Assembly: GCA_011525365.1 (NCBI GenBank)
Contig: WTGQ01000003.1
Span: forward strand, 124,001-188,000
Reading direction: 5' to 3'
Length of the DNA stretch: 64,000 nucleotides
Source of the DNA: Acidobacteriota bacterium
GTDB taxonomy: Bacteria; Acidobacteriota; Thermoanaerobaculia; Multivoradales; Multivoraceae
Part shown: positions 1 through 64,000 of the stretch, one piece after another
Layout: the number at the start of each line of letters is the position of its first letter
How positions within the stretch are numbered: the first letter of the stretch is position 1
The notes under the pieces: model-generated
The model's input: only the letters and a program-made list of their open reading frames with translations
Database searches by the model: none
What the model was told of the DNA's origin: nothing
Made by a program: the position numbers and the translations under genes

Positions 1-2231
1 TCGATCGCGGTCCGCTTTCCGAAGCCGCTCTCGCTCACGGTCAGAAGCGTCGTCTCCGGAGCCTGCGCCTCTACGGACTCGTCCCTGGGCAGCAGGCACT
101 CCATCGACACGACCCGATCTCCCGGGCGCAGTCTGATCCCGCGCACACCGCGAGTCGCCCGGCTCAGGGAACGCAGGTCGCTCTCGGGGAAGCGGATCGC
201 GTAGCCCTTCTGTGTGGCCAGTACCAGTTCGCTCCGGGTGTCGGTCACCTTGACCGACAGGAGACGGTCGTCCTCGTCGATCCGAAGCGCGATGATGCCG
301 CTGTTGCGTGGCCGCGAGTACTCGGACAACGCCGTCTTCTTGACCACCCCCGCCTCGGTGGCGAAGGTCAGGAACCGGTCCTCCGGGAACTCCCGCACGG
401 CGGCGGTGGCCGCGACGCCCTCGCCGCTGTCGAGCCGCAGGAGGTTGACGATCGCCTTGCCGCGGGCGGCCGGGCCGAGTTCGGGGATCTGGTGCACCTT
501 GAGCCAGTAGCAGTAGCCCCGGTCGGTGAACACCATGATGTAGCTGTGGGCGGAGGCGACGTAGAGCTGCTCCACGAAGTCGCCGTCGCGCGTGGCCATG
601 CCGGTCCGGCCCTTGCCGCCGCGATGCTGGGCGCGGTAGAGGCTGAGCGGCGACCGCTTGATGTAGCCGGACCGGGTGACCGTGATCACCATGTCCTCGT
701 CGGCGATCATGTCCTCGATCGTGATGTCGGAGGAGTGGGCCACGATCTCGGTGCGCCGCGGGTCGCTGAAACGCTTCTCGATCTCGTCGAGTTCGGTCCG
801 GATCTCCTGAAGCAGCAGCCCGTCGGAACCGAGGATCGCGCGCAGACGCTCGATCTCCGCGATCAGCTCGCGGTGCTCCTGCTCGATCTTCTCCCGCTCC
901 AGGCCGGTCAGCCGCTGCAGACGCATGTCCAGGATCGCCTGCGCCTGGGGCTCGCTTAGCGTGAAGCCCTCGATCAGGCGCTCCTTGGCTTCGGGCGGCG
1001 TGCGGCTCGCACGGATCGCGGCGATCACAGCGTCCAGATGATCGAGCGCGATGAGGAGTCCCTCGAGGATGTGGGCACGCCTCTCGGCCCGGGCCAGGTC
1101 GTATCGGCAGCGCCGGATGACGACCGTGCGGCGATGGTCGAGGAAGTGGCGCAGCAGGCCGCGCAGGGTCAGCACCTGGGGCTGGCTGTCGACGATCGCC
1201 AGCATGTTCATGCCGTAGCTGACCTGGAGCTTCGTCATCTTGTAGAGGGTGTTCAGGACGATCTCGGCCACCTCGCCGCGCTTCAGGTCGATCACGATCC
1301 GGATGCCGTCGCGGTCAGACTCGTCGCGCAGGTCGCGGATGCCCTCGAGCTTCTTCTCGCGCACCAGCTCGGCGATCCGCTCGATCAGGCGGGCCTTGTT
1401 CACCTGGAAGGGAAGCTCGGTCACGATGATCGACTGGCTGTCCTGGCCGGTGTCCACGATCTCGGCGCGGGCCCGCACCTGGATCGAGCCACGACCGGTG
1501 GCGTAGGCGTCGTGGATGCCGGCGCGGCCATGGATGAAGCCGCCGGTCGGGAAGTCCGGCCCGGGCAGCAGCTCCATCAGTTCTTCCAGGGTCGCCTGGG
1601 GGCGGTCGATCAGCAGCTTGACCGCCGCGATCGCCTCACCGAGGTTGTGTGGCGGGATGTTCGTCGCCATGCCGACGGCGATGCCGGCCGACCCGTTGAC
1701 CAGCAGGTTCGGAATCCGGGCCGGAAGCGGCGCCGGCTCCTGCTCGGAACCGTCGTAGTTCGGCACCCACTCGACGGTGTCCTTCTCGATGTCCTCGCGC
1801 AGCAGCTCCTCGGCGATCCGCGTCAGGCGGACCTCGGTGTACCGCATCGCCGCCGGATTGTCGCCGTCGATCGAGCCGAAGTTGCCCTGGCCGTCCACCA
1901 GCGGATAGCGCATGGAGAAGTCCTGCGCCATGCGCACCACCGTGTCGTAGATCGGTCCGTCGCCGTGCGGGTGGTACTTGCCCATCACGTCGCCGACGAT
2001 GCGCGCCGACTTCTTGTAGGCGCGGCCGGCCGTGTTGCCGGCTTCCCACATGCCGTAGAGAACCCGGCGGTGGACCGGCTTGAGGCCGTCCCGCACGTCG
2101 GGCAGGGCGCGGCCGATGATCACGCTCATCGCGTAATCGAGGTAGCTGCGGCGCATCTCGCGCTCGAGCTGCACAGGCACGGTGTCGCGGCCAGACGGCG
2201 GCGGCTGGATGGGGTTCTCGCCCTTGCTCAC
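1..2231 (-). CDS. gyrA: DNA gyrase subunit A (C-terminus cut by window edge)
   Basis: GyrA is the DNA-cleaving subunit of gyrase and forms A2B2 with GyrB to supercoil DNA. The first 743 codons are visible. Tyr131 in AAMRYTE is the catalytic tyrosine. A GyrA box reading QHRGGKG lies at about residues 535-541, which separates this from ParC; the usual second residue is R or K. The quinolone-resistance region reads [10 protein letters not shown], so the position equal to E. coli Ser83 is Gly and the next is Pro, while Asp87 is kept. The start is a GTG 10 bases after the gyrB stop, with no good ribosome site, suggesting co-translation with gyrB. The C-terminal part of the beta-pinwheel lies outside the window. 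Confidence 0.96.
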
Positions 2232-2241
2232 GGTCAGTGGG

Positions 2242-4770
<2,529 letters not shown>

Positions 4771-4839
4771 TCAGCCCCGATTGCAACTATCTGAAAACAG
4801 GAGGTTTAGACCGCCGTCCAAAGACCCTCGGATGCACCC

Positions 4840-5952
4840 TCAGATGCGCATGGGCATGATCACGCACAGGTAGCGGAAATCCTGCCCCCCGACGGGCTGC
4901 CCTAGGCACTGGCTGTTCTCGTCCTTGAGCGCGAATTCGACCTGCTCGGTGTCGACCGCGGACAGGAAATCCCGCACGTAGACGGGGTTCAGGCCGATGT
5001 CCAGTTTCTCGGCTTCGTAGTCGCAGGCCAGGCTCTCCTCCGCCTCGCCCAGATCCGGATTCGAGGACGACACGCGCAGCGATTTCTCCTCGAAGCCGAA
5101 CCTGACCATGGGGGCGCGGTCCCCCGTCAGCAGGGAGACTCGATGCACCACCTCGGAGAGCCCGCCGCGATCGAACGTCGCCGTCCGGTCGTTGTCCGTG
5201 GAGATCACCTTCTCGTAGTCCGGGAACGTACCCTCGAGGATGCGGCACGTGAGCTCGCGACGCCCGATCACGAAGCCGAGGTGGTGCTCGCCGCGGCGAA
5301 AGCGGATCGTCTCGTCGCTGTCGAAGCGCATCAGCTCGAGCAGCGCCTTGCGCGGCGCCAGGACGCCGTCCGCTTCCGCGACGCCCGACATCTCGGCTTC
5401 GATCAGGGCGAGCCGGTGGCCATCGGTCGCGACCATCTCGACCTTGCCTTCCTTCAGCTTGAGCAGCGCCCCGTTCAACTGGAAGCGCGACTCTTCCGCC
5501 GAGACGGCGAAGATGATCTTGCCGATCATCCGCTTGAAGTCGGGGAACGGCGCCTCGAAGGACGAAGATGACGAATCCTGGTCGACGGTGGTCAGCGTCG
5601 GGAAGTCCTCGGCCGAGAGACCGTTGATCCGGAACCTGGACGACCCGGCATCGATATGGAGCGAATTGGAATCGCCGGTCGACAGCTCGATCGGGCCGTC
5701 GGCCAGGGCCCGGACGATCTCGAGGAACTTGCGGGCCTGCACCGCGGTCGCGCCGCCCTCGCAGCTTCCCTCCTCCGCGTTGCACCAGGAGGTCAGGGAC
5801 ACGTCCAGGTCGGTGGCCGCGAGTTCCAGGCGGTCGTCACGGACCGTCAGCAGGAGATGGGAGAGGACCGGAATCGTCGACCTGCTTTCCACGATGCCGC
5901 GCATCGCCACGAGTTCGGTCAGCAGCTCTCGTCGTTCGACTCGGGTCTTCAT
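4840..5952 (-). CDS. dnaN: DNA polymerase III beta subunit (sliding clamp)
   Basis: Ring-shaped clamp that tethers DNA polymerase III to DNA, 370 residues, the normal length. The three repeated clamp domains are recognisable, and the C-terminus ends YLCVIMPMRI, typical of the protein-binding cleft (family signature xMPMR[IL]). The start is supported by the Shine-Dalgarno-like GAGGAGAGG just before the ATG. It lies between dnaA and gyrB in the classic origin order, separated from dnaA by 350 bases of origin-like DNA. Confidence 0.97.
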   Translation of the reverse strand: MKTRVERRELLTELVAMRGIVESRSTIPVLSHLLLTVRDDRLELAATDLDVSLTSWCNAEEGSCEGGATAVQARKFLEIVRALADGPIELSTGDSNSLHIDAGSSRFRINGLSAEDFPTLTTVDQDSSSSSFEAPFPDFKRMIGKIIFAVSAEESRFQLNGALLKLKEGKVEMVATDGHRLALIEAEMSGVAEADGVLAPRKALLELMRFDSDETIRFRRGEHHLGFVIGRRELTCRILEGTFPDYEKVISTDNDRTATFDRGGLSEVVHRVSLLTGDRAPMVRFGFEEKSLRVSSSNPDLGEAEESLACDYEAEKLDIGLNPVYVRDFLSAVDTEQVEFALKDENSQCLGQPVGGQDFRYLCVIMPMRI

Positions 5953-6302
5953 CTATCCTCTCCTCAACGAGCAATATACACCAAGGAAGTAACCGTAGAA
6001 GGGGCCGGCTCCAGGCGCGGAATAGAGTTGTAAACCATTTATAATCAATGGTTTAGAGTAGTCCACTCACTATCGGTAACGGGCGGACGAGGCAGCGGAG
6101 GGATTGTGCATTCTGTGGACTTCGGCCGCCGGGCCGCGCGGAGCACGGATTCCCTCCGCAGCACGGCCGCAGAACAACCGGAACCGGCGCCCGGACAATC
6201 CGCTGCCGGTGCGCAGATCCCTTGTTGGCCGATCCGCCGCGATTCCGCAGGATGTTCCCGGCTCGGCCGACATGACGCTTGCTCGGCCGACATGGCGCTT
6301 GC
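5953..6302. other. dnaA-dnaN intergenic region, candidate origin half
   Basis: No credible gene lies in these 350 bases. They hold an AT-rich island with a perfect inverted repeat (6031-6055), two weak DnaA-box-like sequences in tandem (TGTGCATTC at 6105-6113 and TGTGGACTT at 6114-6122), and three near-identical 20-bp repeats at the dnaA end. In B. subtilis the unwinding element lies in the same dnaA-dnaN gap, so an origin role is reasonable, but none of the DnaA boxes here matches the consensus exactly. Confidence 0.55.
6031..6055. repeat. AT-rich perfect inverted repeat (possible unwinding element)
   Basis: Arms TAAACCATT and AATGGTTTA are exact reverse complements around the 7-base loop TATAATC. 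The stretch from about 6027 to 6060 is far richer in A+T than anything nearby. It could be the DNA unwinding element of the origin, a binding site, or less likely a terminator for dnaA, since no T-run follows on the minus strand. Confidence 0.6.
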
Positions 6303-6320
6303 TCAGCCGAGCTGACGGGT
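6261..6320. repeat. Three tandem 20-bp repeats at the dnaA 3' end
   Basis: Units at 6261-6280 (GCTCGGCCGACATGACGCTT) and 6281-6300 differ at one base. A diverged third unit at 6301-6320 overlaps the last codons and stop of dnaA. The periodicity of 20 bases, about two helical turns, resembles iterons. The units do not contain a consensus DnaA box. Confidence 0.65.
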
Positions 6321-7640
6321 GAAGCGCTCCAGTTGAGCGGCCAGGCGCTCGTCGTCGGCGCGGCGCCGCTCGATCTGCTCAACCGAGTACATGACGGTCG
6401 AGTGATGCTTGCCGTTGAACACTCTGCCGATCTCCGGGTAGGACATCTCGGTCAGACGCTTGCAGAGGTACATCGCGATCTGGCGGGGATAGGTGATCTG
6501 CCGGGAGTTGCTCTTGCTCTTGATCTCGCGGACCTTGAGGCCGTAGTGGTGGGCCACCATCTTGATGATCTGCGCTGCCGAGACCGGACGGTCCTGGTCG
6601 GGCAACACGTCGCGCAGCGCCTCCTTGGCGAACTCGAGATCGAGGGGTACGCCCGATAGCGAGGCGAAGGCGGTGACCCGGTTGAGCAGGCCCTCGAGTT
6701 CGCGCACGTTCGAATGCACCTGCCGGGCGATGAACATGGCGACGTCCGTGTCCAGGTCCAGTCCCTGCTGTTGCCGGGCCTTGCGCTGGAGAATGGCGAC
6801 CTTGGTTTCGAGATCGGGGGCCTGGATGTCGGCGAGAAGGCCTGAGCCGAAGCGGCTTCGCAGACGCTCCTCGATGTCCGCCATGTCGCGGGGCTGGGCG
6901 TCCGAGGTCACGATGATCTGCTTCTGCCGGGTGTAGAGCACGTTGAACGTGTGGAAGAACTCCTCCTGGGACCGCTCCTTCTTCGCCAGGAACTGGATGT
7001 CGTCCACCAGCAGCACGTCGATCGTCCGGTAGCGCTCACGGAAGGCGGGCATCCGCTCGAACCGGATCGAGGTGATCAGGTCGTTCACGAAGTCCTCGGC
7101 GGCGAGGTAGACGACTCGTGTGCCGGGGATCGCGCGCTTGAGGCGGTTTCCGATCGCGTGCAGGAGGTGGGTCTTGCCCAGACCCACGCCGCCGTAGAGG
7201 AAGAGCGGGTTGTACGCGATGCCGGGTTTCTCGGCGACGGCCTGGGAGGCGGCGCTGGCGAACCGGTTCGAGTTGCCGACCACGAACGAGTCGAACCGGT
7301 ACTGGGGGTTGAGCGAACTGCTTGGGGCCCCCTCCGGTTCGGGGCTTCCGACGGACTTCTTCCGCGATGACCTTCCCGGCGTTTCGACCCTGGTCCGCGT
7401 CTCGCCACTCTTGAACAGGACCTGGTACGTCGGGCCCTTGAGATCGGCGATCGCCCAGTCGACGATCGGGCGGAAGCCCTCCTCGAGCGCCTCGACGAAG
7501 CGCGAGTTCGGGGCTTCGAGGACCAGGTGCTCGGCGTCCTCCGACGCGACCCTCAGGGGATGAAACCAGGTGCGGAAGTCCTCGGCCGGGAGATCCGCTC
7601 GCAACTGGCGGCGTAGAGTCGGCCAGACGGAGCTAGGCAT
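6303..7640 (-). CDS. dnaA: Chromosomal replication initiator DnaA
   Basis: AAA+ initiator that binds DnaA boxes and opens the origin, 445 residues. Domain I is at about 1-75, followed by a short Ser/Pro-rich linker. Walker A GGVGLGKT is at 150-157, Walker B reads VLLVDDIQFL, and the C-terminal helix-turn-helix has the signature GKHHSTVMYS. The ATG at 7640 was preferred over an in-frame GTG at 7661 because AGGAGG lies 5 bases upstream of it. dnaN and gyrB follow in the same direction, and mutY diverges upstream. Confidence 0.97.
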   Translation of the reverse strand: MPSSVWPTLRRQLRADLPAEDFRTWFHPLRVASEDAEHLVLEAPNSRFVEALEEGFRPIVDWAIADLKGPTYQVLFKSGETRTRVETPGRSSRKKSVGSPEPEGAPSSSLNPQYRFDSFVVGNSNRFASAASQAVAEKPGIAYNPLFLYGGVGLGKTHLLHAIGNRLKRAIPGTRVVYLAAEDFVNDLITSIRFERMPAFRERYRTIDVLLVDDIQFLAKKERSQEEFFHTFNVLYTRQKQIIVTSDAQPRDMADIEERLRSRFGSGLLADIQAPDLETKVAILQRKARQQQGLDLDTDVAMFIARQVHSNVRELEGLLNRVTAFASLSGVPLDLEFAKEALRDVLPDQDRPVSAAQIIKMVAHHYGLKVREIKSKSNSRQITYPRQIAMYLCKRLTEMSYPEIGRVFNGKHHSTVMYSVEQIERRRADDERLAAQLERFTRQLG

Positions 7641-8050
7641 GCTCCTCCTTTCCGTCCGCACCGACCAAGGCCATGTTGAACCAGCGCACGGCAGTGTCGC
7701 CTCTGCCCGCTTCCTCCGCTGCTACTCCGAACCGACGCACTTCTCCCCCACGTTCCAGCGCACACGACCACCAATTCCCGGTGCCGGGCAGGGAATTGTC
7801 GCTCTGCAGAGCTACGTTCCGCAGCTTTTCCGCACAGTGTGGAAAAGCCTTGGACGACCGGCGAAGAGACTCGGGGCAGATAGTTCCAGGGGGCTACCTG
7901 TTGGTCCCACGCCGAGTGGCCTCCGTTGCGCGAGAAGCGCAGGATAGCAGCGGGATCCGGCTTCAACAAGGGGTGTCTGAGCACTTTCTTCACGTTTTCT
8001 TCGTCGCGAGCGCGGCGGCGCCCGTCCGCGGGCGCGCTAGGTCCTGAACT
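7641..8050. other. dnaA-mutY divergent intergenic region, candidate origin half
   Basis: These 410 bases separate minus-strand dnaA from plus-strand mutY. The visible elements are the dnaA ribosome site next to its start, a DnaA-box palindrome at 7824-7848 and a possible mutY -10 at 8038-8043. The short reading frames inside show no recognisable protein. With the dnaA-dnaN gap it could form a two-part origin. Confidence 0.5.
7824..7848. promoter_or_regulatory. DnaA-box palindrome upstream of dnaA
   Basis: GCTTTTCC (7824-7831) and GGAAAAGC (7841-7848) are exact inverted arms. The right half contains TGTGGAAAA, the complement of the DnaA-box form TTTTCCACA. The left half reads TTTTCCGCA, one mismatch from the same box. 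Such a pair could bind DnaA for autoregulation or initiation. Confidence 0.55.
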
Positions 8051-9181
8051 GTGTTGCAGTTAGTCGAGCCGGAGGCACTCCGAGGCCCGCTGCTGGCCTG
8101 GTTCGATCGCTGCCGGGGCGATCTGCCCTGGCGGCGAGCCGAGGATCCATACGAGATTCTCGTCGCGGAAATCATGCTCCAGCAGACCCGTAGCGAGGTC
8201 GTCGCGACGCGGTACCAGGGCTTCCTGGACCGGTTCCCCGGTGTCGACGCTCTGGTGGAGGCGCCGGTCGAGGCGGTCGAAGCGGCGTGGTCCGGCCTCG
8301 GCTACTACCGTCGGGCCCGGAACCTCCACCGGGCGGCCCGGATCCTGGCGGGGCGGGGCACGCTGCCCGCGAGCGCCGCGGAGTGGGCGGAGCTGCCGGG
8401 AATCGGCGCCTACACCTCGGCGCTGCTCGCGAGCCGCTGCTGCGGGGAGTCGTCGCCGGTGCTGGACGGCAACGTCGAACGCGTGCTGAGCCGGTTCCTG
8501 GCATCCACGGAGCCTCCTCGGCGCGCCGCCGCCAGGCGCAAGCTGCTTGGGACCGCCGCGCGGCTGCTGGACGCGAGTCGTCCCGGGGACTCCAACCAGG
8601 CGCTGATGGAAGTCGGTTCGCTGGTTTGCCGCCGGGGCAAGCCGGATTGCGGCGCCTGCCCGCTCGCTCCAGGTTGCCGGGCCTTCCGCTCGCCGGAGCT
8701 GGATCCGCGGGACTTTCCCGCTCCCGGACCGCGGCGGGACCGGGAGGTCCGCCACTGCTTCACGGCGGTGGTCCGGCGCGGCGACGAGTTGCTCCTTCAT
8801 CGCCGGCCCGGGGACGCGGACTGGCTGGCCGGCCGATGGCACCTGCCGACCGTGGAGCTCGCGAGCGGTGAGGAGTCGATCCGCGCGGCGGAAGCTCTCG
8901 GCCGGGAGTTCGGCGGCTGCTGGGAGTGCGATGAACCCGCGGTCCTGGTGCGGCACGCAGTGACCTACAGGGACTTCCTCGTGCGAGCCGCGGTCGCCCG
9001 CTGGCGCCCGGTATGCACGACGGTGGAATCGAACGGCGACCGGGTTCCGTCCGGGCGATCCTCTCTGGCCTGGTTCGGTCACGGAGAGATCGACGGGTTG
9101 CCGACCTCGTCCCTGCTGCGCAAGACGCTCGACTCCGTCGGCGTCAACCGGGCCGATCCGCCAATACACTCCGGGCCATGA
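8051..9181 (+). CDS. mutY: A/G-specific adenine glycosylase
   Basis: Base-excision repair enzyme that removes adenine mispaired with 8-oxoguanine, 376 residues. Catalytic Glu40 (AEIMLQQT) and Asp139 (VLDGNVERV) sit almost exactly where E. coli has Glu37 and Asp138. The helix-hairpin-helix is ELPGIGAYT. A [4Fe-4S] cluster is held by Cys193, 200, 203 and 209 (C-X6-C-X2-C-X5-C). A C-terminal NUDIX-like 8-oxoG sensing domain follows from about 235. The GTG start lacks a ribosome site; TAGGTC ends 7 bases before it, one base off the TANNNT pattern seen at other genes here. It overlaps the next gene by 4 bases (ATGA). Confidence 0.93.
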   Translation: MLQLVEPEALRGPLLAWFDRCRGDLPWRRAEDPYEILVAEIMLQQTRSEVVATRYQGFLDRFPGVDALVEAPVEAVEAAWSGLGYYRRARNLHRAARILAGRGTLPASAAEWAELPGIGAYTSALLASRCCGESSPVLDGNVERVLSRFLASTEPPRRAAARRKLLGTAARLLDASRPGDSNQALMEVGSLVCRRGKPDCGACPLAPGCRAFRSPELDPRDFPAPGPRRDREVRHCFTAVVRRGDELLLHRRPGDADWLAGRWHLPTVELASGEESIRAAEALGREFGGCWECDEPAVLVRHAVTYRDFLVRAAVARWRPVCTTVESNGDRVPSGRSSLAWFGHGEIDGLPTSSLLRKTLDSVGVNRADPPIHSGP

Positions 9182-10380
9182 CGCCGACGGAGCCTGCTCA
9201 GAAGATTCCCTTTGTCGACCTGGCCGCCCAGTCGAGGCGACTCCGGCCGGAGATCGACCGCCGGATAGGCGAGGTCCTCGACCACGGCCGGTACGTGATG
9301 GGCCCCGAGGTCGACGAGCTGGAGACGGAGCTGGGCCGATGGGGCGGCGGCGTCTCGGCGGTGGCGGTCTCGAGCGGCTCGGACGCCCTTTTGATCGCCC
9401 TGCTTGCGCTCGGCGTCGGCAGGAAGGAAGACCGGCGCGACGCCGTCTTCGTTCCGACCTTCACCTTTACCGCGACCGCGGAGGTCGTCCTGCTCGCGGG
9501 CGCCGTGCCCATCTTCGTCGACGTGCGGGGAGAGGACTTCCTGATCGACCTCGAGTCGCTCGACCGGGAATACGAAGTCGTGCGGGCGGCCGGCGTCGCC
9601 ACGCCGAGAGCGGTCATTCCGGTGGACCTGTTCGGCCTGCCGGTGGCCGAGGAACCGCTGGCGGAGTGGGCGGCCGCCCGAGACCTCGAAGTGATCTCCG
9701 ACGCGGCTCAGAGTTTCGGCGCGCGCCGAGCCGGGAGACGGGTCGGTTCACTGGCGCCGATCACGACGACCAGCTTCTATCCGGCCAAGCCGCTTGGCTG
9801 CTACGGCGACGGCGGCGCGGTGCTTTGTGTGGAACCGGCGACAGCGGAGGTCGTCCGCTCCATCCGCGAGCACGGCCAGAGCGCCGATCGCTACGACATC
9901 GTTCGCCTCGGCGTCAACGGTCGCCTGGACAGCCTCCAGGCTGCCGTGCTGCTGGCCAAGCTGACCATCTTCGAACAGGAGCTGGCTGCGCGGCGGGCCC
10001 TCGCGGCCGGCTACGGCGAGCGGTTGCGCGCCGTTTCGTCCTCGACGGCGACGCCCTGGCGAGTGTCGACGCCGGAGTGCGGCCCGGGTGTCGAGTCGAG
10101 CTGGGCCCAGTACACGCTCCGCGTCGACGACGCGGCCGGCCGGCCGTCGGCCGAGACGAGGGACGCCCTGCGGGCCCACCTCGACCGCGCCGGCATTCCC
10201 ACCGCCGTCTACTACCCGCGCCCGATGCACCTGCAGCCCGCCTACGAGAGCTACGGCCGCGGCGCCGGCTCGCTGCCGGTCAGCGAGAGCCTGGCCGATC
10301 GTGTCGTCAGCCTGCCGATGCACCCGTACCTCGATCAGGCCGCGCTGGACCGCATCTGCGAGCGGATCGCGAACCCCTGA
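9178..10380 (+). CDS. DegT/DnrJ/EryC1-family sugar aminotransferase
   Basis: PLP-dependent aminotransferase fold type I, 400 residues, of the family that aminates keto-sugars for surface polysaccharides or antibiotics. Family marks are FVDLAAQ near the start, PTFTFTATAEVV, the Asp in DAAQSFGA, and the Schiff-base lysine in FYPAKPLGCYGDGG. The C-terminal region with TAVYYPRPMHLQ is typical. The ATG overlaps the mutY stop, so translation is coupled. The substrate cannot be told, as no other sugar-nucleotide genes are adjacent. Confidence 0.9.
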   Translation: MTPTEPAQKIPFVDLAAQSRRLRPEIDRRIGEVLDHGRYVMGPEVDELETELGRWGGGVSAVAVSSGSDALLIALLALGVGRKEDRRDAVFVPTFTFTATAEVVLLAGAVPIFVDVRGEDFLIDLESLDREYEVVRAAGVATPRAVIPVDLFGLPVAEEPLAEWAAARDLEVISDAAQSFGARRAGRRVGSLAPITTTSFYPAKPLGCYGDGGAVLCVEPATAEVVRSIREHGQSADRYDIVRLGVNGRLDSLQAAVLLAKLTIFEQELAARRALAAGYGERLRAVSSSTATPWRVSTPECGPGVESSWAQYTLRVDDAAGRPSAETRDALRAHLDRAGIPTAVYYPRPMHLQPAYESYGRGAGSLPVSESLADRVVSLPMHPYLDQAALDRICERIANP

Positions 10381-10384
10381 GGCG

Positions 10385-11671
10385 GTGAGCTCGCCCGGAC
10401 CCGAGAACGGCCGCCTGCTGCCGGAGATCCTGATCCCGCCGCCGGGGCCCCGGGCCAGGGCCATGGCCGGCCGCCTGGAGAGGTCCGAGGCTCCGGGCAT
10501 CAACACACTCGTGGCCGGAACGACCGCGATGCTCTGGGCTGAAGCGGTGCGCAGCAATGTGGTCGACGTCGACGGAAACCGCTATGTCGACCTCACGGCC
10601 GGTTTCGGCGTCGCCGCCGTCGGCCACCGCCACCCGGCCGTGGTCTCCGCCATCAGGGAGCAGCAGGAACAGCTCGTCCACGGACTGGGTGACGTCTACG
10701 CTCACCCTGCCCGCCTCACGCTGGCCGAGCGCCTCTGCGCGCTCGCTCCGCTCCCTGCCCCACGGGTCTACTTCGCCGTGTCCGGCGCCGACGCGGTGGA
10801 GATCGCGCTCAAGACGGGCCGCCTGCACAGCGGCCGTCCGGGCGTGCTCGCGTTCGACCCCGCCTACCACGGAACCACCCTCGGAGCGCTTGCGGCCACG
10901 TCGCGGTCGGCCTTCCGCGAACCGTTCACCCGGCCGCTCGAAGAGTTCGTTCACCGTCTGCCGTACGGAGCTCCCTCCGAGCGGATTCAGGAGATCCTGG
11001 AGCGGCAACCCGACATCGGCACCTGCCTGGTCGAGCCGGTCTCAGGCCGCGAGGCGACCCGCTGGCCGCCACCCGGCTGGCTGGCAGCTCTCGGCGAACT
11101 CTGCCGCCGTCACGAAGTCGTCCTGGTCGTCGACGAGATCTTCACGGGCTTCGGCCGTTGCGGCGCCTGGTTCGTGTGCCGTGAAGCCGGCGTCGAGCCG
11201 GACCTCCTCTGCTGCGGCAAGGCCCTCGGCGGCGGCCTGCCGATTGCAGCCGTCCTCGGCAGGCAGGAAGTCATGGACGCCTGGCGAAGCGACGGCGAAG
11301 CCCGCCACACCGCCACCTTCGTAGCCCACCCCCTCGCTTGCGCCGCGGCTCTGGCCACCCTCGAAGTAATCGAGGCCGAAGATCTGGTCGACCGCGCCCG
11401 CACCGTGGGCGACCGTTTCGGCCAGGCCCTCGAACCCCTCAAGACCCGCCCCGGAGTCACCGACATCCGCGGCCAGGGCCTCCTCCGGGCCATCGAACTC
11501 GACTCCCCCACCCGCGCCCGCACCCTCAGCACCGACCTCCTCCACCGAGGCCTAATCGCCCTGGCCGGCGGCGCCTCCGGCACCGTCCTCCAACTCTGCC
11601 CACCCCTCGTGATCACGGAGGAGCAACTCGACTACGCCGCCGCCACCCTTCACGAGGCCCTCGCCGACTAG
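10385..11671 (+). CDS. Class III PLP-dependent aminotransferase
   Basis: About 428 residues from a GTG 4 bases after the preceding stop. Class III (ornithine/GABA/glutamate-semialdehyde type) features include VDLTAGFGVAAVGHRHP, the Asp in VVDEIFTGFGR that contacts the pyridine nitrogen, and the PLP lysine in CGKALGGGLPIAAV. The last ~300 bases use strikingly C-rich codons. Coupling with the DegT-type gene suggests a shared amino-group transfer pathway, but neither substrate is identifiable. Confidence 0.88.
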   Translation: MSSPGPENGRLLPEILIPPPGPRARAMAGRLERSEAPGINTLVAGTTAMLWAEAVRSNVVDVDGNRYVDLTAGFGVAAVGHRHPAVVSAIREQQEQLVHGLGDVYAHPARLTLAERLCALAPLPAPRVYFAVSGADAVEIALKTGRLHSGRPGVLAFDPAYHGTTLGALAATSRSAFREPFTRPLEEFVHRLPYGAPSERIQEILERQPDIGTCLVEPVSGREATRWPPPGWLAALGELCRRHEVVLVVDEIFTGFGRCGAWFVCREAGVEPDLLCCGKALGGGLPIAAVLGRQEVMDAWRSDGEARHTATFVAHPLACAAALATLEVIEAEDLVDRARTVGDRFGQALEPLKTRPGVTDIRGQGLLRAIELDSPTRARTLSTDLLHRGLIALAGGASGTVLQLCPPLVITEEQLDYAAATLHEALAD

Positions 11672-11715
11672 CACCGCTGGGGACCCTCCCCCCGCACCTC
11701 CGCGGGCGGCCGCAC

Positions 11716-12303
11716 TCAGAGATCGCGGCGGCCGGCCAGAGAGCGGGCGAGGGTGACCTGGTCGGCGTAGTCGATGTCGCCGCCGACGGGGAGGCCGAAG
11801 GCGAGGCGGGTGACCCGAACGCCTCGGCGGTTGAGGAGGTTGGCGAGGTAGAGGGCGGTGGCTTCGCCTTCGACGTTGGGGTTCATGGCGAGGATGGCCT
11901 CTTCGACGTCTTCGAGGCGGTCGAGGAGGGAGGCGACGGTGAGTTCGTCCGGGCCGACGCCACGTTGCGGGGAGAGGGAGCCGAGCAGGGCGTGGTAGAG
12001 GCCGTGGAACTCGCCGGTGCGTTCGATCGGCTCGATGTTGAAGGGCTCCTCGACGACGCAGAGCTTCGTCCTGTCGCGTTGCGGATCGCTGCAGATGGAG
12101 CACGGATCCACCGCCGTGATCTGGTGACAGGTCGAGCAGTGGATCATGCGCTCCTTGACGTCGATGACCGCCTGCGCCAGCGTTTCGGCGCGGGACCGGT
12201 CGGCGCGGAGGAGATGGTGAGCGAGCCGCCGTGCCGTCTTCGGACCGATGCCCGGGAGGCGCGAAAGCTCCTCGACCAGGTTCGACAGCGGGTCGGCCGG
12301 CAT
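11716..12303 (-). CDS. recR: Recombination mediator RecR
   Basis: Works with RecO (and RecF) to load RecA at gaps. The 195 residues match the family length. Order: N-terminal helix-hairpin-helix (LPGIGPKTARR), a four-cysteine zinc finger (CSTC...CSIC, about 56-71), then a TOPRIM domain (CVVEEPFNI, and GEATALYLA). It is the last gene of the dnaX-ybaB-recR cluster, a very common bacterial arrangement, with 19 bases between it and ybaB. Confidence 0.97.
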   Translation of the reverse strand: MPADPLSNLVEELSRLPGIGPKTARRLAHHLLRADRSRAETLAQAVIDVKERMIHCSTCHQITAVDPCSICSDPQRDRTKLCVVEEPFNIEPIERTGEFHGLYHALLGSLSPQRGVGPDELTVASLLDRLEDVEEAILAMNPNVEGEATALYLANLLNRRGVRVTRLAFGLPVGGDIDYADQVTLARSLAGRRDL

Positions 12304-12322
12304 CAGGTCGGCTCGGACCGCA

Positions 12323-12616
12323 TCAGGTTAGGCCGGGAATGCCGCCGGCCATGTTGCCGATCCGTTGCCCCACGTACTCGTTCACCTTGCGCCCCGCTTC
12401 GTTCACCGCGGCTTGGACGAGGTCCTGGACCATGGCCGGATCCTCCGGGTCGAGGACTTCGGCGTCGATCTGCACCGCCAGGACCTCCTTCTCGCCGTTC
12501 ATCCGCACTTCGACCATGCCGCCGCCGACGCTGGCGGTGAACTCGGCGGTCGCCAGGTCGCGCCGCATCTGCTCCTGCATCTGCTGGGCCTGCCGCATCA
12601 GTTTCTGGATGTTCAT
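12323..12616 (-). CDS. ybaB: YbaB/EbfC nucleoid-associated protein
   Basis: Small DNA-binding protein of 97 residues. It begins MNIQKLMRQAQQMQEQM, the usual amphipathic N-terminus, and contains VEVRMNGEKEVLAVQID. Family members form tweezer-like dimers on DNA. It sits between dnaX and recR as in many bacteria. Confidence 0.95.
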   Translation of the reverse strand: MNIQKLMRQAQQMQEQMRRDLATAEFTASVGGGMVEVRMNGEKEVLAVQIDAEVLDPEDPAMVQDLVQAAVNEAGRKVNEYVGQRIGNMAGGIPGLT

Positions 12617-12649
12617 TCGTCTCTGTTCCTATGCTCGGTGGGTGGGCTT

Positions 12650-14344
12650 TCAAGGGGTCTTGGGTCGGACGTCGAGTACGCGGCCGCCGAAGACGTCGAG
12701 CACGGCGCGGACGCCGGGATCGGCCTCGGCGGCCCTTCGCGCGTCGTTCGCGGGGCTAGCCGCGCGCCGGGCGGGCCTGCGCTCGGAGGCTGGCGGATCC
12801 GGTTCGCGGCGCGGCGGGGTCTTTCGGGGAGGCGGTGCCGGAGTAGCCGGCGATGGCGCGGCCGTTTCTTCCGGGACCGCGCGTGTCACCTTCCAGGTGG
12901 CGTCCGGTCCGAGCGTGGAACGCACGGCATCTTCGAGTTGACCGGTGCGGGTCTCGTCCTGGAGCGCGCGCTTGAGCTCCGGACCGGCCTCGATGACGAG
13001 GGTGTTGCCGCGCACGTCGAGACGCGCGTGGTGGAAGTCCAGCAGGCCCGCCAGGGCGGGGCTCTGGCTTTCGAGTCGCCTGACGACTGAATCGGCGGCG
13101 CCCGGAGGAGATGCCGCGGCGGGGGTCTCCGTCGTATCGCCTCGCGGTGTCGGGGCTTCGGTTCGGGCGCTCGGGGGCTCAGTCTCCGGGGGTTCCGCGT
13201 TCGCCGGGAAGCCGGCCGCCAGCCGTTCGATCCGCACGAGCCTCGGCAGTTCCGCCGCGCGCAGGAGCGCCACTTCCAGGGCGAGGCCGGGAGCGTCCGC
13301 GCGCCGGACGACCGTCTCACTGCTGAGGAGGAGATGCAGGAGCCTGAGCAGGTTCTCGTAGCCGGCGGCTGCCGCGGTTTCCTGGAGGTCGGCCGCCGCT
13401 TCGGCGGGCAGGTCGAGCAGCTCCGGGTCGAGACCCTGAGCGAGATGCAGTGCGCTGCGCAGATAGCCGAGGAAGTGGGTGAACACCTGCCTTGGGTCGC
13501 TGCCCCCGTCTTCGACCTCGCGGATCGTCGTCGACACGCGCGCGCCGTCGCCGGCGAGAACCGCCTCGAGCAGGGCGGAGAGCAACGCCGCGTCGATGCC
13601 GCCGAGCAGACGTCCGACATCCTCGTCGACGAGCCTGCCGTTGCCGAAGGTGGCGAGCTGATCGAGCAGGGCGACCGCGTCCCGGACGCTGCCCTCGGAG
13701 GCCCGGGCGATGAGGCGCAGGGCAGGGCCGCCGGCTTCGAAGTTCTCGGCTTCGCAGATCCGTCGCAGGAGGGCGACCATCGCCTCGGGCGGCACACGCC
13801 GGAAGTGGAACTCCTGGCAGCGGGAGAGGACGGTAGCGGGTACCTTCTCGATCTCGGTCGTCGCGAAGATGAAGGTCAGGTGCGGCGGCGGCTCCTCGAC
13901 GATCTTGAGCAACGCGTCGAAGGCCGAGGCGGAAAGGCGGTGGATCTCGTCCAGGACGACGACCTTGTAGCGGTCGCGGGCGGGTCCGTACCTCAGGCTC
14001 TCGGTCAGGTCGCGGACCTTGTCGACCGTCGAGTGAGTCGCGGCGTCGATCTCGATCACGTCGAGGTCGGCGCCCACGGTGATCTCGCCACATGGGAGGC
14101 ACTCGTTGCACGGTTCGGACACCGGCCCCCTGGCGGAGCCGTCGGCGCCGAGGCAGTTCAGGGCCTTAGCGAGGACTCGCGCGGCCGTCGTCTTGCCGAC
14201 GCCGCGGATGCCGGAGAAGAGATAGGCCTGCGCGATGCGGCCGTCCCGCAGTGCGTTGCCCAGGGCGGTAACGATCGCCTCCTGGCCTACCAGGTCGGCG
14301 AAGGTCTGAGGCCGCCACTTGCGGGCCAGCGCCTGGTAGGTCAT
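12650..14344 (-). CDS. dnaX: DNA polymerase III subunits gamma/tau
   Basis: Clamp-loader ATPase, 564 residues. Walker A GIRGVGKTTAAR is near residue 45, the zinc-binding cysteines are in CNECLPCGE, Walker B/DEIH is DEIHRLSASAFDAL, and the sensor/arginine-finger region is FATTEIEKVPATVLSRC. The C-terminal third from about 365 is Pro/Ala/Glu-rich and ends with a tau-like segment. It heads the dnaX-ybaB-recR cluster and lies 22 bases downstream of the SRP RNA on the same strand. I did not see a clear slippery heptamer for gamma production. Confidence 0.95.
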   Translation of the reverse strand: MTYQALARKWRPQTFADLVGQEAIVTALGNALRDGRIAQAYLFSGIRGVGKTTAARVLAKALNCLGADGSARGPVSEPCNECLPCGEITVGADLDVIEIDAATHSTVDKVRDLTESLRYGPARDRYKVVVLDEIHRLSASAFDALLKIVEEPPPHLTFIFATTEIEKVPATVLSRCQEFHFRRVPPEAMVALLRRICEAENFEAGGPALRLIARASEGSVRDAVALLDQLATFGNGRLVDEDVGRLLGGIDAALLSALLEAVLAGDGARVSTTIREVEDGGSDPRQVFTHFLGYLRSALHLAQGLDPELLDLPAEAAADLQETAAAAGYENLLRLLHLLLSSETVVRRADAPGLALEVALLRAAELPRLVRIERLAAGFPANAEPPETEPPSARTEAPTPRGDTTETPAAASPPGAADSVVRRLESQSPALAGLLDFHHARLDVRGNTLVIEAGPELKRALQDETRTGQLEDAVRSTLGPDATWKVTRAVPEETAAPSPATPAPPPRKTPPRREPDPPASERRPARRAASPANDARRAAEADPGVRAVLDVFGGRVLDVRPKTP

Positions 14345-14366
14345 GGCCTGAACAGGGCGGCTGGTT

Positions 14367-14494
14367 GAGAAGTCACTGAAGGGTTCCGGCTGAACTGCGC
14401 CCTCGAAACGAACACCCTATCGCTGCTCCCTTCCGGGCCTGACGAGGTTCGGGGCCGCTCGATTCACAGGGCCCGAACCCTTCGGTCACTTCTC
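14367..14494 (-). ncRNA. ffs: Bacterial small signal recognition particle RNA (4.5S type)
   Basis: RNA core of the signal recognition particle, which binds Ffh. The minus strand carries the conserved apical motif CAGGCCCGGAAGGGAGCAGC (about 14422-14441). The ends pair as a long closing stem: GAGAAGTGAC at the 5' end against GTGACTTCTC at the 3' end, with one mismatch, and GAAGGGTT against AACCCTTC inside it. A -10-like TACGCT is at 14528-14523. The exact ends are estimated from the stem. Confidence 0.92.
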
Positions 14495-14567
14495 GATCCC
14501 GAGCCTGTTCTCCGCCGCGGGAAGCGTAGGGGATGGTACCAGCGAATCACCCGGTCCGGACGACTGT

Positions 14568-14573
14568 TAGCGT
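14568..14573 (+). promoter_or_regulatory. -10-like TAGCGT for leaderless tadA
   Basis: TAGCGT ends exactly 7 bases before the TTG chosen as the tadA start. It matches the TANNNT spacing seen at other genes in this window. Confidence 0.5.
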
Positions 14574-14580
14574 GAGCGGC

Positions 14581-15044
14581 TTGGACGATCGGACCGCCAT
14601 GGAGCTGGCTCTCGACGAGGCCCGGCTGGCCGCGACCGCCGGAGAGGTTCCGGTGGGAGCCGTGGTGGTGCGGGACGGCGCGGTCGTCGGCCGCGGGCAC
14701 AACCGAAGGGAGAGCTGGGGAGACCCGCTGGCGCACGCAGAGATGATCGCCCTGGCGGAGGCTTCGGCCGGGCAGGAGGGCTGGCGTCTGAACGGCTGCT
14801 CGGTGTACGTGACGCTCGAGCCCTGCGCCATGTGCGCCGGGGCGATGGTCAACGCGCGGGTCGACCGCCTCGTGTTCGGGGCCCCGGATCCGAAGGGTGG
14901 CTTCTGCGGCTCGCTCGGGAACGTCGTGCGCGAACCGGGACTGAATCACCAAATCACGGTATGCTCCGGCGTCCTGGCGGAGGAGAGCTCAGCTTTGTTG
15001 CGCGCGTTCTTCCGGCGTCTACGGTCGAGCGGGCTTTCGATTGA

Positions 15045-15054
<10 letters not shown>
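14581..15054 (+). CDS. tadA: tRNA-specific adenosine deaminase
   Basis: Deaminates A34 of tRNA-Arg(ACG) to inosine so it can read CGU, CGC and CGA. The substrate tRNA is in this window at 52797-52873. With the TTG start the protein is 157 residues. Zinc ligands and catalytic Glu are His52/Glu54 (LAHAEM), Cys82 and Cys85 (EPCAMC). The start fits the family N-terminus and the leaderless promoter; an in-frame ATG at 14533 would add 16 non-family residues. Its last 10 bases lie inside the following tRNA-Ser gene. Confidence 0.92.
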
Positions 15055-15134
<80 letters not shown>

Positions 15135-15181
15135 TGACCAGGGCGGTGGAGGGCGGGATGCGCCAGGCTGTCCGCCAACGG

Positions 15182-15271
15182 GGAGAGGTGCCAGAGTGGT
15201 CGAATGGGGCGGTCTCGAAAACCGTTGACCGTGCAAGCGGTCCGTGGGTTCGAATCCCACCCTCTCCGCCA
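15182..15271 (+). tRNA. tRNA-Ser (CGA)
   Basis: Same acceptor pairing as the upstream serine tRNA (GGAGAGG/CCTCTCC), with encoded CCA at 15269-15271. The anticodon loop CTCGAAA gives CGA, reading UCG. A class II variable arm is present. It lies 47 bases after tRNA-Ser(GGA) and 23 bases before rpmH, so the block may be co-transcribed. Confidence 0.96.
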
Positions 15272-15294
15272 CCAGCTTCAGGGAAGGAAGGAAC

Positions 15295-15429
15295 GTGAAG
15301 AGGACATACCAGCCGAACAATCGGCGTCGCAAGAAGAAGCACGGTTTCCGTCTGCGGATGAGGACCAGGCACGGTCGCGCGATCCTGTCGCGCCGTCGGC
15401 GCAAGGGCCGCAAGCGGCTGACGGTCTGA
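15295..15429 (+). CDS. rpmH: Ribosomal protein bL34
   Basis: 44-residue basic protein of the large subunit. It begins [19 protein letters not shown], matching the family. The GTG start is chosen because GGAAGGAA lies just upstream and the family N-terminus begins here. It leads the conserved rpmH-rnpA-yidD-yidC-jag operon. Confidence 0.97.
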
Positions 15430-15431
15430 CG

Positions 15432-15851
15432 TTGAACCGATCGGGGAACCCCGCTCGCACTCCCGGCTTCGAGCAGGGGGCCGGGCGGATTCGGTCGAGC
15501 CGCGACTACCGGCGGGTCTACCGCCGGGGTTGGCGGCTTCACGGCCAGTTCGCCGTCTTCCATGTGCGCCGCAACGACACAGATCACGCGCGATTGGGAC
15601 TCACCGCGGGTAGACGGGTGGGCGGCGCCGTGGCGCGCAACCGGCTCCGCCGGCGGGTGCGCGAGCACTATCGCCAGGTCGTGGGGCGGGAGCGGCTACC
15701 GGCAGTCGACGTGGTCGTGCACCTGAAGCCGGCCGCGGCCGCCGCGGAGCGGCGGACCTTCTACCGTGAACTGGACCGGCTGTTCGAGACGGTGGCAAGG
15801 CAGGACGCTCCCGGCGGCAGGTCCCGCGCCCGCAGGAGGTCGCGGCGATGA
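15432..15851 (+). CDS. rnpA: Ribonuclease P protein component
   Basis: Protein cofactor that helps the RNase P RNA mature tRNA 5' ends. The signature ARNRLRRRVREHYRQ with the preceding RLGLTAGRRVGGA matches the family core. No ATG or GTG suits the N-terminus, so the TTG 3 bases after the rpmH stop is the likely start (139 residues). The basic C-terminal tail is longer than usual. Its stop overlaps the yidD ATG. Confidence 0.92.
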   Translation: MNRSGNPARTPGFEQGAGRIRSSRDYRRVYRRGWRLHGQFAVFHVRRNDTDHARLGLTAGRRVGGAVARNRLRRRVREHYRQVVGRERLPAVDVVVHLKPAAAAAERRTFYRELDRLFETVARQDAPGGRSRARRRSRR

Positions 15852-16105
15852 ACCCGCTGGTCAGGCTTGCCGTGGCGGTGCTCCGGGCGTACAAGCGTTG
15901 GCTTTCGCCGTTGCTTCCGAGGGCTTGCCGCTTCAGTCCGACCTGTTCCGAGTACGGCCAGCTCGCACTCAGAAGTCACGGTCTGATCGCGGGAACCTGG
16001 TTGACGCTTGGCAGGCTGCTGCGCTGCCAGCCCCTGGGGCGCGGCGGGATCGACGTGCCGCCGCCAGCGGCGCGGAACGTGGAACTCGAGGCCGCCGAGG
16101 CCTAG
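15848..16105 (+). CDS. yidD: Membrane protein insertion efficiency factor YidD
   Basis: 85 residues with the family core CRFSPTCSEYGQLALRSHG and RLLRCQPLGRGGIDVPP. Located between rnpA and yidC with ATGA overlap. A second, diverged yidD lies at 44442-44780. Confidence 0.95.
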   Translation: MNPLVRLAVAVLRAYKRWLSPLLPRACRFSPTCSEYGQLALRSHGLIAGTWLTLGRLLRCQPLGRGGIDVPPPAARNVELEAAEA

Positions 16106-16114
16106 CAGAAACCG

Positions 16115-17854
16115 ATGGACAACCGAAGACTCCTCCTGGCGGCGCTGCTGTCGCTCGGTGTTCTCCTGCTCTGGTCGACGTTCATGGCTCCGCCGCCGCC
16201 GGTGGAACAGACGCCGGTCGTCATCGGAGAGGGAGCGCCGGCAACACAGCCGGAGAGGACGGCCCCTGCTCCGGTGAGACCGGCCGAGACCGCAGCGGAA
16301 CCGGTGTCGGTCTTCGAACGCGTGGAAGCCTCCCTGGAGGAGAGGGTGGTCATCGAGTCCGGCAACGCCCGACTCGAGTTCACGAACCGGGGCGCCCAGT
16401 TGCTGTCCTTCGAGTTGGCGCGCCCGGACGGCGCCGAGCCCGTCGAGCTGGTGCGCCGGCGTGAGCCCGGCCAGCCCTATCCCTTCGGCCTGTCGGGGCC
16501 GCAGCGGGGCTCACCGCTCAACGAAGCCCTGTTCGTCGTGGAGCGTGCCAGGGAGAACGGTGACGAGCGGGTCGTCTTCCGCTACAGCGGGGACCGCGGC
16601 GCGGCGACGAAGACGTTCCGCATTCCGACGGTGAACGCTCAAAGCGGCGGCCTGACCTTCCTCTACGAGGTCGAGTCGCCGGGTGACGCCTGGGGCCTGG
16701 TGCTCGGTCCCGGCATCCGGAACCCGACCGTCGAGGAGCTCGAGAGCAGGCTGTCGAGCCAGCAACGGCGGGCTGCAACGTGGTTCGCGGGCGGCGAGAT
16801 GGACTCCCTCGAGCCGCGCCGCGCGGACGATCCGCAGCAACTCGGCGAAGGCGCGCGCTGGGTGGCGCTCGAAGACCGGTACTTCATCACCGCCGTCATT
16901 CCGTCGGGGGCGCGGGGCGCCGTTCAGGCGCTGCCCGTGGCCAACCTGGACGAGAGCGACGGCAGCCTGCGCGGCTTCACCCGCTTCGAGGCCGGCGACG
17001 TCACGACGGAAGACCTGACCCGCGACCTGATGCTCGTGCTCGAAGCCTCGGGCGGCCAGCTCGCCGGGCGGGCCTACTTCGGCGACAAGCAGTACGACGC
17101 GCTGGCCGACATGCGCGTGCGACTCGAGAAGACGGTTCGCTACGGCTTCTTCGGGGTCATCTCCCGCCCTCTCCAGTTCGGTTTACGCTGGATTTACGAC
17201 AACATCGTGGCGAACTACGGGTGGAGCATCGTCCTGATGACTGTGCTGATCCGGCTCGTTCTGTTCCCGCTGACCCACAAGAGTCAGGTCTCGATGCAGC
17301 GGATCCAGAAGCTGAATCCGCGAATGGAAGCGATCCGTGCCAAGTACCGGCCCAAGCTCAAGGACGGCAAGGGCCGGCCCCGCATGGACCAGCAGCGCAA
17401 GATGAACGAGGAGATTCAGGCGCTGTTCCGGGAGGAAGGGGTGAACCCGGCCAGCGGCTGCCTGCCGATCCTGTTCCAGATGCCGGTGTTCTTCGGCTTC
17501 TTCCGTCTTCTGAGCGAGGCGGTCGAGCTCTGGGATGCGTCCTGGCTCGGCTGGATCGGGAACCTGGCCCTGCCGGATCCGATCTACGTGTTGCCCCTGG
17601 TCATGGGAGCTTCCCAGTTCCTACAGCAGCGGATGTTGCCGCCACCGGCGAACAAGACCCAGAAGCTGATCATCAACACGATGCCGATCTGGTTCACGAT
17701 CTTCTCGTTCAGTTTCCCCAGCGGTCTGGTTCTCTACTGGCTGACGAACAACGTGCTGGGCATCGTGCAGACCGGCGTCTACAACAAGCTGAAGAAGAGG
17801 GGTTACCTGGGCGGCGAACCGGCCGCGCAGACGACCGAGACGAAGAAGAAGTGA
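16115..17854 (+). CDS. yidC: Membrane protein insertase YidC
   Basis: Inner-membrane insertase/foldase, 579 residues. The N-terminal membrane segment (about 5-24) starts MDNRRLLLAALLSLGVLLLW. A large periplasmic beta domain (about 60-340) follows, which is the Gram-negative form. The insertase core has GWSIVLMTVLIRLVLFPLT, the cytoplasmic loop VSMQRIQKLNPRMEAIRAKY, GCLPILFQMPVFFGFF and a final membrane segment near SFPSGLVLYWLTNN. A lysine-rich tail ends the protein. Operon with yidD and jag. Confidence 0.97.
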   Translation: MDNRRLLLAALLSLGVLLLWSTFMAPPPPVEQTPVVIGEGAPATQPERTAPAPVRPAETAAEPVSVFERVEASLEERVVIESGNARLEFTNRGAQLLSFELARPDGAEPVELVRRREPGQPYPFGLSGPQRGSPLNEALFVVERARENGDERVVFRYSGDRGAATKTFRIPTVNAQSGGLTFLYEVESPGDAWGLVLGPGIRNPTVEELESRLSSQQRRAATWFAGGEMDSLEPRRADDPQQLGEGARWVALEDRYFITAVIPSGARGAVQALPVANLDESDGSLRGFTRFEAGDVTTEDLTRDLMLVLEASGGQLAGRAYFGDKQYDALADMRVRLEKTVRYGFFGVISRPLQFGLRWIYDNIVANYGWSIVLMTVLIRLVLFPLTHKSQVSMQRIQKLNPRMEAIRAKYRPKLKDGKGRPRMDQQRKMNEEIQALFREEGVNPASGCLPILFQMPVFFGFFRLLSEAVELWDASWLGWIGNLALPDPIYVLPLVMGASQFLQQRMLPPPANKTQKLIINTMPIWFTIFSFSFPSGLVLYWLTNNVLGIVQTGVYNKLKKRGYLGGEPAAQTTETKKK

Positions 17855-17870
17855 GGACAGGACAGCAGCG

Positions 17871-18659
17871 ATGAATGCGATGAACAGCATGTTCTTTTCG
17901 GGAGAGACCGAGTCCCGGGCCATCCTGGCGGCCGCGAACCACTTCGGCGTGTCGCCGGAGCAGATCGTGTTCGATCGGGTGGAGAAACGGCACGGCTTCG
18001 TGAAGCACCGCCGGGTGGTGATTCGCGTCGACCCGGCCAGCGTCGGCTCGAGCAACGACAGCGGTGCCGTCGAGAGCGAGAGCCCCGCGGAAGTGCTGGC
18101 CGAGCCTGTCGTCGAATCGACGGTTCCCGCCGCCGCGGAACCGGCGCCAGCGCCGCGGCCGGAGCAGGATGCGACGGAGTCCGTTGAGGCGGAGGCGCCC
18201 GAACAGAGCTCCGAAGAGGTTCTCTCGATCGCGCACGCGGCGCTGGATCAACTGCTGGACCTGGCCGATCTCGAGGTCTCGGCGGAGATCGTTCTGACCG
18301 ATGAGAGGTTGGAGGTCGAGATCGAAGGCGTGGACGAGGAGTTGCTCGTCGAGGACGAAGGTCAGGTCCTGCTGGCGCTCCAGCACCTTCTACCGCGCGT
18401 CATGTACGGACAGCTCGGACGGATCATCCCGTGCCGTCTGGACAGCCGCGGCTACCAGCGCAGAAAGGAAGAGCGACTGCGAGGTCTCGCCCGCCGCGTG
18501 GCCGAGGAGGTCGTCCGCCGCGGCGGCACGCGCACCCTCCGGCCCATGAACCCCGCAGACCGCCGCATCGTCCACCTGACCCTGGCCGACGACCCGGACG
18601 TCGAAACCGAAAGCCAGGGCAACGGCTACTTCAAACGCGTCAGCATCCGCCTGCAGTAG
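17871..18659 (+). CDS. jag: Jag/KhpB RNA-binding protein
   Basis: 262 residues. An N-terminal Jag domain (about 1-50, with SRAILAAANHFGVSPEQI) is followed by a long acidic Ala/Glu/Pro linker (about 60-115), a KH-like domain (LLVEDEGQVLLALQHLL) and a C-terminal R3H domain with MNPADRRIVHLTLADDP. It sits directly after yidC, the usual place. The family binds RNA and affects cell elongation or virulence in several bacteria; the acidic linker is longer than in Firmicutes. Confidence 0.92.
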   Translation: MNAMNSMFFSGETESRAILAAANHFGVSPEQIVFDRVEKRHGFVKHRRVVIRVDPASVGSSNDSGAVESESPAEVLAEPVVESTVPAAAEPAPAPRPEQDATESVEAEAPEQSSEEVLSIAHAALDQLLDLADLEVSAEIVLTDERLEVEIEGVDEELLVEDEGQVLLALQHLLPRVMYGQLGRIIPCRLDSRGYQRRKEERLRGLARRVAEEVVRRGGTRTLRPMNPADRRIVHLTLADDPDVETESQGNGYFKRVSIRLQ

Positions 18660-18687
18660 CGACCGGCGCGTGCCGTGGCGTGCACCC

Positions 18688-18869
18688 GTCAGGAGCGGGG
18701 TCCGGAGGGGGAGGGGCCCCATCGGCCGCTCGCACTCACTTGGTGACTGAGGGGGGAGTGCTCGCTTCGGTCGGCTGCGCTGCGGTAGGTCGTGGGTCAA
18801 GGTGACGATCTCGGGAGACGCTTGCCTCCAGCCCGCTGGGCCCCTCCCCCTCCAGCCCCCGCTCCTGAC
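18688..18869. repeat. Long imperfect inverted repeat, 32-base arms
   Basis: The arms at 18688-18719 and 18838-18869 are reverse complements except for two bases, and enclose a 118-base spacer. The 347 bases between jag and rsmG contain no credible gene, so this is the main content of that gap. It may be a small non-autonomous element, a cruciform-forming site or a structured RNA. No transposase or clear target duplication is visible. Confidence 0.75.
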
Positions 18870-18940
18870 TGGAGGATGTCGGTGGGCGGTCGGACGCAAA
18901 CTGGGCGCGGGATTAGGTCGTGAGTGTCGAGTGTCGGTGC

Positions 18941-18958
18941 GCCGGCCTTCTGGCCGGC
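18941..18958. repeat. Extragenic palindrome, copy a
   Basis: GCCGGCC and GGCCGGC arms around loop TTCT, preceded by GGTGC. It resembles the palindromes near 39478, 44408, 50226 and 59830 in loop sequence and GC-rich arms. It lies 45 bases before the rsmG start. Confidence 0.55.
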
Positions 18959-18985
18959 AAGTAGGCGCGGGTCTTCCACGGGAGA

Positions 18986-18991
18986 TAGCCT
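18986..18991 (+). promoter_or_regulatory. -10-like TAGCCT before rsmG-parA-parB
   Basis: The only TANNNT hexamer just upstream of rsmG. Initiation about 7 bases downstream would give a short leader to the GTG at 19007. The -35 is not clear. Confidence 0.35.
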
Positions 18992-19006
18992 CGCCGGACT
19001 GGTGCG

Positions 19007-19726
19007 GTGGGAACGGTCAGCGGCGGATACCCGGTTCCCGCTGTTTCACGTGAAACACCTCCCCCAACACCCCCACAGGTGTTTCACGTGAAACACCGCC
19101 ACCTGTTTCAGCGAGAGTTCGGCGCCGAGCTGCTGCCGGAAGTGGTCGATCGGCTGGCGTGCCATGCTGAACTCCTGGAACGCTGGAACCGGGTGGTGCG
19201 GCTGGTAGGCGAAGCGGAGCCTGGGGAGTGGATTCGACGTCACTACGCGGAATCGGTTGCGGCGAGGGCGTACTGGCGGGGCTCGACGGCAGAGGGCGGC
19301 GGCAAGTCCAGGCTTCTCGACATCGGCAGCGGCGCGGGGTTCCCAGGCCTGGTGCTCGCGGCGCTTCATCCTGAACGGCCGGTGACGCTCGTCGAGGCGC
19401 GTGAGCGGAAAGCTGCATTCCTGGCGGAGGCAGCACGGGAGCTCGATCTGCCCAACGTCCGGGTCGTCAGGGCGCGGTTCGATGGCGGCCTCGCCGTGCG
19501 GCTCGCGGGAGCGGTAGAGTGCGCGACGATTCGTGGCCTTCGGCTCCCGGAGTCCACGATGGCTCGCCTGGTGGAAGCGTTGCCGGATGAGGGGCGCCTC
19601 GTCTTGTGGGCGGGCCGGCGGCTGCCGACCGGTCTGTTGGGTACCTGTGTTGTGGAACAAGAGATGAATCTGCCTGACAGCCCGCACCGGCGGATTCTCT
19701 GCCTCCGGCCGCTTCGCCGTGGCTGA
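19007..19726 (+). CDS. rsmG: 16S rRNA (guanine-N7) methyltransferase RsmG
   Basis: Methylates G527 of 16S rRNA. The SAM-binding motif is LLDIGSGAGFPGLVLA, followed by VTLVEARERKAAFL and a typical C-terminal half. From the GTG at 19007 it is 239 residues, but the first ~27 residues are encoded through two parS sites and do not look like the family. GTG codons at 19079 and 19088 (inside the second parS) are alternative starts giving about 212-215 residues. No start has a good ribosome site. It overlaps parA by 8 bases. Confidence 0.9.
   Translation: MGTVSGGYPVPAVSRETPPPTPPQVFHVKHRHLFQREFGAELLPEVVDRLACHAELLERWNRVVRLVGEAEPGEWIRRHYAESVAARAYWRGSTAEGGGKSRLLDIGSGAGFPGLVLAALHPERPVTLVEARERKAAFLAEAARELDLPNVRVVRARFDGGLAVRLAGAVECATIRGLRLPESTMARLVEALPDEGRLVLWAGRRLPTGLLGTCVVEQEMNLPDSPHRRILCLRPLRRG
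19042..19057. promoter_or_regulatory. parS site 1
   Basis: TGTTTCACGTGAAACA, a perfect 16-bp palindrome identical to the known parS consensus form bound by ParB. It lies 0.7 kb upstream of parA and about 11 kb from dnaA. Confidence 0.95.
19080..19095. promoter_or_regulatory. parS site 2
   Basis: Second exact TGTTTCACGTGAAACA, 38 bases centre-to-centre from the first. It includes the GTG codon at 19088 that is an alternative rsmG start, so ParB loading could influence rsmG-parAB expression. Confidence 0.95.
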
Positions 19727-20480
19727 CGTCCTGGCGGTCGCCAATCAGAAGGGCGGCGTCGGCAAGACGACATCGGCGATCAACCTGGCCGCGGCGTTCG
19801 GCGCGATGGAGCGCAGGGTGCTGCTCGTGGACAGCGATCCGCAAGGCAATGCGAGCCGCGGCGCGGGCTGGTCGGGCCGGCCGCCTACGCTGTTCGACGT
19901 GCTGTCCGGTGAGGCGAGCGCGGGAGAGGTAATCGTCGCCAGCGGTTTCCCGTATCTCGACCTGCTCCCGGCCAACCGGGATCTGGTGGGAGCCGAGTTC
20001 GGCCTGCGGGATGACGAGCACTGGATCCGACGGCTCAGGTCATCGCTGGAGGAGTTGGAAGACCGGTACGAACGCATCTTCGTCGATTGTCCTCCCGCTC
20101 TGGGCCGGTTGACCCTGAACGCGCTGTTCGCCGCCGATGCGGTCATCGTGCCGCTCCAGTGCGAGTACTTCGCGCTCGAGGGGATCAGCGAGCTGCTGGC
20201 GACCGTGCAGCGGGTGCGGGAGCTGGGGCGGCCCGACCTGGAAATCGCCGGCGTCGTCCTGACCATGTACGACGATCGCACGAACCTGTCGCGGGACGTG
20301 GCGCAGGAGGTGCGCAAGCACTTTGGATCGATCGTCTGCGATACGATCGTCCCGCGCAACGTTCGCCTCGCGGAAGCTCCAAGCTACGGCATGCCGGTCC
20401 TGCAGTACGACATCAAGAGCAAGGGTTCACAGGCCTACCTGGGTTTGGCGCACGAACTGGCGGGCCGCCGTCCCCGATGA
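19719..20480 (+). CDS. parA: Chromosome partitioning ATPase ParA (Soj)
   Basis: Deviant Walker ATPase that moves ParB-parS complexes, 253 residues. Walker A KGGVGKTTSAINLA is at the N-terminus, the Walker A' Asp is in LLVDSDPQGNAS, and Walker B reads FVDCPPALGRL. Short chromosomal type, without an N-terminal DNA-binding extension. The GTG start overlaps rsmG, and its stop overlaps the parB ATG. Confidence 0.96.
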   Translation: MADVLAVANQKGGVGKTTSAINLAAAFGAMERRVLLVDSDPQGNASRGAGWSGRPPTLFDVLSGEASAGEVIVASGFPYLDLLPANRDLVGAEFGLRDDEHWIRRLRSSLEELEDRYERIFVDCPPALGRLTLNALFAADAVIVPLQCEYFALEGISELLATVQRVRELGRPDLEIAGVVLTMYDDRTNLSRDVAQEVRKHFGSIVCDTIVPRNVRLAEAPSYGMPVLQYDIKSKGSQAYLGLAHELAGRRPR

Positions 20481-21352
20481 GCGGCCGGCGCCCGGGACTG
20501 GGCCGTGGACTGGATGCCCTCCTCGCCGATAGCGGCGCTTTGCCGCCGACCGCGCCGCGCGCCGTCAGGGAGCTGCCCGTCGCTCAGCTCGAGCCGAACA
20601 GTCGCCAGCCGCGAGACCGGTTCGACGATGCCGAGCTGGCGGATTTGGCGGGGTCCATCGCCGCGCAGGGAGTGCTCCAGCCCCTGGTCGTCACTGGAGA
20701 TCCCGATCGTGGCGGCGCCTATCGAATCGTCGCCGGGGAGCGCCGCTGGCGCGCGGCGCGCAAGGCCGGACTGGAAACGGTACCCGTCGTCTTCCGCGAG
20801 GTTGGGAGCGACCGCGAGCTTCTCGAACTCGCGCTGGTTGAAAACCTGCAGCGCTCCGACCTGAACGCGCTGGAAGAGGCCGAGGCGTTCCGGACGTTGA
20901 GCGATGAGTTTGGACTGGCGCAGCAGGAGATCGCGGACCGCGTTGGCCGCAGCAGGGCCGGGGTCGCGAATTCCCTTCGTCTGTTGCGCCTGCCCGACGC
21001 CGTTCAGGAGCAGATCCGGTCGGGCGCGCTGACCGCGGGCCAGGCACGCCCGTTGCTGTCGCTCGGAGACGAGAAGAGCCAGCTCGAACTGGCGGCCCGG
21101 GCCCAACGGGAATCGCTGAGTGCGCGGGCGTTGGAGCGGATCGTCTCCGCTGGGGCGCGGAAGAAACCTGCGGCGAAGGCCAAGGCTGGCGGTGGCGACC
21201 CCGACACCGCGCACGCGGTCGAGCGATTGACGCGTAGACTGCAGACCCGAGTCGAAATCAGCCGCCGCGCGCGTGGCGGCGGCGTACTCAAGATCCACTT
21301 CCACTCCGAACCGGAGCTGATTCGGCTGTACGAACGGCTGTCGGCGGAGTGA
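20477..21352 (+). CDS. parB: Chromosome partitioning CTPase ParB (Spo0J)
   Basis: Binds parS and spreads as a CTP-dependent clamp, 291 residues. The N-terminus RRPGLGRGLDALL is the usual ParA-interacting leader. The CTP motif is GERRWRA, followed by ENLQRSDLNALEEAEAF, then a helix-turn-helix (TQ-like segment QQEIADRVGRSRAGVANSLR). The C-terminal dimerisation domain follows an Ala/Lys linker. The target sites are the two parS sequences just upstream. Confidence 0.96.
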   Translation: MSGRRPGLGRGLDALLADSGALPPTAPRAVRELPVAQLEPNSRQPRDRFDDAELADLAGSIAAQGVLQPLVVTGDPDRGGAYRIVAGERRWRAARKAGLETVPVVFREVGSDRELLELALVENLQRSDLNALEEAEAFRTLSDEFGLAQQEIADRVGRSRAGVANSLRLLRLPDAVQEQIRSGALTAGQARPLLSLGDEKSQLELAARAQRESLSARALERIVSAGARKKPAAKAKAGGGDPDTAHAVERLTRRLQTRVEISRRARGGGVLKIHFHSEPELIRLYERLSAE

Positions 21353-21375
21353 CCAACCTCGGAGCGTGCTGAGCT

Positions 21376-21816
21376 ATGTCGAAAACCCTGAGAACCGGCT
21401 CTCCCGGAGAACTGAATGGCTTTCTTGATGCCGGCTGCGAGGTCCACGGGGAACTCCGATTCGAGAACACCTTCCGGGTGCATGGCCGGTTCAAGGGCAC
21501 CGTGGAATCGGAAGGGCAGTTGATCGTCGGCGAGGGCGGTGTCGTGGAAGGCGTCGTCACTGTGGGCGAACTCCACGTATCGGGCCGCCTCGAGGGGCGG
21601 GTCGAGACCACGCGACGGACCGAGATCGGCGCCAAGGGCCGGGTCGAGGGAGAGATCCACGCTCCGATTCTCGTCATCGAGAGCGGCGCCTTCTTCCAGG
21701 GCCAGTGCACCATGCAGTCGAAGCCCTCCCGGCCCCCCGCCAGCGCGGAGCCCGCGCTGGTCGAGCCGGCACAGGGCGACGGCGAGCCGGACACCGAGGA
21801 GCACGTTGCACATTAG
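21376..21816 (+). CDS. Bactofilin-family cytoskeletal protein
   Basis: 146 residues. The central segment has the repeated beta-helix pattern of bactofilins (GCEVHGELRFENTFRVHG, SEGQLIVGEGGVVEG, KGRVEGEIHAP). Bactofilins polymerise without nucleotide and in several bacteria position ParABS or cell-wall enzymes. Its place 23 bases after parB supports a role in chromosome or cell-pole organisation here, by inference. Confidence 0.88.
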   Translation: MSKTLRTGSPGELNGFLDAGCEVHGELRFENTFRVHGRFKGTVESEGQLIVGEGGVVEGVVTVGELHVSGRLEGRVETTRRTEIGAKGRVEGEIHAPILVIESGAFFQGQCTMQSKPSRPPASAEPALVEPAQGDGEPDTEEHVAH

Positions 21817-21853
21817 CCCCGGCGAACCAGCCGCCGGGAACACTCTCCGGGGC

Positions 21854-23503
21854 TTAGCGCTGGCCGGTGCCGCCCGGCGCTGTTTCATATGATGGGACGA
21901 ACGCGATCGGGCGGCGAGCAAGCGTGGCGAGTTCGAACGACTCGGTGATGACGCGGCCGTCGATGTCTCTGGCTACCGGGAGGTTCAGGGCGTAGAGCAG
22001 CGTTGGCGCTACGTCCTGGATTCCCAGTCCGGTCAGCAGGAAGTCCTCCTTGATGCCCTGGCCGCGAAGCAGGAGGAGGCCGTCGGGGGTCTGGAAGCGT
22101 CCTCCGGGGATCGCCGGCGCGTCGTTCCAGCGGCCGAGAAGACGGCGGATGGGTCCGGACCGTTCGAATCCATAGGCGCTCACTACGGCCAGCATGCGCG
22201 GGCGCGGAAGCTCTTCCCAGGCCTCGGCGACCAGGCCATCGATGAACGCGTAGTAGGCCGACAGCCACCGTGCACGGTCCAGACGAACCTGCGCCTGGTC
22301 GCCGTCGAATTGAACCGCTTCGTACGAGTCGTAGTAGAGCCGCGAGACGTCCGCCAGGCCGTCCATCAACGCGAAGACGACCAGCCGCGGGCCCTCTTCG
22401 GAGCGCGACCCGAGAGTCGCCAGCAGTTGACTCTGGGTCTCCAGATCGCGAAGCGCCGCCGTGTAAAGGGCCGACGGTGGGCCGTCTCCGAGACGGGCGA
22501 GGCGTTCGTCCACCATTGCCGACCCGAGAGCCGCTGCGCGCGCGCCCGAGACATCGGTGAGGCCGACACCGAAGTCGAGCACGGCCGAATCGAGGCCGAA
22601 CCCACCGGCGATCTGCCACAGTGGCGGCGCCGAGGCCTGGATCGCCGGCCCGCCATCGCTTGCGCCGCGGTCGCCCCAGATGCCGAAGGCGATGGCGCCG
22701 GGGGTCAGGTGGAAGCGCTCGCCTGGCAGAGACGGGACTTCGCGGGTCTGCTCCGCCACGACGCCGTGGCGGAAGGGGTACTTCCCGGTGACGACGGTCG
22801 TCCACAGCGAGAGCCGGACCGCCGGTTCGATCGACTCCGCCCGGCCGTAGCTTCCGGCGCGCATGGTCTCGGAGAAGAAGGGCAGCAGGCCCTGTTCCGA
22901 GAGGGGCAGGATGGCGTCGAGCGAGGCGCCGTCGAGGCCCACGATCAGCAGGTTCGGGGGCGGCACGGAATCGATCGCCGCGGCGCGCGGCGTCGTGGGC
23001 GGCGGCGGGTCGAAGGCTTCGCGCCGCTCGAACACGGAGTAGACCGTCAGCACCGCCAGGCCGGCGATGCCGAAGCGAGAGCGGGCGCCGTAGGGACGTT
23101 TCCGCCGGTAGGTGTGCAGGAACGCGGTGTAGGCGGTGATCAGGGACGCGAGGGCGAGCCAGAGACCGGCCTTGATCAGGCGGTCGTGGATGCCGGGCGG
23201 CAGGAAGTGCTCGTAGCGGGCCGCGTGAGCGAGGTCGAGCACCGAGGCCGTGGCGAACACCGTGGCCATCGACCACGGCAGGAGCCGCAGGGCGCGCTCG
23301 GGGCGGCGCCAGGACACGGCGAGGAGCAGCACGCAGGCAGCGAGAGCTCCGAGGACCCCGTAGTACGCGCTCGTCCGGATGACGGGCCAGGGATGGAACG
23401 GCAGATGAGGGTTGAGAAAGAAGAGAAGCCCGGTGAGGTGGATCCCGGCGAGGAGGCCGGGCACCGCGCAGGCGGCGCCGGCGAGCAGGCGTTCCCGATT
23501 CAC
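21854..23503 (-). CDS. Membrane-anchored alkaline-phosphatase-superfamily protein (phosphodiesterase type)
   Basis: 549 residues. Four or five membrane segments occupy about residues 1-165. A soluble domain then has the fold signature LLIVGLDGASLDAILPL (metal Asp) and RLSLWTTVVTGKYPFRHGV, where a Thr is the expected nucleophile, as in type I phosphodiesterase/nucleotide pyrophosphatase proteins. The C-terminal LTGLGIQDVAPTLLYALNLPV matches the family end. The substrate is unknown; lipid head-group transfer or cleavage is possible. The GTG start is supported by TAGAGT ending 7 bases upstream. It diverges from pyrK. Confidence 0.75.
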   Translation of the reverse strand: MNRERLLAGAACAVPGLLAGIHLTGLLFFLNPHLPFHPWPVIRTSAYYGVLGALAACVLLLAVSWRRPERALRLLPWSMATVFATASVLDLAHAARYEHFLPPGIHDRLIKAGLWLALASLITAYTAFLHTYRRKRPYGARSRFGIAGLAVLTVYSVFERREAFDPPPPTTPRAAAIDSVPPPNLLIVGLDGASLDAILPLSEQGLLPFFSETMRAGSYGRAESIEPAVRLSLWTTVVTGKYPFRHGVVAEQTREVPSLPGERFHLTPGAIAFGIWGDRGASDGGPAIQASAPPLWQIAGGFGLDSAVLDFGVGLTDVSGARAAALGSAMVDERLARLGDGPPSALYTAALRDLETQSQLLATLGSRSEEGPRLVVFALMDGLADVSRLYYDSYEAVQFDGDQAQVRLDRARWLSAYYAFIDGLVAEAWEELPRPRMLAVVSAYGFERSGPIRRLLGRWNDAPAIPGGRFQTPDGLLLLRGQGIKEDFLLTGLGIQDVAPTLLYALNLPVARDIDGRVITESFELATLARRPIAFVPSYETAPGGTGQR

Positions 23504-23510
23504 TGCAGCG

Positions 23511-23557
23511 ACTCTAGCGCTCGCATGGTGGGCTGGCGCCCGGGACGGTGCTACCCT
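23511..23557. promoter_or_regulatory. Divergent leaderless promoters (phosphodiesterase and pyrK)
   Basis: On minus, TAGAGT (23516-23511) ends 7 bases before the GTG at 23503. On plus, TACCCT (23552-23557) ends 9 bases before the pyrK ATG at 23567. Neither start has a ribosome site, and the whole intergenic gap is only 63 bases. Confidence 0.55.
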
Positions 23558-23566
23558 CGCCGCGCC

Positions 23567-24379
23567 ATGGCGGCAGTGGACTCGAGGGGAGAAGTGCTCG
23601 ATGTCCAGGCGCTGCCTTTGCCGTACTTCCTGGTGCGGGCACGGGTCGCGGCCATGGAGCCAGCGCAACCCGGCCAGTTCGTCATGGTTGCGGGCGCCAA
23701 CCGCCCCGAGCCGTACCTTCGGCGGGCGTTCTCGGTCTACGACCAGGAGCCGGCGTCCGATGGCTCGCTCGTCATCTCCTTGCTCGGGAAGGTCATCGGT
23801 CGGGGCACGGAAGCCCTCGCCGCGTGTGTCCCCGGCGAACGGATCCCGGTTCTCGGTCCTCTGGGCACCGGCTTTCATAGTGTGGTAGACGCTGCTTCCA
23901 CGTCCGGTCGGGCGGCGCTGGTCGCGGGCGGGATCGGATCCGCGGGTCTGGGCCTGCTGGCGCAGGCCCTGGAGCGGGCCGGCCGGTCTTTCGACTTCTT
24001 CTATGGGGGTCGCAGCGCGGAGGACCTGGTCGAGGCGGAGACGTTCCGGCGTCTCAGCGAGCGCACCGGCGGCCGGCTGGTGAGGACGACCGAGGACGGC
24101 AGCGCCGGCGAGCGCGGCCTGATCACGACGCCGCTGGAGGCGGGCCTCCGAGCCGGCGCCGGCTACACGACGATCTTCACCTGCGGTCCGCATGGCCTGA
24201 TGGCGGCGGTGGCGCGGATCGCGGCCGCGGGCGGAGTCGCCGGCGAAGCCGCGACGGAGACGCCCATGGGCTGCGGCTACGGCGCCTGTCTGGGTTGCGC
24301 CGTGACGCTAAGGAACGGCGGCTACGCGCTCTGCTGCCGCCAGGGGCCCGTCTTCCGCCTGGACGAGGTGGCGTGGTGA
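23567..24379 (+). CDS. pyrK: Dihydroorotate dehydrogenase electron-transfer subunit PyrK
   Basis: FAD and [2Fe-2S] subunit that passes electrons from PyrD to NAD+, 270 residues. The FAD motif RRAFSVYD, a NAD-binding region AALVAGGIGSAGLGLL, and the cluster cysteines in MGCGYGACLGCAV with a following ALCC are visible. It begins the pyrK-pyrD-pyrF operon. Its stop overlaps the pyrD GTG. Confidence 0.93.
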   Translation: MAAVDSRGEVLDVQALPLPYFLVRARVAAMEPAQPGQFVMVAGANRPEPYLRRAFSVYDQEPASDGSLVISLLGKVIGRGTEALAACVPGERIPVLGPLGTGFHSVVDAASTSGRAALVAGGIGSAGLGLLAQALERAGRSFDFFYGGRSAEDLVEAETFRRLSERTGGRLVRTTEDGSAGERGLITTPLEAGLRAGAGYTTIFTCGPHGLMAAVARIAAAGGVAGEAATETPMGCGYGACLGCAVTLRNGGYALCCRQGPVFRLDEVAW

Positions 24380-25320
24380 GCGCCGGCGCGTCCAGCCTCC
24401 CTTCACCGGATCTGTCGACCCGGGTCGGCCCGCTTCGGCTGGAGAACCCGATCCTGACCGCCAGCGGCACGTTCGGCTACGGCCTGGAGTTCGCTGAGCG
24501 CGCCGACCTGCATCGCCTCGGCGGCCTGGTGACCAAGGGCCTGTCGCTCGAGCCCCTGGCCGGGAATCCTCCGGTCCGGATCGCCGAAACCCGCGGTGGG
24601 ATGTTGAACTCGATCGGACTCCAGAACATCGGCGTCGACCGGTTCCTGAGCGACGTGCTGCCGGGCTTGAAGGATCTGCCGCCCAAGGTCATCGTCAACC
24701 TGTTCGGCTACGCCCGGGACGAGTACGTGCGCCTCGCCGAGCGCGTCGACCCGTACGATGGCGTGGCCGCCGTCGAGCTGAACGTGTCCTGCCCGAATGT
24801 GAGCAAGGGCGGTATCGAGTTCGGACACGACCCGGAGATCCTCTCGGGTCTGGTGCGACGCGTGCGGTCGGCGACGGGGAAGCCGATCATCGTCAAGCTG
24901 TCGCCCAACGTGACCTCGCCGCAGGCCCTCGGCCGGGCGGCGAAGGAAGGCGGCGCCGACATCCTGTCGGCGGTGAACACGTTCGTCGGCATGGCGATCG
25001 ACACGGGGACGATGCGTCCGGTCCTGTCGACGATTCGCGGCGGTCTGTCGGGGCCGGCGATCAAGCCGCTGGCGCTGCGCATCGTCTTCGATGTCGCGCG
25101 CGAAGTCGACCTGCCGGTCATCGGGATCGGCGGCATCGAGACGGTCGACGACGTGCTGGAGTTTCTGCTGGCCGGCGCGTCGGCCGTACAGGTTGGAACG
25201 GCCCTGTTTCGCGATCCCCGTACAGCGGAGCGGCTGGTCGACGGATTACGGGAGCGCTTGCGGGCCGAGGGCATCCCCTCGGTCGGTTCCCTGATCGGCG
25301 CGGCGGCGAGGCCGGCATGA
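24376..25320 (+). CDS. pyrD: Dihydroorotate dehydrogenase, class 1B catalytic subunit
   Basis: Oxidises dihydroorotate to orotate with FMN, 314 residues. The active-site base Cys139 is in NVSCPNVSKGG, which marks class 1; pairing with PyrK makes it 1B (NAD-linked). Other marks are GLQNIGVDRF and IGIGGIETVDDVLEFLLAGA for phosphate binding. The GTG start overlaps the pyrK stop, and the gene overlaps pyrF by 4 bases. Confidence 0.95.
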   Translation: MSAGASSLPSPDLSTRVGPLRLENPILTASGTFGYGLEFAERADLHRLGGLVTKGLSLEPLAGNPPVRIAETRGGMLNSIGLQNIGVDRFLSDVLPGLKDLPPKVIVNLFGYARDEYVRLAERVDPYDGVAAVELNVSCPNVSKGGIEFGHDPEILSGLVRRVRSATGKPIIVKLSPNVTSPQALGRAAKEGGADILSAVNTFVGMAIDTGTMRPVLSTIRGGLSGPAIKPLALRIVFDVAREVDLPVIGIGGIETVDDVLEFLLAGASAVQVGTALFRDPRTAERLVDGLRERLRAEGIPSVGSLIGAAARPA

Positions 25321-26018
25321 CCGAAACGAAGCTGGAGCGCATCGCGGTCGCCCTCGACACCGACGACCGTGACACCTACAGCCGCTGGTGCGGCCTGTTC
25401 GGGCCGCGCGTCGGCGTGCTGAAGGTGGGGCCGCGCGTTGTCCTGCGATGGGGCCGGGATGCCGTGCGGGAGGCCGCCGCGACAGGCGCCGACGTCTTCC
25501 TCGACATGAAGTTCCACGACATTCCGAGCACCGTCGCGGGCGCGGTGGGCGCGGCGAAGGAACTGGGCGTGACGTACCTGACGGTGCATGCGGGCGGCGG
25601 GCGGCGGATGCTCGAGGCCGCGGCGGAGGAGGCCGGAGACGACGTGCGGGTGCTGGGGATCACCGTGCTCACCCACCTGGGCGCCGAGGATCTCCAGGAC
25701 CTCGACCTTCCCGGCGCGGCGGGGGACCGTGTTCTCTCCTGGGCGGGATCGGCGAAGGCTGCGGGCTGCGCCGGCGTGGTCTGCTCGCCTCTCGAGTTGG
25801 CGACCCTCCGTGCCCGGCTCGGCCCGGAGCTGCTGCTCGTGAGCCCCGGTATCCGCTTCGATACCTCGGCTGCCGCTGACGATCAGCGCCGGGTCGCGTC
25901 GCCGTCGGCGGCGCTGCGCGCGGGGGCGGACCTGCTGGTGATCGGCCGTCCGCTGACGCGGGCGGCCGACCCGGAAGCGGTGCTGGCGGCGCTGGCTGAA
26001 GCCTGCGCACAGGTTTAG
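25317..26018 (+). CDS. pyrF: Orotidine 5'-phosphate decarboxylase
   Basis: Last step of UMP synthesis, 233 residues. The catalytic array Asp63-Lys65-Asp68 is in FLDMKFHDIPSTV, and the phosphate-binding end is ALRAGADLLVIGRPLT. Third gene of a compact pyrimidine operon with 4-base overlaps. Its stop overlaps that of the convergent signal peptidase gene by 4 bases. Confidence 0.95.
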   Translation: MTETKLERIAVALDTDDRDTYSRWCGLFGPRVGVLKVGPRVVLRWGRDAVREAAATGADVFLDMKFHDIPSTVAGAVGAAKELGVTYLTVHAGGGRRMLEAAAEEAGDDVRVLGITVLTHLGAEDLQDLDLPGAAGDRVLSWAGSAKAAGCAGVVCSPLELATLRARLGPELLLVSPGIRFDTSAAADDQRRVASPSAALRAGADLLVIGRPLTRAADPEAVLAALAEACAQV

Positions 26019-26662
26019 CGGGGAACGTGCAGGGTACGCCGCCAGCGGAAGCCCCAGCGGCTCGCTTCCCGGTCCCGCGACCAGTAGACAAGCAGCGGTC
26101 GGCCTCGCACGAGGTCCGTTCCGACCGAGCCGAAGAAGCGTGAGTCCCGCGAGATGTCCCGGTTGTCTCCGAGGCAGAACAGACTCCGCTCCGGCACCTG
26201 CTCGGGGCCGAACGAGTCCCGGCGCCAGACCGTTTCGTGGAGGAAGTCGGATCGGGGATAGACGAGTTCGTCCGAGTGGATCACGTACGCCGACTCGTCG
26301 ACGGCGTCTCCGTTCCGGCGGAGTCTCTTCGCATCGATCTCGACCTCGTCGCCGGCGGTCGCCACGCAGCGTTTCAGCAGCTCCTGGGATGGGTCCTCGA
26401 TGCCCTGGAACGTGACCAGGTCGCCTCGCCGGACTTCCCGCTGAGGCACCAGAGGCCCCCAGCGGCCCGCCCCGGCGCCGAAGATGAACTTGTTGATCAG
26501 CAGGTGGTCGCCGACCAGGAGCGCCGGCTCCATCGACTCGGACGGGATGCGGTAGGCCTGCACCAGGAACGCCCTGGTGAAGAGGGCGAACACGGCGGCC
26601 ACGAGCAGCGCCGTTGCGACCTCGGTCGGTATCCTGCGGCGCCACGAGACGTTCGGCGTCAC
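26015..26662 (-). CDS. lepB: Signal peptidase I, second copy
   Basis: 215 residues. One N-terminal membrane segment (about 14-36), catalytic Ser43 in IPSESMEPALLVGDH, general base Lys97 in LLKRCVATAGDEV, and the late motif LGDNRDISRDSR. It follows the first lepB by 14 bases and is about 30 residues shorter. Both have intact catalytic pairs, so both should be active. Confidence 0.93.
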   Translation of the reverse strand: MTPNVSWRRRIPTEVATALLVAAVFALFTRAFLVQAYRIPSESMEPALLVGDHLLINKFIFGAGAGRWGPLVPQREVRRGDLVTFQGIEDPSQELLKRCVATAGDEVEIDAKRLRRNGDAVDESAYVIHSDELVYPRSDFLHETVWRRDSFGPEQVPERSLFCLGDNRDISRDSRFFGSVGTDLVRGRPLLVYWSRDREASRWGFRWRRTLHVPR

Positions 26663-26676
26663 TGTGTCTCAGCGTC

Positions 26677-27408
26677 CTACTGGATGAGCTTGAACGTCCG
26701 CTCCCAGCGGGTCTTGGTCAGGAAGCCGAGGGCCGTGTTCATGAGCTGCTTCAGGCGGTGGCCGAAGCCGTGCCAGGTGCCGTCCGACGTTTCTCCACCG
26801 TATGACCAGTAGACCATGACCGCGCGGCCCTTGATGAGCTTAAGCGGCACCGTCCCCCACGCCCGGGAGTCGTGGGACTCGTCGCGGTTGTCGCCCATGC
26901 AGAAGAGGTGATCGTCGGGGACGATGATCGGTCCCCAGTTGTCTCGGCTCTTGCCGTATTGACCGTAGGTCGCCGGGTAGATCTTCGCATCGCGGTGGAT
27001 CACGTAGGCGTCGTCATCGACCGGCTTGCCGTTCACGAACAGTTGCTTGTTGACCATGTTCAGCTTGTCGCCGGCCAGACCGATGCACCGTTTGACCAGG
27101 TCGAGCTTCGGCGTCTCGGGCGACCGGAAGATCACGATGTCGCCTCGCTGGACCTCGCGGCCCGGGAGCAGCGTGCGTTCGAGCATCGTGGGGCGGGGCC
27201 CGAATATGTAGCGGTTCACGAACAGGTGATCGCCGATGAGCAGCGTGTTCTCCATCGAGCCGCTGGGGATGTAGAAGGTCTTCAGCACGAAGTTGTTCGT
27301 GAACCCGAGGAACACGGCGGCCACGATCAGAGCCTCGACGTACTCGCGGATCACCGACGTGCGGCGCGCGCTGGGGTGCTCCGGCGCTTTCTTCTGGTCG
27401 CGTGCCAT
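26677..27408 (-). CDS. lepB: Signal peptidase I, first copy
   Basis: Cleaves signal peptides at the outer face of the inner membrane, 243 residues. Membrane segment about 23-40, catalytic Ser51 in YIPSGSMENTLLIGDH, Lys106 in LVKRCIGLAGD, and MGDNRDESHDSR near the C-terminus. The ATG lacks a ribosome site; TAGATT (27423-27418, minus) ends 9 bases before it. Transcribed first in a two-gene lepB operon. Confidence 0.94.
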   Translation of the reverse strand: MARDQKKAPEHPSARRTSVIREYVEALIVAAVFLGFTNNFVLKTFYIPSGSMENTLLIGDHLFVNRYIFGPRPTMLERTLLPGREVQRGDIVIFRSPETPKLDLVKRCIGLAGDKLNMVNKQLFVNGKPVDDDAYVIHRDAKIYPATYGQYGKSRDNWGPIIVPDDHLFCMGDNRDESHDSRAWGTVPLKLIKGRAVMVYWSYGGETSDGTWHGFGHRLKQLMNTALGFLTKTRWERTFKLIQ

Positions 27409-27862
27409 CGGCCGGCTAATCTACAACGAGCCGGCGGGGGCTCCGGCTTCCATCTCCCCGGGTGGGGGCTACAAGTCAGAAGATCTGGAATCCGTCCACT
27501 TCTCTTGACCCGGGACCGGCCCGCCGCTTCGCCCAGCGAACGCAGGGAGATCCGGACCGTTCGAGGGGGAGCACGTCAAGTTGCATTGACGGAGCCGCTC
27601 GATTCACGGTGTCCCCTTGTTCGGCCAACGCCCTTTGTTTGGTGCACTTAGGGAGATGGCCGATAGTTGGCCGGGAACTTGAAAGGGCGAGCGGCACCTA
27701 CGGACTCGGAGCTAGGAGGTGCCCAAGGGTTAACCGAAAAGCGAAATTGGCAAGGGATCAGGGGGGCACTGCGGTGCCCCCCTAACTCCTCCAGGCTCGC
27801 TCCTGGACCGGGGTCGCCGTCGGAGAAACCAACAACACCCGAACACTGGGGGACAAACGGAG
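27409..27862. other. Intergenic region between lepB and the comEA-like gene
   Basis: No credible gene. The left edge holds the lepB -10. The right half looks structured: GGCACCT and AGGTGCC can pair at about 27692-27722, a GGGTTAACC palindrome follows, and a perfect 9-bp hairpin is at 27761-27782. This could be a long leader or a small RNA. I recognise no known riboswitch class. Confidence 0.4.
27761..27782. repeat. Perfect hairpin with 9-bp GC-rich stem
   Basis: GGGGGGCAC and GTGCCCCCC arms around loop TGCG. No T-run follows on either strand, so a standard intrinsic terminator is not supported. Confidence 0.7.
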
Positions 27863-28237
27863 ATGCACATGACAAGACGAAAGAGGACCGCGCTACTGGC
27901 AGTGACGCTGCTGAGCCTGCTGGCGGCACTGCCCGCCGGAGCGGCGGACGGTGTGGTCAACATCAACACGGCCGATGCTGCCGCGCTTTCCCTGCTGCCG
28001 GGGGTCGGGCCCTCGACGGCGGGACGGATCGTGGAGTTCCGCACCGAGAACGGCGAGTTCGAGTCGCCGACCGATCTGATGCTCGTGCGCGGCATCGGCG
28101 AGCGCTCGTTCGAGCGGATGCGGCCCTACGTAACGATCGAGGGCGAGACGACGTTGACCGAGAAGGTGCGGATGCCCCGGAATGAGCCAGAACCGGCCGG
28201 CGGGTCGGGATCCGATGGCCCCTCCGACGGCCCCTGA
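27863..28237 (+). CDS. ComEA-like helix-hairpin-helix protein, secreted
   Basis: 124 residues. Signal peptide about 1-26 (TALLAVTLLSLLAALPAGA), then a ComEA-type helix-hairpin-helix pair beginning VVNINTADAAALSLLPGVG, with AGRIVEFRTENGEF and LVRGIGERSFERMRPYV. Such proteins bind DNA in the periplasm during uptake, but single-domain relatives also occur outside competence systems. GGAG precedes the ATG. A pseudopilin gene follows, which would suit a DNA-uptake or type IV pilus context. Confidence 0.85.
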   Translation: MHMTRRKRTALLAVTLLSLLAALPAGAADGVVNINTADAAALSLLPGVGPSTAGRIVEFRTENGEFESPTDLMLVRGIGERSFERMRPYVTIEGETTLTEKVRMPRNEPEPAGGSGSDGPSDGP

Positions 28238-28259
28238 CCGAAACCGCGGCCTCGGCGGC

Positions 28260-28889
28260 ATGGAGGCGGACGGGCGAGCGTCCGTCTCCATGCTCCACGG
28301 CTTTACGCTGATGGAACTCCTGATCGCGACCGCGGTGCTCGCCCTGCTGGCGACCCTGGCGGCGCCGCCCTTGCGCCACCAGATCTCCCAGCACCGGGTG
28401 CGCCTGGCCGCTTCGGAGGTCGCGGCGGCCTTCTGGACCGCCCGCGCCGGCGCCGTCCGCCACGGAGTCGCGATCGCGGTTCGGTTCGAAGTTGACGAAG
28501 CGGCGCCGGACGGAGTGCCTTCCGTCTTCTCGCTCTATGCGGACGGTGACGGCGACGGTGTGCGCACGGCGGACCTGAGGAGCGGAACCGACCCGCGAAT
28601 TCGGCGACCGGCGCGCCTGCTCCATGTCGGCAGCGGTGTTCGTTTCGGCTTCCCTGAGGAGCTGGAGCCCCGCGGCTTCAGCGGTTCGGAACGGCTGGAC
28701 CGGCTCGATGACCCGGTGCGGTTCGGCCGCAGCGACCTGGCTTCGTTCGGGCCGCTTGGCACGGCGAGTCCGGGCACGGTCTTCCTCACGGACGGCTACC
28801 ACCTGTTCGCGGTTCGCGTCTACAACCGCACCGGCAAGATCCAGATTCTCCGCTACGTGCGGGAGCGGGAGGAATGGAAGGCTGTCTGA
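28260..28889 (+). CDS. Type IV pilin-like / GspH-FimT pseudopilin
   Basis: The N-terminal HGFTLMELLIATAVLALL is a class III prepilin signal; prepilin peptidase would cut after Gly, leaving Phe1 and Glu5. A globular domain of about 180 residues follows with ARAGAVRHGVAIAVRF and DGYHLFAVRVYNRTGKIQILRY, like GspH/FimT minor pilins. The start is uncertain: ATG codons at 28182, 28260 and 28290 are in frame with no clear ribosome site. The upstream one overlaps the ComEA-like gene. Confidence 0.78.
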   Translation: MEADGRASVSMLHGFTLMELLIATAVLALLATLAAPPLRHQISQHRVRLAASEVAAAFWTARAGAVRHGVAIAVRFEVDEAAPDGVPSVFSLYADGDGDGVRTADLRSGTDPRIRRPARLLHVGSGVRFGFPEELEPRGFSGSERLDRLDDPVRFGRSDLASFGPLGTASPGTVFLTDGYHLFAVRVYNRTGKIQILRYVREREEWKAV

Positions 28890-28905
28890 AGCGGCGGGCG
28901 GGCGC

Positions 28906-28911
28906 TAGGCT
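28906..28911 (+). promoter_or_regulatory. -10-like TAGGCT for leaderless mtnA
   Basis: TAGGCT ends 6 bases before the mtnA ATG, which lacks a ribosome site. Confidence 0.5.
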
Positions 28912-28917
28912 TCGGCA

Positions 28918-29949
28918 ATGGCAGATGGCTTCTCGCCCATCCGGTGGAGCGACGGCGAGTTGCTGCTGCTCGATCAGACCCTGCTTCCGGAGCAGGAGGT
29001 ATGGCTCCACTGCCGCCGGCCCGAAGACGTAGCCGGAGCGATTCGCCGTCTCTCGGTGCGGGGTGCGCCGGCGATCGGCGTCGCCGCGGCCTACGGCCTG
29101 GTGCTCGGCGCCGACGAGTTCGACGCCGCCTACGAGCTGCTGCTCGCAACGCGACCGACCGCGGTCAACCTGCGCTGGGCTCTCGACCAGGGCCGCGCAC
29201 TCCAGGAACGCTGCGTCGAAGCCGGGGAGCGCGAAGAGCTGCGTGAGCGACTGCTCGAGTGGGCCCGCGACCTGCACCGCGAGGACATCGCCGCCAACTG
29301 CCGGATCGGGATGTTCGGCCGGGAACTGTTCGCGGAGGGCGACCGCGTCCTGACCCACTGCAACGCCGGCGCCCTGGCGACCGCCGGCTACGGCACGGCG
29401 ATCGGCGTGGTGGAGGCGGCCTGGTCGGCCGGGCGTCTCGCCAGCGTCTGGGTCGACGAGACGCGGCCGCTGCTCCAGGGTTCCCGGCTGACGACCTGGG
29501 AACTCAGACGGCTCGAGATCCCGCATCGCCTGATCACGGACAACAGTGCCGGAGCGATCATCGCGCGCGGCTGGGTCCAGAAGATCGTCGTCGGCGCCGA
29601 CCGGATCGCCGCCAACGGCGACGTCGCGAACAAGGTCGGCACCTATCCGGTCGCCGTGCTCGCGGCCCGTCACGGGGTTCCCTTCTACGTCGCGGCGCCC
29701 CTGTCGACGATCGACTGCGGCACGGCGTCGGGCGCCGACATTCCGATCGAGGAGCGCGACGCCGAGGAGGTGGTCCACGCCTTCGGCAAGCGGATCGCGC
29801 CCCAGGACACCGAGGCCCTGAACATTGCGTTCGACGTCACGCCGGCGGAGCTGGTGGGCGCGTTGATCACGGACGCCGGCGTGCTCCGGCCACCGTATGG
29901 GGAGTCGATCGCCTCAGCGTTCAGGGATCGAGGAGCTCCCGGCCTTTGA
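28918..29949 (+). CDS. mtnA: S-methyl-5-thioribose-1-phosphate isomerase
   Basis: Methionine salvage enzyme converting methylthioribose-1-P to methylthioribulose-1-P, 343 residues. The substrate loop RGAPAIGVAAAYG, catalytic Cys in HCNAGALATAGYGTA, and catalytic Asp in VGADRIAANGDVANKVGTY match the eIF2B-like family. No other salvage genes are adjacent. It converges with the DUF885 gene. Confidence 0.93.
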   Translation: MADGFSPIRWSDGELLLLDQTLLPEQEVWLHCRRPEDVAGAIRRLSVRGAPAIGVAAAYGLVLGADEFDAAYELLLATRPTAVNLRWALDQGRALQERCVEAGEREELRERLLEWARDLHREDIAANCRIGMFGRELFAEGDRVLTHCNAGALATAGYGTAIGVVEAAWSAGRLASVWVDETRPLLQGSRLTTWELRRLEIPHRLITDNSAGAIIARGWVQKIVVGADRIAANGDVANKVGTYPVAVLAARHGVPFYVAAPLSTIDCGTASGADIPIEERDAEEVVHAFGKRIAPQDTEALNIAFDVTPAELVGALITDAGVLRPPYGESIASAFRDRGAPGL

Positions 29950-29963
29950 CCTGGCAGTCGGTG

Positions 29964-31673
29964 TTACCAGAGCTGTGAGACTTCGTCGTCGTACCCGGTC
30001 ATTTCCCACCGGATGAGCGACCAGGGGATCTGGCCCGCGGCGTAGACCTCGTCCAGGAACTCCCGCAAGACGAAGTCGTCGCCGAGTTGATTGGCGCGGT
30101 CTCGCATCAGCTTCATGAACTGGACCTTCCCCAGGACCATGAGCATGTGATGCCCCACGCCGCGCAGCGTCGTATCCAGTTCGAACCACAGATGGTGGCT
30201 GCCCTCCAGCAACTCGCCATGCGGCGCATTGTCGATACAGAACCGCGTGGCTTCCGCCAGGCTCCAGTCGCCGCTGTGCATGTAGATGTCGGAGAGCGCG
30301 CGCACGGTACGGAAAGCCGCCTGCTCATAGGTGACCTCTCTGCCGTGGGGATTGCGTCCGTCCAGATACCCCGCGTGCATCAGTAGCTCCTCGAGAGCAA
30401 ACGCAAGCCCCTCGTCGCGCGCCGTCGAGATCTTGTACGCCCGCTCTCCGCCACGGATGGGCCGATCGTCGCGCTCCGCCCTGAGCATGTCGAAGTGGTG
30501 GCCGACCAGCTCATGGGTGTTCTCCATCACCGCTTCCCGGTGAGAGAAGTTGAAGAAGTAGTCGTGGGTCTCGGGCCAGGGATCCTCCAGGGAGTAGCCC
30601 TTTCCGAAGAGCCGCGAATCGAAGTAGTCATCCGGCACGAGGAAGTCGTGCACCGTGAAGATCTCCTCGTCGCGCAGGAAGTCCATGACGTGACCGACGG
30701 CTTCTTCGATGCCTTCCCTGTACTCGACCTGTGACCCGACGGGTATGAGTGGCGGAACGTCGCGATTCCGGTTCTCCTCCAGTCGCTGGAAGGTGATTAC
30801 GCGATTGTCTTCAAGTTCGACGATCGTTCGAATGTCGTCCCAGGTGTAGGGAAACAGATAGACGTTCCTGAGGAGCCAGTTGTAGTTGTCCTTGCCCACG
30901 CCCGTGGTGCCCGTCATCCGATGTTCGTTGGACCGTATCCAGTCCTCATAGTCGTCGATGGCGAGCAGTGCCGGCCCGACGTCCGCCACGAGTTCCGGAT
31001 GATGAATCCTCAGACCCTCCGCGAGCGACCCGTAGGCCGATCTGGTGTCTCCGATGGAGAGGACCGCCAGCGTGGCCAGGTCGGCGGCGATCAGCGAAAA
31101 GTCGTTGAGATTCTCTTTCGCCTGCTGCACCAGATCGGGTACCGATCTGAGCCTTGATTGCAAATCCGCCACTTCATCCCCCTGGAGAGGCGGTTCAGCT
31201 ACCCAGGCGAACGTGGCGATCACGTCGTTGTAGAAGCCGGGATCCGTCGACCATGGGCTGAGAACCCGGTGCTGGAACTCGTAACCGTTCATCTCCGCCC
31301 GGACGAGGTGGTAGTCGACCTGTTCCGGGATCGTCCAGCTCGCGGGGTCGATCGACTCCAACCGCTCCTGAAACGTCCCCAGCTCGCTGTACTTCTCCGC
31401 CATTGCATCGGCGGAGAAGTCCGGCGCAGTGTCCAGGTTGGACAGGATCCAGCCGCTCTGCGAGTAGGCCTGGATGTTGCCGGCACCGGCCTGCTGAAAG
31501 GAACGAAACTCCCCGAAGAGGGAGACCAGGTCGGCGTAGCTGGTGCTTGCGACTGCCCGAGTCGTCCCGGTTTCCGCCGGATCGCCTCCCGGGTCATTCG
31601 ACAGCAAGAAGTACAGGACGAAGCCGGCGAGTATGGCCGCCAGAACGAGCAGAAGATTGCGGGTAGTTATCAT
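29964..31673 (-). CDS. DUF885-family metalloprotease-like protein, membrane-anchored
   Basis: 569 residues. N-terminal membrane anchor about 6-24 (LLLVLAAILAGFVLYFLL). The zinc motif HELVGHH is at 387-393 and a downstream EGLAFALEELL supplies the expected third ligand region, as in DUF885 proteins (usually HEAxPGHH). The Pro before Gly is replaced by Val. Family members are presumed dipeptidases, but a substrate is not established. The ATG at 31673 is preferred because GGGGGGAC precedes it and the membrane anchor starts there. Confidence 0.8.
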   Translation of the reverse strand: MITTRNLLLVLAAILAGFVLYFLLSNDPGGDPAETGTTRAVASTSYADLVSLFGEFRSFQQAGAGNIQAYSQSGWILSNLDTAPDFSADAMAEKYSELGTFQERLESIDPASWTIPEQVDYHLVRAEMNGYEFQHRVLSPWSTDPGFYNDVIATFAWVAEPPLQGDEVADLQSRLRSVPDLVQQAKENLNDFSLIAADLATLAVLSIGDTRSAYGSLAEGLRIHHPELVADVGPALLAIDDYEDWIRSNEHRMTGTTGVGKDNYNWLLRNVYLFPYTWDDIRTIVELEDNRVITFQRLEENRNRDVPPLIPVGSQVEYREGIEEAVGHVMDFLRDEEIFTVHDFLVPDDYFDSRLFGKGYSLEDPWPETHDYFFNFSHREAVMENTHELVGHHFDMLRAERDDRPIRGGERAYKISTARDEGLAFALEELLMHAGYLDGRNPHGREVTYEQAAFRTVRALSDIYMHSGDWSLAEATRFCIDNAPHGELLEGSHHLWFELDTTLRGVGHHMLMVLGKVQFMKLMRDRANQLGDDFVLREFLDEVYAAGQIPWSLIRWEMTGYDDEVSQLW

Positions 31674-31773
31674 GTGTCCCCCCCGGAGTGCTGCTTGCCG
31701 CTGTGTTGCCATCATATGGGCCCGTCCTGGTGCTGCGGGCGCCGCGGTTGATCAGCCGGGGCGTTGCCGGCCG

Positions 31774-32820
31774 TTGAGCGGGTATCCGGACCTCAGCGCC
31801 GCTTTCGCGCAGTTCGCGCGGGTCGAAGCGCCGGACCTCGACTCGCCGACGTACGCGGAACTCGCGTCGGGCGTGGCCGAGGACGTCGAACTGCTGGCGC
31901 TGGCGGCGCAACGGCAGGAAGGTCAACCGGCGCCGAACATGCTCTTTGGGGCAGTGCAGTACCTGCTCCTCCAGGGAGTCGAGCATCCGCTGGCCGCGCA
32001 CTACCCCATCCTCTCGGGCCCGGCACCGGCGCCGGGGCCGGCCTTCCCGCCCTTCCGGGCGTTCTGCCTCGAACACCGCGAGGCGGTCGCGGACCTGATC
32101 GCCACTCGTCGCACCCAGACCCAGGTCGTGCGGCGCTGCACCTGCCTTCTGCCCGCGTTCGGCCAGGTCCACCGCGAGGCCGGAGCGCCGCTGGCCCTGA
32201 TCGACGTCGGCGCCAGCGCCGGCCTGAACCTGAACTTCGACCGCTACGCCTACCGGTATCTGCGAGACGGAGGTGAGGTCCTGCGCTGGGGAAGAGAGGC
32301 GGCGCGGGTTGAACTCGAAGCCGATCTGCGGGGCCCCGGCACACTGCCGGCGCCGCCACGGGAGATCCCGGTAGCCAGCCGCGACGGAATCGACCTGAAC
32401 CCGATCGACCGCGGCACCGCGGATGAGTTGCTCTGGCTGCGAGCGCTGATCTGGCCCGAGCACGTGGAGCGCCACGCCCAGCTCGTGGACGCCGCGACCG
32501 AACTGAAGGACAGCCCGGTCCGTCTCCATCGCGGCGACGCTTCTCGTGAACTGCCGCACCTGCTCGAGCGAGTCCCGGCCGAAGCGGCGCTGGTCGTCTA
32601 CTCCACCATCGCTCTCTACCAGGTTCCCCGTGAGGGCCGGCGGCGCATCACGGAAGCGCTGGAGGTCCGGAGCTGGAAGCGGCCCGTTTGGCGGGTAGCC
32701 CTGGAGGGCGCCCATCGGCCGAGCCTGACGCTGACCAGGTACCGGAGCGGTTCGGGCGAAACGGAGATACTCGCCCGGGCCTCGCCCCACGGCTGGTGGA
32801 TCGAGTGGCGGGACCCTTAG
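31774..32820 (+). CDS. DUF2332-family protein
   Basis: About 348 residues from a tentative TTG. Family features are NMLFGAVQYLLLQGVEHPLA, a motif-I-like IDVGASAGLNLNFDRYAY resembling SAM-dependent methyltransferases, and ELLWLRALIWPEHVER. Function is unknown; a methyltransferase fold is inferred from the glycine-rich motif. No ribosome site or TANNNT box marks the start, so the N-terminus is uncertain. Confidence 0.78.
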   Translation: MSGYPDLSAAFAQFARVEAPDLDSPTYAELASGVAEDVELLALAAQRQEGQPAPNMLFGAVQYLLLQGVEHPLAAHYPILSGPAPAPGPAFPPFRAFCLEHREAVADLIATRRTQTQVVRRCTCLLPAFGQVHREAGAPLALIDVGASAGLNLNFDRYAYRYLRDGGEVLRWGREAARVELEADLRGPGTLPAPPREIPVASRDGIDLNPIDRGTADELLWLRALIWPEHVERHAQLVDAATELKDSPVRLHRGDASRELPHLLERVPAEAALVVYSTIALYQVPREGRRRITEALEVRSWKRPVWRVALEGAHRPSLTLTRYRSGSGETEILARASPHGWWIEWRDP

Positions 32821-32836
32821 GCCCGGCGCCCTCGGG

Positions 32837-35443
32837 TCAGAACGAGAAGGTGACCGTCATCGAGACGGACCGCGCTGCCCCGAGCCACGCCGCGTTCTCG
32901 GTGATCGCGGAGAGGTAGGCCTCGTCGAGCAGGTTGTTCGCCACCAGCTCGAACGTCGTTGAGCGGAGCAGGTCGCTCAGCACCTCGCCCGAGAAGACGA
33001 CGTAGGCGTCCAGCATCCAGTACTCGTCCGTGGTCCAGTCCGCGACCAGGCTGACGCGCCGCGGCGACGTGTACTTGGCGCTGATCCCGGCGCTCAGGGG
33101 ACCGGACCGGTCGAGGGAGATGACCCACAGCCGATCCGGCACGCCGGTGACGTCCGTCCCCGGCATGATGTTCTGGTTCGCGTCGACCAGGGGGTCGCCA
33201 CTGCCGACGTACTCGGAGTTGTTCAGCGTGTAGGCGGTGTACAGGGAGAGCTGGTGGGGCATCTGCACGGTGGCCGAGAGTTCGACGCCGTTCGTTTCGA
33301 TGCCGCCCGCGTTGAAGTAGGCGCCGCCCCCCGGAATGAGGTAGTTGGGGCCGGCCGGCGTCTGCGGTCCGAGGTAGAAGATGCGGTTGTCGAAGTCGAT
33401 GACGTAGCCGGTGGCGCTAAGCGCCAGCCGTTCGGCCGAGTACTGGAGCCCGACGTCGATGTTCGAGGCGGTTTCGGGCTCGAGAGCGGCGAGGCTGCGC
33501 CCCGGCACCTCGAGCAGCGTGCTGCCGATCGCCCGGAAGTTCTCCGCGTAGCCGGCAAACAGGTCCAGGCCCTCGACCGGCGTCTCGTAGGTGACTCCGC
33601 CCGAGAGGAGCAGACTCGAATCCGAATCGACCGTCAGGTTCGGATCGACAAGGAACTGGTCCTCGCGTGACACGTCGACCAGGTACTTCTTGAGGCCGCT
33701 GGTCAACGTGAAGCGCCCGGCGTAGAGCGTCTCCTCCGCGTACAGCATCATGACGCTCTGCGGGAACTCCCACTGGTACTGGTGCCAGTAGGGCGTCGCG
33801 TGCCACTGGAAGTTGATCACCGGATCGAGGATCTGGTGCCAGTCCCGTCCAAGGTCGCGCTTCGAATCCTCGTACCAGATGCCGGCGCGCAGCTTGCTGC
33901 CGGTGTTGCCGATCGTCGTGAGCCACTCCTGGTCGAGCGTGACGCCGACGCGGTCCTTGCCGTAGTGGCTGTGCCGGTACGACTGGACCGCCGTGGCGCC
34001 CGGATGGCAGGCCGGATCGACTTCCGGGCCGCCCGGCCCGTAGTAGTTGAAGAGGAAGGACGAGGTGCAACCCGGCATCGGCTCCACGGCGGCGCCGTCG
34101 GGGCCGACGAAACGGATCAGCCCGAGCTGCGAGCCGCCCCGCACGGCGGGGCCACCCCGAAGCTCCGATTCGGCGCCGCCGCCGTCGTCGGTGATGTCGA
34201 CGATGTAGGGGGGCAGCCAGTCCCCCCGGCCCCGGTTGGCATGGAAGTAGCCGGCCAGGCTCAGCGAGAGCTCCTCGCCGAAGGACCAGTCCGCTTTCAG
34301 GTAGCCGAACGTATTGCTCCGCCGGGTTTGCCAGCTGCGCCGGTAGAACTGGTTCAGGTACGGCACGCCGGGCCAGTCGCCGATCAGGCGGTCCCAGCGC
34401 GGGTTGGCCCGGAAGTCGCTCTCGCCGTAGAGCCGCTGGTAGACGTCCTCGTGAATTCTGTCGTACGAGAGGTAGCTCGTCAGATCGACCCGGCCCTGGG
34501 ACGAGACGAGCTTCATCGCGACGTGCTCGCGCTCGTTGAGCGCCGAACCTTCCATCCAGTCGGTCGCTCCCTGGCGTGTCGCGGCGAACCAGGCGCGAGT
34601 GTTGCCTCCGAAGATCGGCCCGGTATCGACGCGCATGAAGAAGCGCTGGCCCTGGTACTCGCCGAGCGTCATCGACGCCGTGTAGGACCGCTCGTCCGCC
34701 GGATCGTCGGTCAGGTAGTTGAACGTGCCGCCCAGCGCCTCGACGGAACGCGAGGCGATGTCGGCCGTGCCCTGCGAGACCTCGACTCCGCCGAGGTTCA
34801 TCGGATCGACGAAGCGATTCGCCTTGGCGCCGCTCCAGTAGTCCGACGTGCCGTTCGGGAAACCGTCGATCGTGGTGCCGATCTGCACGTCGTTGATCGT
34901 CACCTGGAAGCCGCGCATGGCGACATTGGCCGACCAGTCGTCGAAGCCATAGGAGTCGCCCTCCTGGACGGAGACTCCCGGCAGGTTGTCGACCACCGAG
35001 GTCACGTTGGTGATCTTCGACTGCTGGAGCAGCATCGGCTGGGAGACGATGTTCCGCGCGAAGGTCCGGGGCTCCTCGGCCACGACGGTGACGGTCTCGA
35101 GCAGTCGGACGAGGTGGAGGACGAGCCGGACGTTCTCGGTGGCGCCCGCCGCCAGCGAGACGGGCTCCTCGGCCGTTTCGAAGCCCAGAAGGGACGCGGT
35201 GACGACGTAGTCGCCGGCCGCCAGACCGGCGCTCGCGTAGGCGCCGTCGCCCTGGGTGATCCGCTCCTGGCGCACGCCCGGGCCGGTCACGGTCACCGTG
35301 ACGCCGGGCAGTGGGCTACCGTCCGCGTCGCCGACGACGCCTTCTATGGTTCCGGTTGTCTGAGCTGTTGCGGCGGCCGCGGCGGCGGACAGCAGCACGG
35401 CGGCGAGGGCCAGTCGTCCTGGCCAAGGGTGCGGGGCGTCCAT
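32837..35443 (-). CDS. TonB-dependent outer-membrane receptor with carboxypeptidase-regulatory domain
   Basis: 868 residues. Signal peptide about 1-28, then a carboxypeptidase-regulatory-like domain (TGTIEGVVGDADGSPLPGVTVTV), a plug domain (SQPMLLQQSKITNVTSVVDN) and a long beta barrel ending in MTVTFSF with the terminal aromatic residue needed for BAM recognition. The ATG at 35443 has GGGAGG about 10 bases upstream. The ligand is unknown; no siderophore or SusD-like gene is beside it. Oar-like receptors of this build are common in Acidobacteriota and Bacteroidota. Confidence 0.92.
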   Translation of the reverse strand: MDAPHPWPGRLALAAVLLSAAAAAATAQTTGTIEGVVGDADGSPLPGVTVTVTGPGVRQERITQGDGAYASAGLAAGDYVVTASLLGFETAEEPVSLAAGATENVRLVLHLVRLLETVTVVAEEPRTFARNIVSQPMLLQQSKITNVTSVVDNLPGVSVQEGDSYGFDDWSANVAMRGFQVTINDVQIGTTIDGFPNGTSDYWSGAKANRFVDPMNLGGVEVSQGTADIASRSVEALGGTFNYLTDDPADERSYTASMTLGEYQGQRFFMRVDTGPIFGGNTRAWFAATRQGATDWMEGSALNEREHVAMKLVSSQGRVDLTSYLSYDRIHEDVYQRLYGESDFRANPRWDRLIGDWPGVPYLNQFYRRSWQTRRSNTFGYLKADWSFGEELSLSLAGYFHANRGRGDWLPPYIVDITDDGGGAESELRGGPAVRGGSQLGLIRFVGPDGAAVEPMPGCTSSFLFNYYGPGGPEVDPACHPGATAVQSYRHSHYGKDRVGVTLDQEWLTTIGNTGSKLRAGIWYEDSKRDLGRDWHQILDPVINFQWHATPYWHQYQWEFPQSVMMLYAEETLYAGRFTLTSGLKKYLVDVSREDQFLVDPNLTVDSDSSLLLSGGVTYETPVEGLDLFAGYAENFRAIGSTLLEVPGRSLAALEPETASNIDVGLQYSAERLALSATGYVIDFDNRIFYLGPQTPAGPNYLIPGGGAYFNAGGIETNGVELSATVQMPHQLSLYTAYTLNNSEYVGSGDPLVDANQNIMPGTDVTGVPDRLWVISLDRSGPLSAGISAKYTSPRRVSLVADWTTDEYWMLDAYVVFSGEVLSDLLRSTTFELVANNLLDEAYLSAITENAAWLGAARSVSMTVTFSF

Positions 35444-35505
35444 CGGTCCAGTACCTCCCAAGTGGTAGGTGTCCGAGCATTATGGCCCGACCGATGGAGC
35501 GGGGA

Positions 35506-35852
35506 TGGTGGAGGCGGTGGGAATCGAACCCACGTCCGCGAGACTCGGCGCGAGGGATCTACGTGCGTAGCCTTCACTCGATCAGTCGCCGCCGGCTTGG
35601 GTAGAAGGCCACCACGGCCCGCGGTCTAGCTCCGGAGTGATCCGGCCTGAGTTCGGAGCAGCGCTCAGACGTTTGATCCACTTTGAGTGTCGCTCCTGAC
35701 GGCGCCGCGAATCAAGGCTCCGGCAGGACCGTGACGGCTCTTAAGCCGCCAGTGCCAATTCGTCGTTGGCGAGTGTAAAGGTCCGGTTTACGAGTCGGAC
35801 TCGGCACGCAACCCCCGAACCGCATGATCTCCCGTCGAAGCCATGCGCCCCC
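35506..35852 (-). ncRNA. ssrA: Transfer-messenger RNA (tmRNA)
   Basis: Rescues stalled ribosomes with SmpB. The 5' end GGGGGCGCATGGCTTCGAC and 3' end GGGTTCGATTCCCACCGCC plus TCCACCA are the conserved tRNA-like ends; seven acceptor pairs form, including one G-U, and CCA is encoded. The tag frame reads ANDELALAA and then TAA. A -10-like TAGAAT is at 35869-35864 with TTGACC about 20 bases further up. Length 347. Confidence 0.97.
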
Positions 35853-35891
35853 AGGGACCCGCGATTCTACCGTATTGCCGCAGTTGAGCGG

Positions 35892-36416
35892 TCAACCGTC
35901 CACGGGAACGGGCGCTGGCGATCCGTGCGGCAGCCAGACGGGGCCTTTTACTCGAGGATGGTTGATTTCGATCATCCCGGTGCCGAAAGGCTGCCGGCGG
36001 ATGCGCTCACGCACCCTCGCCGGGGGCGCGAACTCGCCTGCCTTCTCCCATGCCCGTTCGGCCCTGGTGTACCGCTGCTGCTGCCAGTAGAGATTGCCGA
36101 GCCAACTCCAGACCACCTTCCGGTCTGAGCCGGCTACAAGCCCCAGGGCGGTCTTGAACTCCTTCCTGGCGGCCCGGTACCGGCCCTGGCGGGTGAGGAC
36201 CTCACCCAGGGCGCAGTGTGCTCGCCACCCCGGGTCGGCGGAGATGGCGCTCCGGATCGCCTGCTCGGAGGCGGCGATCGCTTCCGTGGTCTGGCCGCTG
36301 CTCTCCTCGTAGTCGCCGGCCTCAAGAGCGGCAAGGCCTTCCTCGCAGTCGGCGACGGTCGCCGTAGCGACAAGAGCCGCGCCGAGCAGAAACACGAGGT
36401 GGGGGCCGACCTTCAC
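35892..36416 (-). CDS. Secreted TPR-repeat protein
   Basis: 174 residues. A signal peptide (about 1-22) is followed by tetratricopeptide-like repeats: AIRSAISADPGWRAHCALGEVLTRQGRY, ARKEFKTALGLV and WLGNLYWQQQRYTRAERAWEKA. The GTG start is supported by TACGCT ending 7 bases before it (36429-36424, minus). TPR modules mediate protein contacts; the partner is not evident. Confidence 0.8.
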   Translation of the reverse strand: MKVGPHLVFLLGAALVATATVADCEEGLAALEAGDYEESSGQTTEAIAASEQAIRSAISADPGWRAHCALGEVLTRQGRYRAARKEFKTALGLVAGSDRKVVWSWLGNLYWQQQRYTRAERAWEKAGEFAPPARVRERIRRQPFGTGMIEINHPRVKGPVWLPHGSPAPVPVDG

Positions 36417-36479
36417 GCTCGCCAGCGTAGCAAAGCGCCGCCAACGGCCGGCCTCGTTCAGGCGGCCTTGGGGCTGCCC

Positions 36480-38705
36480 TCAGGAATCGCCTGGCCGGTA
36501 GGCCCGAGCTGTGTTTGCCTCCACGTCCTCCCAGTAGATCCAGGCCGGCTTGAAGCGTCGTTCCGAGAGCAGCCTGGCCTGGTCGAAGAAGTGGGGCGAC
36601 TCGGGACGGTGGCTCTGGCCGTAGTGGAGGTAGCTCGCTCCGCGGGTCTTCTCGCCGAACTCGTAGACGGCCATGTAGGAGGCGCCGGTCGCGGCGTAGC
36701 GGAGCTTCCGCTCTTCGCCGTTCTCGAGGGTTGTGGGCGGCGAATGGTAGAGGGTGAACGCGACGCCGAGGGGCCCGCGGACGCCGGCGAGCGGCAGGCT
36801 CGCCTCGTCGTCCGAGAAGGGGACGGCCCCGGCTGAGGGCTGGTTCGCGTGGCGCTGAATGCGGTGGATGTCGCCGTAGGGCACCTTCCAGTCGCCATAG
36901 AGCTCGGTGAGCTTCTCGGCGGCCCGCTCCAGGGCGACGAACCGCGCCGGCATGTCGTTCACGTACTTAGGGTTAAGGGTCTCGACGGGATAGCCGCGGC
37001 CGTAGAGCTCCTCGTACCAGCCGACCGCCAGCGTCGCCTGGGTGGAGGTGAGCGAACTCTTGTAGTCCCAGTTCAGCAGGTGCTCGAGGTAGGGGCGGAC
37101 GCGGGCGGCGAGTTCCGCGTCGGTGCGTTCGAGCGTCTCGAGCCTGCGGGCGTAAACGGGGATCTCCGTCATCGGCCAGTAGAGGGTCGTGTCGTAGGCG
37201 AGGTCCTGGAAGTCCTCGAAGGTGAGATCACTGGCGTTCCGCAGCAGGTAGCGGGCCACCTTGGCCCGGCGCTTGTCGTCGTGCTTGTCCTCCACCATGT
37301 AGGGCGGGAAGTCGAGCAGCGAGGGGTTGCCGTCGTCGGTGGTCGTGAAGGGCGTCGAGTTGCAGTTCTGGACGAATCCGGACGGCGGGTTGAGGACCTG
37401 CGGCAGCTCCTCGACGGGGTGAAACGGACCCCACTCGTTGTTCGGGTCGGCGCCGTCGACGGGCTTCGTCCAGTCGACGGACGGGTCGCGGCGGGCGAAC
37501 GTGCCGTTGTAGAGGTAGAAGATGTTCCCGTCGGCGTCGGCGTACGTCGTGTTGAACGTCTGCAGCAGTTGCATCGAGACGGCGGCGTACCACTCCTCGA
37601 AGGTCCGCGCCTTGGCCTGAGCCAGCGCCTGGACCATGCGGCTGCCTTCGTAGAGGCGCGGCACGCGGACGGCCAGGTAGTGGTCCTCGTCCTCCCTGGC
37701 GATGATCGGGCCGTAGTGCGAGCGTCTGAGCGCGACCTCGCGCGGTTCGAGAACGCCGCCGTCGTCCAGGACGTGGATCGTGGTGCGCCACTCTTCGGCC
37801 TGCCGGTAGCCGTCGCCGTAGCGGTACTTGAGCGGATCGCTCGGGTGGTCGAATGTGAGGCGGTAGGTGTCCGAGATGTCGGCGGCGTTGACCGTGTACG
37901 CCCAGCCGAGCCGCTCGTTGAAGCCGGCGGTCGGCAGCGGCCCACCCGGGTACATGGCGCCCGAGAAGTTGAGCCCCTCGCCGCTCACGACGTGCATCTC
38001 GGTGAACATGCCCGAGCCGTACCAGGGCTGGTGGGGGTTGATGAAGAGCATCGCGTTGCCGTCGCGCGTCTTCGACGGAGCGACGGCCCACTGGTTCGAG
38101 CCCAGCGACGCGGCCAGCTCCTCCGCCAGCCGCGGCAGACGGCCGCGCGGCGCGTGGGCCGCGCCGAGCAGCCGGCCAAGGATCATGTAGCGCTCGAAGG
38201 CGAGGACGTGGAAGGGCTCCATGCGCGTCAGCAGGCGCGGCTGCTCCTCGGGGTGCTTCTCCAGGTAGTAGTTGTAGCCGGCGGCGAAGGCCTCGGCGAT
38301 GCGGCGGATGTTCTCGGGCAGGTCGGGGAAGTCGCGGCGGGAGGTGCCCACCAGGTCGAACAGGGCGACCTCGAGGTCGCTGCGGAAGCCCGATTCGCCG
38401 ACCACTTCGGCGTAGCGGCCGAGCGCCTTGATGTAGGTGTCCTCGAGCTGGAAGAAGTGGTCCTCGCACTGCGCCCAGGCGGAGCCGAAGGCGACTGCCG
38501 CGTCGGTCGAGGCCTTGATGTGGGGCACGCCCCAGTTGTCGCGGTGGATGACGACGTCGGCGGCCCAGGCGGGAGTTCCCTCCGCTACGGGTGGCGGTGG
38601 TGCCGATGGACCTTGCCCGGTTTCTGGCTCGGCCGCACAGCCGATGAGCGCGAGCGAAAGGGTCGCTGCGGCGAGCCGGCTCGTCCAAGGGAGCCTCAAG
38701 CGCAT
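36480..38705 (-). CDS. Penicillin-acylase-family lipoprotein (Ntn hydrolase)
   Basis: 741 residues. Lipobox LIGC near residue 23 predicts a lipoprotein. The alpha region contains RDNWGVPHIKASTDAAVAFGSAWAQCEDH. Ser203 in GSNQWAVAPSKT would become the N-terminal nucleophile after autocleavage. Beta-subunit marks include NPHQPW and LQTFNTTYADADGNI. Family members hydrolyse beta-lactam side chains, acyl-homoserine lactones or related amides; which applies here is unknown. It follows the toxin gene by 14 bases on the same strand. Confidence 0.88.
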   Translation of the reverse strand: MRLRLPWTSRLAAATLSLALIGCAAEPETGQGPSAPPPPVAEGTPAWAADVVIHRDNWGVPHIKASTDAAVAFGSAWAQCEDHFFQLEDTYIKALGRYAEVVGESGFRSDLEVALFDLVGTSRRDFPDLPENIRRIAEAFAAGYNYYLEKHPEEQPRLLTRMEPFHVLAFERYMILGRLLGAAHAPRGRLPRLAEELAASLGSNQWAVAPSKTRDGNAMLFINPHQPWYGSGMFTEMHVVSGEGLNFSGAMYPGGPLPTAGFNERLGWAYTVNAADISDTYRLTFDHPSDPLKYRYGDGYRQAEEWRTTIHVLDDGGVLEPREVALRRSHYGPIIAREDEDHYLAVRVPRLYEGSRMVQALAQAKARTFEEWYAAVSMQLLQTFNTTYADADGNIFYLYNGTFARRDPSVDWTKPVDGADPNNEWGPFHPVEELPQVLNPPSGFVQNCNSTPFTTTDDGNPSLLDFPPYMVEDKHDDKRRAKVARYLLRNASDLTFEDFQDLAYDTTLYWPMTEIPVYARRLETLERTDAELAARVRPYLEHLLNWDYKSSLTSTQATLAVGWYEELYGRGYPVETLNPKYVNDMPARFVALERAAEKLTELYGDWKVPYGDIHRIQRHANQPSAGAVPFSDDEASLPLAGVRGPLGVAFTLYHSPPTTLENGEERKLRYAATGASYMAVYEFGEKTRGASYLHYGQSHRPESPHFFDQARLLSERRFKPAWIYWEDVEANTARAYRPGDS

Positions 38706-38719
38706 TGGGCGAGCGAGGT

Positions 38720-39121
38720 TCACTCGGTCGCCCGGAGCCGCTGAATCTGGCCGGGCCAGTCGAGCAGGAGTTGATCGGCGGTGACCAGGCGATGTCCCTC
38801 CAGCGCTGTTGCCACGATGATCCGGTCGGCCGGGTCGCCATGAAGATCCGTGAGAAGCCCAGCCCGCAACGCAATGTCGCCGTCCACGGGGATCTCGTTC
38901 ATACCGTGGTGCAGCAGGTATCGGCGTAGCGCTTCCACGGCCAGGTCGAGTTTCACGCGGCCCTTTCGGACCAGCATCGCCATCTCCCAGAACGAGATCG
39001 CGGACACGGCGGCATTGCCGGCAACGATCGCCTCGTCGACCTCTCGGTGAGCGCGGGCGCCAAAGCGACGGTCGCCGCGGATCATCCAGAGAAGTACGAC
39101 AGTGTCGAGTAGCAGCAACAA
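38720..39121 (-). CDS. PIN-domain toxin, VapC-like
   Basis: 133 residues. The acidic PIN residues are Asp in LLLDTVVLLWM, Glu in ISFWEMAML, Asp in HGDPADRIIVATAL and Asp in LVTADQLLL, predicting an Mg-dependent ribonuclease. It lies 11 bases downstream of a Phd-like antitoxin, giving the standard antitoxin-first order. Confidence 0.9.
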   Translation of the reverse strand: MLLLLDTVVLLWMIRGDRRFGARAHREVDEAIVAGNAAVSAISFWEMAMLVRKGRVKLDLAVEALRRYLLHHGMNEIPVDGDIALRAGLLTDLHGDPADRIIVATALEGHRLVTADQLLLDWPGQIQRLRATE

Positions 39122-39132
39122 CAGCCTCTCGT

Positions 39133-39396
39133 TCAGTCCGGATCCTCGCCGAGGATGAGAGCGACTTTCCGCTCTTCATCCCACTCCCACTCAAGAGGGG
39201 ACATGATGTCGCCGGTGATCTCCATCTTTCCCCGGAGACAACCGAAGAGGCTCTTCGGCTTCTCCCGGTACGGCACCAGCCGCGACACCGGATTGCCGTT
39301 CTTTGTGATGACCACCTCGTCGCCGGTCTCCGCGACTTCGTCCATCAGCTTGAGACAGGTGGCCTTGAACTCGGAGGCCTTGATCGTCCGTTCCAT
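39133..39396 (-). CDS. Phd/YefM-type antitoxin
   Basis: 87 residues from the ATG at 39396. The N-terminus MERTIKASEFKATCLKLMDEV and ITKNGNPVSRLVPY are the Phd fold that binds DNA. The C-terminus carries the toxin-neutralising segment. Upstream are a -10-like TACCGT (39412-39407) and an 18-bp palindrome, consistent with autoregulation. Confidence 0.9.
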   Translation of the reverse strand: MERTIKASEFKATCLKLMDEVAETGDEVVITKNGNPVSRLVPYREKPKSLFGCLRGKMEITGDIMSPLEWEWDEERKVALILGEDPD

Positions 39397-39425
39397 GGCG
39401 CCGCCGACGGTATCACGTCTCCGGG

Positions 39426-39443
39426 CCATGGTCATGACCATGG
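39426..39443. promoter_or_regulatory. 18-bp palindromic operator of the toxin-antitoxin operon
   Basis: CCATGGTCATGACCATGG is a perfect palindrome, 30 bases upstream of the antitoxin ATG and 14 bases upstream of the -10-like TACCGT. It would cover the -35 region, a suitable place for repression by the Phd-PIN complex. Confidence 0.7.
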
Positions 39444-39477
39444 TCACACACCCGGGGTCGCGGAGCGAAGGGGCCCG

Positions 39478-39497
39478 CCCGGGTCAGAGGACCCGGG
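39478..39497. repeat. Extragenic palindrome, copy b
   Basis: CCCGGGTC and GACCCGGG arms around AGAG, followed by TCACTA. Copy d at 50226 has the same arms and the same TCACTA tail. Confidence 0.75.
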
Positions 39498-39500
39498 TCA

Positions 39501-39986
39501 CTAAGTGGTCTCTTTCTGGCGCGGAGCGAAGGGACCCTTCGGAGTTTCGCCGGGCCGGGGCCCGAGGCTGGCCAGGAAATCCTCGGCGCTTCTGTGCCTC
39601 AGCCTGGACCCGACGACGAGCCACGCCAGCAGGATCAGGATGAAGCCGCTGCCGGCCAGGTTCGGTGACGTTCCGGGCAGCAGGGGCCAGGCCAGCATGG
39701 CCAGAACGCCCAAGGCGCCCAGGGCCAGGATGCCGACGGCGCCGGCGTTCGTGGCGTACTCCGAGCGGTCGACGTGGTAGGTCACGCGGACTCCTTCGCC
39801 GCTGGGCCGGACGGAGACGGAGCCGTAGAGGACGCCGTGACGGACGCCGGCCGCCACCGGCAGGGTCAACTGGCCGCCCGTGCCCTGCCGGTGCCAGGTG
39901 CCGTTCCAGGCATCGGCGCCGTCCGAGAGCGCTTCGAGCGCCTCGTCGGGCGTCAGGTCGAGCTCGACTTCAACCTGTCGATCCAC
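39501..39986 (-). CDS. Hypothetical membrane protein
   Basis: 161 residues, not recognised. The first ~80 residues are soluble and beta-rich (DRQVEVELDLTPDEALEAL, GVRVTYHVDRSEY). Two membrane segments follow (about 85-105 and 113-130), then a short Pro/Lys tail. The GTG lies 24 bases after the dusB stop on the same strand, so the two are probably co-transcribed. Confidence 0.65.
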   Translation of the reverse strand: MDRQVEVELDLTPDEALEALSDGADAWNGTWHRQGTGGQLTLPVAAGVRHGVLYGSVSVRPSGEGVRVTYHVDRSEYATNAGAVGILALGALGVLAMLAWPLLPGTSPNLAGSGFILILLAWLVVGSRLRHRSAEDFLASLGPRPGETPKGPFAPRQKETT

Positions 39987-40010
39987 GGTAGGGGCGGCCC
40001 GCGCGGCGCC

Positions 40011-41042
40011 CTAGGCGGCCAACTCGTCGAGCTGCTGGTCGAAGAAGGCCTCGACCGCGACCAGGAACTTTTCCACCGTGTCGAGTTGCTGGATCTGCTG
40101 GCGCAGGCGTTTGCCGTTCGGTAGCCCGTAGGTGTACCAGCCGGTGAATTTCCGCAGCTTGTGCAAGGCGAAGCGGTTGGCTTCCCGCTCTGCCACCATG
40201 TGGAAATGGCCCAGGATCAGGTCGCGCCGGTCGATCAGGGTGGGCGCCGGCGCCTCCGTGCCGAGCAGGTGGCTCCGGATCTGATGGAAGATCCACGGGT
40301 TGCGGGTCGCGCCGCGGCCCACCATGACGCCATCGCAGCCGGTCTGCCGGAGCAGTCGCTCGGCGTCCTCGGGGTTGGTGATATCGCCGTTGCCGATCAC
40401 CGGGATGGTGAGGGCCTCCTTGAGCCGGGCGAGGTGGGTCCAGTCCGCTTCCCCCCGGAACATCTGCTTCGCGGTCCGCGCGTGCATTGTGACGGCGTCG
40501 ACGCCGAGGTCTTCGCACAGGCGCCCGAGGTCGAGGTAGTTGGTCTCGGTGTGGTTGAGACCGAGCCGGAACTTGACGGTCAGCGGAATCCGGATGCGGC
40601 TCCGCACCTCGCGGATGATGCTGCCGGCCAGGTCGAGGTCGCCCATCAGGGCGGCGCCGGCGCAGCCCTTCAGCACCTTGTTGGCCGGACAGCCCATGTT
40701 GATGTCGCAGACGTCGGGTCCGAGCTCTTCGACGACCTCGGCTGCCTCCGCCATCGTCTCCGCGTCCGAGCCGTAGATCTGGATAGCCAGCGGACGCTCT
40801 TCCTCGGCGAAGTACATGAGGTCCCGCGTGCGCTGGTTGCCGTCGACGATCGCCCGCGAGGAGATGAACTCCATCGACACCAGGCCGACGCCGCCGATGC
40901 GACGGACGATCAACCGGAAGTCCCGGTCCGTCACGCCGGCCATCGGCGCCAGGAAGAGGGGCGGTTCGATCGTCACGGCGCGGTCGCCCCGACCGATGAC
41001 CATCGGCTCGAGCGGCGGCATCGCTGGCGAAGACGCAGTCAC
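40011..41042 (-). CDS. dusB: tRNA-dihydrouridine synthase
   Basis: FMN enzyme that reduces uridine in the tRNA D-loop, 343 residues. FMN and substrate motifs are APMAGVTDRDFR, the catalytic Cys in MGCPANKVLKGCAGAALM, HARTAKQMFRGEADW and PVIGNGDITNPEDAE. It looks like the DusB type. The GTG at 41042 is chosen because TAGAAT (41055-41050, minus) ends 7 bases before it; an ATG at 41021 is the alternative. It diverges from bshC. Confidence 0.92.
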   Translation of the reverse strand: MTASSPAMPPLEPMVIGRGDRAVTIEPPLFLAPMAGVTDRDFRLIVRRIGGVGLVSMEFISSRAIVDGNQRTRDLMYFAEEERPLAIQIYGSDAETMAEAAEVVEELGPDVCDINMGCPANKVLKGCAGAALMGDLDLAGSIIREVRSRIRIPLTVKFRLGLNHTETNYLDLGRLCEDLGVDAVTMHARTAKQMFRGEADWTHLARLKEALTIPVIGNGDITNPEDAERLLRQTGCDGVMVGRGATRNPWIFHQIRSHLLGTEAPAPTLIDRRDLILGHFHMVAEREANRFALHKLRKFTGWYTYGLPNGKRLRQQIQQLDTVEKFLVAVEAFFDQQLDELAA

Positions 41043-41049
41043 GGGATCG

Positions 41050-41101
41050 ATTCTACGCCTCCACCGTGAAGCCGGAGACGTTGCCCGGACGCCTGTAGGA
41101 T
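41050..41101. promoter_or_regulatory. Divergent leaderless promoters (dusB and bshC)
   Basis: Minus TAGAAT (41055-41050) lies 7 bases before the dusB GTG. Plus TAGGAT (41096-41101) lies 8 bases before the bshC GTG at 41110. Neither gene has a Shine-Dalgarno sequence. Confidence 0.55.
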
Positions 41102-41109
41102 CTGCCGCC

Positions 41110-42801
41110 GTGTCGAATCGCTCGCCCAGCGCCGCGTCCAGCGGCCCCGACCTCTGCGCCTGCGGCCTGCTCGGCGATCTGCCGCGACGCTTCCTGGATG
41201 GCCGGGACCTCGACCTGCTCGAGCCGCTGCGCTTCGTGTTGCCCGGCGAGGAGGACCAGGTAAGGGGACCGTCCGGCCCGGCGACCGACCGGGGGACCGT
41301 CGCCGGGGCCCTCGCCGAGGCCAACACCCGCTACGGCCACCCGGGCGCCGCCGGCCTCGCCGAAGCGCTTGCCGACCCGGCGACCCTGGTGGTGATCACG
41401 GGTCAGCAGTGCGGCCTGGGGGCGGGGCCGCTGTTCACCTTGACAAAGGCCGCGGCCTGCGTCCGGTGGGCCGAGGCGCTGACGCGGCGCGGCCGGCGCG
41501 CCGTGCCCCTGTTCTGGATGGCGTCCGAGGACCACGACTACGCCGAGGTGGCCCGCGCCTTCTTTCCGCCGGCGGGCCCGGAGCCGCTCACCCTGGGCGA
41601 GGACCCGGAGCCTCTCGTGCCGGTCGGCGGCCGCCATCTCGGCCCCGAGGCCGCGGCGCTGCTGGCAAAGGTGCGGGACGCGGCACCGAATGACGACTAC
41701 CGCCGCCGGCTGGACGACTGCCGGAACGACCTGGAACCGGATCGCTGCTTCACGGAGTCCTTCGCGCGGCTCATGGTGCGGTTCCTCGGCGATCGCTGCC
41801 CTCTGCTCGTCGACTCGCAGCTTCCGGCGCTGAAACAGGCGTCGGTTCCGGCGCTGCGACGGCTGATCGAACGCCGCCGCGAGGTGGACGGGGCTCTCGC
41901 GTCGTCGGCGGCTGAACTGGAACGGCGCGGAGTCCGGCTGCAGGTCCGGTCCCGCCAGGGCGAAGCGCCCCTGTTCCTGATCGACGATGCCGGCGAGCGG
42001 CGGCGGGTGGTGTGGACGGGTAACGGCGGTTACCGGTTGCGCGGCGGCGGCGCCGGCGAGGTCGGCGCGCTGCTCGAAGGCCTCGACCGGGAGCCGCGGT
42101 CCCTCAGCCCGGGCGTGCTGGCGCGTCCCGTGGTCCAGGACGCGGTGTTCGGCACGGCGCTTCAGATCCTCGGCCCGGGCGAACTCGCCTACATGACCCA
42201 GGCCCGCTCTCTCTACCGCGAACTCGACGTGCGGGCCCCGGCGATCGTCCTTCGCCCGCAGGTCGTCCTGCTCGGGGCTCGCGAGCGCCGCTGGCTGGAC
42301 GGACTGGAGGCGGAGGGCATCGACCTGGCCGCCGTGCTTTCCCGGCCCGATGAGCTCGACGAGCTCCTGGCCGCCCGCCTCGACCTCGACTTCCTTGGCG
42401 CCGCCGGCGAGAAGCTGGAAGCGGCGATCGACGATCTGGCGGCGGGGCAGACCTCGGTGGATGAGTCCCTGGGGACCGCGTTGCAGAAGACCGGAGCGAA
42501 CCTGAAACGGACGTTCGCTCTCTTCGAACGGCGCGTGGTCGCCGCGGCCGCACGCCGCGACGAGGTGCTGCGCGGACGGGTCATGAGGCTGCGCGCGCAC
42601 TGCCTGCCGAACGGCAAGCTCCAGGAGCGGGAGTTCACGTCCCTTCACTGTCTGGCGTCGTATGGTCGCGCGCTGGTTCGGGAACTCGGGTCGATCGACA
42701 GGGATCCGCGGCACCTGCAACCCCTGTCGCTGGACCGCTCCAGCCCGGCCACCGACGAAACAGCGGCCGAGAACGAAACCGGGGTTTCTCCGCCCGCGTA
42801 G
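41110..42801 (+). CDS. bshC: Bacillithiol biosynthesis cysteine-adding enzyme
   Basis: Proposed to add cysteine to GlcN-malate in the last step of bacillithiol synthesis, 563 residues. Family motifs are VVITGQQCGLGAGPLFTLTKAAA and PLFWMASEDHDYAEVARAFF, with an RPQVVLLGARERRWLDGL region and a C-terminal coiled coil around the segment DDLAAGQTSVDESLGTALQ. It is followed 11 bases later by bshA. BshB is not in the window. Confidence 0.93.
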   Translation: MSNRSPSAASSGPDLCACGLLGDLPRRFLDGRDLDLLEPLRFVLPGEEDQVRGPSGPATDRGTVAGALAEANTRYGHPGAAGLAEALADPATLVVITGQQCGLGAGPLFTLTKAAACVRWAEALTRRGRRAVPLFWMASEDHDYAEVARAFFPPAGPEPLTLGEDPEPLVPVGGRHLGPEAAALLAKVRDAAPNDDYRRRLDDCRNDLEPDRCFTESFARLMVRFLGDRCPLLVDSQLPALKQASVPALRRLIERRREVDGALASSAAELERRGVRLQVRSRQGEAPLFLIDDAGERRRVVWTGNGGYRLRGGGAGEVGALLEGLDREPRSLSPGVLARPVVQDAVFGTALQILGPGELAYMTQARSLYRELDVRAPAIVLRPQVVLLGARERRWLDGLEAEGIDLAAVLSRPDELDELLAARLDLDFLGAAGEKLEAAIDDLAAGQTSVDESLGTALQKTGANLKRTFALFERRVVAAAARRDEVLRGRVMRLRAHCLPNGKLQEREFTSLHCLASYGRALVRELGSIDRDPRHLQPLSLDRSSPATDETAAENETGVSPPA

Positions 42802-42812
42802 AAGAGGATCCG

Positions 42813-43994
42813 ATGCGGATAGGAATCTGCTGCTTGCCGAGCTTCGGAGGCTCCGGCGTGGTCGCCTCGGAGCTGGCTCTCGCGCTGGCCGAGGGAGGCG
42901 ACGTCGTCCATGTCGTCAGTTCGGACAGGCCCCCGCGCCTGAGCGAACGGGCGAACGTTCACTTCCACCGCGTCGACGGATCGGAGATCGAGGAGTACGG
43001 CCTCTTCGATCGGCCACTGCAGACCCTGGCCCTGGCCAACCGCCTGGCCGAGGTCGCCGCCTCCGCCCGCCTCGACGTTCTGCATGCCCACTACGCCGCG
43101 CCCCATGCCGTGGCCGCGCTGCTGGCCAGGCGGCTGCTCGCGGAAGGTGCGGGCGATCAGCCGCCCTGCCCGATCGTCACGACGGTCCACGGCACGGACG
43201 TGACCCTGGTGGGCGCGCGCCCGAGCTACCGGGACGTCGTCGGCTGGGCGTTGCGGAGCAGCGATCGGGTCACGGCGCCGTCCGAGGCCCTGGCGCGCGA
43301 GGCGACGGAGCGTTTCTCCCTCGACGAACCCGTGGATGTGATTCCTAACTTCGTGCCGCCGGCCGCCGCCGGCCGTCGGGCAGAGCCGGCGCCGGACGCC
43401 GCCGACTCCGGGCTCGTCGTCCACGTTTCGAACTTCCGTCCGGTCAAGCGGGCGGCGGATGTCGTGACGGCGTTCGCGCTGGTGCGGCGGGAGGTGCCGG
43501 CGCGGCTGTGGATGGTGGGGGATGGTCCGGAGCGGGCCGCCGCCGAGGGCCAGTGCCGCGAACTGGGGATCGCCGACCACGTGACCTTCCTCGGCAACCA
43601 GGCCCACGTGGAGCCGATCCTGGAGCAGGGTGAGCTGTTCCTTTCAGCTTCGGAGAGCGAGAGCTTCGGCCTGGCGTCGCTCGAGGCCCTGGCTCTCGGT
43701 GTGCCGGTGGTGGCGACGCGCACCGGCGGCGTGCCCGAGGTGGTCTGCGAGAACCGCAACGGACTGCTCTGCCCCGTCGGCGACGTGGAGGCGCTGGCGG
43801 CGAGTTGCGTGGCCCTCCTGAGCGACCCCGCGCGACGGCAGGCTTTCGCGGAGCACGGTCGCGAGTGGGCGCGTTCGCGCTTCGATCGCGGCCGGATCGT
43901 CGCGCGGTACCGGGAGTTGTACCGCGCTACACTGACTATCGGCGGAGCGGCCGCATCCGAGGACGGTCCGCTCCTCGAGAAGGTAGAGGCATGA
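42813..43994 (+). CDS. bshA: N-acetyl-alpha-D-glucosaminyl L-malate synthase
   Basis: GT4-family glycosyltransferase for the first bacillithiol step, joining UDP-GlcNAc and malate; 393 residues. It begins MRIGICCLPSFGGSGVVASELA as BshA proteins do, with TTVHGTDVTLVG, VIPNFVPP and the GT4 donor motif ESESFGLASLEALALGVPVV. AGAGGATCCG precedes the ATG. Adjacent bshC strongly supports the assignment. Its stop overlaps the next ATG. Confidence 0.93.
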   Translation: MRIGICCLPSFGGSGVVASELALALAEGGDVVHVVSSDRPPRLSERANVHFHRVDGSEIEEYGLFDRPLQTLALANRLAEVAASARLDVLHAHYAAPHAVAALLARRLLAEGAGDQPPCPIVTTVHGTDVTLVGARPSYRDVVGWALRSSDRVTAPSEALAREATERFSLDEPVDVIPNFVPPAAAGRRAEPAPDAADSGLVVHVSNFRPVKRAADVVTAFALVRREVPARLWMVGDGPERAAAEGQCRELGIADHVTFLGNQAHVEPILEQGELFLSASESESFGLASLEALALGVPVVATRTGGVPEVVCENRNGLLCPVGDVEALAASCVALLSDPARRQAFAEHGREWARSRFDRGRIVARYRELYRATLTIGGAAASEDGPLLEKVEA

Positions 43995-44386
43995 CAGAAC
44001 CGAAAACGCCCCCGCCCGCACCGCCAGAGCCGCCCGCACCGCCTGAACCGCCCGGTTCGGACGGGGCCTCGTCTAACCGGAACCTGATGGTGGTCCTCGC
44101 CTATCTCTGGGTCCTCGTCCTGGTGCCTCTGCTCATCGAGGAACGGGACGAAGAGGTCCGCTGGCACGCCAAGCACGGGCTGGTCCTGATGGGCGCAGAG
44201 TTCATGTTGTGGGTGGTCCTCCAGATCGCCCTGTTCGCGACCGGCGGCATCGGCTGCTTCCTGGCGCCATTCATCTTCATGCTGTTCGTCGCCTTCGTCC
44301 TGGTGCGGATCGCCTGCATCGTGCGGGGGATCAACGGCGGGCGCCTCCGGATACCGGTGTTGACGCCCCTGGTCGAGCGCTTCTGA
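43991..44386 (+). CDS. DUF4870/Tic20-like small membrane protein
   Basis: 131 residues. A Pro/Glu-rich N-terminus (about 1-25) precedes NRNLMVVLAYLWVLVLVPLLI, the polar stretch RDEEVRWHAKHGLVLMG, and two more membrane segments ending near CIVRGINGG. The WHAKHGLVL pattern is typical of DUF4870. The ATGA overlap with bshA suggests co-translation; no function is established. Confidence 0.75.
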   Translation: MTEPKTPPPAPPEPPAPPEPPGSDGASSNRNLMVVLAYLWVLVLVPLLIEERDEEVRWHAKHGLVLMGAEFMLWVVLQIALFATGGIGCFLAPFIFMLFVAFVLVRIACIVRGINGGRLRIPVLTPLVERF

Positions 44387-44393
44387 ACCCGGC

Positions 44394-44441
44394 CGCACAC
44401 TGGGTGCGCGGGTCTTCTGACCCGCCGCCGCCGGAGGCGGC
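44394..44441. repeat. Extragenic palindrome, copy c
   Basis: CGCACACTGGGTGCGC (44394-44409), then hairpin GCGGGTC-TTCT-GACCCGC (44408-44425), then a CCGCC/GGCGG hairpin ending at the next gene's ATG. Copy e has the identical 16-base leader with different but still complementary arms. Confidence 0.75.
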
Positions 44442-44780
44442 ATGAGAATCGCGCCGGCCGTCAGGCCGGCTCCGCTCGGCGTGGCCGTGGCGGTGGTGCT
44501 GGTTGCGGCCGGGGCGTTCGACATGGCGCGGCCGCCGGAGAACCAGCTCGCGGCGCGTGGCGCCGACGCACTGATCGGCCTCTACCAGGCGACCGTTTCG
44601 CCCGTCCTCACGAGCGCGGGCGTTCGCTGTCGCTTCGAGCCCACGTGCAGCGAGTACGCACGCGAGACGATACGCAGCCGCGGCCTGGTGGCGGGCACCC
44701 TGCTCAGCATGACGCGGCTGGCTCGTTGTGGGCCCTGGACGCCCGCCGGGACTGTCGATCCAGTGGTCGAACAGACATGA
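44442..44780 (+). CDS. YidD-family protein, second copy
   Basis: 112 residues. An N-terminal hydrophobic segment (about 9-29, LGVAVAVVLVAAGAF) precedes the YidD core ALIGLYQATVSPVLTSAGVRCRFEPTCSEYARETI. The conserved cysteines are present. It differs from the operonic yidD at 15848 by the added membrane segment. Overlaps the DUF971 gene by 4 bases. Confidence 0.85.
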   Translation: MRIAPAVRPAPLGVAVAVVLVAAGAFDMARPPENQLAARGADALIGLYQATVSPVLTSAGVRCRFEPTCSEYARETIRSRGLVAGTLLSMTRLARCGPWTPAGTVDPVVEQT

Positions 44781-45121
44781 CCACCTGGCCCACCGAAGTC
44801 CGCCGGGACCACGAGGCGCGCCTGCTGCGCGTACTCTGGCAGGACGGCCACCGGAGCGACTACGAGTACGACGTCCTGCGCGGCTACTGCCCCTGTGCCA
44901 TGTGCCAGGGCCACAACGCCGGTCCGCTGCTGTTTCAGCCGCCGCCGCGGCCGGTGACGGCGCAGACCGTTTCCCAGGTCGGCAACTACGCGCTCAGCAT
45001 CGCCTGGTCGGACGGGCACTGGACCGGCATCTATCGCTTCGACTTCCTGCGGAGCCTCTGCCCCTGCGAGGAGTGCCGTGAGCGGCGATCAGTGTCCGGC
45101 ACGCCGGCTTCGCCGGGCTGA
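44777..45121 (+). CDS. DUF971-family protein
   Basis: 114 residues. The gamma-butyrobetaine-hydroxylase N-terminal-like fold is indicated by LRVLWQDGHRSDYEYDVLRGYCPCAMCQGH and a second Cys pair in LRSLCPCEEC. Such domains occur alone in many bacteria and may bind a metal or assist Fe-S carriers. The last 33 bases overlap the convergent mobA gene. Confidence 0.82.
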   Translation: MTTWPTEVRRDHEARLLRVLWQDGHRSDYEYDVLRGYCPCAMCQGHNAGPLLFQPPPRPVTAQTVSQVGNYALSIAWSDGHWTGIYRFDFLRSLCPCEECRERRSVSGTPASPG

Positions 45122-45760
45122 CTCCCGCTCGACCAGCCGGCGGGCCAGCTCCCAGTCGGCGGCCGTGTTCACGTTCAGGAGGACGTCCTCGGGGTCTCCG
45201 AACCGGCCCGCGTCAACCCGCTCGACCCGCAGGCCGGCGCATCTGGTGAGAGGGTAGAGACGGTTGTCGCCCTCTTCGATTCGCGCCGCCAGCCGTTCGA
45301 GGGCCGGCGGCGCCCACAGCGCGCAGGTCGGGTTCATGGATCGCGGGTCGCCGGGGTCGATCGCGGCGGGCGCCAGTTCGCAATCCGAGCCGGCGAGGTC
45401 GGCGAGCAGGTCGACCGGGACCAGGGGCAGGTCGCAGGCCAGGACGAGCAGGCGGTGGCCCGGCCGGGACCGCGCCGCCCCCAAAACCCCGGCCGCCGGA
45501 CCCGAACCGGGCCCGTCGGGCGCGACCGAGACGCGGAGTCCGGGGTCGACCGGACCGACTTCGGCGCCGAAGTCACCGGCGGCGACGACGATCTCGCCGA
45601 CCCCGGCGACGGCGGCAAGCCGTGTGACCGCCCAGTCGACGAGGGTCGGCCCCGGCTCGCCGGGTCGCGAGCCGGGGAGACGGAGGACTGCCTTGCTGCC
45701 CCCCAACCTGCGTCCTTCGCCGCCGGCCAGGACGACGCCGACGATGGGCCCGAGGCTCAT
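45089..45760 (-). CDS. mobA: Molybdenum cofactor guanylyltransferase
   Basis: Transfers GMP to molybdopterin, 223 residues. The nucleotidyltransferase motif is VVLAGGEGRRLGGSKAVLRL, the metal Asp is in LVLACDLPLV, and CALWAPPALERLA follows. Short C-terminus, typical of MobA rather than CTP-using MocA, but that choice is inferred. No other molybdenum genes are adjacent. Confidence 0.82.
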   Translation of the reverse strand: MSLGPIVGVVLAGGEGRRLGGSKAVLRLPGSRPGEPGPTLVDWAVTRLAAVAGVGEIVVAAGDFGAEVGPVDPGLRVSVAPDGPGSGPAAGVLGAARSRPGHRLLVLACDLPLVPVDLLADLAGSDCELAPAAIDPGDPRSMNPTCALWAPPALERLAARIEEGDNRLYPLTRCAGLRVERVDAGRFGDPEDVLLNVNTAADWELARRLVERESARRSRRAGH

Positions 45761-45842
45761 GGTCTGAACCGGCTGCTAGGCTGCGCCCGCTTCGCGCCCG
45801 CGGCATCCGGCCCGGGCGGTTTCATCTCTGGAGATCGACCAG

Positions 45843-46424
45843 ATGCACAGTTCACAAACCGGACCCTGGAGTCGTTTCTTGATCTACGCCGCTTCCACCG
45901 TCTTGCTGGCCGCGCCGAGCTTCGGCCAGGACACGCCCCCGAGGGTAGCCCTCGAAACGAGCCACGGCACGATCGTGCTGGAGCTGAATCCGGAGAAGGC
46001 GCCGATCACGGTCGAGAACTTCCTCGGCTACGTCGAGCGCGGCTGGTACGACGGCACCGTCTTCCATCGCGTGATCGCGGACTTCATGATCCAGGGCGGC
46101 GGCTTCACGGCCGACATGCAGAAGAAGATCACCCGGCCGGAGATCGAGAACGAGTCGAAGAACGGCCTCTCGAACGAGCGGGGCACGATCGCCATGGCGC
46201 GCACCGGCGAGCCGCACAGCGCCACGGCGCAGTTCTTCATCAACCTGGTGGACAACGACGGCCTGGATGGGAAGCCCAACAGTTGGGGCTATGCCGTCTT
46301 CGGCAAGGTCGTCGAAGGCATCGACGTGGTCGACTCCATCGCGAAGGTAGAGGTCAAGCCCGGTCGCGTAAGCGAGGCGGAGCCGCAGGAGCAGGTGAAG
46401 CTGATCAGCGCCAAGCTCCAGTAG
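45843..46424 (+). CDS. Periplasmic cyclophilin-type peptidyl-prolyl isomerase
   Basis: 193 residues. A signal peptide (about 10-28, FLIYAASTVLLAAPSFG) precedes a cyclophilin domain with GTVFHRVIADFMIQGGGFTADM, HSATAQFFINLVDN and YAVFGKVVEGIDVVDSI. Arg and Phe of the active site (FHRV, QFFIN) are kept. It should assist protein folding in the periplasm. GGAG precedes the ATG. Confidence 0.93.
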   Translation: MHSSQTGPWSRFLIYAASTVLLAAPSFGQDTPPRVALETSHGTIVLELNPEKAPITVENFLGYVERGWYDGTVFHRVIADFMIQGGGFTADMQKKITRPEIENESKNGLSNERGTIAMARTGEPHSATAQFFINLVDNDGLDGKPNSWGYAVFGKVVEGIDVVDSIAKVEVKPGRVSEAEPQEQVKLISAKLQ

Positions 46425-46458
46425 AGCGCGGCCGGCTGGGGCCGGCGTTGCTGGAGGG

Positions 46459-46543
46459 TGGTGCCGAAGGCCGGACTCGAACCGGCACGGGTTGCCCCAC
46501 ACGGCCCTCAACCGTGCGCGTCTACCAATTCCGCCACTTCGGC
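46459..46543 (-). tRNA. tRNA-Leu (GAG)
   Basis: Minus strand: acceptor GCCGAAG pairs with CTTCGGC, discriminator A, encoded CCA (46461-46459). Anticodon loop TTGAGGG gives GAG, reading CUC/CUU. The class II variable arm TGTGGGGCAACCCG is present. 85 bases. Confidence 0.95.
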
Positions 46544-46585
46544 TCTGGCCACGTCGTTCTCTCGGTCAGCGCGGGTCTGCTGGAT

Positions 46586-46981
46586 CTAGCCCTGGTTGTT
46601 GCTTCCGGTTCCGCCTTCGGTCGAGTCGCTTTCGGCTTCTGCCGGTGCGCCCTCGGTTTCCTGGGCCGGCGCCGTGGAAACGGGCGCTTCCGCCGGCTCG
46701 GTGGCCTGGACCTCGTCCATGACGGACCCGACGCCGCTCATGACCGATGAGGTGTCCTGCTTCTGCAGGAAGCCGATCGAGAGGGTCGTCAGGATGAAGA
46801 GGACGAAACACCCGACGGTCAGCTTGTGCAGAAGCGTGGCCGCGCCGCGGGCGCCGAAGGCGGCTTGAGACGCGCCGCCGCCGAACACGGACAGGTCGGC
46901 CCCCTTGCCCTGCTGCAGCAGGACGACGAGGACCAGAAACAGCGAAACCGTCACGTGGACGGCATACAGCACGAAGATCAA
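46586..46981 (-). CDS. secG: Preprotein translocase subunit SecG
   Basis: 131 residues. Two membrane segments (about 3-22 and 52-70) flank LLQQGKGADLSVFGGGASQAAFGARG, the family cytoplasmic loop. The acidic Ala/Glu/Ser tail (about 80-131) is longer than usual. A TTG start is used with GGGGAG 8 bases upstream. It follows tpiA-pgk on the same strand, a frequent bacterial order. Confidence 0.93.
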   Translation of the reverse strand: MIFVLYAVHVTVSLFLVLVVLLQQGKGADLSVFGGGASQAAFGARGAATLLHKLTVGCFVLFILTTLSIGFLQKQDTSSVMSGVGSVMDEVQATEPAEAPVSTAPAQETEGAPAEAESDSTEGGTGSNNQG

Positions 46982-47036
46982 GTCAATCTCCCCTCTGGAG
47001 TATCCGCAGCGCGAGCACGGCTCCGTTCGTCAGGGC

Positions 47037-47813
47037 TCAGGAGCCGCCGGCGGAACCCGTGGAAAGACGAATGATACGCAGGAACGAGGCAGGATCAAGA
47101 CTTGCGCCGCCAATGAGAAAGCCATCGATGTCCGGTCGGCCGATCAGATCCCGGCAGTTGTCGGCGTTCACCGAGCCGCCGTAGAGGATCCGGGTCGAGT
47201 CGCCGAGTCCGGTCTGGTGGCCGTTCAGCCGGGCCCGCAGGTGGCCGTGAACGGCGGCGGCGATCTCGGGCGACGCGCTGAGGCCGGTGCCGATGGCCCA
47301 CACCGGTTCGTAGGCGACGACGGCGCCGGCTGCGAGGCCATCGGCGGCGGCGAGCACCTCGAGGACGGCGTCCAACTGGGCGTCGAGGACCGCTTCGGTC
47401 TCGTTCCGCTCCCTCTCTTCCAGGGTTTCTCCCACGCAGACGACCGGGATCAGGCCGGCGCCCAGAGCTCGCCGCGCCTTGTGCGCCACGTCCTCGTTCG
47501 ATTCGCCGTGGTACTGGCGCCGTTCGGAGTGGCCGGCCAGGGCCCACGAAGCGCCGGCATCGAGGATCTGCGCGGCGGCGACGTCGCCGGTGTAGGCGCC
47601 GCCGTCCTCGGCGTGGACATCCTGGGCGCCGACCGCGGCCCAGTCGGGCATCGCCGTCGCCGCGAGGCCCAGGTAGACGGGCGTCGGAAACAGGACGACC
47701 TCGACCGCCGCGTCGGGCGGACCGGCGGCCGCGAGAGCCTCGGAGTAGGCCGCGACGTCCGCGCGGAGCAGGTTCATCTTCCAGTTGCCGGCGATGATCG
47801 GTGTGCGCGTCAT
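47037..47813 (-). CDS. tpiA: Triosephosphate isomerase
   Basis: Interconverts dihydroxyacetone phosphate and glyceraldehyde-3-P, 258 residues. Catalytic residues are Lys in GNWKMN, His in GHSERR and Glu in YEPVWAIGTG; the phosphate loop is ILYGGSVNADN. Overlaps pgk by 4 bases, so the two are translationally coupled. Confidence 0.97.
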   Translation of the reverse strand: MTRTPIIAGNWKMNLLRADVAAYSEALAAAGPPDAAVEVVLFPTPVYLGLAATAMPDWAAVGAQDVHAEDGGAYTGDVAAAQILDAGASWALAGHSERRQYHGESNEDVAHKARRALGAGLIPVVCVGETLEERERNETEAVLDAQLDAVLEVLAAADGLAAGAVVAYEPVWAIGTGLSASPEIAAAVHGHLRARLNGHQTGLGDSTRILYGGSVNADNCRDLIGRPDIDGFLIGGASLDPASFLRIIRLSTGSAGGS

Positions 47814-49030
47814 TCTTCCTCCCCGCCGCCCGCGTACAGTGCTTCGACGGCCGGCAGTCTCTCGCCGGCCAGCAGCGCCAGGGAAGCGCCGCCGCCGGTC
47901 GAGACGTGATCGATTCTCTCCGACAGGTTCTCCTGCCGGACCGCCGCCACCGTCTCCCCGCCGCCGATCACGGTGAACCCGCCGCAGGCGGCGACGGCCC
48001 GGGCCACGGCGAGGCTCCCGGCATCGAAGGGCGGTGTCTCGAAGACCCCCATCGGACCGTTCCAGAACAGCGTCGCGGCGCCGGCGACCGCGGCTTCGAA
48101 GGCGGTCCGGGTTTCCGGTCCGATGTCGACCGCGAGCCAGCCGGCCGGCACGCTGTCCTCCATCGGCACCGTGCGAACCCGCCGTTCCGGGGGCGTCGCT
48201 TCGAGCGAATCCGTGACCACGACGTCGATCGGCAGGAGCAGCTCGGCGCCGCCGGCCGCGGTCTCGGTCTCGATCTCACGCGCCAGGTCGAGGCTCTCCG
48301 ACTCGACCAGCGAGGAACCGAGTTCGGCGCCGCGGGCGGCCAGGAACGTGTTCGACATGCCTCCGCCGACCAGGACACGGTCGACCAGGGGCAGCAGGCG
48401 TCGCAGGGCGCCGATCTTGCCCCGGATCTTCGCGCCTCCGGTGACGAGCACGAATGGCCGCGGCGGGTCGTCGAGCAGCCGGCTGAGCTGCCGCAGTTCA
48501 CGGTCGAGCAGCAGTCCGCTGAAGGCCTGCTCGACCAGGCCGCAGATGGCGGCGGTGGAGGCATGGGCGCGGTGGGCGGTACCGAAAGCGTCGTTGACGT
48601 AGAGCTCGCCGAGTGCGGCCAGTTCGGCGGCGAACGCCGGATCGTTCGCTTCCTCGCCGTCGTGGAAGCGGAGGTTCTCGCAGAGCAGCGCGTCCCCGTC
48701 GCCGAGCGCGGCGGCGGCGTTCCGGGCAGCCGGCCCGACACAGTCCGCGGCGAAGGCGACGGGCCGGTCGAGGATCGAGGACAGGGCGCCGGCGACCGGA
48801 CGCAGGCTGAGTCCCGGATCGACCACGCCCCGTGGCCGGCCGCGGTGGGACAGCAGGACGACGTGGGCGCCCGCGTCGCGGAGAGCGTCGATCGTGGGCG
48901 CCGCTTCCCGCAGGCGGGTCGCGTCGAGCACCCGTTCGCCGTCCATCGGGACGTTGAAGTCGACCCGGACGATGACGCGCCGGCCTCGCAGGGCGAGTGA
49001 GCCGTCACGGAAGCTCGGTGGGAAGATCAA
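47810..49030 (-). CDS. pgk: Phosphoglycerate kinase
   Basis: Glycolytic ATP-forming kinase, 406 residues. Substrate motif VIVRVDFNVPM, LLSHRGRP, ENLRFHDGEEAND, the hinge VTGGAKIRGKIG, and nucleotide motifs WNGPMGVFE and STGGGASLALL are in order. The start is a TTG with no strong ribosome site. gap, which often precedes pgk, is not here. Confidence 0.96.
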   Translation of the reverse strand: MIFPPSFRDGSLALRGRRVIVRVDFNVPMDGERVLDATRLREAAPTIDALRDAGAHVVLLSHRGRPRGVVDPGLSLRPVAGALSSILDRPVAFAADCVGPAARNAAAALGDGDALLCENLRFHDGEEANDPAFAAELAALGELYVNDAFGTAHRAHASTAAICGLVEQAFSGLLLDRELRQLSRLLDDPPRPFVLVTGGAKIRGKIGALRRLLPLVDRVLVGGGMSNTFLAARGAELGSSLVESESLDLAREIETETAAGGAELLLPIDVVVTDSLEATPPERRVRTVPMEDSVPAGWLAVDIGPETRTAFEAAVAGAATLFWNGPMGVFETPPFDAGSLAVARAVAACGGFTVIGGGETVAAVRQENLSERIDHVSTGGGASLALLAGERLPAVEALYAGGGEEE

Positions 49031-49077
49031 GGTCGCGATCTCGGTGGGCCGCCGCGCCGGCCGGCGTCGGTCAGGGG

Positions 49078-49088
49078 GAGGATAACGT
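49078..49088. promoter_or_regulatory. Overlapping divergent -10 boxes (pgk and tsaD)
   Basis: AGGATAACGT holds minus TATCCT (49083-49078) facing pgk and plus TAACGT (49083-49088) ending 7 bases before the tsaD ATG. The two boxes share one base pair, so the promoters may exclude each other. Confidence 0.45.
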
Positions 49089-49095
49089 CGCCGGC

Positions 49096-50199
49096 ATGTC
49101 CGCGGGCAACGAAGCGGCCGGCCCGTTCGAGGGCTTCGTCCTCGGCATCGAGACCTCCTGCGACGACACCGCCTGCGCGGTGCTCGACGCGGAGGGTCGC
49201 GTGCTCTCTTCCGTGGTCTCGAGCCAACTGGACGTGCACCGTCCGTTCGGCGGCGTGGTGCCGGAGGTGGCGTCGCGGGAACACCTCCGCAACTGGCCGG
49301 CGGTGTCGGCGGCGGCGCTTCAGGAGGCGGGCGTCGACTGGTCCGACGTCGGCGCGGTGGCGGCGACCCGTGGGCCCGGCCTCGTGGGGTCGCTGCTCGT
49401 TGGACTCTCTCTCGGCAAGGCGATCAGCTACTCGCTCGGCGTGCCCTTCCTTGCCGTGCATCACCTGGAGGGCCACCTCTTCTCGCCCCTGCTGCGGACC
49501 GACGGCGCAAGCCGGTCCGTTCCCGAGTCGATGGTCGGCCTGGTCGTTTCCGGCGGCCATACCAGCCTGCTCGCCGTCGACGGTCCGTCCGGCGCCGTGA
49601 CCAGCCTGGCCGAGACCCGGGACGATGCGATCGGCGAGGCCTTCGACAAGATCGGCCACCGGGTCGGTCTGCCGTTCCCGGCCGGCGCCGAGGTCGATCG
49701 GCTGGCCGAGCTCGGCGATCCGGCGGCGCAGCCGTTCCGTGTGGCCAGGATCAAGTCCGACGAACTGGCGTTCTCGTACTCGGGACTGAAGAGCCAGGCG
49801 CTGCGCGCGCTCGGCGAGATCGAGGCGGGGAACGGTCATGCCGCGGAAACGCCGGCCGATGGCGCCGGCGACGACGGGTCCTGGCCGCGGGAGGTGCTCG
49901 ATCTGTTCGCCGGTTTCCGGCGGGCAGCGGTCGCGCAGTTGATCGACCGTCTGGACCGGCTCTGCGACGAGCGGCCGGTGGAGCGGCTCTCCGTCTCGGG
50001 CGGCGTGGCGGCGAACCGCCTGCTGCGGCGGGAGGTCGTGCTCTGGGGCGAACGTCGAGGCGCCGACGTGCTGCTCGTGCCGCTTCGCTACTGCGGAGAC
50101 AACGCGGCGATGATCGCCCACGCCGGCCTGCTGCGCCTCCGCCGCGGCGACACCGACGACCCGCGCTCCGCGGATGCGGAAAGCCGCATCCCCTTCTGA
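49096..50199 (+). CDS. tsaD: tRNA threonylcarbamoyladenosine transferase TsaD
   Basis: Transfers threonylcarbamoyl to A37 of ANN-decoding tRNAs, 367 residues. Motifs are LGIETSCDDTACAVL, the metal ligand histidines in HHLEGHLFS, SGGHTSLLAV, FDKIGHRVGLPFPAG and SVSGGVAANRLLR. The leaderless promoter TAACGT supports the ATG at 49096. Confidence 0.97.
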   Translation: MSAGNEAAGPFEGFVLGIETSCDDTACAVLDAEGRVLSSVVSSQLDVHRPFGGVVPEVASREHLRNWPAVSAAALQEAGVDWSDVGAVAATRGPGLVGSLLVGLSLGKAISYSLGVPFLAVHHLEGHLFSPLLRTDGASRSVPESMVGLVVSGGHTSLLAVDGPSGAVTSLAETRDDAIGEAFDKIGHRVGLPFPAGAEVDRLAELGDPAAQPFRVARIKSDELAFSYSGLKSQALRALGEIEAGNGHAAETPADGAGDDGSWPREVLDLFAGFRRAAVAQLIDRLDRLCDERPVERLSVSGGVAANRLLRREVVLWGERRGADVLLVPLRYCGDNAAMIAHAGLLRLRRGDTDDPRSADAESRIPF

Positions 50200-50225
50200 C
50201 GCGCCCTGACGGCGTTCTTGCGGTG

Positions 50226-50245
50226 CCCGGGTCAGAAGACCCGGG
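50226..50245. repeat. Extragenic palindrome, copy d
   Basis: CCCGGGTC and GACCCGGG arms around AGAA, with TCACTA after. Identical in arms and tail to copy b, lying between the convergent tsaD and thiG genes. Confidence 0.75.
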
Positions 50246-50271
50246 TCACTAGGCGGGGCTAGGCCGTGGCC

Positions 50272-51051
50272 TTAGCCCAACACGCCCTCCGCCGGGGACG
50301 ACGCCGTCGCATACAACTTCCGCGGGATCCGCCCGGCGTTGGCCGCCAGCCAGCCGGCTTCGACGGCCAGCTTCATCGCGCGCGCCATCCGCACCGGATC
50401 CTGGGCGCCGGCGACGCCGGTGTTCATCAGCACGCCGTCCGCGCCCAGCTCCATCGCCAGGGCGGCGTCGCTCGCGGTGCCGACGCCGGCGTCCACGATG
50501 ACCGGCACGTTCGCCTGCTCGACGATGATTCGCAGGTTCGCCGGATTGCGGATGCCCATCCCCGAGCCGATCGGCGCCGCGAGCGGCATCACCGCGGCCG
50601 CGCCGAGGTCCTCGAGCTTGCGGCAGGTGATCGGATCGTCCGTCGTGTAGGGAAGCACGATGAAGTCGTCGGCGACCAGTTCCCGGGTTGCCGCGAGCAG
50701 TTCCTCGTTGTCGGGGAAGAGGGTCTTCTCGTCGCCGATCACCTCCAGCTTGACCCAGTTCCAGCCACCGAGTTCGCGTGCCAGCCGCGCCGTCCGCACC
50801 GCCTCGTCCGCGGTGTAGCAGGCGGCGGTGTTGGGCAGCAGCAGGTAGCGGTCCTGGTCGATGTGGTCGATCAGCGAGCCTTTGCCCAGGTCGTCGAGGT
50901 TGACGCGCCGCAGGGCCACCGTGACCATCTCGGTGCCGGAGGCGTCGAAGGCGTCGACCATCACCTGTTCGTCGCTGTACTTGCCGGTGCCGAGGATGAG
51001 ACGCGAGCGGAACTCGCGGCCGGCGATGACGAGAGGCTCTGGAGTGGTCAT
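50272..51051 (-). CDS. thiG: Thiazole synthase
   Basis: Forms the thiamine thiazole ring, 259 residues. It begins at the ATG of [20 protein letters not shown]. The Schiff-base lysine is in [10 protein letters not shown], with [24 protein letters not shown] and [18 protein letters not shown] for phosphate binding. ThiS and ThiH/ThiO are not adjacent. It follows the kinase gene by 10 bases on the same strand. Confidence 0.94.
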
Positions 51052-51061
51052 GGCAAAGGTC

Positions 51062-51712
51062 TCAGGCGCTGCGCGCGGGCACGAAGTACTCGGTGCCGCG
51101 GATCTGCCGCGAGATGTGGTGGAGCAGTTCCTCGAAGTCGGTCGGTTTGTGCTCGAAGTCCATGTTGCGGCTGTCGACGACGAGCAGGGGCGACCCATCG
51201 TAGTGGTAGTAGTGGTGGTTGTAGGCCTCGATCAGCTCGCCCAGGTAGTCGGCCGAGATGTTCTGCTCGATGGCGCGGCTGCGCTTGTGAATCCGCGCCA
51301 TGCAGGTGTCGATGTCGGCGGTCAGGAAGATCAGCAGGTCCGGTTGGCTCAGCTGCGGCTCGAGCAGATCGTAGAGCTTCTCGAACAGCATCAGGTCGCC
51401 GTCCGTCAGGTTCAGGTAGGCGAAGAGTCGGCTCTTCGCGAAAGTGTAGTCGGCCAGGCGAACCGGCTCGAACAGCTCTTCCTGGGCCAGGTCGAGTTGC
51501 TGCTTGTAGCGCGTCAGCAGGAAGTAGAGCTCGGTCTGGAAGGCGGTGCCGGGCCGGTCCCGGTAGAAGGCTTCGAGGAACGGATTGTCCACGTCCTCGA
51601 GGATCTTCACGCCCTCGAAGCGTTGCGCGAGCATCTCGACCAGGGTCGTCTTGCCTACGCCGATCGGTCCGTCGACGGCCAGGTACCGATACGGGAGCGC
51701 GTCTGCGGGCAC
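51062..51712 (-). CDS. Deoxynucleoside kinase
   Basis: Phosphorylates deoxynucleosides for salvage, 216 residues. P-loop [14 protein letters not shown], a [13 protein letters not shown] substrate segment, the DRS-like motif replaced by [10 protein letters not shown], and the lid [13 protein letters not shown] match the dCK/dGK-like family. The GTG start is supported by TATAGT ending 7 bases upstream (51725-51720, minus). Confidence 0.87.
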
Positions 51713-51818
51713 TGCCCGGACTATACAATCCCCCGACGACTACGAGCATGGTGGCGGCGCCGGTTTCAGCCCGCGCCGGAGCACCCCGAAAAGGACTTCC
51801 GATAAGGGGGAGTAGAGA

Positions 51819-52730
51819 GTGGATCCCTGGTGGCGGAGACGCGCGGCGGACGAGAAGACCGAGTCGGTGCGACCGGAGGCGACCAGTCCCGAAGCCGAGG
51901 ACGAGCCGCCGGTCGAGCCGGCGGGCGAAGACGAGCCGGAGGCCGACGCGGGGGCTGACGAAGCGACTGCTCCCGAGCCGGGCGACGACCCGTCGACCGC
52001 GCTCGCGGCAGCCGAGGAAGCCGACGAAGCCGACGACGCGCCCGCGGAGGAGGCCGCCGAGCCTCCCGTGTCCGCGGCTCTCGAGGCTGCGACGGAGCCG
52101 GCCGAGCCGGCCCGGCCGGCCACTGGCGAGGCCGGGGAGGTAGCGCCGGCCAAACGTCGCCGTCGCCGTCGCCGTCGCTCGCGCCGGGGCCGTCGCGGCG
52201 GTGGTTCCCACAGCCAGGGCGAGGGCGGCAAGGACGCCGAAGCGCAGAGCCCGGAGTCCGCGCCGCGGGAGAGGAGGTCGGGCGGCCCGGGCCGCGCCGC
52301 GGTGCTTCTCGACCTGGGCGGTTTGGAGCGGAGCCAGGACGGCGGCCCGGCGCTCGATCTGGAGGGCCTGCTTGCCCGGCTGGACGGAGAACTCGGCAAG
52401 CTCGTCCTGCGTCGCGTCTATGCCGACGCGAGCGACCAACGACTTGATCGCAAGGCACTGCACGGCGGCGGCGCCGAGGTCGTCGACGTGCCGTCGGGTA
52501 CGGAAGTGCGGGGCTGTTCCGCCGCCGTGCGGATCGTGGTGGATGCGCTGGAGCTCTGCTACACGAAACGCAGCGTCCACACGGTCGTGCTGGTGGCGAC
52601 GTCGGTGCAGATGTTGCCCCTGGTCGCCAAGCTTCAGCAGAACGGCGTGACGGTCGTCGGTCTCGGGGGATCGGAGGGCGACGCCCAGGTGCGGGCCCAG
52701 TGTGACCGCTACATCGATCTCTCCGCTTGA
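51819..52730 (+). CDS. NYN-like protein with acidic N-terminus and arginine tract
   Basis: 303 residues. Residues 10-108 are acidic, Ala/Pro/Glu-rich and probably disordered. An arginine tract (about 112-126) follows, then a globular domain (about 158-303) with the layout of NYN/PIN-like nucleases: AVLLDLGGLE, an Arg-Val-Tyr-Ala-Asp strand near 200, VDALELCY and LPLVAKLQQNGVTVVGLG. The usual SGDxDF acidic motif is ATSVQM at 260-265, so nuclease activity is doubtful. GGGGAG precedes the GTG. RNA binding is inferred from the arginine tract only. Confidence 0.6.
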   Translation: MDPWWRRRAADEKTESVRPEATSPEAEDEPPVEPAGEDEPEADAGADEATAPEPGDDPSTALAAAEEADEADDAPAEEAAEPPVSAALEAATEPAEPARPATGEAGEVAPAKRRRRRRRRSRRGRRGGGSHSQGEGGKDAEAQSPESAPRERRSGGPGRAAVLLDLGGLERSQDGGPALDLEGLLARLDGELGKLVLRRVYADASDQRLDRKALHGGGAEVVDVPSGTEVRGCSAAVRIVVDALELCYTKRSVHTVVLVATSVQMLPLVAKLQQNGVTVVGLGGSEGDAQVRAQCDRYIDLSA

Positions 52731-52759
52731 GCGGCGTTCCCCTAACCCCGGCAAGCTGC

Positions 52760-52765
52760 TAGGGT
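52760..52765 (+). promoter_or_regulatory. -10-like TAGGGT before tRNA-Arg
   Basis: TANNNT hexamer 31 bases upstream of the mature tRNA 5' end, a suitable spacing for a short precursor leader. Confidence 0.4.
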
Positions 52766-52796
52766 TCCGCACTCGCTCGGTGCGGCGGCTCGAAAT

Positions 52797-52873
52797 GCAC
52801 CCTTAGCTCAACTGGATAGAGCGTTGGACTACGGATCCAAAGGTTGGGGGTTCGACTCCTCCAGGGTGCACCA
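52797..52873 (+). tRNA. tRNA-Arg (ACG)
   Basis: Acceptor GCACCCT pairs with AGGGTGC, discriminator A, encoded CCA (52871-52873). Anticodon loop CTACGGA gives ACG, so A34 must be deaminated to inosine by TadA (14581-15054). D-loop TAGCTCAACTGGATAGAGC and T-loop GTTCGACTC are normal. Confidence 0.96.
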
Positions 52874-52894
52874 CCGTCTTCACGAGGCGCGGCC

Positions 52895-53767
52895 ATGAAC
52901 GACACGCAATACACCCCGCCCAAGGTCTGGAAGTGGGACACCGAGAGCGGTGGTCGCTTCGCCAAGATCAACCGGCCGATCGCCGGCCCCACGCACGAAG
53001 CGGAGCTTCCCGTGGGCGAGCATCCGCTCCAGCTCTACTCGCTCGCCACCCCGAACGGGGTCAAGGTCACGGTGATGCTCGAGGAGCTCCTGGAGCTTGG
53101 CCGCGACGCCGAGTACGACGCCTACCTGATCAACATCGGCGACGGGAACCAGTTCTCGAGCGGCTTCGTAGCGGCGAATCCGAACTCCAAGATCCCCGCG
53201 CTCGTCGACCACGGCACGGAGCCGCCCACCCGCGTCTTCGAATCGGGCGCCATCCTCCTCTACCTGGCCGAGAAGTTCGGCGACTTCCTGCCGCGGGAAC
53301 ATGGCCCCCGAACGGAGTGCCTGTCCTGGCTGTTCTGGCAGATGGGAAGCGCCCCCTACCTGGGCGGCGGTTTCGGCCACTTCTACGCCTACGCGCCGGA
53401 GAAGATCGAGTACGCGATCGACCGGTTCACGATGGAAGTGAAGCGCCAGCTCGACGTGCTCGACCGTCACCTGGCGGAAGCCCGGTACATGGCGGGGGAC
53501 GAGTACTCCATCGCCGACATGGCGATCTGGCCCTGGTACGGCGCGCTGGCCGCGGGCCACCTCTACGAGGCCGGCGAGTTCATCGAGGGGCAGAGCTACG
53601 AGAACGTGAACCGCTGGGGCCGCGAGATCGCGAAGCGTCCGGCGGTGAAGCGCGGCCGGATGGTGAACCGCGCCTGGGGACCGCCGGAGACCCAGCTACG
53701 CGAGCGTCACGCGGCGGCGGACTTCGAGACGAAGACCCAGGACAAGCTCGAGCCCGAAGCGGACTGA
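52895..53767 (+). CDS. yghU: YghU-type glutathione S-transferase-like protein
   Basis: 290 residues. The N-terminus TQYTPPKVWKWDTESGGRFAKINRPIAGPTHE is the extended leader typical of YghU/Ure2-like GSTs. The thioredoxin-like half has LYSLATPNGVKVTVMLEELLELG and SKIPALVDH plus ESGAILLYLAEKFGDFLP. YghU binds two glutathiones and reduces disulfides. Here bacillithiol genes are present, so the physiological thiol is open. Confidence 0.88.
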   Translation: MNDTQYTPPKVWKWDTESGGRFAKINRPIAGPTHEAELPVGEHPLQLYSLATPNGVKVTVMLEELLELGRDAEYDAYLINIGDGNQFSSGFVAANPNSKIPALVDHGTEPPTRVFESGAILLYLAEKFGDFLPREHGPRTECLSWLFWQMGSAPYLGGGFGHFYAYAPEKIEYAIDRFTMEVKRQLDVLDRHLAEARYMAGDEYSIADMAIWPWYGALAAGHLYEAGEFIEGQSYENVNRWGREIAKRPAVKRGRMVNRAWGPPETQLRERHAAADFETKTQDKLEPEAD

Positions 53768-53778
53768 AACCTGATGCC

Positions 53779-54453
53779 TCAGGCGGCGCCGCCGGCGCGG
53801 GTCGACAGCCGGTCCTCGACGCTCGCGCGAAGATCCTCGATGGCCGCGACGAGGTCGATCTTCTCCGGGTCGAGCAGCCAGAGGAGGGTTGTGCCTCTGA
53901 CCGAAGCGAGAATCTCGAACGCCGTCCCGGTCGAATCGACATCGGTCCGGATCTCCCCGGCCTCCTGCCCTTCGCGAACGGCCTGCTCGATGGCGGCGGC
54001 GAAGCGGTCGTTGCTGGCCCGGAACAGGTCGATCTTCGCGTTCAGGGGCCCGAGTGAATCAGCCATCAGCATGAAGAGAGCTCGCATCCAGTGTTCAGCG
54101 TCGCGGAGCAGCTCCGAGTAGCCGGTGAAGATGCGGTTCAGGGCGGCCATGCCGGTCACCCCCTGTTCCGGTTCGAAGACATCGTCGCTGGCCCTGGTCT
54201 GCGAGCGATCGACGATCGCCTCAACGATCCCCTCCTTGGAGCCGTAGCGGAGCGACACGAGCGCGCTCGAGTAGCCGGCCTCTTTGCCGATCTGCTCCAG
54301 CGTCGTTGCGATGTAGCCCTGGCGGCCGAACAGCGTTGCGGCCGCGCGCAGGATCTCGCGTTCCGACTCGGCCCGGCGTTCGGCCTGAGTGCGGCGTGGA
54401 CGCCTCGTAGCCTCGCCCTCGGTTCTCGAATTCAAGCGGCTGGACTCTGTCAT
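53779..54453 (-). CDS. TetR-family transcriptional regulator
   Basis: 224 residues. The N-terminal helix-turn-helix spans REILRAAATLFGRQGYIATTLEQIG and AGYSSALVSLRYGSKEGI. The C-terminal ligand domain is variable. It diverges from the acyl-CoA dehydrogenase operon and is the probable local regulator, likely responding to an acyl-CoA or related effector by analogy with neighbours. The ATG at 54453 is used; a GTG at 54489 is possible. No clear operator was found in the 129-base gap. Confidence 0.87.
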   Translation of the reverse strand: MTESSRLNSRTEGEATRRPRRTQAERRAESEREILRAAATLFGRQGYIATTLEQIGKEAGYSSALVSLRYGSKEGIVEAIVDRSQTRASDDVFEPEQGVTGMAALNRIFTGYSELLRDAEHWMRALFMLMADSLGPLNAKIDLFRASNDRFAAAIEQAVREGQEAGEIRTDVDSTGTAFEILASVRGTTLLWLLDPEKIDLVAAIEDLRASVEDRLSTRAGGAA

Positions 54454-54582
54454 GCCTGGCCTGGCTCGAGTAGGGTGGTGGCTGGTCACTCAGTAAGACG
54501 CTGGCTCCGGGGCCACCGCGACTCTATCTCCCTCGGGTACGCTGCGGACGAAGAGGGCTGGTGCGTGGCGACGGGAGGTAGC

Positions 54583-55683
54583 GTGCAGACGGAGTTCTCG
54601 AAGGAGCAGGACCTTCTCCGCGATGTCGTGTCCCGCGCCTTGCGCGACAAGTCGCCGGCGACGGCCGTCCGCGAGTTGATGGCCTCGGATCGCGGCTACG
54701 ACCCGGCCGTCTGGCAGGAACTCTGCGGCGACGCCGGGCTTACCGGCGTTCACGTTCCGGAGGCCGGCGGCGGCGCGGGCGGCGGCGCGGTCGAACTCGG
54801 GATCGTTGCCGAGGAGATGGGGCGGACACTGTTCTGCGGTCCCTGGTTCGCATCAGCGGTGATGGCCGGGACCGCCTTGCTCGAGGCGGCGGACGACGAG
54901 GACCGGCAATCGCTCCTGCCAGGAGTCGCCGACGGCTCGACGATCGCGACCCTCGTGCTCGACGACCTGAACAATCCGGCCGGGGTCGGCGGGTCGATTC
55001 GCGCGACAGAGGACGGGAAGCTGTCCGGGACGGCAGCTCTGGTGGTCGACGCCCATGTTGCCGACCTGCTGCTGGTCGTGGCAAGCGGCCGCGCCGGGCG
55101 CGGGTTGTACGCGGTCGAGGGGAATGCCCCGGGACTCGAGATCGAGCCGCTCGTCGTCGTCGATCCGACGCGCAAGCTGTCGCGGGTCGTGTTCACCGAG
55201 GTCCCGGCCCGCCGCGTCGGCGATGTGACCGGCGAGGCCCTGGACCGGATCTGGGACCGGATCTGCTCCGCCCTCGCCCACGAGATGATCGGCGGCGCGC
55301 AGCATCTCTTCGAGACCACGGTGAACTACACGAAGGAACGCTTCCAGTTCGGGCGGCCGATCGGCTCGTTCCAGGCGCTCAAGCACCGCTGCGCCGATCT
55401 GCTGCTCGAGATCGAGATCGCCCGGGCGCTCACTCACCACTCGGCGCGCTGCCTCGACGCCGGCGAGGGCGAGCCCTACGCCGCCAGCATGGCGAAGGCG
55501 GCGGCCGCCGACGCCTACATGAGCGCGGCGAGAGCCGGCATCCAGTTGCGCGGCGGCATCGGCTTCACCTGGGAGAACGACACCCACCTGTGGTTCAAGC
55601 GGGCGAAGGCGTCCGAGGTCCTTTTCGGCACGCCGGCGATCCACCGGGAACGGATGATGAAGATGCTGGAGGGCGCGGCATGA
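54583..55683 (+). CDS. Acyl-CoA dehydrogenase, small partner
   Basis: 366 residues. N-terminal helical domain, LGIVAEEMGRTLFCGPWFASAVMAGTALL, then FQFGRPIGSFQALKHRCADL and a C-terminal QLRGGIGFTWENDTHLWFKRAKA. It lacks the GGTxEIQ flavin-contact motif, which the next gene has. Pairs like this form alpha2beta2 enzymes in mycobacterial steroid side-chain degradation (FadE28-FadE29). GGGAGG lies 5 bases before the GTG. The stop overlaps the next ATG. Confidence 0.88.
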   Translation: MQTEFSKEQDLLRDVVSRALRDKSPATAVRELMASDRGYDPAVWQELCGDAGLTGVHVPEAGGGAGGGAVELGIVAEEMGRTLFCGPWFASAVMAGTALLEAADDEDRQSLLPGVADGSTIATLVLDDLNNPAGVGGSIRATEDGKLSGTAALVVDAHVADLLLVVASGRAGRGLYAVEGNAPGLEIEPLVVVDPTRKLSRVVFTEVPARRVGDVTGEALDRIWDRICSALAHEMIGGAQHLFETTVNYTKERFQFGRPIGSFQALKHRCADLLLEIEIARALTHHSARCLDAGEGEPYAASMAKAAAADAYMSAARAGIQLRGGIGFTWENDTHLWFKRAKASEVLFGTPAIHRERMMKMLEGAA

Positions 55684-56924
55684 CACCGGACCGAATCCGG
55701 CGCGAGGTCTCGGCCTGGCTCGACGCGAACTGGCGCGTCGACCGTCCCCTGATCGAGTGGCGGGAGCTCCTGCTCGAAGGCGGCTGGGCGGCGCCGCACT
55801 GGCCCGAGGAGTGGTACGGACGCGGCTTCACGCTCGACCAGACCATGGTCGTCGCCGAGGTCTTCAGGGAGAAGGACGTGGTTCCGGCCGCCCAGGTCGG
55901 CCCGCGTGGACTGGCGTCGGAGACGATCCTGGCCTGCGGGTCGGACGACCAGAAGCGGCGCTTCCTCCGGCCCATCCTGACCGGCGAGCACACCTGGTGC
56001 CAGCTCTTCAGCGAGCCGGGCAGCGGCTCCGACCTCGCGGGTCTCAGCACCCGGGCGGAGCTCAAGGACGGCAACTGGATCGTCAATGGCCAGAAGGTCT
56101 GGAACACGAGCGCCCACCACGCCGACTTCGGGTTGCTCGTGGCGCGCACCGACTGGGACGTGCCGAAGCACCAGGGGATCAGCTACTTCCTGCTCGACAT
56201 GCGGCAGCCGGGGGTCGAGGCGCGGCCGCTCCGGCAGATGAACGGGCACCAGTCGTTCAACGAGGTCTTCATGACGAACGCCGTCGTGCCGCCCGAAGAC
56301 CTGATCGGCGGCGAGGGCAACGGCTGGCACGTGGCCAAGACCACGCTCTCCTTCGAACGGCGCGGCTTCAGCCGCCGGGTTCGGGGGTCATCGCTCGACG
56401 GACCGAAGCAGGGCCCGATCTACGCGGAGTACGAGGAAGAACTCCGGATCGCCACCGAGCCCTACAGCTGGTACCCGCAGCGCCAGGGCCGGGTGGATCT
56501 CGTCCTGCCGCGGGCCCGGGAGACCGGCGCGATCAACGATCCGGCGACGCGGCAGGAGATCGCGAAGCTCATCTGCCTCTACACCGGAGCGAAGCTCGCC
56601 TCCGACGGCGCCGAGGCCAGACGCAAGGCCGGCACCACGGAGATCATCCCGGCCGGGTCGATCGGCAAGCTCGCCGCGAGCGTCATCGCCCGCCAGGCTT
56701 CCCACGTCCACACGATGATCTCGGGCGCCGACGCCGTGCTGAGCGGTCCCGACTCCGCCGCGGACGGGATCATCGCCGAGGTCCTCGTCTCGGTGCCCGC
56801 GATCTCGATCGCCGGCGGCACGGACGAGATCCAGCGCAACATCATCTCCGAACGCGTGCTGGGGATGCCGAAGGGGTTCCGCGCCGACCAGGGCCCGTTC
56901 CGGGACATCAAGCGCAACGCGTGA
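55680..56924 (+). CDS. Acyl-CoA dehydrogenase, large partner
   Basis: 414 residues. Substrate and flavin motifs are WPEEWYGRGFTLDQTMVV, QLFSEPGSGSDLAGL, NGQKVWNTSAHHADF, and C-terminal AGGTDEIQRNIISERVLGMP, the usual FAD-contact end. Translationally coupled (ATGA) to the smaller partner, supporting a heteromeric enzyme. Its stop overlaps the GTG of the solute-binding protein gene. Confidence 0.92.
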   Translation: MTPDRIRREVSAWLDANWRVDRPLIEWRELLLEGGWAAPHWPEEWYGRGFTLDQTMVVAEVFREKDVVPAAQVGPRGLASETILACGSDDQKRRFLRPILTGEHTWCQLFSEPGSGSDLAGLSTRAELKDGNWIVNGQKVWNTSAHHADFGLLVARTDWDVPKHQGISYFLLDMRQPGVEARPLRQMNGHQSFNEVFMTNAVVPPEDLIGGEGNGWHVAKTTLSFERRGFSRRVRGSSLDGPKQGPIYAEYEEELRIATEPYSWYPQRQGRVDLVLPRARETGAINDPATRQEIAKLICLYTGAKLASDGAEARRKAGTTEIIPAGSIGKLAASVIARQASHVHTMISGADAVLSGPDSAADGIIAEVLVSVPAISIAGGTDEIQRNIISERVLGMPKGFRADQGPFRDIKRNA

Positions 56925-58726
56925 CCTGGCCCGCCCGGCGTCTCGCGGCGGCGGCCGGCCTCCTGGCCGGCGCCTGCGGGAATCCGCTTCCCGTGGTCGA
57001 TACCGGCGGCGACTACGACCCGTTGGCCGATCCTCTCGTCGATCCGCCGTCGTTGCACGAGCTGTACCCGGTCGCCGAGCCGCGGCGGGCCGACACCGGG
57101 ACGACGATCGTCCGCCACGACTTCTCCCAGCCGGCGACGCTCAATCCGCTCTTTCCGTCCGGGGCGGCATCCGCCTGGACGATGTTCGGGATGCTCTTCG
57201 AGTGGCTGGTCATCCGCCACGGCAGCCCGGCCAACTACGACTGGAACTCGAATGTCGTCCTCGACGTGCAACCGTCGGAGGATCTGCGGTCCGTCACCCT
57301 GGAGTTGAATCCCGACTTGCGCTGGCACGACGGCGAGCCCTGGACCGCCCACGACGTCGTGTTCTCCCTCGAAGCCTTGCGCGACGAACGGGTGCCGGTG
57401 AGCTTCTGGCCGACGCCGCGCGACCTCGTCGTCGGGGCCACGGCGGAGCGCGCGCACCGGGTGCGCTTCGACTTCGCCGGGCTCCTGGCGCCGCAGCTCC
57501 GCCTGGAGGCTCTCGCCTTTCCCATCATGCCGCTCCACATCGTGGGCGACGCCGCCGAGCGCGCCGCCGATCCGACGCTCCGGTCCTCGCCCTACTACAA
57601 CCGCTACGGCCGCGAGGCCGTGATCGGCAGCGGCCCGTTCCGCTTCGTGGAATGGCGGAACAACGATCGCGTCGTCCTCGAGCGGTGGGAGGACCACTAT
57701 CTCTTCGACCGCGCGCCGCCGGCCGCGAAGACGATGATCTTCAAGTTCCAGCCGGACCGGAACCTCGCCTTCCTGCAGTTCCTGGGAGGCGAGTACGACC
57801 AGATCTACGTCGACGCGAACATCTTCGCCCGGCAGGCGAAGGGGGAGCTGTTCGAGGAGAGAGGCGTGAAGGGCCGCCACGCGTCGGCGCTGCTGCTCAG
57901 CCTCCTCTGGAACATGGACGGCAGCAATCCCTTCTTCACCGACCCCCTGGTGCGCCGGGCGCTCGCCCACGCCTACGATGCCGAGACCGTTCTGCGCCGG
58001 GTCGGCCACGGCCTGTACCGGCGTTCCTACGGCTTCATGGTGGAAGAACGCGGCTGGGACTACGAACCGGCGATTCTCGAGCAGGCGCTCGACTACGACC
58101 TGGAGCGCGCCGCCGAGCTTCTCGACCAGGCCGGCTGGCTCGCCGACCCCGACACCGGCTGGCGCTACAAGGAGATCGAGGGCGAGCGGGTCCGCTTCAG
58201 TTTCGAGCTGTCGTACACCGCCGGCCTGACCTACGTGCCGCCGACGCTCGACATCCTGCGCGAGGACTTCCGGCGCCTCGGAGTCGAGATGGTGACCCGC
58301 GCCTACGAGAGCGCTTCGCTCAACGAGAGACGGCTCGCGCACGAGTTCCAGGCGCTCGGGACGATCGTCGGCACGACCCAGGATCCGAACGCTCTTCGCA
58401 ACCAGCTAGCCACCGACGCCTACGACGGCGGCCGCAACAGCGGCGGCTACTCGAACCCCAGAGTCGACGAGCTCTTCGAACTGGGCAAGCGGGAGCAGGA
58501 CAGCGAGAGACGCGCCGCGATCTACCGGGAGATCCACCGCGAGGTGTACCGGGATCAGCCGGTCCTGTTCCTGTTCCACGTCAGCTTCCTCTGGGTGTTC
58601 AACAACGACATCCGGGGCGTCGAACTCGGTCCGATGGGCACGATCCTCCTGTGGCCGACACCGCCTGAGGGCTGGCCGTCCCGCGTCGGTCCGGGCTGGT
58701 GGCGCGAGCGGCAGGTGGCCGAGTGA
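56921..58726 (+). CDS. ABC-type peptide/oligopeptide substrate-binding lipoprotein
   Basis: 601 residues, SBP_bac_5 family. Signal and lipobox LAGAC (about residue 19). The family entry motif is TLNPLFPSGAASAWTM, with DLRWHDGEPWTAHDVVFSLEAL, GSGPFRFVEWRNNDRVVLERW, PLVRRALAHAYD and VDELFELGKREQDSERRAAIYREI. No permease or ATPase genes are nearby. Its GTGA overlaps on both sides place it within the acyl-CoA dehydrogenase operon, so it may deliver the substrate of that pathway. Confidence 0.9.
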   Translation: MTWPARRLAAAAGLLAGACGNPLPVVDTGGDYDPLADPLVDPPSLHELYPVAEPRRADTGTTIVRHDFSQPATLNPLFPSGAASAWTMFGMLFEWLVIRHGSPANYDWNSNVVLDVQPSEDLRSVTLELNPDLRWHDGEPWTAHDVVFSLEALRDERVPVSFWPTPRDLVVGATAERAHRVRFDFAGLLAPQLRLEALAFPIMPLHIVGDAAERAADPTLRSSPYYNRYGREAVIGSGPFRFVEWRNNDRVVLERWEDHYLFDRAPPAAKTMIFKFQPDRNLAFLQFLGGEYDQIYVDANIFARQAKGELFEERGVKGRHASALLLSLLWNMDGSNPFFTDPLVRRALAHAYDAETVLRRVGHGLYRRSYGFMVEERGWDYEPAILEQALDYDLERAAELLDQAGWLADPDTGWRYKEIEGERVRFSFELSYTAGLTYVPPTLDILREDFRRLGVEMVTRAYESASLNERRLAHEFQALGTIVGTTQDPNALRNQLATDAYDGGRNSGGYSNPRVDELFELGKREQDSERRAAIYREIHREVYRDQPVLFLFHVSFLWVFNNDIRGVELGPMGTILLWPTPPEGWPSRVGPGWWRERQVAE

Positions 58727-59799
58727 GGCCGGCGCCGTTCATTCCCACCGCCGGGGAGGTAAGCGCGGAGTGGCTCACGGAGCAGCTCCGCGCCGGGGGC
58801 CACGAGGTCGAGGTGCTCGGCTTCGAGGCCTCCGACATCGGCACCGGGCAGCTCGGACGCTGCATTCGCTACCGCCTCGAGTACGGCGGAGGCGCCGCGG
58901 ACGCGCCCCGCACCCTGGTCGGGAAGTTCCCGTCCGACGATCCGACCAGCCGGGCGACCGGTGTGGTGCTGCGCAGCTACCTGAAGGAAGTGCGCTTCTA
59001 CCAGGAACTCCAGCCGCGGCTCTCGATCTCGACGCCGCGCTGCTACTTCGCCGGGATCGAAGGCCAAGGCCCGCACTTCGCCGTGCTGATGAGCGACGCG
59101 GCGCCGGCGGAGCAGGGCGACCAGATCGCGGGTTGCGACGAGGAGGTGGCGCGGGCGGCCGTGCTGGAACTGGCCGGACTGCACGCGCCGGGGTGGAACG
59201 ATGCCTCCCTGCTTCCCGCCGAGTGGCTGGGCCGGCCCAGCCCCGAACTGTCGGCGGCGACCCACGATCGATACCGGGTGTTGTTGCCGGGATTCCTCGA
59301 CCGCTACGGCGACCGGCTCGAGCAGGACTCGCGGGAGCTCCTCAGCGTCTTCGGCGAGGCCGAGTCGGCCTGGACGGGCGACGTGCCCGACCCCTTCTCC
59401 CTCGTCCACATCGACTACCGGCTCGACAACCTGCTGATCGACCGGCGGACCTCGCCGCCCGCGATCACCGCCGTCGACTGGCAGAGCATCACGATCGGAC
59501 GGCCGCTGGGCGATGTCGCCTACTTCCTGGGCGGCAGCCTCAGGAGCGAGCGGAGGCGGCGCTGCGAGGAGGACATCGTGCGGGAGTACCACCAGCGGCT
59601 GATCGCGGCCGGCATCGAGGGCTACTCCCGGGATGCCTGCTGGAGCGACTACCGGCTCGGCGCCTTCGCCGGCTTCGGGGTCTGCGTGATCGCCTCGATG
59701 ATGGTCCGCGAGACGGAACGCGGCAACGAGATGTTCGTCGCGATGACCAGGCGGCATACCCGCCACGCCCTCGACCTGAACTCGGCCGAACTGCTGTAG
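58723..59799 (+). CDS. APH-fold phosphotransferase
   Basis: 358 residues. ATP-binding Lys68 (TLVGKFPSDD), Glu89 (YLKEVRFYQEL), the catalytic loop HIDYRLDN (His229, Asp231, Asn236) and metal Asp252 (VDWQS) are all present, so the kinase should be active. It resembles the ecdysteroid-kinase-like branch rather than aminoglycoside resistance enzymes. Coupling to acyl-CoA dehydrogenases recalls ACAD10/11 and the Pseudomonas LvaA kinase, where a hydroxyacyl-CoA is phosphorylated. That role is inferred. Confidence 0.85.
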   Translation: MRPAPFIPTAGEVSAEWLTEQLRAGGHEVEVLGFEASDIGTGQLGRCIRYRLEYGGGAADAPRTLVGKFPSDDPTSRATGVVLRSYLKEVRFYQELQPRLSISTPRCYFAGIEGQGPHFAVLMSDAAPAEQGDQIAGCDEEVARAAVLELAGLHAPGWNDASLLPAEWLGRPSPELSAATHDRYRVLLPGFLDRYGDRLEQDSRELLSVFGEAESAWTGDVPDPFSLVHIDYRLDNLLIDRRTSPPAITAVDWQSITIGRPLGDVAYFLGGSLRSERRRRCEEDIVREYHQRLIAAGIEGYSRDACWSDYRLGAFAGFGVCVIASMMVRETERGNEMFVAMTRRHTRHALDLNSAELL

Positions 59800-59815
59800 G
59801 AAGTCCGCACGGGGT

Positions 59816-59866
59816 CGCACACTGGGTGCGCCGGCGTCCCCGCCGGCTTCCGCCGCAGGCGGCCAT
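59816..59866. repeat. Extragenic palindrome, copy e
   Basis: The leader CGCACACTGGGTGCGC is identical to copy c. It is followed by GCCGGCG-TCCC-CGCCGGC (59830-59847) and a CCGCC/GGCGG hairpin. The arms differ from copy c but remain complementary. Confidence 0.75.
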
Positions 59867-59881
59867 GGAAGGATCGCCGCG

Positions 59882-61009
59882 ATGCAACGGATGAACGAAC
59901 TCGCCTTCTACACCCTGGCCGGCCAGCCCGAGTCCCCGGCCGAGCTGTTCGGGGAAGTGCGCGCCGGCGAAGGGATGGGCTTCGGCTCCGTGTTCATCTC
60001 GGAGCGCTTCAATGTCAAGGAGGCGGCCACCCTCTCCGGCGCCGCCGCGGCCTGCTCGACCGAACTCGGCATTGCCACCGCCGCGACGAACCAGAACACC
60101 CGGCACCCGCTGATCACCGCCTCCTACGCGCTGACCATGCACCGCTTGACCGGCGGTCGCTTCTCGCTGGGCCTGGGCCGCGGCATCGCCCGCGTCTTCG
60201 ACGCGCTCGGCCTTCCCCGGATCACCACCGCGCAGATGGAGGACTTCGTCGGGCTGATGCGCCGGATGTGGCGGGGCGAGACGATCGTCGGCCACGACGG
60301 GCCGGCGGGTCGCTTTCCCGTGCTGCGCCTCGGCGCCGAGGCGCACGACGAGATCCCGATGACCCTGACCGCCTTCGGCCCGAACTCGCTGGCTCTCGGC
60401 GGCCGGGCCTTCGACGCCGTCGTGCTCCACACCTTCTTCACCGACGAAACGCTGGCCCGTTGCGTCGACACCGTGAAACGGGCCGCGGAACAGGCCGGAC
60501 GCGACCCGGCCTCGGTCCGGGTGTGGTCCTGCTTCGCCACGATCGGCGACCACCTCCCCGAGGCTGTGCGCCTGAAGAAGACGGTCGGCCGCATGGCGAC
60601 CTACCTGCAGGCCTACGGCGACCTGATGGTCGAGACGAACCGCTGGGACCCGAAGGTGCTGGAGCGCTTCCGTGCCGACCCCCTGGTCGCCGGCTTCCGC
60701 GGCGCGATCGACGGCCTGGCCACCACGGAGCAACTCGAACGGATCGCTCCGCTGATTCCGGAAGACTGGCTGGCCCCCGCCGCCACCGGCTCACCCGCCC
60801 GTTGCGTCGAGAAGATCCGCGGCCAGTTCGACCTGGGCGCCGACGGCGTCATCCTCCACGGCGCCAGCCCGAACGACCTCGAGCCGATCGTCGACCGTTA
60901 CCGCGAGAGCCGCGACGCGGCCCGGTTCGCGCGCCTAACGCCCAATCCGGGTGGCCCGCGGAGGCCGGCTTGCCAAACTTTGCCAACTGGCGGTAGCGTC
61001 AAGGCATGA
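59882..61009 (+). CDS. LLM-class (F420-dependent type) oxidoreductase
   Basis: 375 residues with the luciferase-like TIM barrel: GFGSVFISERFNVKEAATL, TNQNTRHPLITASYALTMHRLTGGRFSLGLGRG, and the C-terminal LGADGVILHGASPNDLEPIVDRY. The cofactor, F420 or FMN, cannot be decided from sequence here. The last ~20 residues are atypical and contain the promoter region of the following parDE pair. GGAAGGA precedes the ATG. Confidence 0.86.
   Translation: MQRMNELAFYTLAGQPESPAELFGEVRAGEGMGFGSVFISERFNVKEAATLSGAAAACSTELGIATAATNQNTRHPLITASYALTMHRLTGGRFSLGLGRGIARVFDALGLPRITTAQMEDFVGLMRRMWRGETIVGHDGPAGRFPVLRLGAEAHDEIPMTLTAFGPNSLALGGRAFDAVVLHTFFTDETLARCVDTVKRAAEQAGRDPASVRVWSCFATIGDHLPEAVRLKKTVGRMATYLQAYGDLMVETNRWDPKVLERFRADPLVAGFRGAIDGLATTEQLERIAPLIPEDWLAPAATGSPARCVEKIRGQFDLGADGVILHGASPNDLEPIVDRYRESRDAARFARLTPNPGGPRRPACQTLPTGGSVKA
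60970..60986 (+). promoter_or_regulatory. Direct repeat before parDE, possible operator
   Basis: TTGCCAA occurs at 60970-60976 and 60980-60986, ten bases (one helical turn) apart, 20 bases upstream of the parD ATG and within the end of the LLM gene. It is more AT-rich than its surroundings and could bind ParD. Confidence 0.4.
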
Positions 61010-61242
61010 CCACGATGAACATCTCCCTCCCCGAGGCCCTCAAGTCCTTCGTCAGCGACCAGGTCAACACCCGCGGCTACAGCACATCGAGCGAGTATGT
61101 CCGCGAGTTGATCCGAAAGGACTATGACCGCCAGCGCTTGCGGGACCGGCTTCTGGCAGGTGCCACGTCACCTCGGGCTGGCTTGGCCGACGCGGACTAC
61201 TTCGACCGCCTTCGCGGTGAGGTTCGCGAAGCCGGCCGGTGA
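61006..61242 (+). CDS. parD: ParD-type antitoxin
   Basis: 78 residues. The ribbon-helix-helix N-terminus MNISLPEALKSFVSDQV and GYSTSSEYVRELIRKDY are diagnostic. The C-terminal part would bind ParE. The ATG overlaps the stop of the LLM gene and the stop overlaps parE, so it may be translated both from its own promoter and by read-through. Confidence 0.93.
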   Translation: MTTMNISLPEALKSFVSDQVNTRGYSTSSEYVRELIRKDYDRQRLRDRLLAGATSPRAGLADADYFDRLRGEVREAGR

Positions 61243-61568
61243 GCAGCAAGCCGGTCGTTCTGCGCGAGCGGGCGCGGCGCGACATCGATAGAGCGGTCGA
61301 GCACTACCTGGCCGAGGCGAGCCCGGCGGTTGCCATGGCCTTCCTCGATGCGGTGGAGGAGGCGCATCGACTGATCGGGGAACAGCCGGCGGCCGGCTCG
61401 CCCCGCTACGCGCACGAACTCGATCTTCCCGGGTTGCGTACGCGGTTGGTGAGGAGGTTCCCCTATCTGATCTTCTACGTCGAGCAGCCGACCGAAGTCG
61501 ATGTCTGGCGCGTGCTGCACGGCGCGCGGGATGTGCCGGCCTGGATGCAGGAGCCGCCGGACGATTGA
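61239..61568 (+). CDS. parE: ParE-type toxin
   Basis: 109 residues, RelE/ParE fold. It has RERARRDIDRAVEHYLAEASPAVA near the N-terminus, then the strand LRTRLVRRFPYLIFYVEQ and the terminal VWRVLHGARDVPAWM. ParE toxins inhibit gyrase. Coupled to parD by a 4-base overlap. Confidence 0.92.
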   Translation: MSSKPVVLRERARRDIDRAVEHYLAEASPAVAMAFLDAVEEAHRLIGEQPAAGSPRYAHELDLPGLRTRLVRRFPYLIFYVEQPTEVDVWRVLHGARDVPAWMQEPPDD

Positions 61569-61594
61569 GCTGCAGTGTTCCGTTGGCTACGGTG

Positions 61595-62473
61595 CTAGCC
61601 GGCGCGCTGCGCCCGGATCCGCGCGATCGCCTTCGCTACGTCGTACCTGTCATCCCCCTCGTAGCGCGCCGCCTGCTCGGCGAACGCGGCTTCGACGTCG
61701 TTCCACCGGGTTTGCGCGTACTCGATGACGTGGGGATGGGTCAGCAGGTAGAAGCGGCCTTCGCGGATCTGCTGTAGCACCATGTCGGCCGCCTCGGCCG
61801 CGGACATCGCGTTCTCCGCGCTGAGCTTGCCCGCGGCCAGATTGGCCTCCTGGGGACCGCCGAGGTGCTCGGGCCGGCGCTCGGAGGAACGCCAGATGCT
61901 CGTCGCCACCCAGCCCGGGCAGAAGACGCTGACGCCGACGTGTTCGGGCAGTTCGGCGCGCAGCACGTCGGAGATGGCGAGCACCGCATGCTTCGAGGCG
62001 GTGTAGACGGCGGAACCGGGGAAGGGAATGCCGAGACTGTGCTCGGAGCCCGTGTTCACGATGCGGGACTGCTTGCCGCCCTCGATGAAGCGGGGCGCGA
62101 AGACGCGGATGCCGTTCAGCACCCCCTCGACGTTCACGCTGAGGATCCAGCGCACGTCGTCGGCGCTGAACCCGTAGGCCGGCGCCCGGCCCGCGCCGAC
62201 GCCGGCGTTGTTGAACAGCAGCTCGACGGAACCGAAGGCCGCCCAGGCGTCGTCGGCCAGACGCTCGAGATCCTCCTCGCGGGTCACGTCGACGCGCGCC
62301 GCCAGCGCCTTCGCGCCGAGGGCTTCCGCTTCACGCGCGACGTTCTCCGCGGCGTCCTGCTCCAGGTCGGCGACCGCGACGTTCGCGCCCTCGCGCGCCA
62401 GGGCGAGGGCGATGGCGCGGCCGATGCCGTTGCCGCCGCCGGTGATGACTGCCGATGTGCCGGCCAGCTCCAT
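61595..62473 (-). CDS. Short-chain dehydrogenase/reductase
   Basis: 292 residues. NAD(P) motif ITGGGNGIGRAIALAL, Asp in VAVADLEQDA favouring NAD, NNAGVGAG, and the catalytic pair in SAVYTASKHAV with Ser upstream. The C-terminus is long, with FYLLTHPHVIEYAQTRW, as in SDRs found near lipid and steroid catabolic genes. It follows the second LLM gene on the same strand by 12 bases. Confidence 0.9.
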   Translation of the reverse strand: MELAGTSAVITGGGNGIGRAIALALAREGANVAVADLEQDAAENVAREAEALGAKALAARVDVTREEDLERLADDAWAAFGSVELLFNNAGVGAGRAPAYGFSADDVRWILSVNVEGVLNGIRVFAPRFIEGGKQSRIVNTGSEHSLGIPFPGSAVYTASKHAVLAISDVLRAELPEHVGVSVFCPGWVATSIWRSSERRPEHLGGPQEANLAAGKLSAENAMSAAEAADMVLQQIREGRFYLLTHPHVIEYAQTRWNDVEAAFAEQAARYEGDDRYDVAKAIARIRAQRAG

Positions 62474-62485
62474 GTTCCGTTTCTC

Positions 62486-63553
62486 CTAACCCCGCAGCCG
62501 CGGGAGGACGTCTTCGGTGAACCGCCCCGCGGCCTCCCGGCCTGGAGCGCTCGGCGCCAGGAAGTTCGGCCCGGCAACCGCGAACTTCCCGATCCCGAGG
62601 TCGAGCAGCGCCTCGAGCCTGGCCGCGCAGTGCTCCGGGCCCCCGATGATCGCGTAGCCGTCGATGAACTCGTCCGTGAGCGCGGTCGTCTGCTGCCCGC
62701 CCTCCCGGCCGTGGGCGGTCATGTCGTAGCGGTCGTGGATGTTGCGGAACACCTCCGTTTGCCGCTCGTCGGCAGGGCCGGAGATCTCGCCGTACATGAC
62801 GGAGAAGCGGGCGAACAGGCCGGTGGAGGCGCGGCCGAGCTCGCGGCCGACTTCCGGATCGTCGCAACAGACGACGTTCACGTAGGCGCCGAACTTGAGC
62901 GCGGCCGGATCGCGGCCGGCCTCGGCGGCGGCGCTACGGGCTGTCTCGATTCCCCAGGCGACGCGTTTCGGATCGGCGCCGACGGCGAGCATGACCCGGT
63001 CGGCCTGACGGGCGGCGATCCCGATCACCTTGGGCCCGGTGGCCGCGACCTCGACCGGGACCTTCGGACCGTCGCCGATCCAGCGGATGCTGCTCGCGGA
63101 GGGCCCGTGGGCAAGCCCGAGCTTCTCCGCGAGCGGTGCCGCTTCGTCCGGGATGCCCGTGTCCTCGAAGTCCACCTCGTCGCCGCGGAGATACGTCTGC
63201 AGAACGACGAGGTAGTCCTCGAACCAGCCGAGACGGGCCGGCGCCCGGCCCAGGTGCGCCAGCGCGCTGTCGCCGCGTCCGATCCCCAGCACCATGCGGC
63301 CTCGCGACACGCGCTGGACCGAGAGCGCCGAAGAAGCCGTCGTCGCCGGGTGGCGGGTGACCGGATTCGTCACCGACGTCGCCACCCTCAGCGTCTCTGT
63401 CGCGGTGGCGCCCAGTGCGAGGCAGACGTAGGGATCGCCGGAGAGGTTCTGCGAATCGACGACGTTCATGCCGTCCCAGCCCCTGGCCTCCGCCTGGCGG
63501 GCGAACTCGGCACTCCGGGTCGGCGCGGCGACGGTTGCGGTCCAGAACTCCAT
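62486..63553 (-). CDS. LLM-class oxidoreductase, second
   Basis: 355 residues from the ATG MEFWTATVAAPTRSAEFARQ. Luciferase-like features are GWDGMNVVDSQNLSGDPYVCLALGA, TSVTNPVTRHPATTASSALSVQRVSRGRMVLGIGRGDS and VEVAATGPKVIGIAARQADRVMLAVG, the last resembling F420-dependent methylene-tetrahydromethanopterin-reductase relatives. GGAAGGAAG precedes the ATG. Divergent from the PQQ-type gene and co-directional with the SDR. Confidence 0.87.
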   Translation of the reverse strand: MEFWTATVAAPTRSAEFARQAEARGWDGMNVVDSQNLSGDPYVCLALGATATETLRVATSVTNPVTRHPATTASSALSVQRVSRGRMVLGIGRGDSALAHLGRAPARLGWFEDYLVVLQTYLRGDEVDFEDTGIPDEAAPLAEKLGLAHGPSASSIRWIGDGPKVPVEVAATGPKVIGIAARQADRVMLAVGADPKRVAWGIETARSAAAEAGRDPAALKFGAYVNVVCCDDPEVGRELGRASTGLFARFSVMYGEISGPADERQTEVFRNIHDRYDMTAHGREGGQQTTALTDEFIDGYAIIGGPEHCAARLEALLDLGIGKFAVAGPNFLAPSAPGREAAGRFTEDVLPRLRG

Positions 63554-63618
63554 GGGGCGTCTTCCTTCCTGCTCAGTCCCTTGAGCGCGCACGAGCGAGT
63601 ACGATCCGGCTTCGCGCG

Positions 63619-63645
63619 GCCGGCCAGTATAATGCTGGCCGGCCA
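63619..63645. promoter_or_regulatory. Divergent promoter inside a palindrome
   Basis: GGCCGGCCAG (63619-63628) and CTGGCCGGCC (63636-63645) are perfect arms around TATAATG. The loop gives plus TATAAT (63629-63634) for the PQQ-type gene, and TATACT (63632-63627) on minus for the LLM gene. A dimeric repressor here could control both. Confidence 0.6.
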
Positions 63646-63668
63646 GCCAGTAAATCTGAGGAGCGGTC

Positions 63669-64000
63669 ATGGCGCATATGTTCAGCGGGGGTACACAGGT
63701 GTTGGCTGCGGCCGTGTTCGCCGCCGGAGTCGCAAGCGCCGCGCACGCCGACGACTGGCTGCAGTGGCGCGGCCCGGACCGGGCCGGGATCTCGACCGAA
63801 ACCGGCCTGCTCGACGAGTGGCCGCCGGAGGGTCCCGCCGTCAACTGGCAGATCGAGACGCTGGGTCACGGCTATGGGACGGTCGTCGTCGAGGGCGACG
63901 CAATCTACGTCCAGGGCACCCGGGACGGCCTGAGCGCGGTCTTCCGCCTGCGCGCAAGCGACGGTGGCGAAGTGTGGATACGGACGCTGGGCCCCCTCTA
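63669..64000 (+). CDS. Secreted PQQ-like beta-propeller protein (partial, runs off the window)
   Basis: The first 110 codons are visible. A signal peptide (about 1-26, ending SAAHA) is followed by DDWLQWRGPDRAGISTETGLLDEWPPEGP, the usual entry of PQQ-binding-like beta-propeller proteins, and repeat blades VVVEGDAIYVQG and FRLRASDGGEVWIR. Whether it binds PQQ or is only structural cannot be judged from the fragment. GAGGAG precedes the ATG. Confidence 0.85.
   Translation, partial: MAHMFSGGTQVLAAAVFAAGVASAAHADDWLQWRGPDRAGISTETGLLDEWPPEGPAVNWQIETLGHGYGTVVVEGDAIYVQGTRDGLSAVFRLRASDGGEVWIRTLGPL

Follow-up and report, generated by a model that had tools for sequence, protein, structure and literature searches.

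Genus-wide loss of catalytic aspartates in an NYN-domain protein of Acidobacteriota: a predicted pseudonuclease and possible RNA/RNP-binding adaptor

Introduction

Bacterial proteins that join an NYN (DUF88) domain to an OST-HTH (LOTUS) domain were described as the 'LK-nuclease' family and predicted to be RNases (Anantharaman, Zhang and Aravind 2010, PMC2848206). The NYN + OST-HTH family is widespread, and the available sections of the 2010 description suggest a stand-alone RNA-degrading enzyme; no mention of dead family members was found in those sections (PMC2848206). According to the accessible parts of another study, D14, D92 and D115 of the NYN protein VPA0982 correspond to MARF1 residues D358, D426 and D452, and the cleavage activity of an NYN protein from Bacteroides fragilis was abolished by mutating the first Asp alone (PMC11346440). 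Furthermore, the PIN domain of SMG5 was reported, in the excerpts available, to be without acidic residues and without RNase activity (PMC6294520). In addition, excerpts from work on RNase E condensates propose that Arg-rich charge blocks interact with RNA (PMC10412687). No report of a bacterial pseudo-NYN protein was found among the matches listed in the open literature on NYN/LOTUS or inactive NYN proteins.

The present locus lies in a window of 64,000 nucleotides, by which the whole stretch of DNA analysed is meant. The encoded protein has the same NYN fold as the LK-nucleases, and its same-locus orthologues elsewhere in the order have the NYN + OST-HTH architecture. Unlike these, the window protein is without two of the three catalytic Asp and without the OST-HTH domain, and it has a long acidic and Arg-rich N-terminus. 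On balance, we favour a pseudonuclease confined to this clade that serves as a non-cleaving RNA/RNP-binding adaptor. The computed support for a pseudonuclease consists of the fold, the genus-wide motif loss, the selection, the shared N-terminal architecture and the positional orthology.

Gene Structure and Protein Layout

The features of the locus are collected in Table 1. The open reading frame at 51819-52730 is a real gene. Its GTG start is preceded by an in-frame TAG (51813-51815) one codon upstream, and the GTG together with the G-rich leader recurred in each of the 21 genus genomes. From the N- to the C-terminus, the protein is made up of the PWW start, the acidic stretch, the Arg tract (KR8SRRGRRGGG) and the NYN domain. 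Residues 13-110 contained 31 D/E versus 3 K/R. Downstream, K112 was followed by exactly eight Arg (R113-R120) and then by SRRGRRGGG, and the net charge was +13 over residues 111-130, beside the acidic block of −28. The first-pass annotation had described an acidic region and at least eight arginines, and both descriptions were accurate. In the full-length model, which was built with 19 sequences and had a pLDDT of 57.2, residues 13-156 were mostly below 50 and are probably disordered.

Table 1. Coordinates of the pseudo-NYN gene, its parts and its neighbours in the window.
Feature	Position	Strand	Remark
TsaD	48997..50199	+	synteny marker
ThiG	50272..51051	−	synteny marker; likely start is the internal ATG 51051
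Deoxynucleoside kinase (dNK), divergent neighbour	51062..51712	−	synteny marker
AAGGGGGAG	51804..51812	+	likely ribosome-binding site of the pseudo-NYN gene; G-rich leader kept in the genus
Pseudo-NYN protein	51819..52730	+	303 aa, GTG start; orthologues in 21/21 genus genomes
N-terminal motif MDPWWRR	51819..51839	+	usual form in the order M-x-PWW-x-R-P
Acidic, probably disordered stretch, residues 13-110	51855..52148	+	net charge −28; model pLDDT mostly <50
Short motif VSAALEAATEPAEPA, residues 84-98	52068..52112	+	part of the disordered stretch; kept across the genus
Arg tract KRRRRRRRRSRRGRRGGG, residues 112-129	52152..52205	+	composition count
NYN domain, residues 159-301	52293..52721	+	Pfam and predicted fold; catalytically dead by motif
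D165, sole catalytic Asp kept	52311..52313	+	equivalent of VPA0982 D14
RGCSAAVR, degenerate second motif	52509..52532	+	Ala in place of Asp; corresponds to VPA0982 D92
ATSVQM, degenerate third motif	52596..52613	+	SGDSDF in relatives; first Asp (VPA0982 D115) to Ser, second to Gln
tRNA-Arg(ACG)	52797..52873	+	synteny marker, far side of the inverted segment

By composition and by the full-length model, the acidic and Arg-rich disordered blocks resemble those of charge-block condensate formers. The C-terminal blocks of RNase E in the BR-bodies of Caulobacter are alike in that Arg-rich and acidic blocks lie in a disordered region, as far as the published excerpts describe them; RNase E is, however, an unrelated protein. 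It is conceivable that such blocks phase-separate with RNA and that the pseudo-NYN domain is merely a folded module. The adjacency of the two charge blocks, their disorder in the model and the RNase E precedent (PMC10412687, seen in excerpts) would agree with this, but the genus has a single Arg block and the best conserved part of the protein is the folded domain. A condensate former is thus considered improbable.

Fold and Catalytic Residues

The NYN layout proposed in the first-pass annotation was borne out by Pfam and by structure comparison. The window protein scored 56.5 bits against PF01936 (NYN), above chance and above the curated cut-off of 24.2, and the AlphaFold2 model of the domain, built with 27 sequences, had a pLDDT of 84.8 and a pTM of 0.83. 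The model showed the NYN/PIN-like Rossmann fold of the NYN superfamily, with Z-scores of 18.5 for VPA0982 from Vibrio parahaemolyticus (2qip), 18.0 for mouse Marf1 (5yaa) and 17.0 for human MARF1 (6fdl); the next-best structure row had a Z of 7.9. Foldseek agreed with these matches. A single-sequence search of the PDB with the window protein gave chance-level matches only. The closest solved structure was VPA0982, with 23% identity and a profile E of 4.8e-11.

The catalytic positions were mapped by profile alignment to 2qip, with the residue numbering verified. All three Asp (D14, D92 and D115) are present in VPA0982, and MARF1 is, in the published excerpts, an active endoribonuclease with D358, D426, D427 and D452. 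In contrast, the window protein kept D165 only, the second Asp being replaced by Ala and the third by Ser. The first-pass annotation had noted that ATSVQM stands at the position of SGDxDF; this was correct (residues 260-265, SGDSDF in the relatives), and the second motif was lost additionally, with KNSADI of the relatives reading GCSAAV in the window protein. Because two of the three catalytic Asp are gone, the cleavage of RNA by this protein is unlikely. Judged by its motifs, the window protein is very probably not a nuclease.

All 21 genus sequences and all three other loci of the family retained the first catalytic Asp, and D165, Cys233, Ser262 and Gln264 were invariant among 19 aligned genus sequences. 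Such invariance might be expected if D165, Cys233 and Gln264 in the old pocket gave other or residual chemistry. A rewired enzyme is, however, highly improbable: the new residues were by eye not common to the other genera of the family (second Asp replaced by Arg, Arg and Ala), and a change of the first Asp alone stops the Bacteroides NYN protein in the accessible account (PMC11346440), while here the other two are gone. The kept first Asp could mean residual metal or ligand binding, which counts against the adaptor reading.

Distribution of the Motif Loss

All 21 genomes of the genus carried the gene, and the motif loss was common to all of them: LLD was kept, the second motif read CS[A/S]AV and the third [A/T][T/S]S[V/I/L]QM. 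The local profile match did not reach the first Asp in 12 of the 21 genus rows, for which it was read from the comparison that showed the motif loss. Several genomes of near relatives are presumably of sponge origin. The sponge genome papers, in the text available, name Acidobacteriota symbionts in general terms only.

The search of the class gave a match in 114 of 148 genomes, and 111 of these were counted. G036 and G043, which matched another NYN subfamily, were dropped, and G021 was excluded, its copy being handled separately. G022 and G023 were counted with their copies off the family locus (L184 and L016), and their locus copies were handled separately. Secondary matches of other NYN subfamilies were excluded; the fragments G037 and G071 were without the NYN columns and G136 without the first column. 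Outside the genus and the lineage g23/g28, 86 rows remained, drawn from 85 genomes in 49 genera and 15 families. All four acidic positions were kept in each of the 84 fully readable rows; the remaining two were a fragment and a row readable at three positions, which it keeps. The first-pass annotation had raised a loss in all orthologues. This held throughout the genus, but not outside the family locus. Because the relatives there keep the acids (84/84), the catalytic loss is, according to the alignments, clade-specific.

In the three other genera of the family (one genome each), the same locus held a degenerate NYN + OST-HTH copy whose linkers were long, acidic and Arg-rich (L188 of g4, L189 of g2 and L190 of g3). 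These copies began with NPWW[K/R]RP after the start and had Arg-rich and acidic regions; their profile match was 99.5% to the intact family (E 3.7e-22) and 96.9% to the genus domain. The second catalytic Asp was by eye Arg in L188 and L189 and Ala in L190. The third was lost in L188 (Asn or His, depending on the alignment), allowed no alignment in L189, and in L190 was His in one alignment and Asp if a one-residue gap is accepted. This possible Asp, which is alignment-dependent, may count against the adaptor reading. Moreover, one family member whose locus copy is degenerate also had an intact NYN copy (L016, G023:C1037). It was without PWW, fell among rows of other orders on a long branch of the gene tree (99% SH-aLRT) and was possibly acquired laterally.

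A second lineage of the order showed partly eroded motifs, with OST-HTH and PWW kept (L080, L081 and L082 of g23, and L181 of g28). In g23, L081 was without the second and third catalytic Asp, L080 was without the extra Asp of SGDSDF only, and L082 kept all; the single readable row of g28 was without the second catalytic Asp and the extra Asp of SGDSDF. A gene tree of 104 rows, including 13 of the 21 genus rows, placed the genus together with the eroding rows of g23/g28, which belong to a different taxonomic family; it was not used to count losses, because the grouping was flagged as long branches meeting. The losses in the genus and its family and in g23/g28 are possibly independent, which rests on taxonomy and locus, and the tree speaks against it.

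Gene Order and OST-HTH Loss

The block TsaD(+) NYN(−) dNK(+) ThiG(+) was found, in either reading direction, in 6 of 20 regions outside the genus, namely L093, L095, L101 and, from the other genera of the family, L203, L204 and L205. Furthermore, L102 had TsaD-NYN-dNK, L092 had TsaD only and L100 had dNK at a distance; the remaining fetched regions had no block genes near NYN, with only PGK, at the edge, in L099. The tRNA-Arg(ACG) lay beyond ThiG in L093, L095, L101 and L204. It was not present in the stretch read of L203, and the stretch of L205 ends within ThiG. In the genus, ThiG(−) was ahead of NYN(+) in 18 of 18 named loci, and tRNA-Arg was 3' of NYN in the window and in the eight named loci scanned, all of which had it; TsaD and dNK were not in every genus row of the locus listing, probably by thinning of overlapping matches. 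The segment ThiG-dNK-NYN (window 50200-52800) is inverted in the genus and not in the six other regions with the block. We infer from the gene order that a single local inversion between TsaD and tRNA-Arg would explain the arrangement in the genus. The block, inverted in the genus, indicates same-locus descent from NYN + OST-HTH orthologues. As a minor point, the ThiG frame as listed overlaps dNK (window 51051-51198), and the internal ATG is the likelier start.

One inversion breakpoint would coincide with the 3' end of this gene, and OST-HTH may have been lost thereby. In all 21 genus sequences, the frame ended 0-5 aa past NYN; among the relatives from other genera, 40 rows ran 96-116 residues past it, and three rows of another NYN subfamily 93-109 residues. 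Eight NYN relatives were scanned for OST-HTH with Pfam (cut-off 23.8 bits): L058, L051, L052 and L080 scored 24.3, 31.5, 25.1 and 25.1 bits, L009 and L081 were below the cut-off with 18.8 and 22.6 bits, and L057 and L016 had no match. In the 21 genus genomes, no OST-HTH part was found at E 0.001 with profile A3, with at most 25 candidates scored per genome. The flanks of the 18 named genus loci gave two chance-level OST-HTH matches only (E 2.6 and 4.3), and five control loci each gave at least 94 bits; the second breakpoint was set at fixed locus coordinates, which are unsuited to L046. The C-terminal OST-HTH domain of the LK-nucleases is absent from the genus proteins.

Selection

The median dN/dS of the NYN domain in the genus was 0.18 (207 usable of 210 pairs), and that of the disordered part was 0.41 (126 usable of 210 pairs). 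Compared with the neighbouring dNK gene, the medians were 0.17 for NYN and 0.089 for dNK (170 pairs each). In the same-genus comparison, the value for NYN was 0.19, and the medians of the 20 intact genera that had usable pairs ranged from 0.004 to 0.21, with only one higher. A cross-genus dN/dS of the intact rows (2509 pairs, median 0.318) was set aside in favour of same-genus pairs, since saturated pairs were mixed in. The NYN domain is under purifying but somewhat relaxed selection; the constraint is called relaxed because its dN/dS is about twice that of dNK and ranks second from the top when the genus is set beside the 20 intact genera. Catalytic residues are lost and purifying selection is ongoing (median 0.17-0.19), as in a pseudonuclease.

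The relaxed dN/dS relative to dNK and most intact genera might alternatively indicate a decaying gene, that is, a nuclease that is no longer needed and is on its way to being lost, perhaps in two separate lineages of this order. The loss of OST-HTH in the genus, the even more diverged copies of the other three genera of the family and the partial erosion in g23 and g28 would be in agreement with decay. However, the frame, the GTG start and the G-rich leader were kept in 21 of 21 genomes, the replacement residues were themselves conserved, and the dN/dS of NYN was well below 1. Decay is therefore unlikely, and the pseudo-NYN gene is very probably functional.

N-Terminal Motif and Arg Tract

All 21 genus sequences had PWWRR, and PWW followed the start in 3 of 3 other loci of the family and in 29 of 45 other rows of the order, including intact ones. 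It was found in none of the 44 class rows outside the order (0/44). Of the 16 order rows without PWW, several had short or truncated N-termini. Across the genome, the pattern M/V-x-PWW gave 10 sites compared with 6 in the reversed control. One of the 10 sites was the window gene; eight others were read, none of which resembled a gene starting with PWWRRP. A docking motif shared elsewhere in the genome was thus not supported.

Runs of at least five Arg before NYN, beside acidic stretches, occurred in all 21 genus rows and in 20 of 91 others. Runs of at least eight Arg are rare in the window, with 2 of 335 open frames of at least 100 aa (six frames) having one. The longest run in an intact row was 10 Arg (L126), and other rows outside the genus had shorter Arg/Gly-rich tracts. 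A simple DNA repeat does not account for the Arg run, because the Arg codons differ between the species of the genus while 6-9 Arg were kept in 21 of 21 sequences. The first-pass annotation had taken the acidic/Arg region as a sign against a nuclease, which did not hold. Since some intact orthologues have such runs as well, the Arg tract is not a sign of a switch from nuclease function. PWW was kept in intact and dead forms, and Arg tracts occurred in some of both. From these alignments, the Arg tract looks inherited and retained.

Proposed Function

We lean towards an RNA/RNP-binding adaptor as the main role of the protein. Such binding is proposed because of the Arg tract, the RNA context of the family and the precedents of SMG5 and RNase E. 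In the scheme envisaged, the protein is the positional orthologue of an NYN + OST-HTH LK-nuclease and has lost two of its three metal-binding Asp and, in the genus, the whole OST-HTH domain as well. The Arg tract, with the surface of the pseudo-NYN domain, would bind RNA or RNP, the acidic stretch might tune this binding or self-association, and the PWW N-terminus would dock a putative partner. Several points count against the adaptor reading. Long Arg runs are not general in intact orthologues, and GC-rich genomes are expected to have more of them; in addition, the lost OST-HTH is itself the predicted RNA binder, and the constraint on NYN is relaxed.

The likeness to SMG5, drawn from the published description alone, is that of a PIN-like domain without acids; SMG5 differs in being a eukaryotic decay factor. 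That an SMG5-type PIN domain is without activity in the excerpts available (PMC6294520) would also suit a regulator or decoy of the ribosome or of another nuclease, which would pair or compete with an active enzyme, for instance the other NYN protein encoded in the genome. A second NYN protein with Asp in the third motif (SQDQDL) does exist in the genome, but it seems to belong to a different subfamily and is encoded on another contig, with no linkage seen; a regulator or decoy seems quite improbable. This protein (L002, G000:C1:2507612-2508052), which was compared by motif and Pfam, is the only other Pfam NYN match of the genome.

For the adaptor reading, it may be suggested tentatively that the NYN-LOTUS nuclease has a second, cleavage-independent job, carried by PWW, the acidic/Arg tail and the NYN surface, which outlives catalysis; one whole family would have converted the enzyme to a non-cleaving RNA/RNP adaptor, in this genus even after losing LOTUS, with a second lineage part-way. 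If true, the protein would be a bacterial counterpart of the pseudo-PIN adaptors of the SMG5 type. The order holds a natural series of forms: intact, eroding, dead with LOTUS and dead without LOTUS. Such a series separates the requirements of cutting from the parts kept for other reasons, and thereby points to PWW, the Arg tract and the NYN surface.

As a minor observation, ARAGORN called a tRNA-Asn opposite the disordered part of one orthologue (L038:4757-4847), which is probably a false call in GC-rich sequence.
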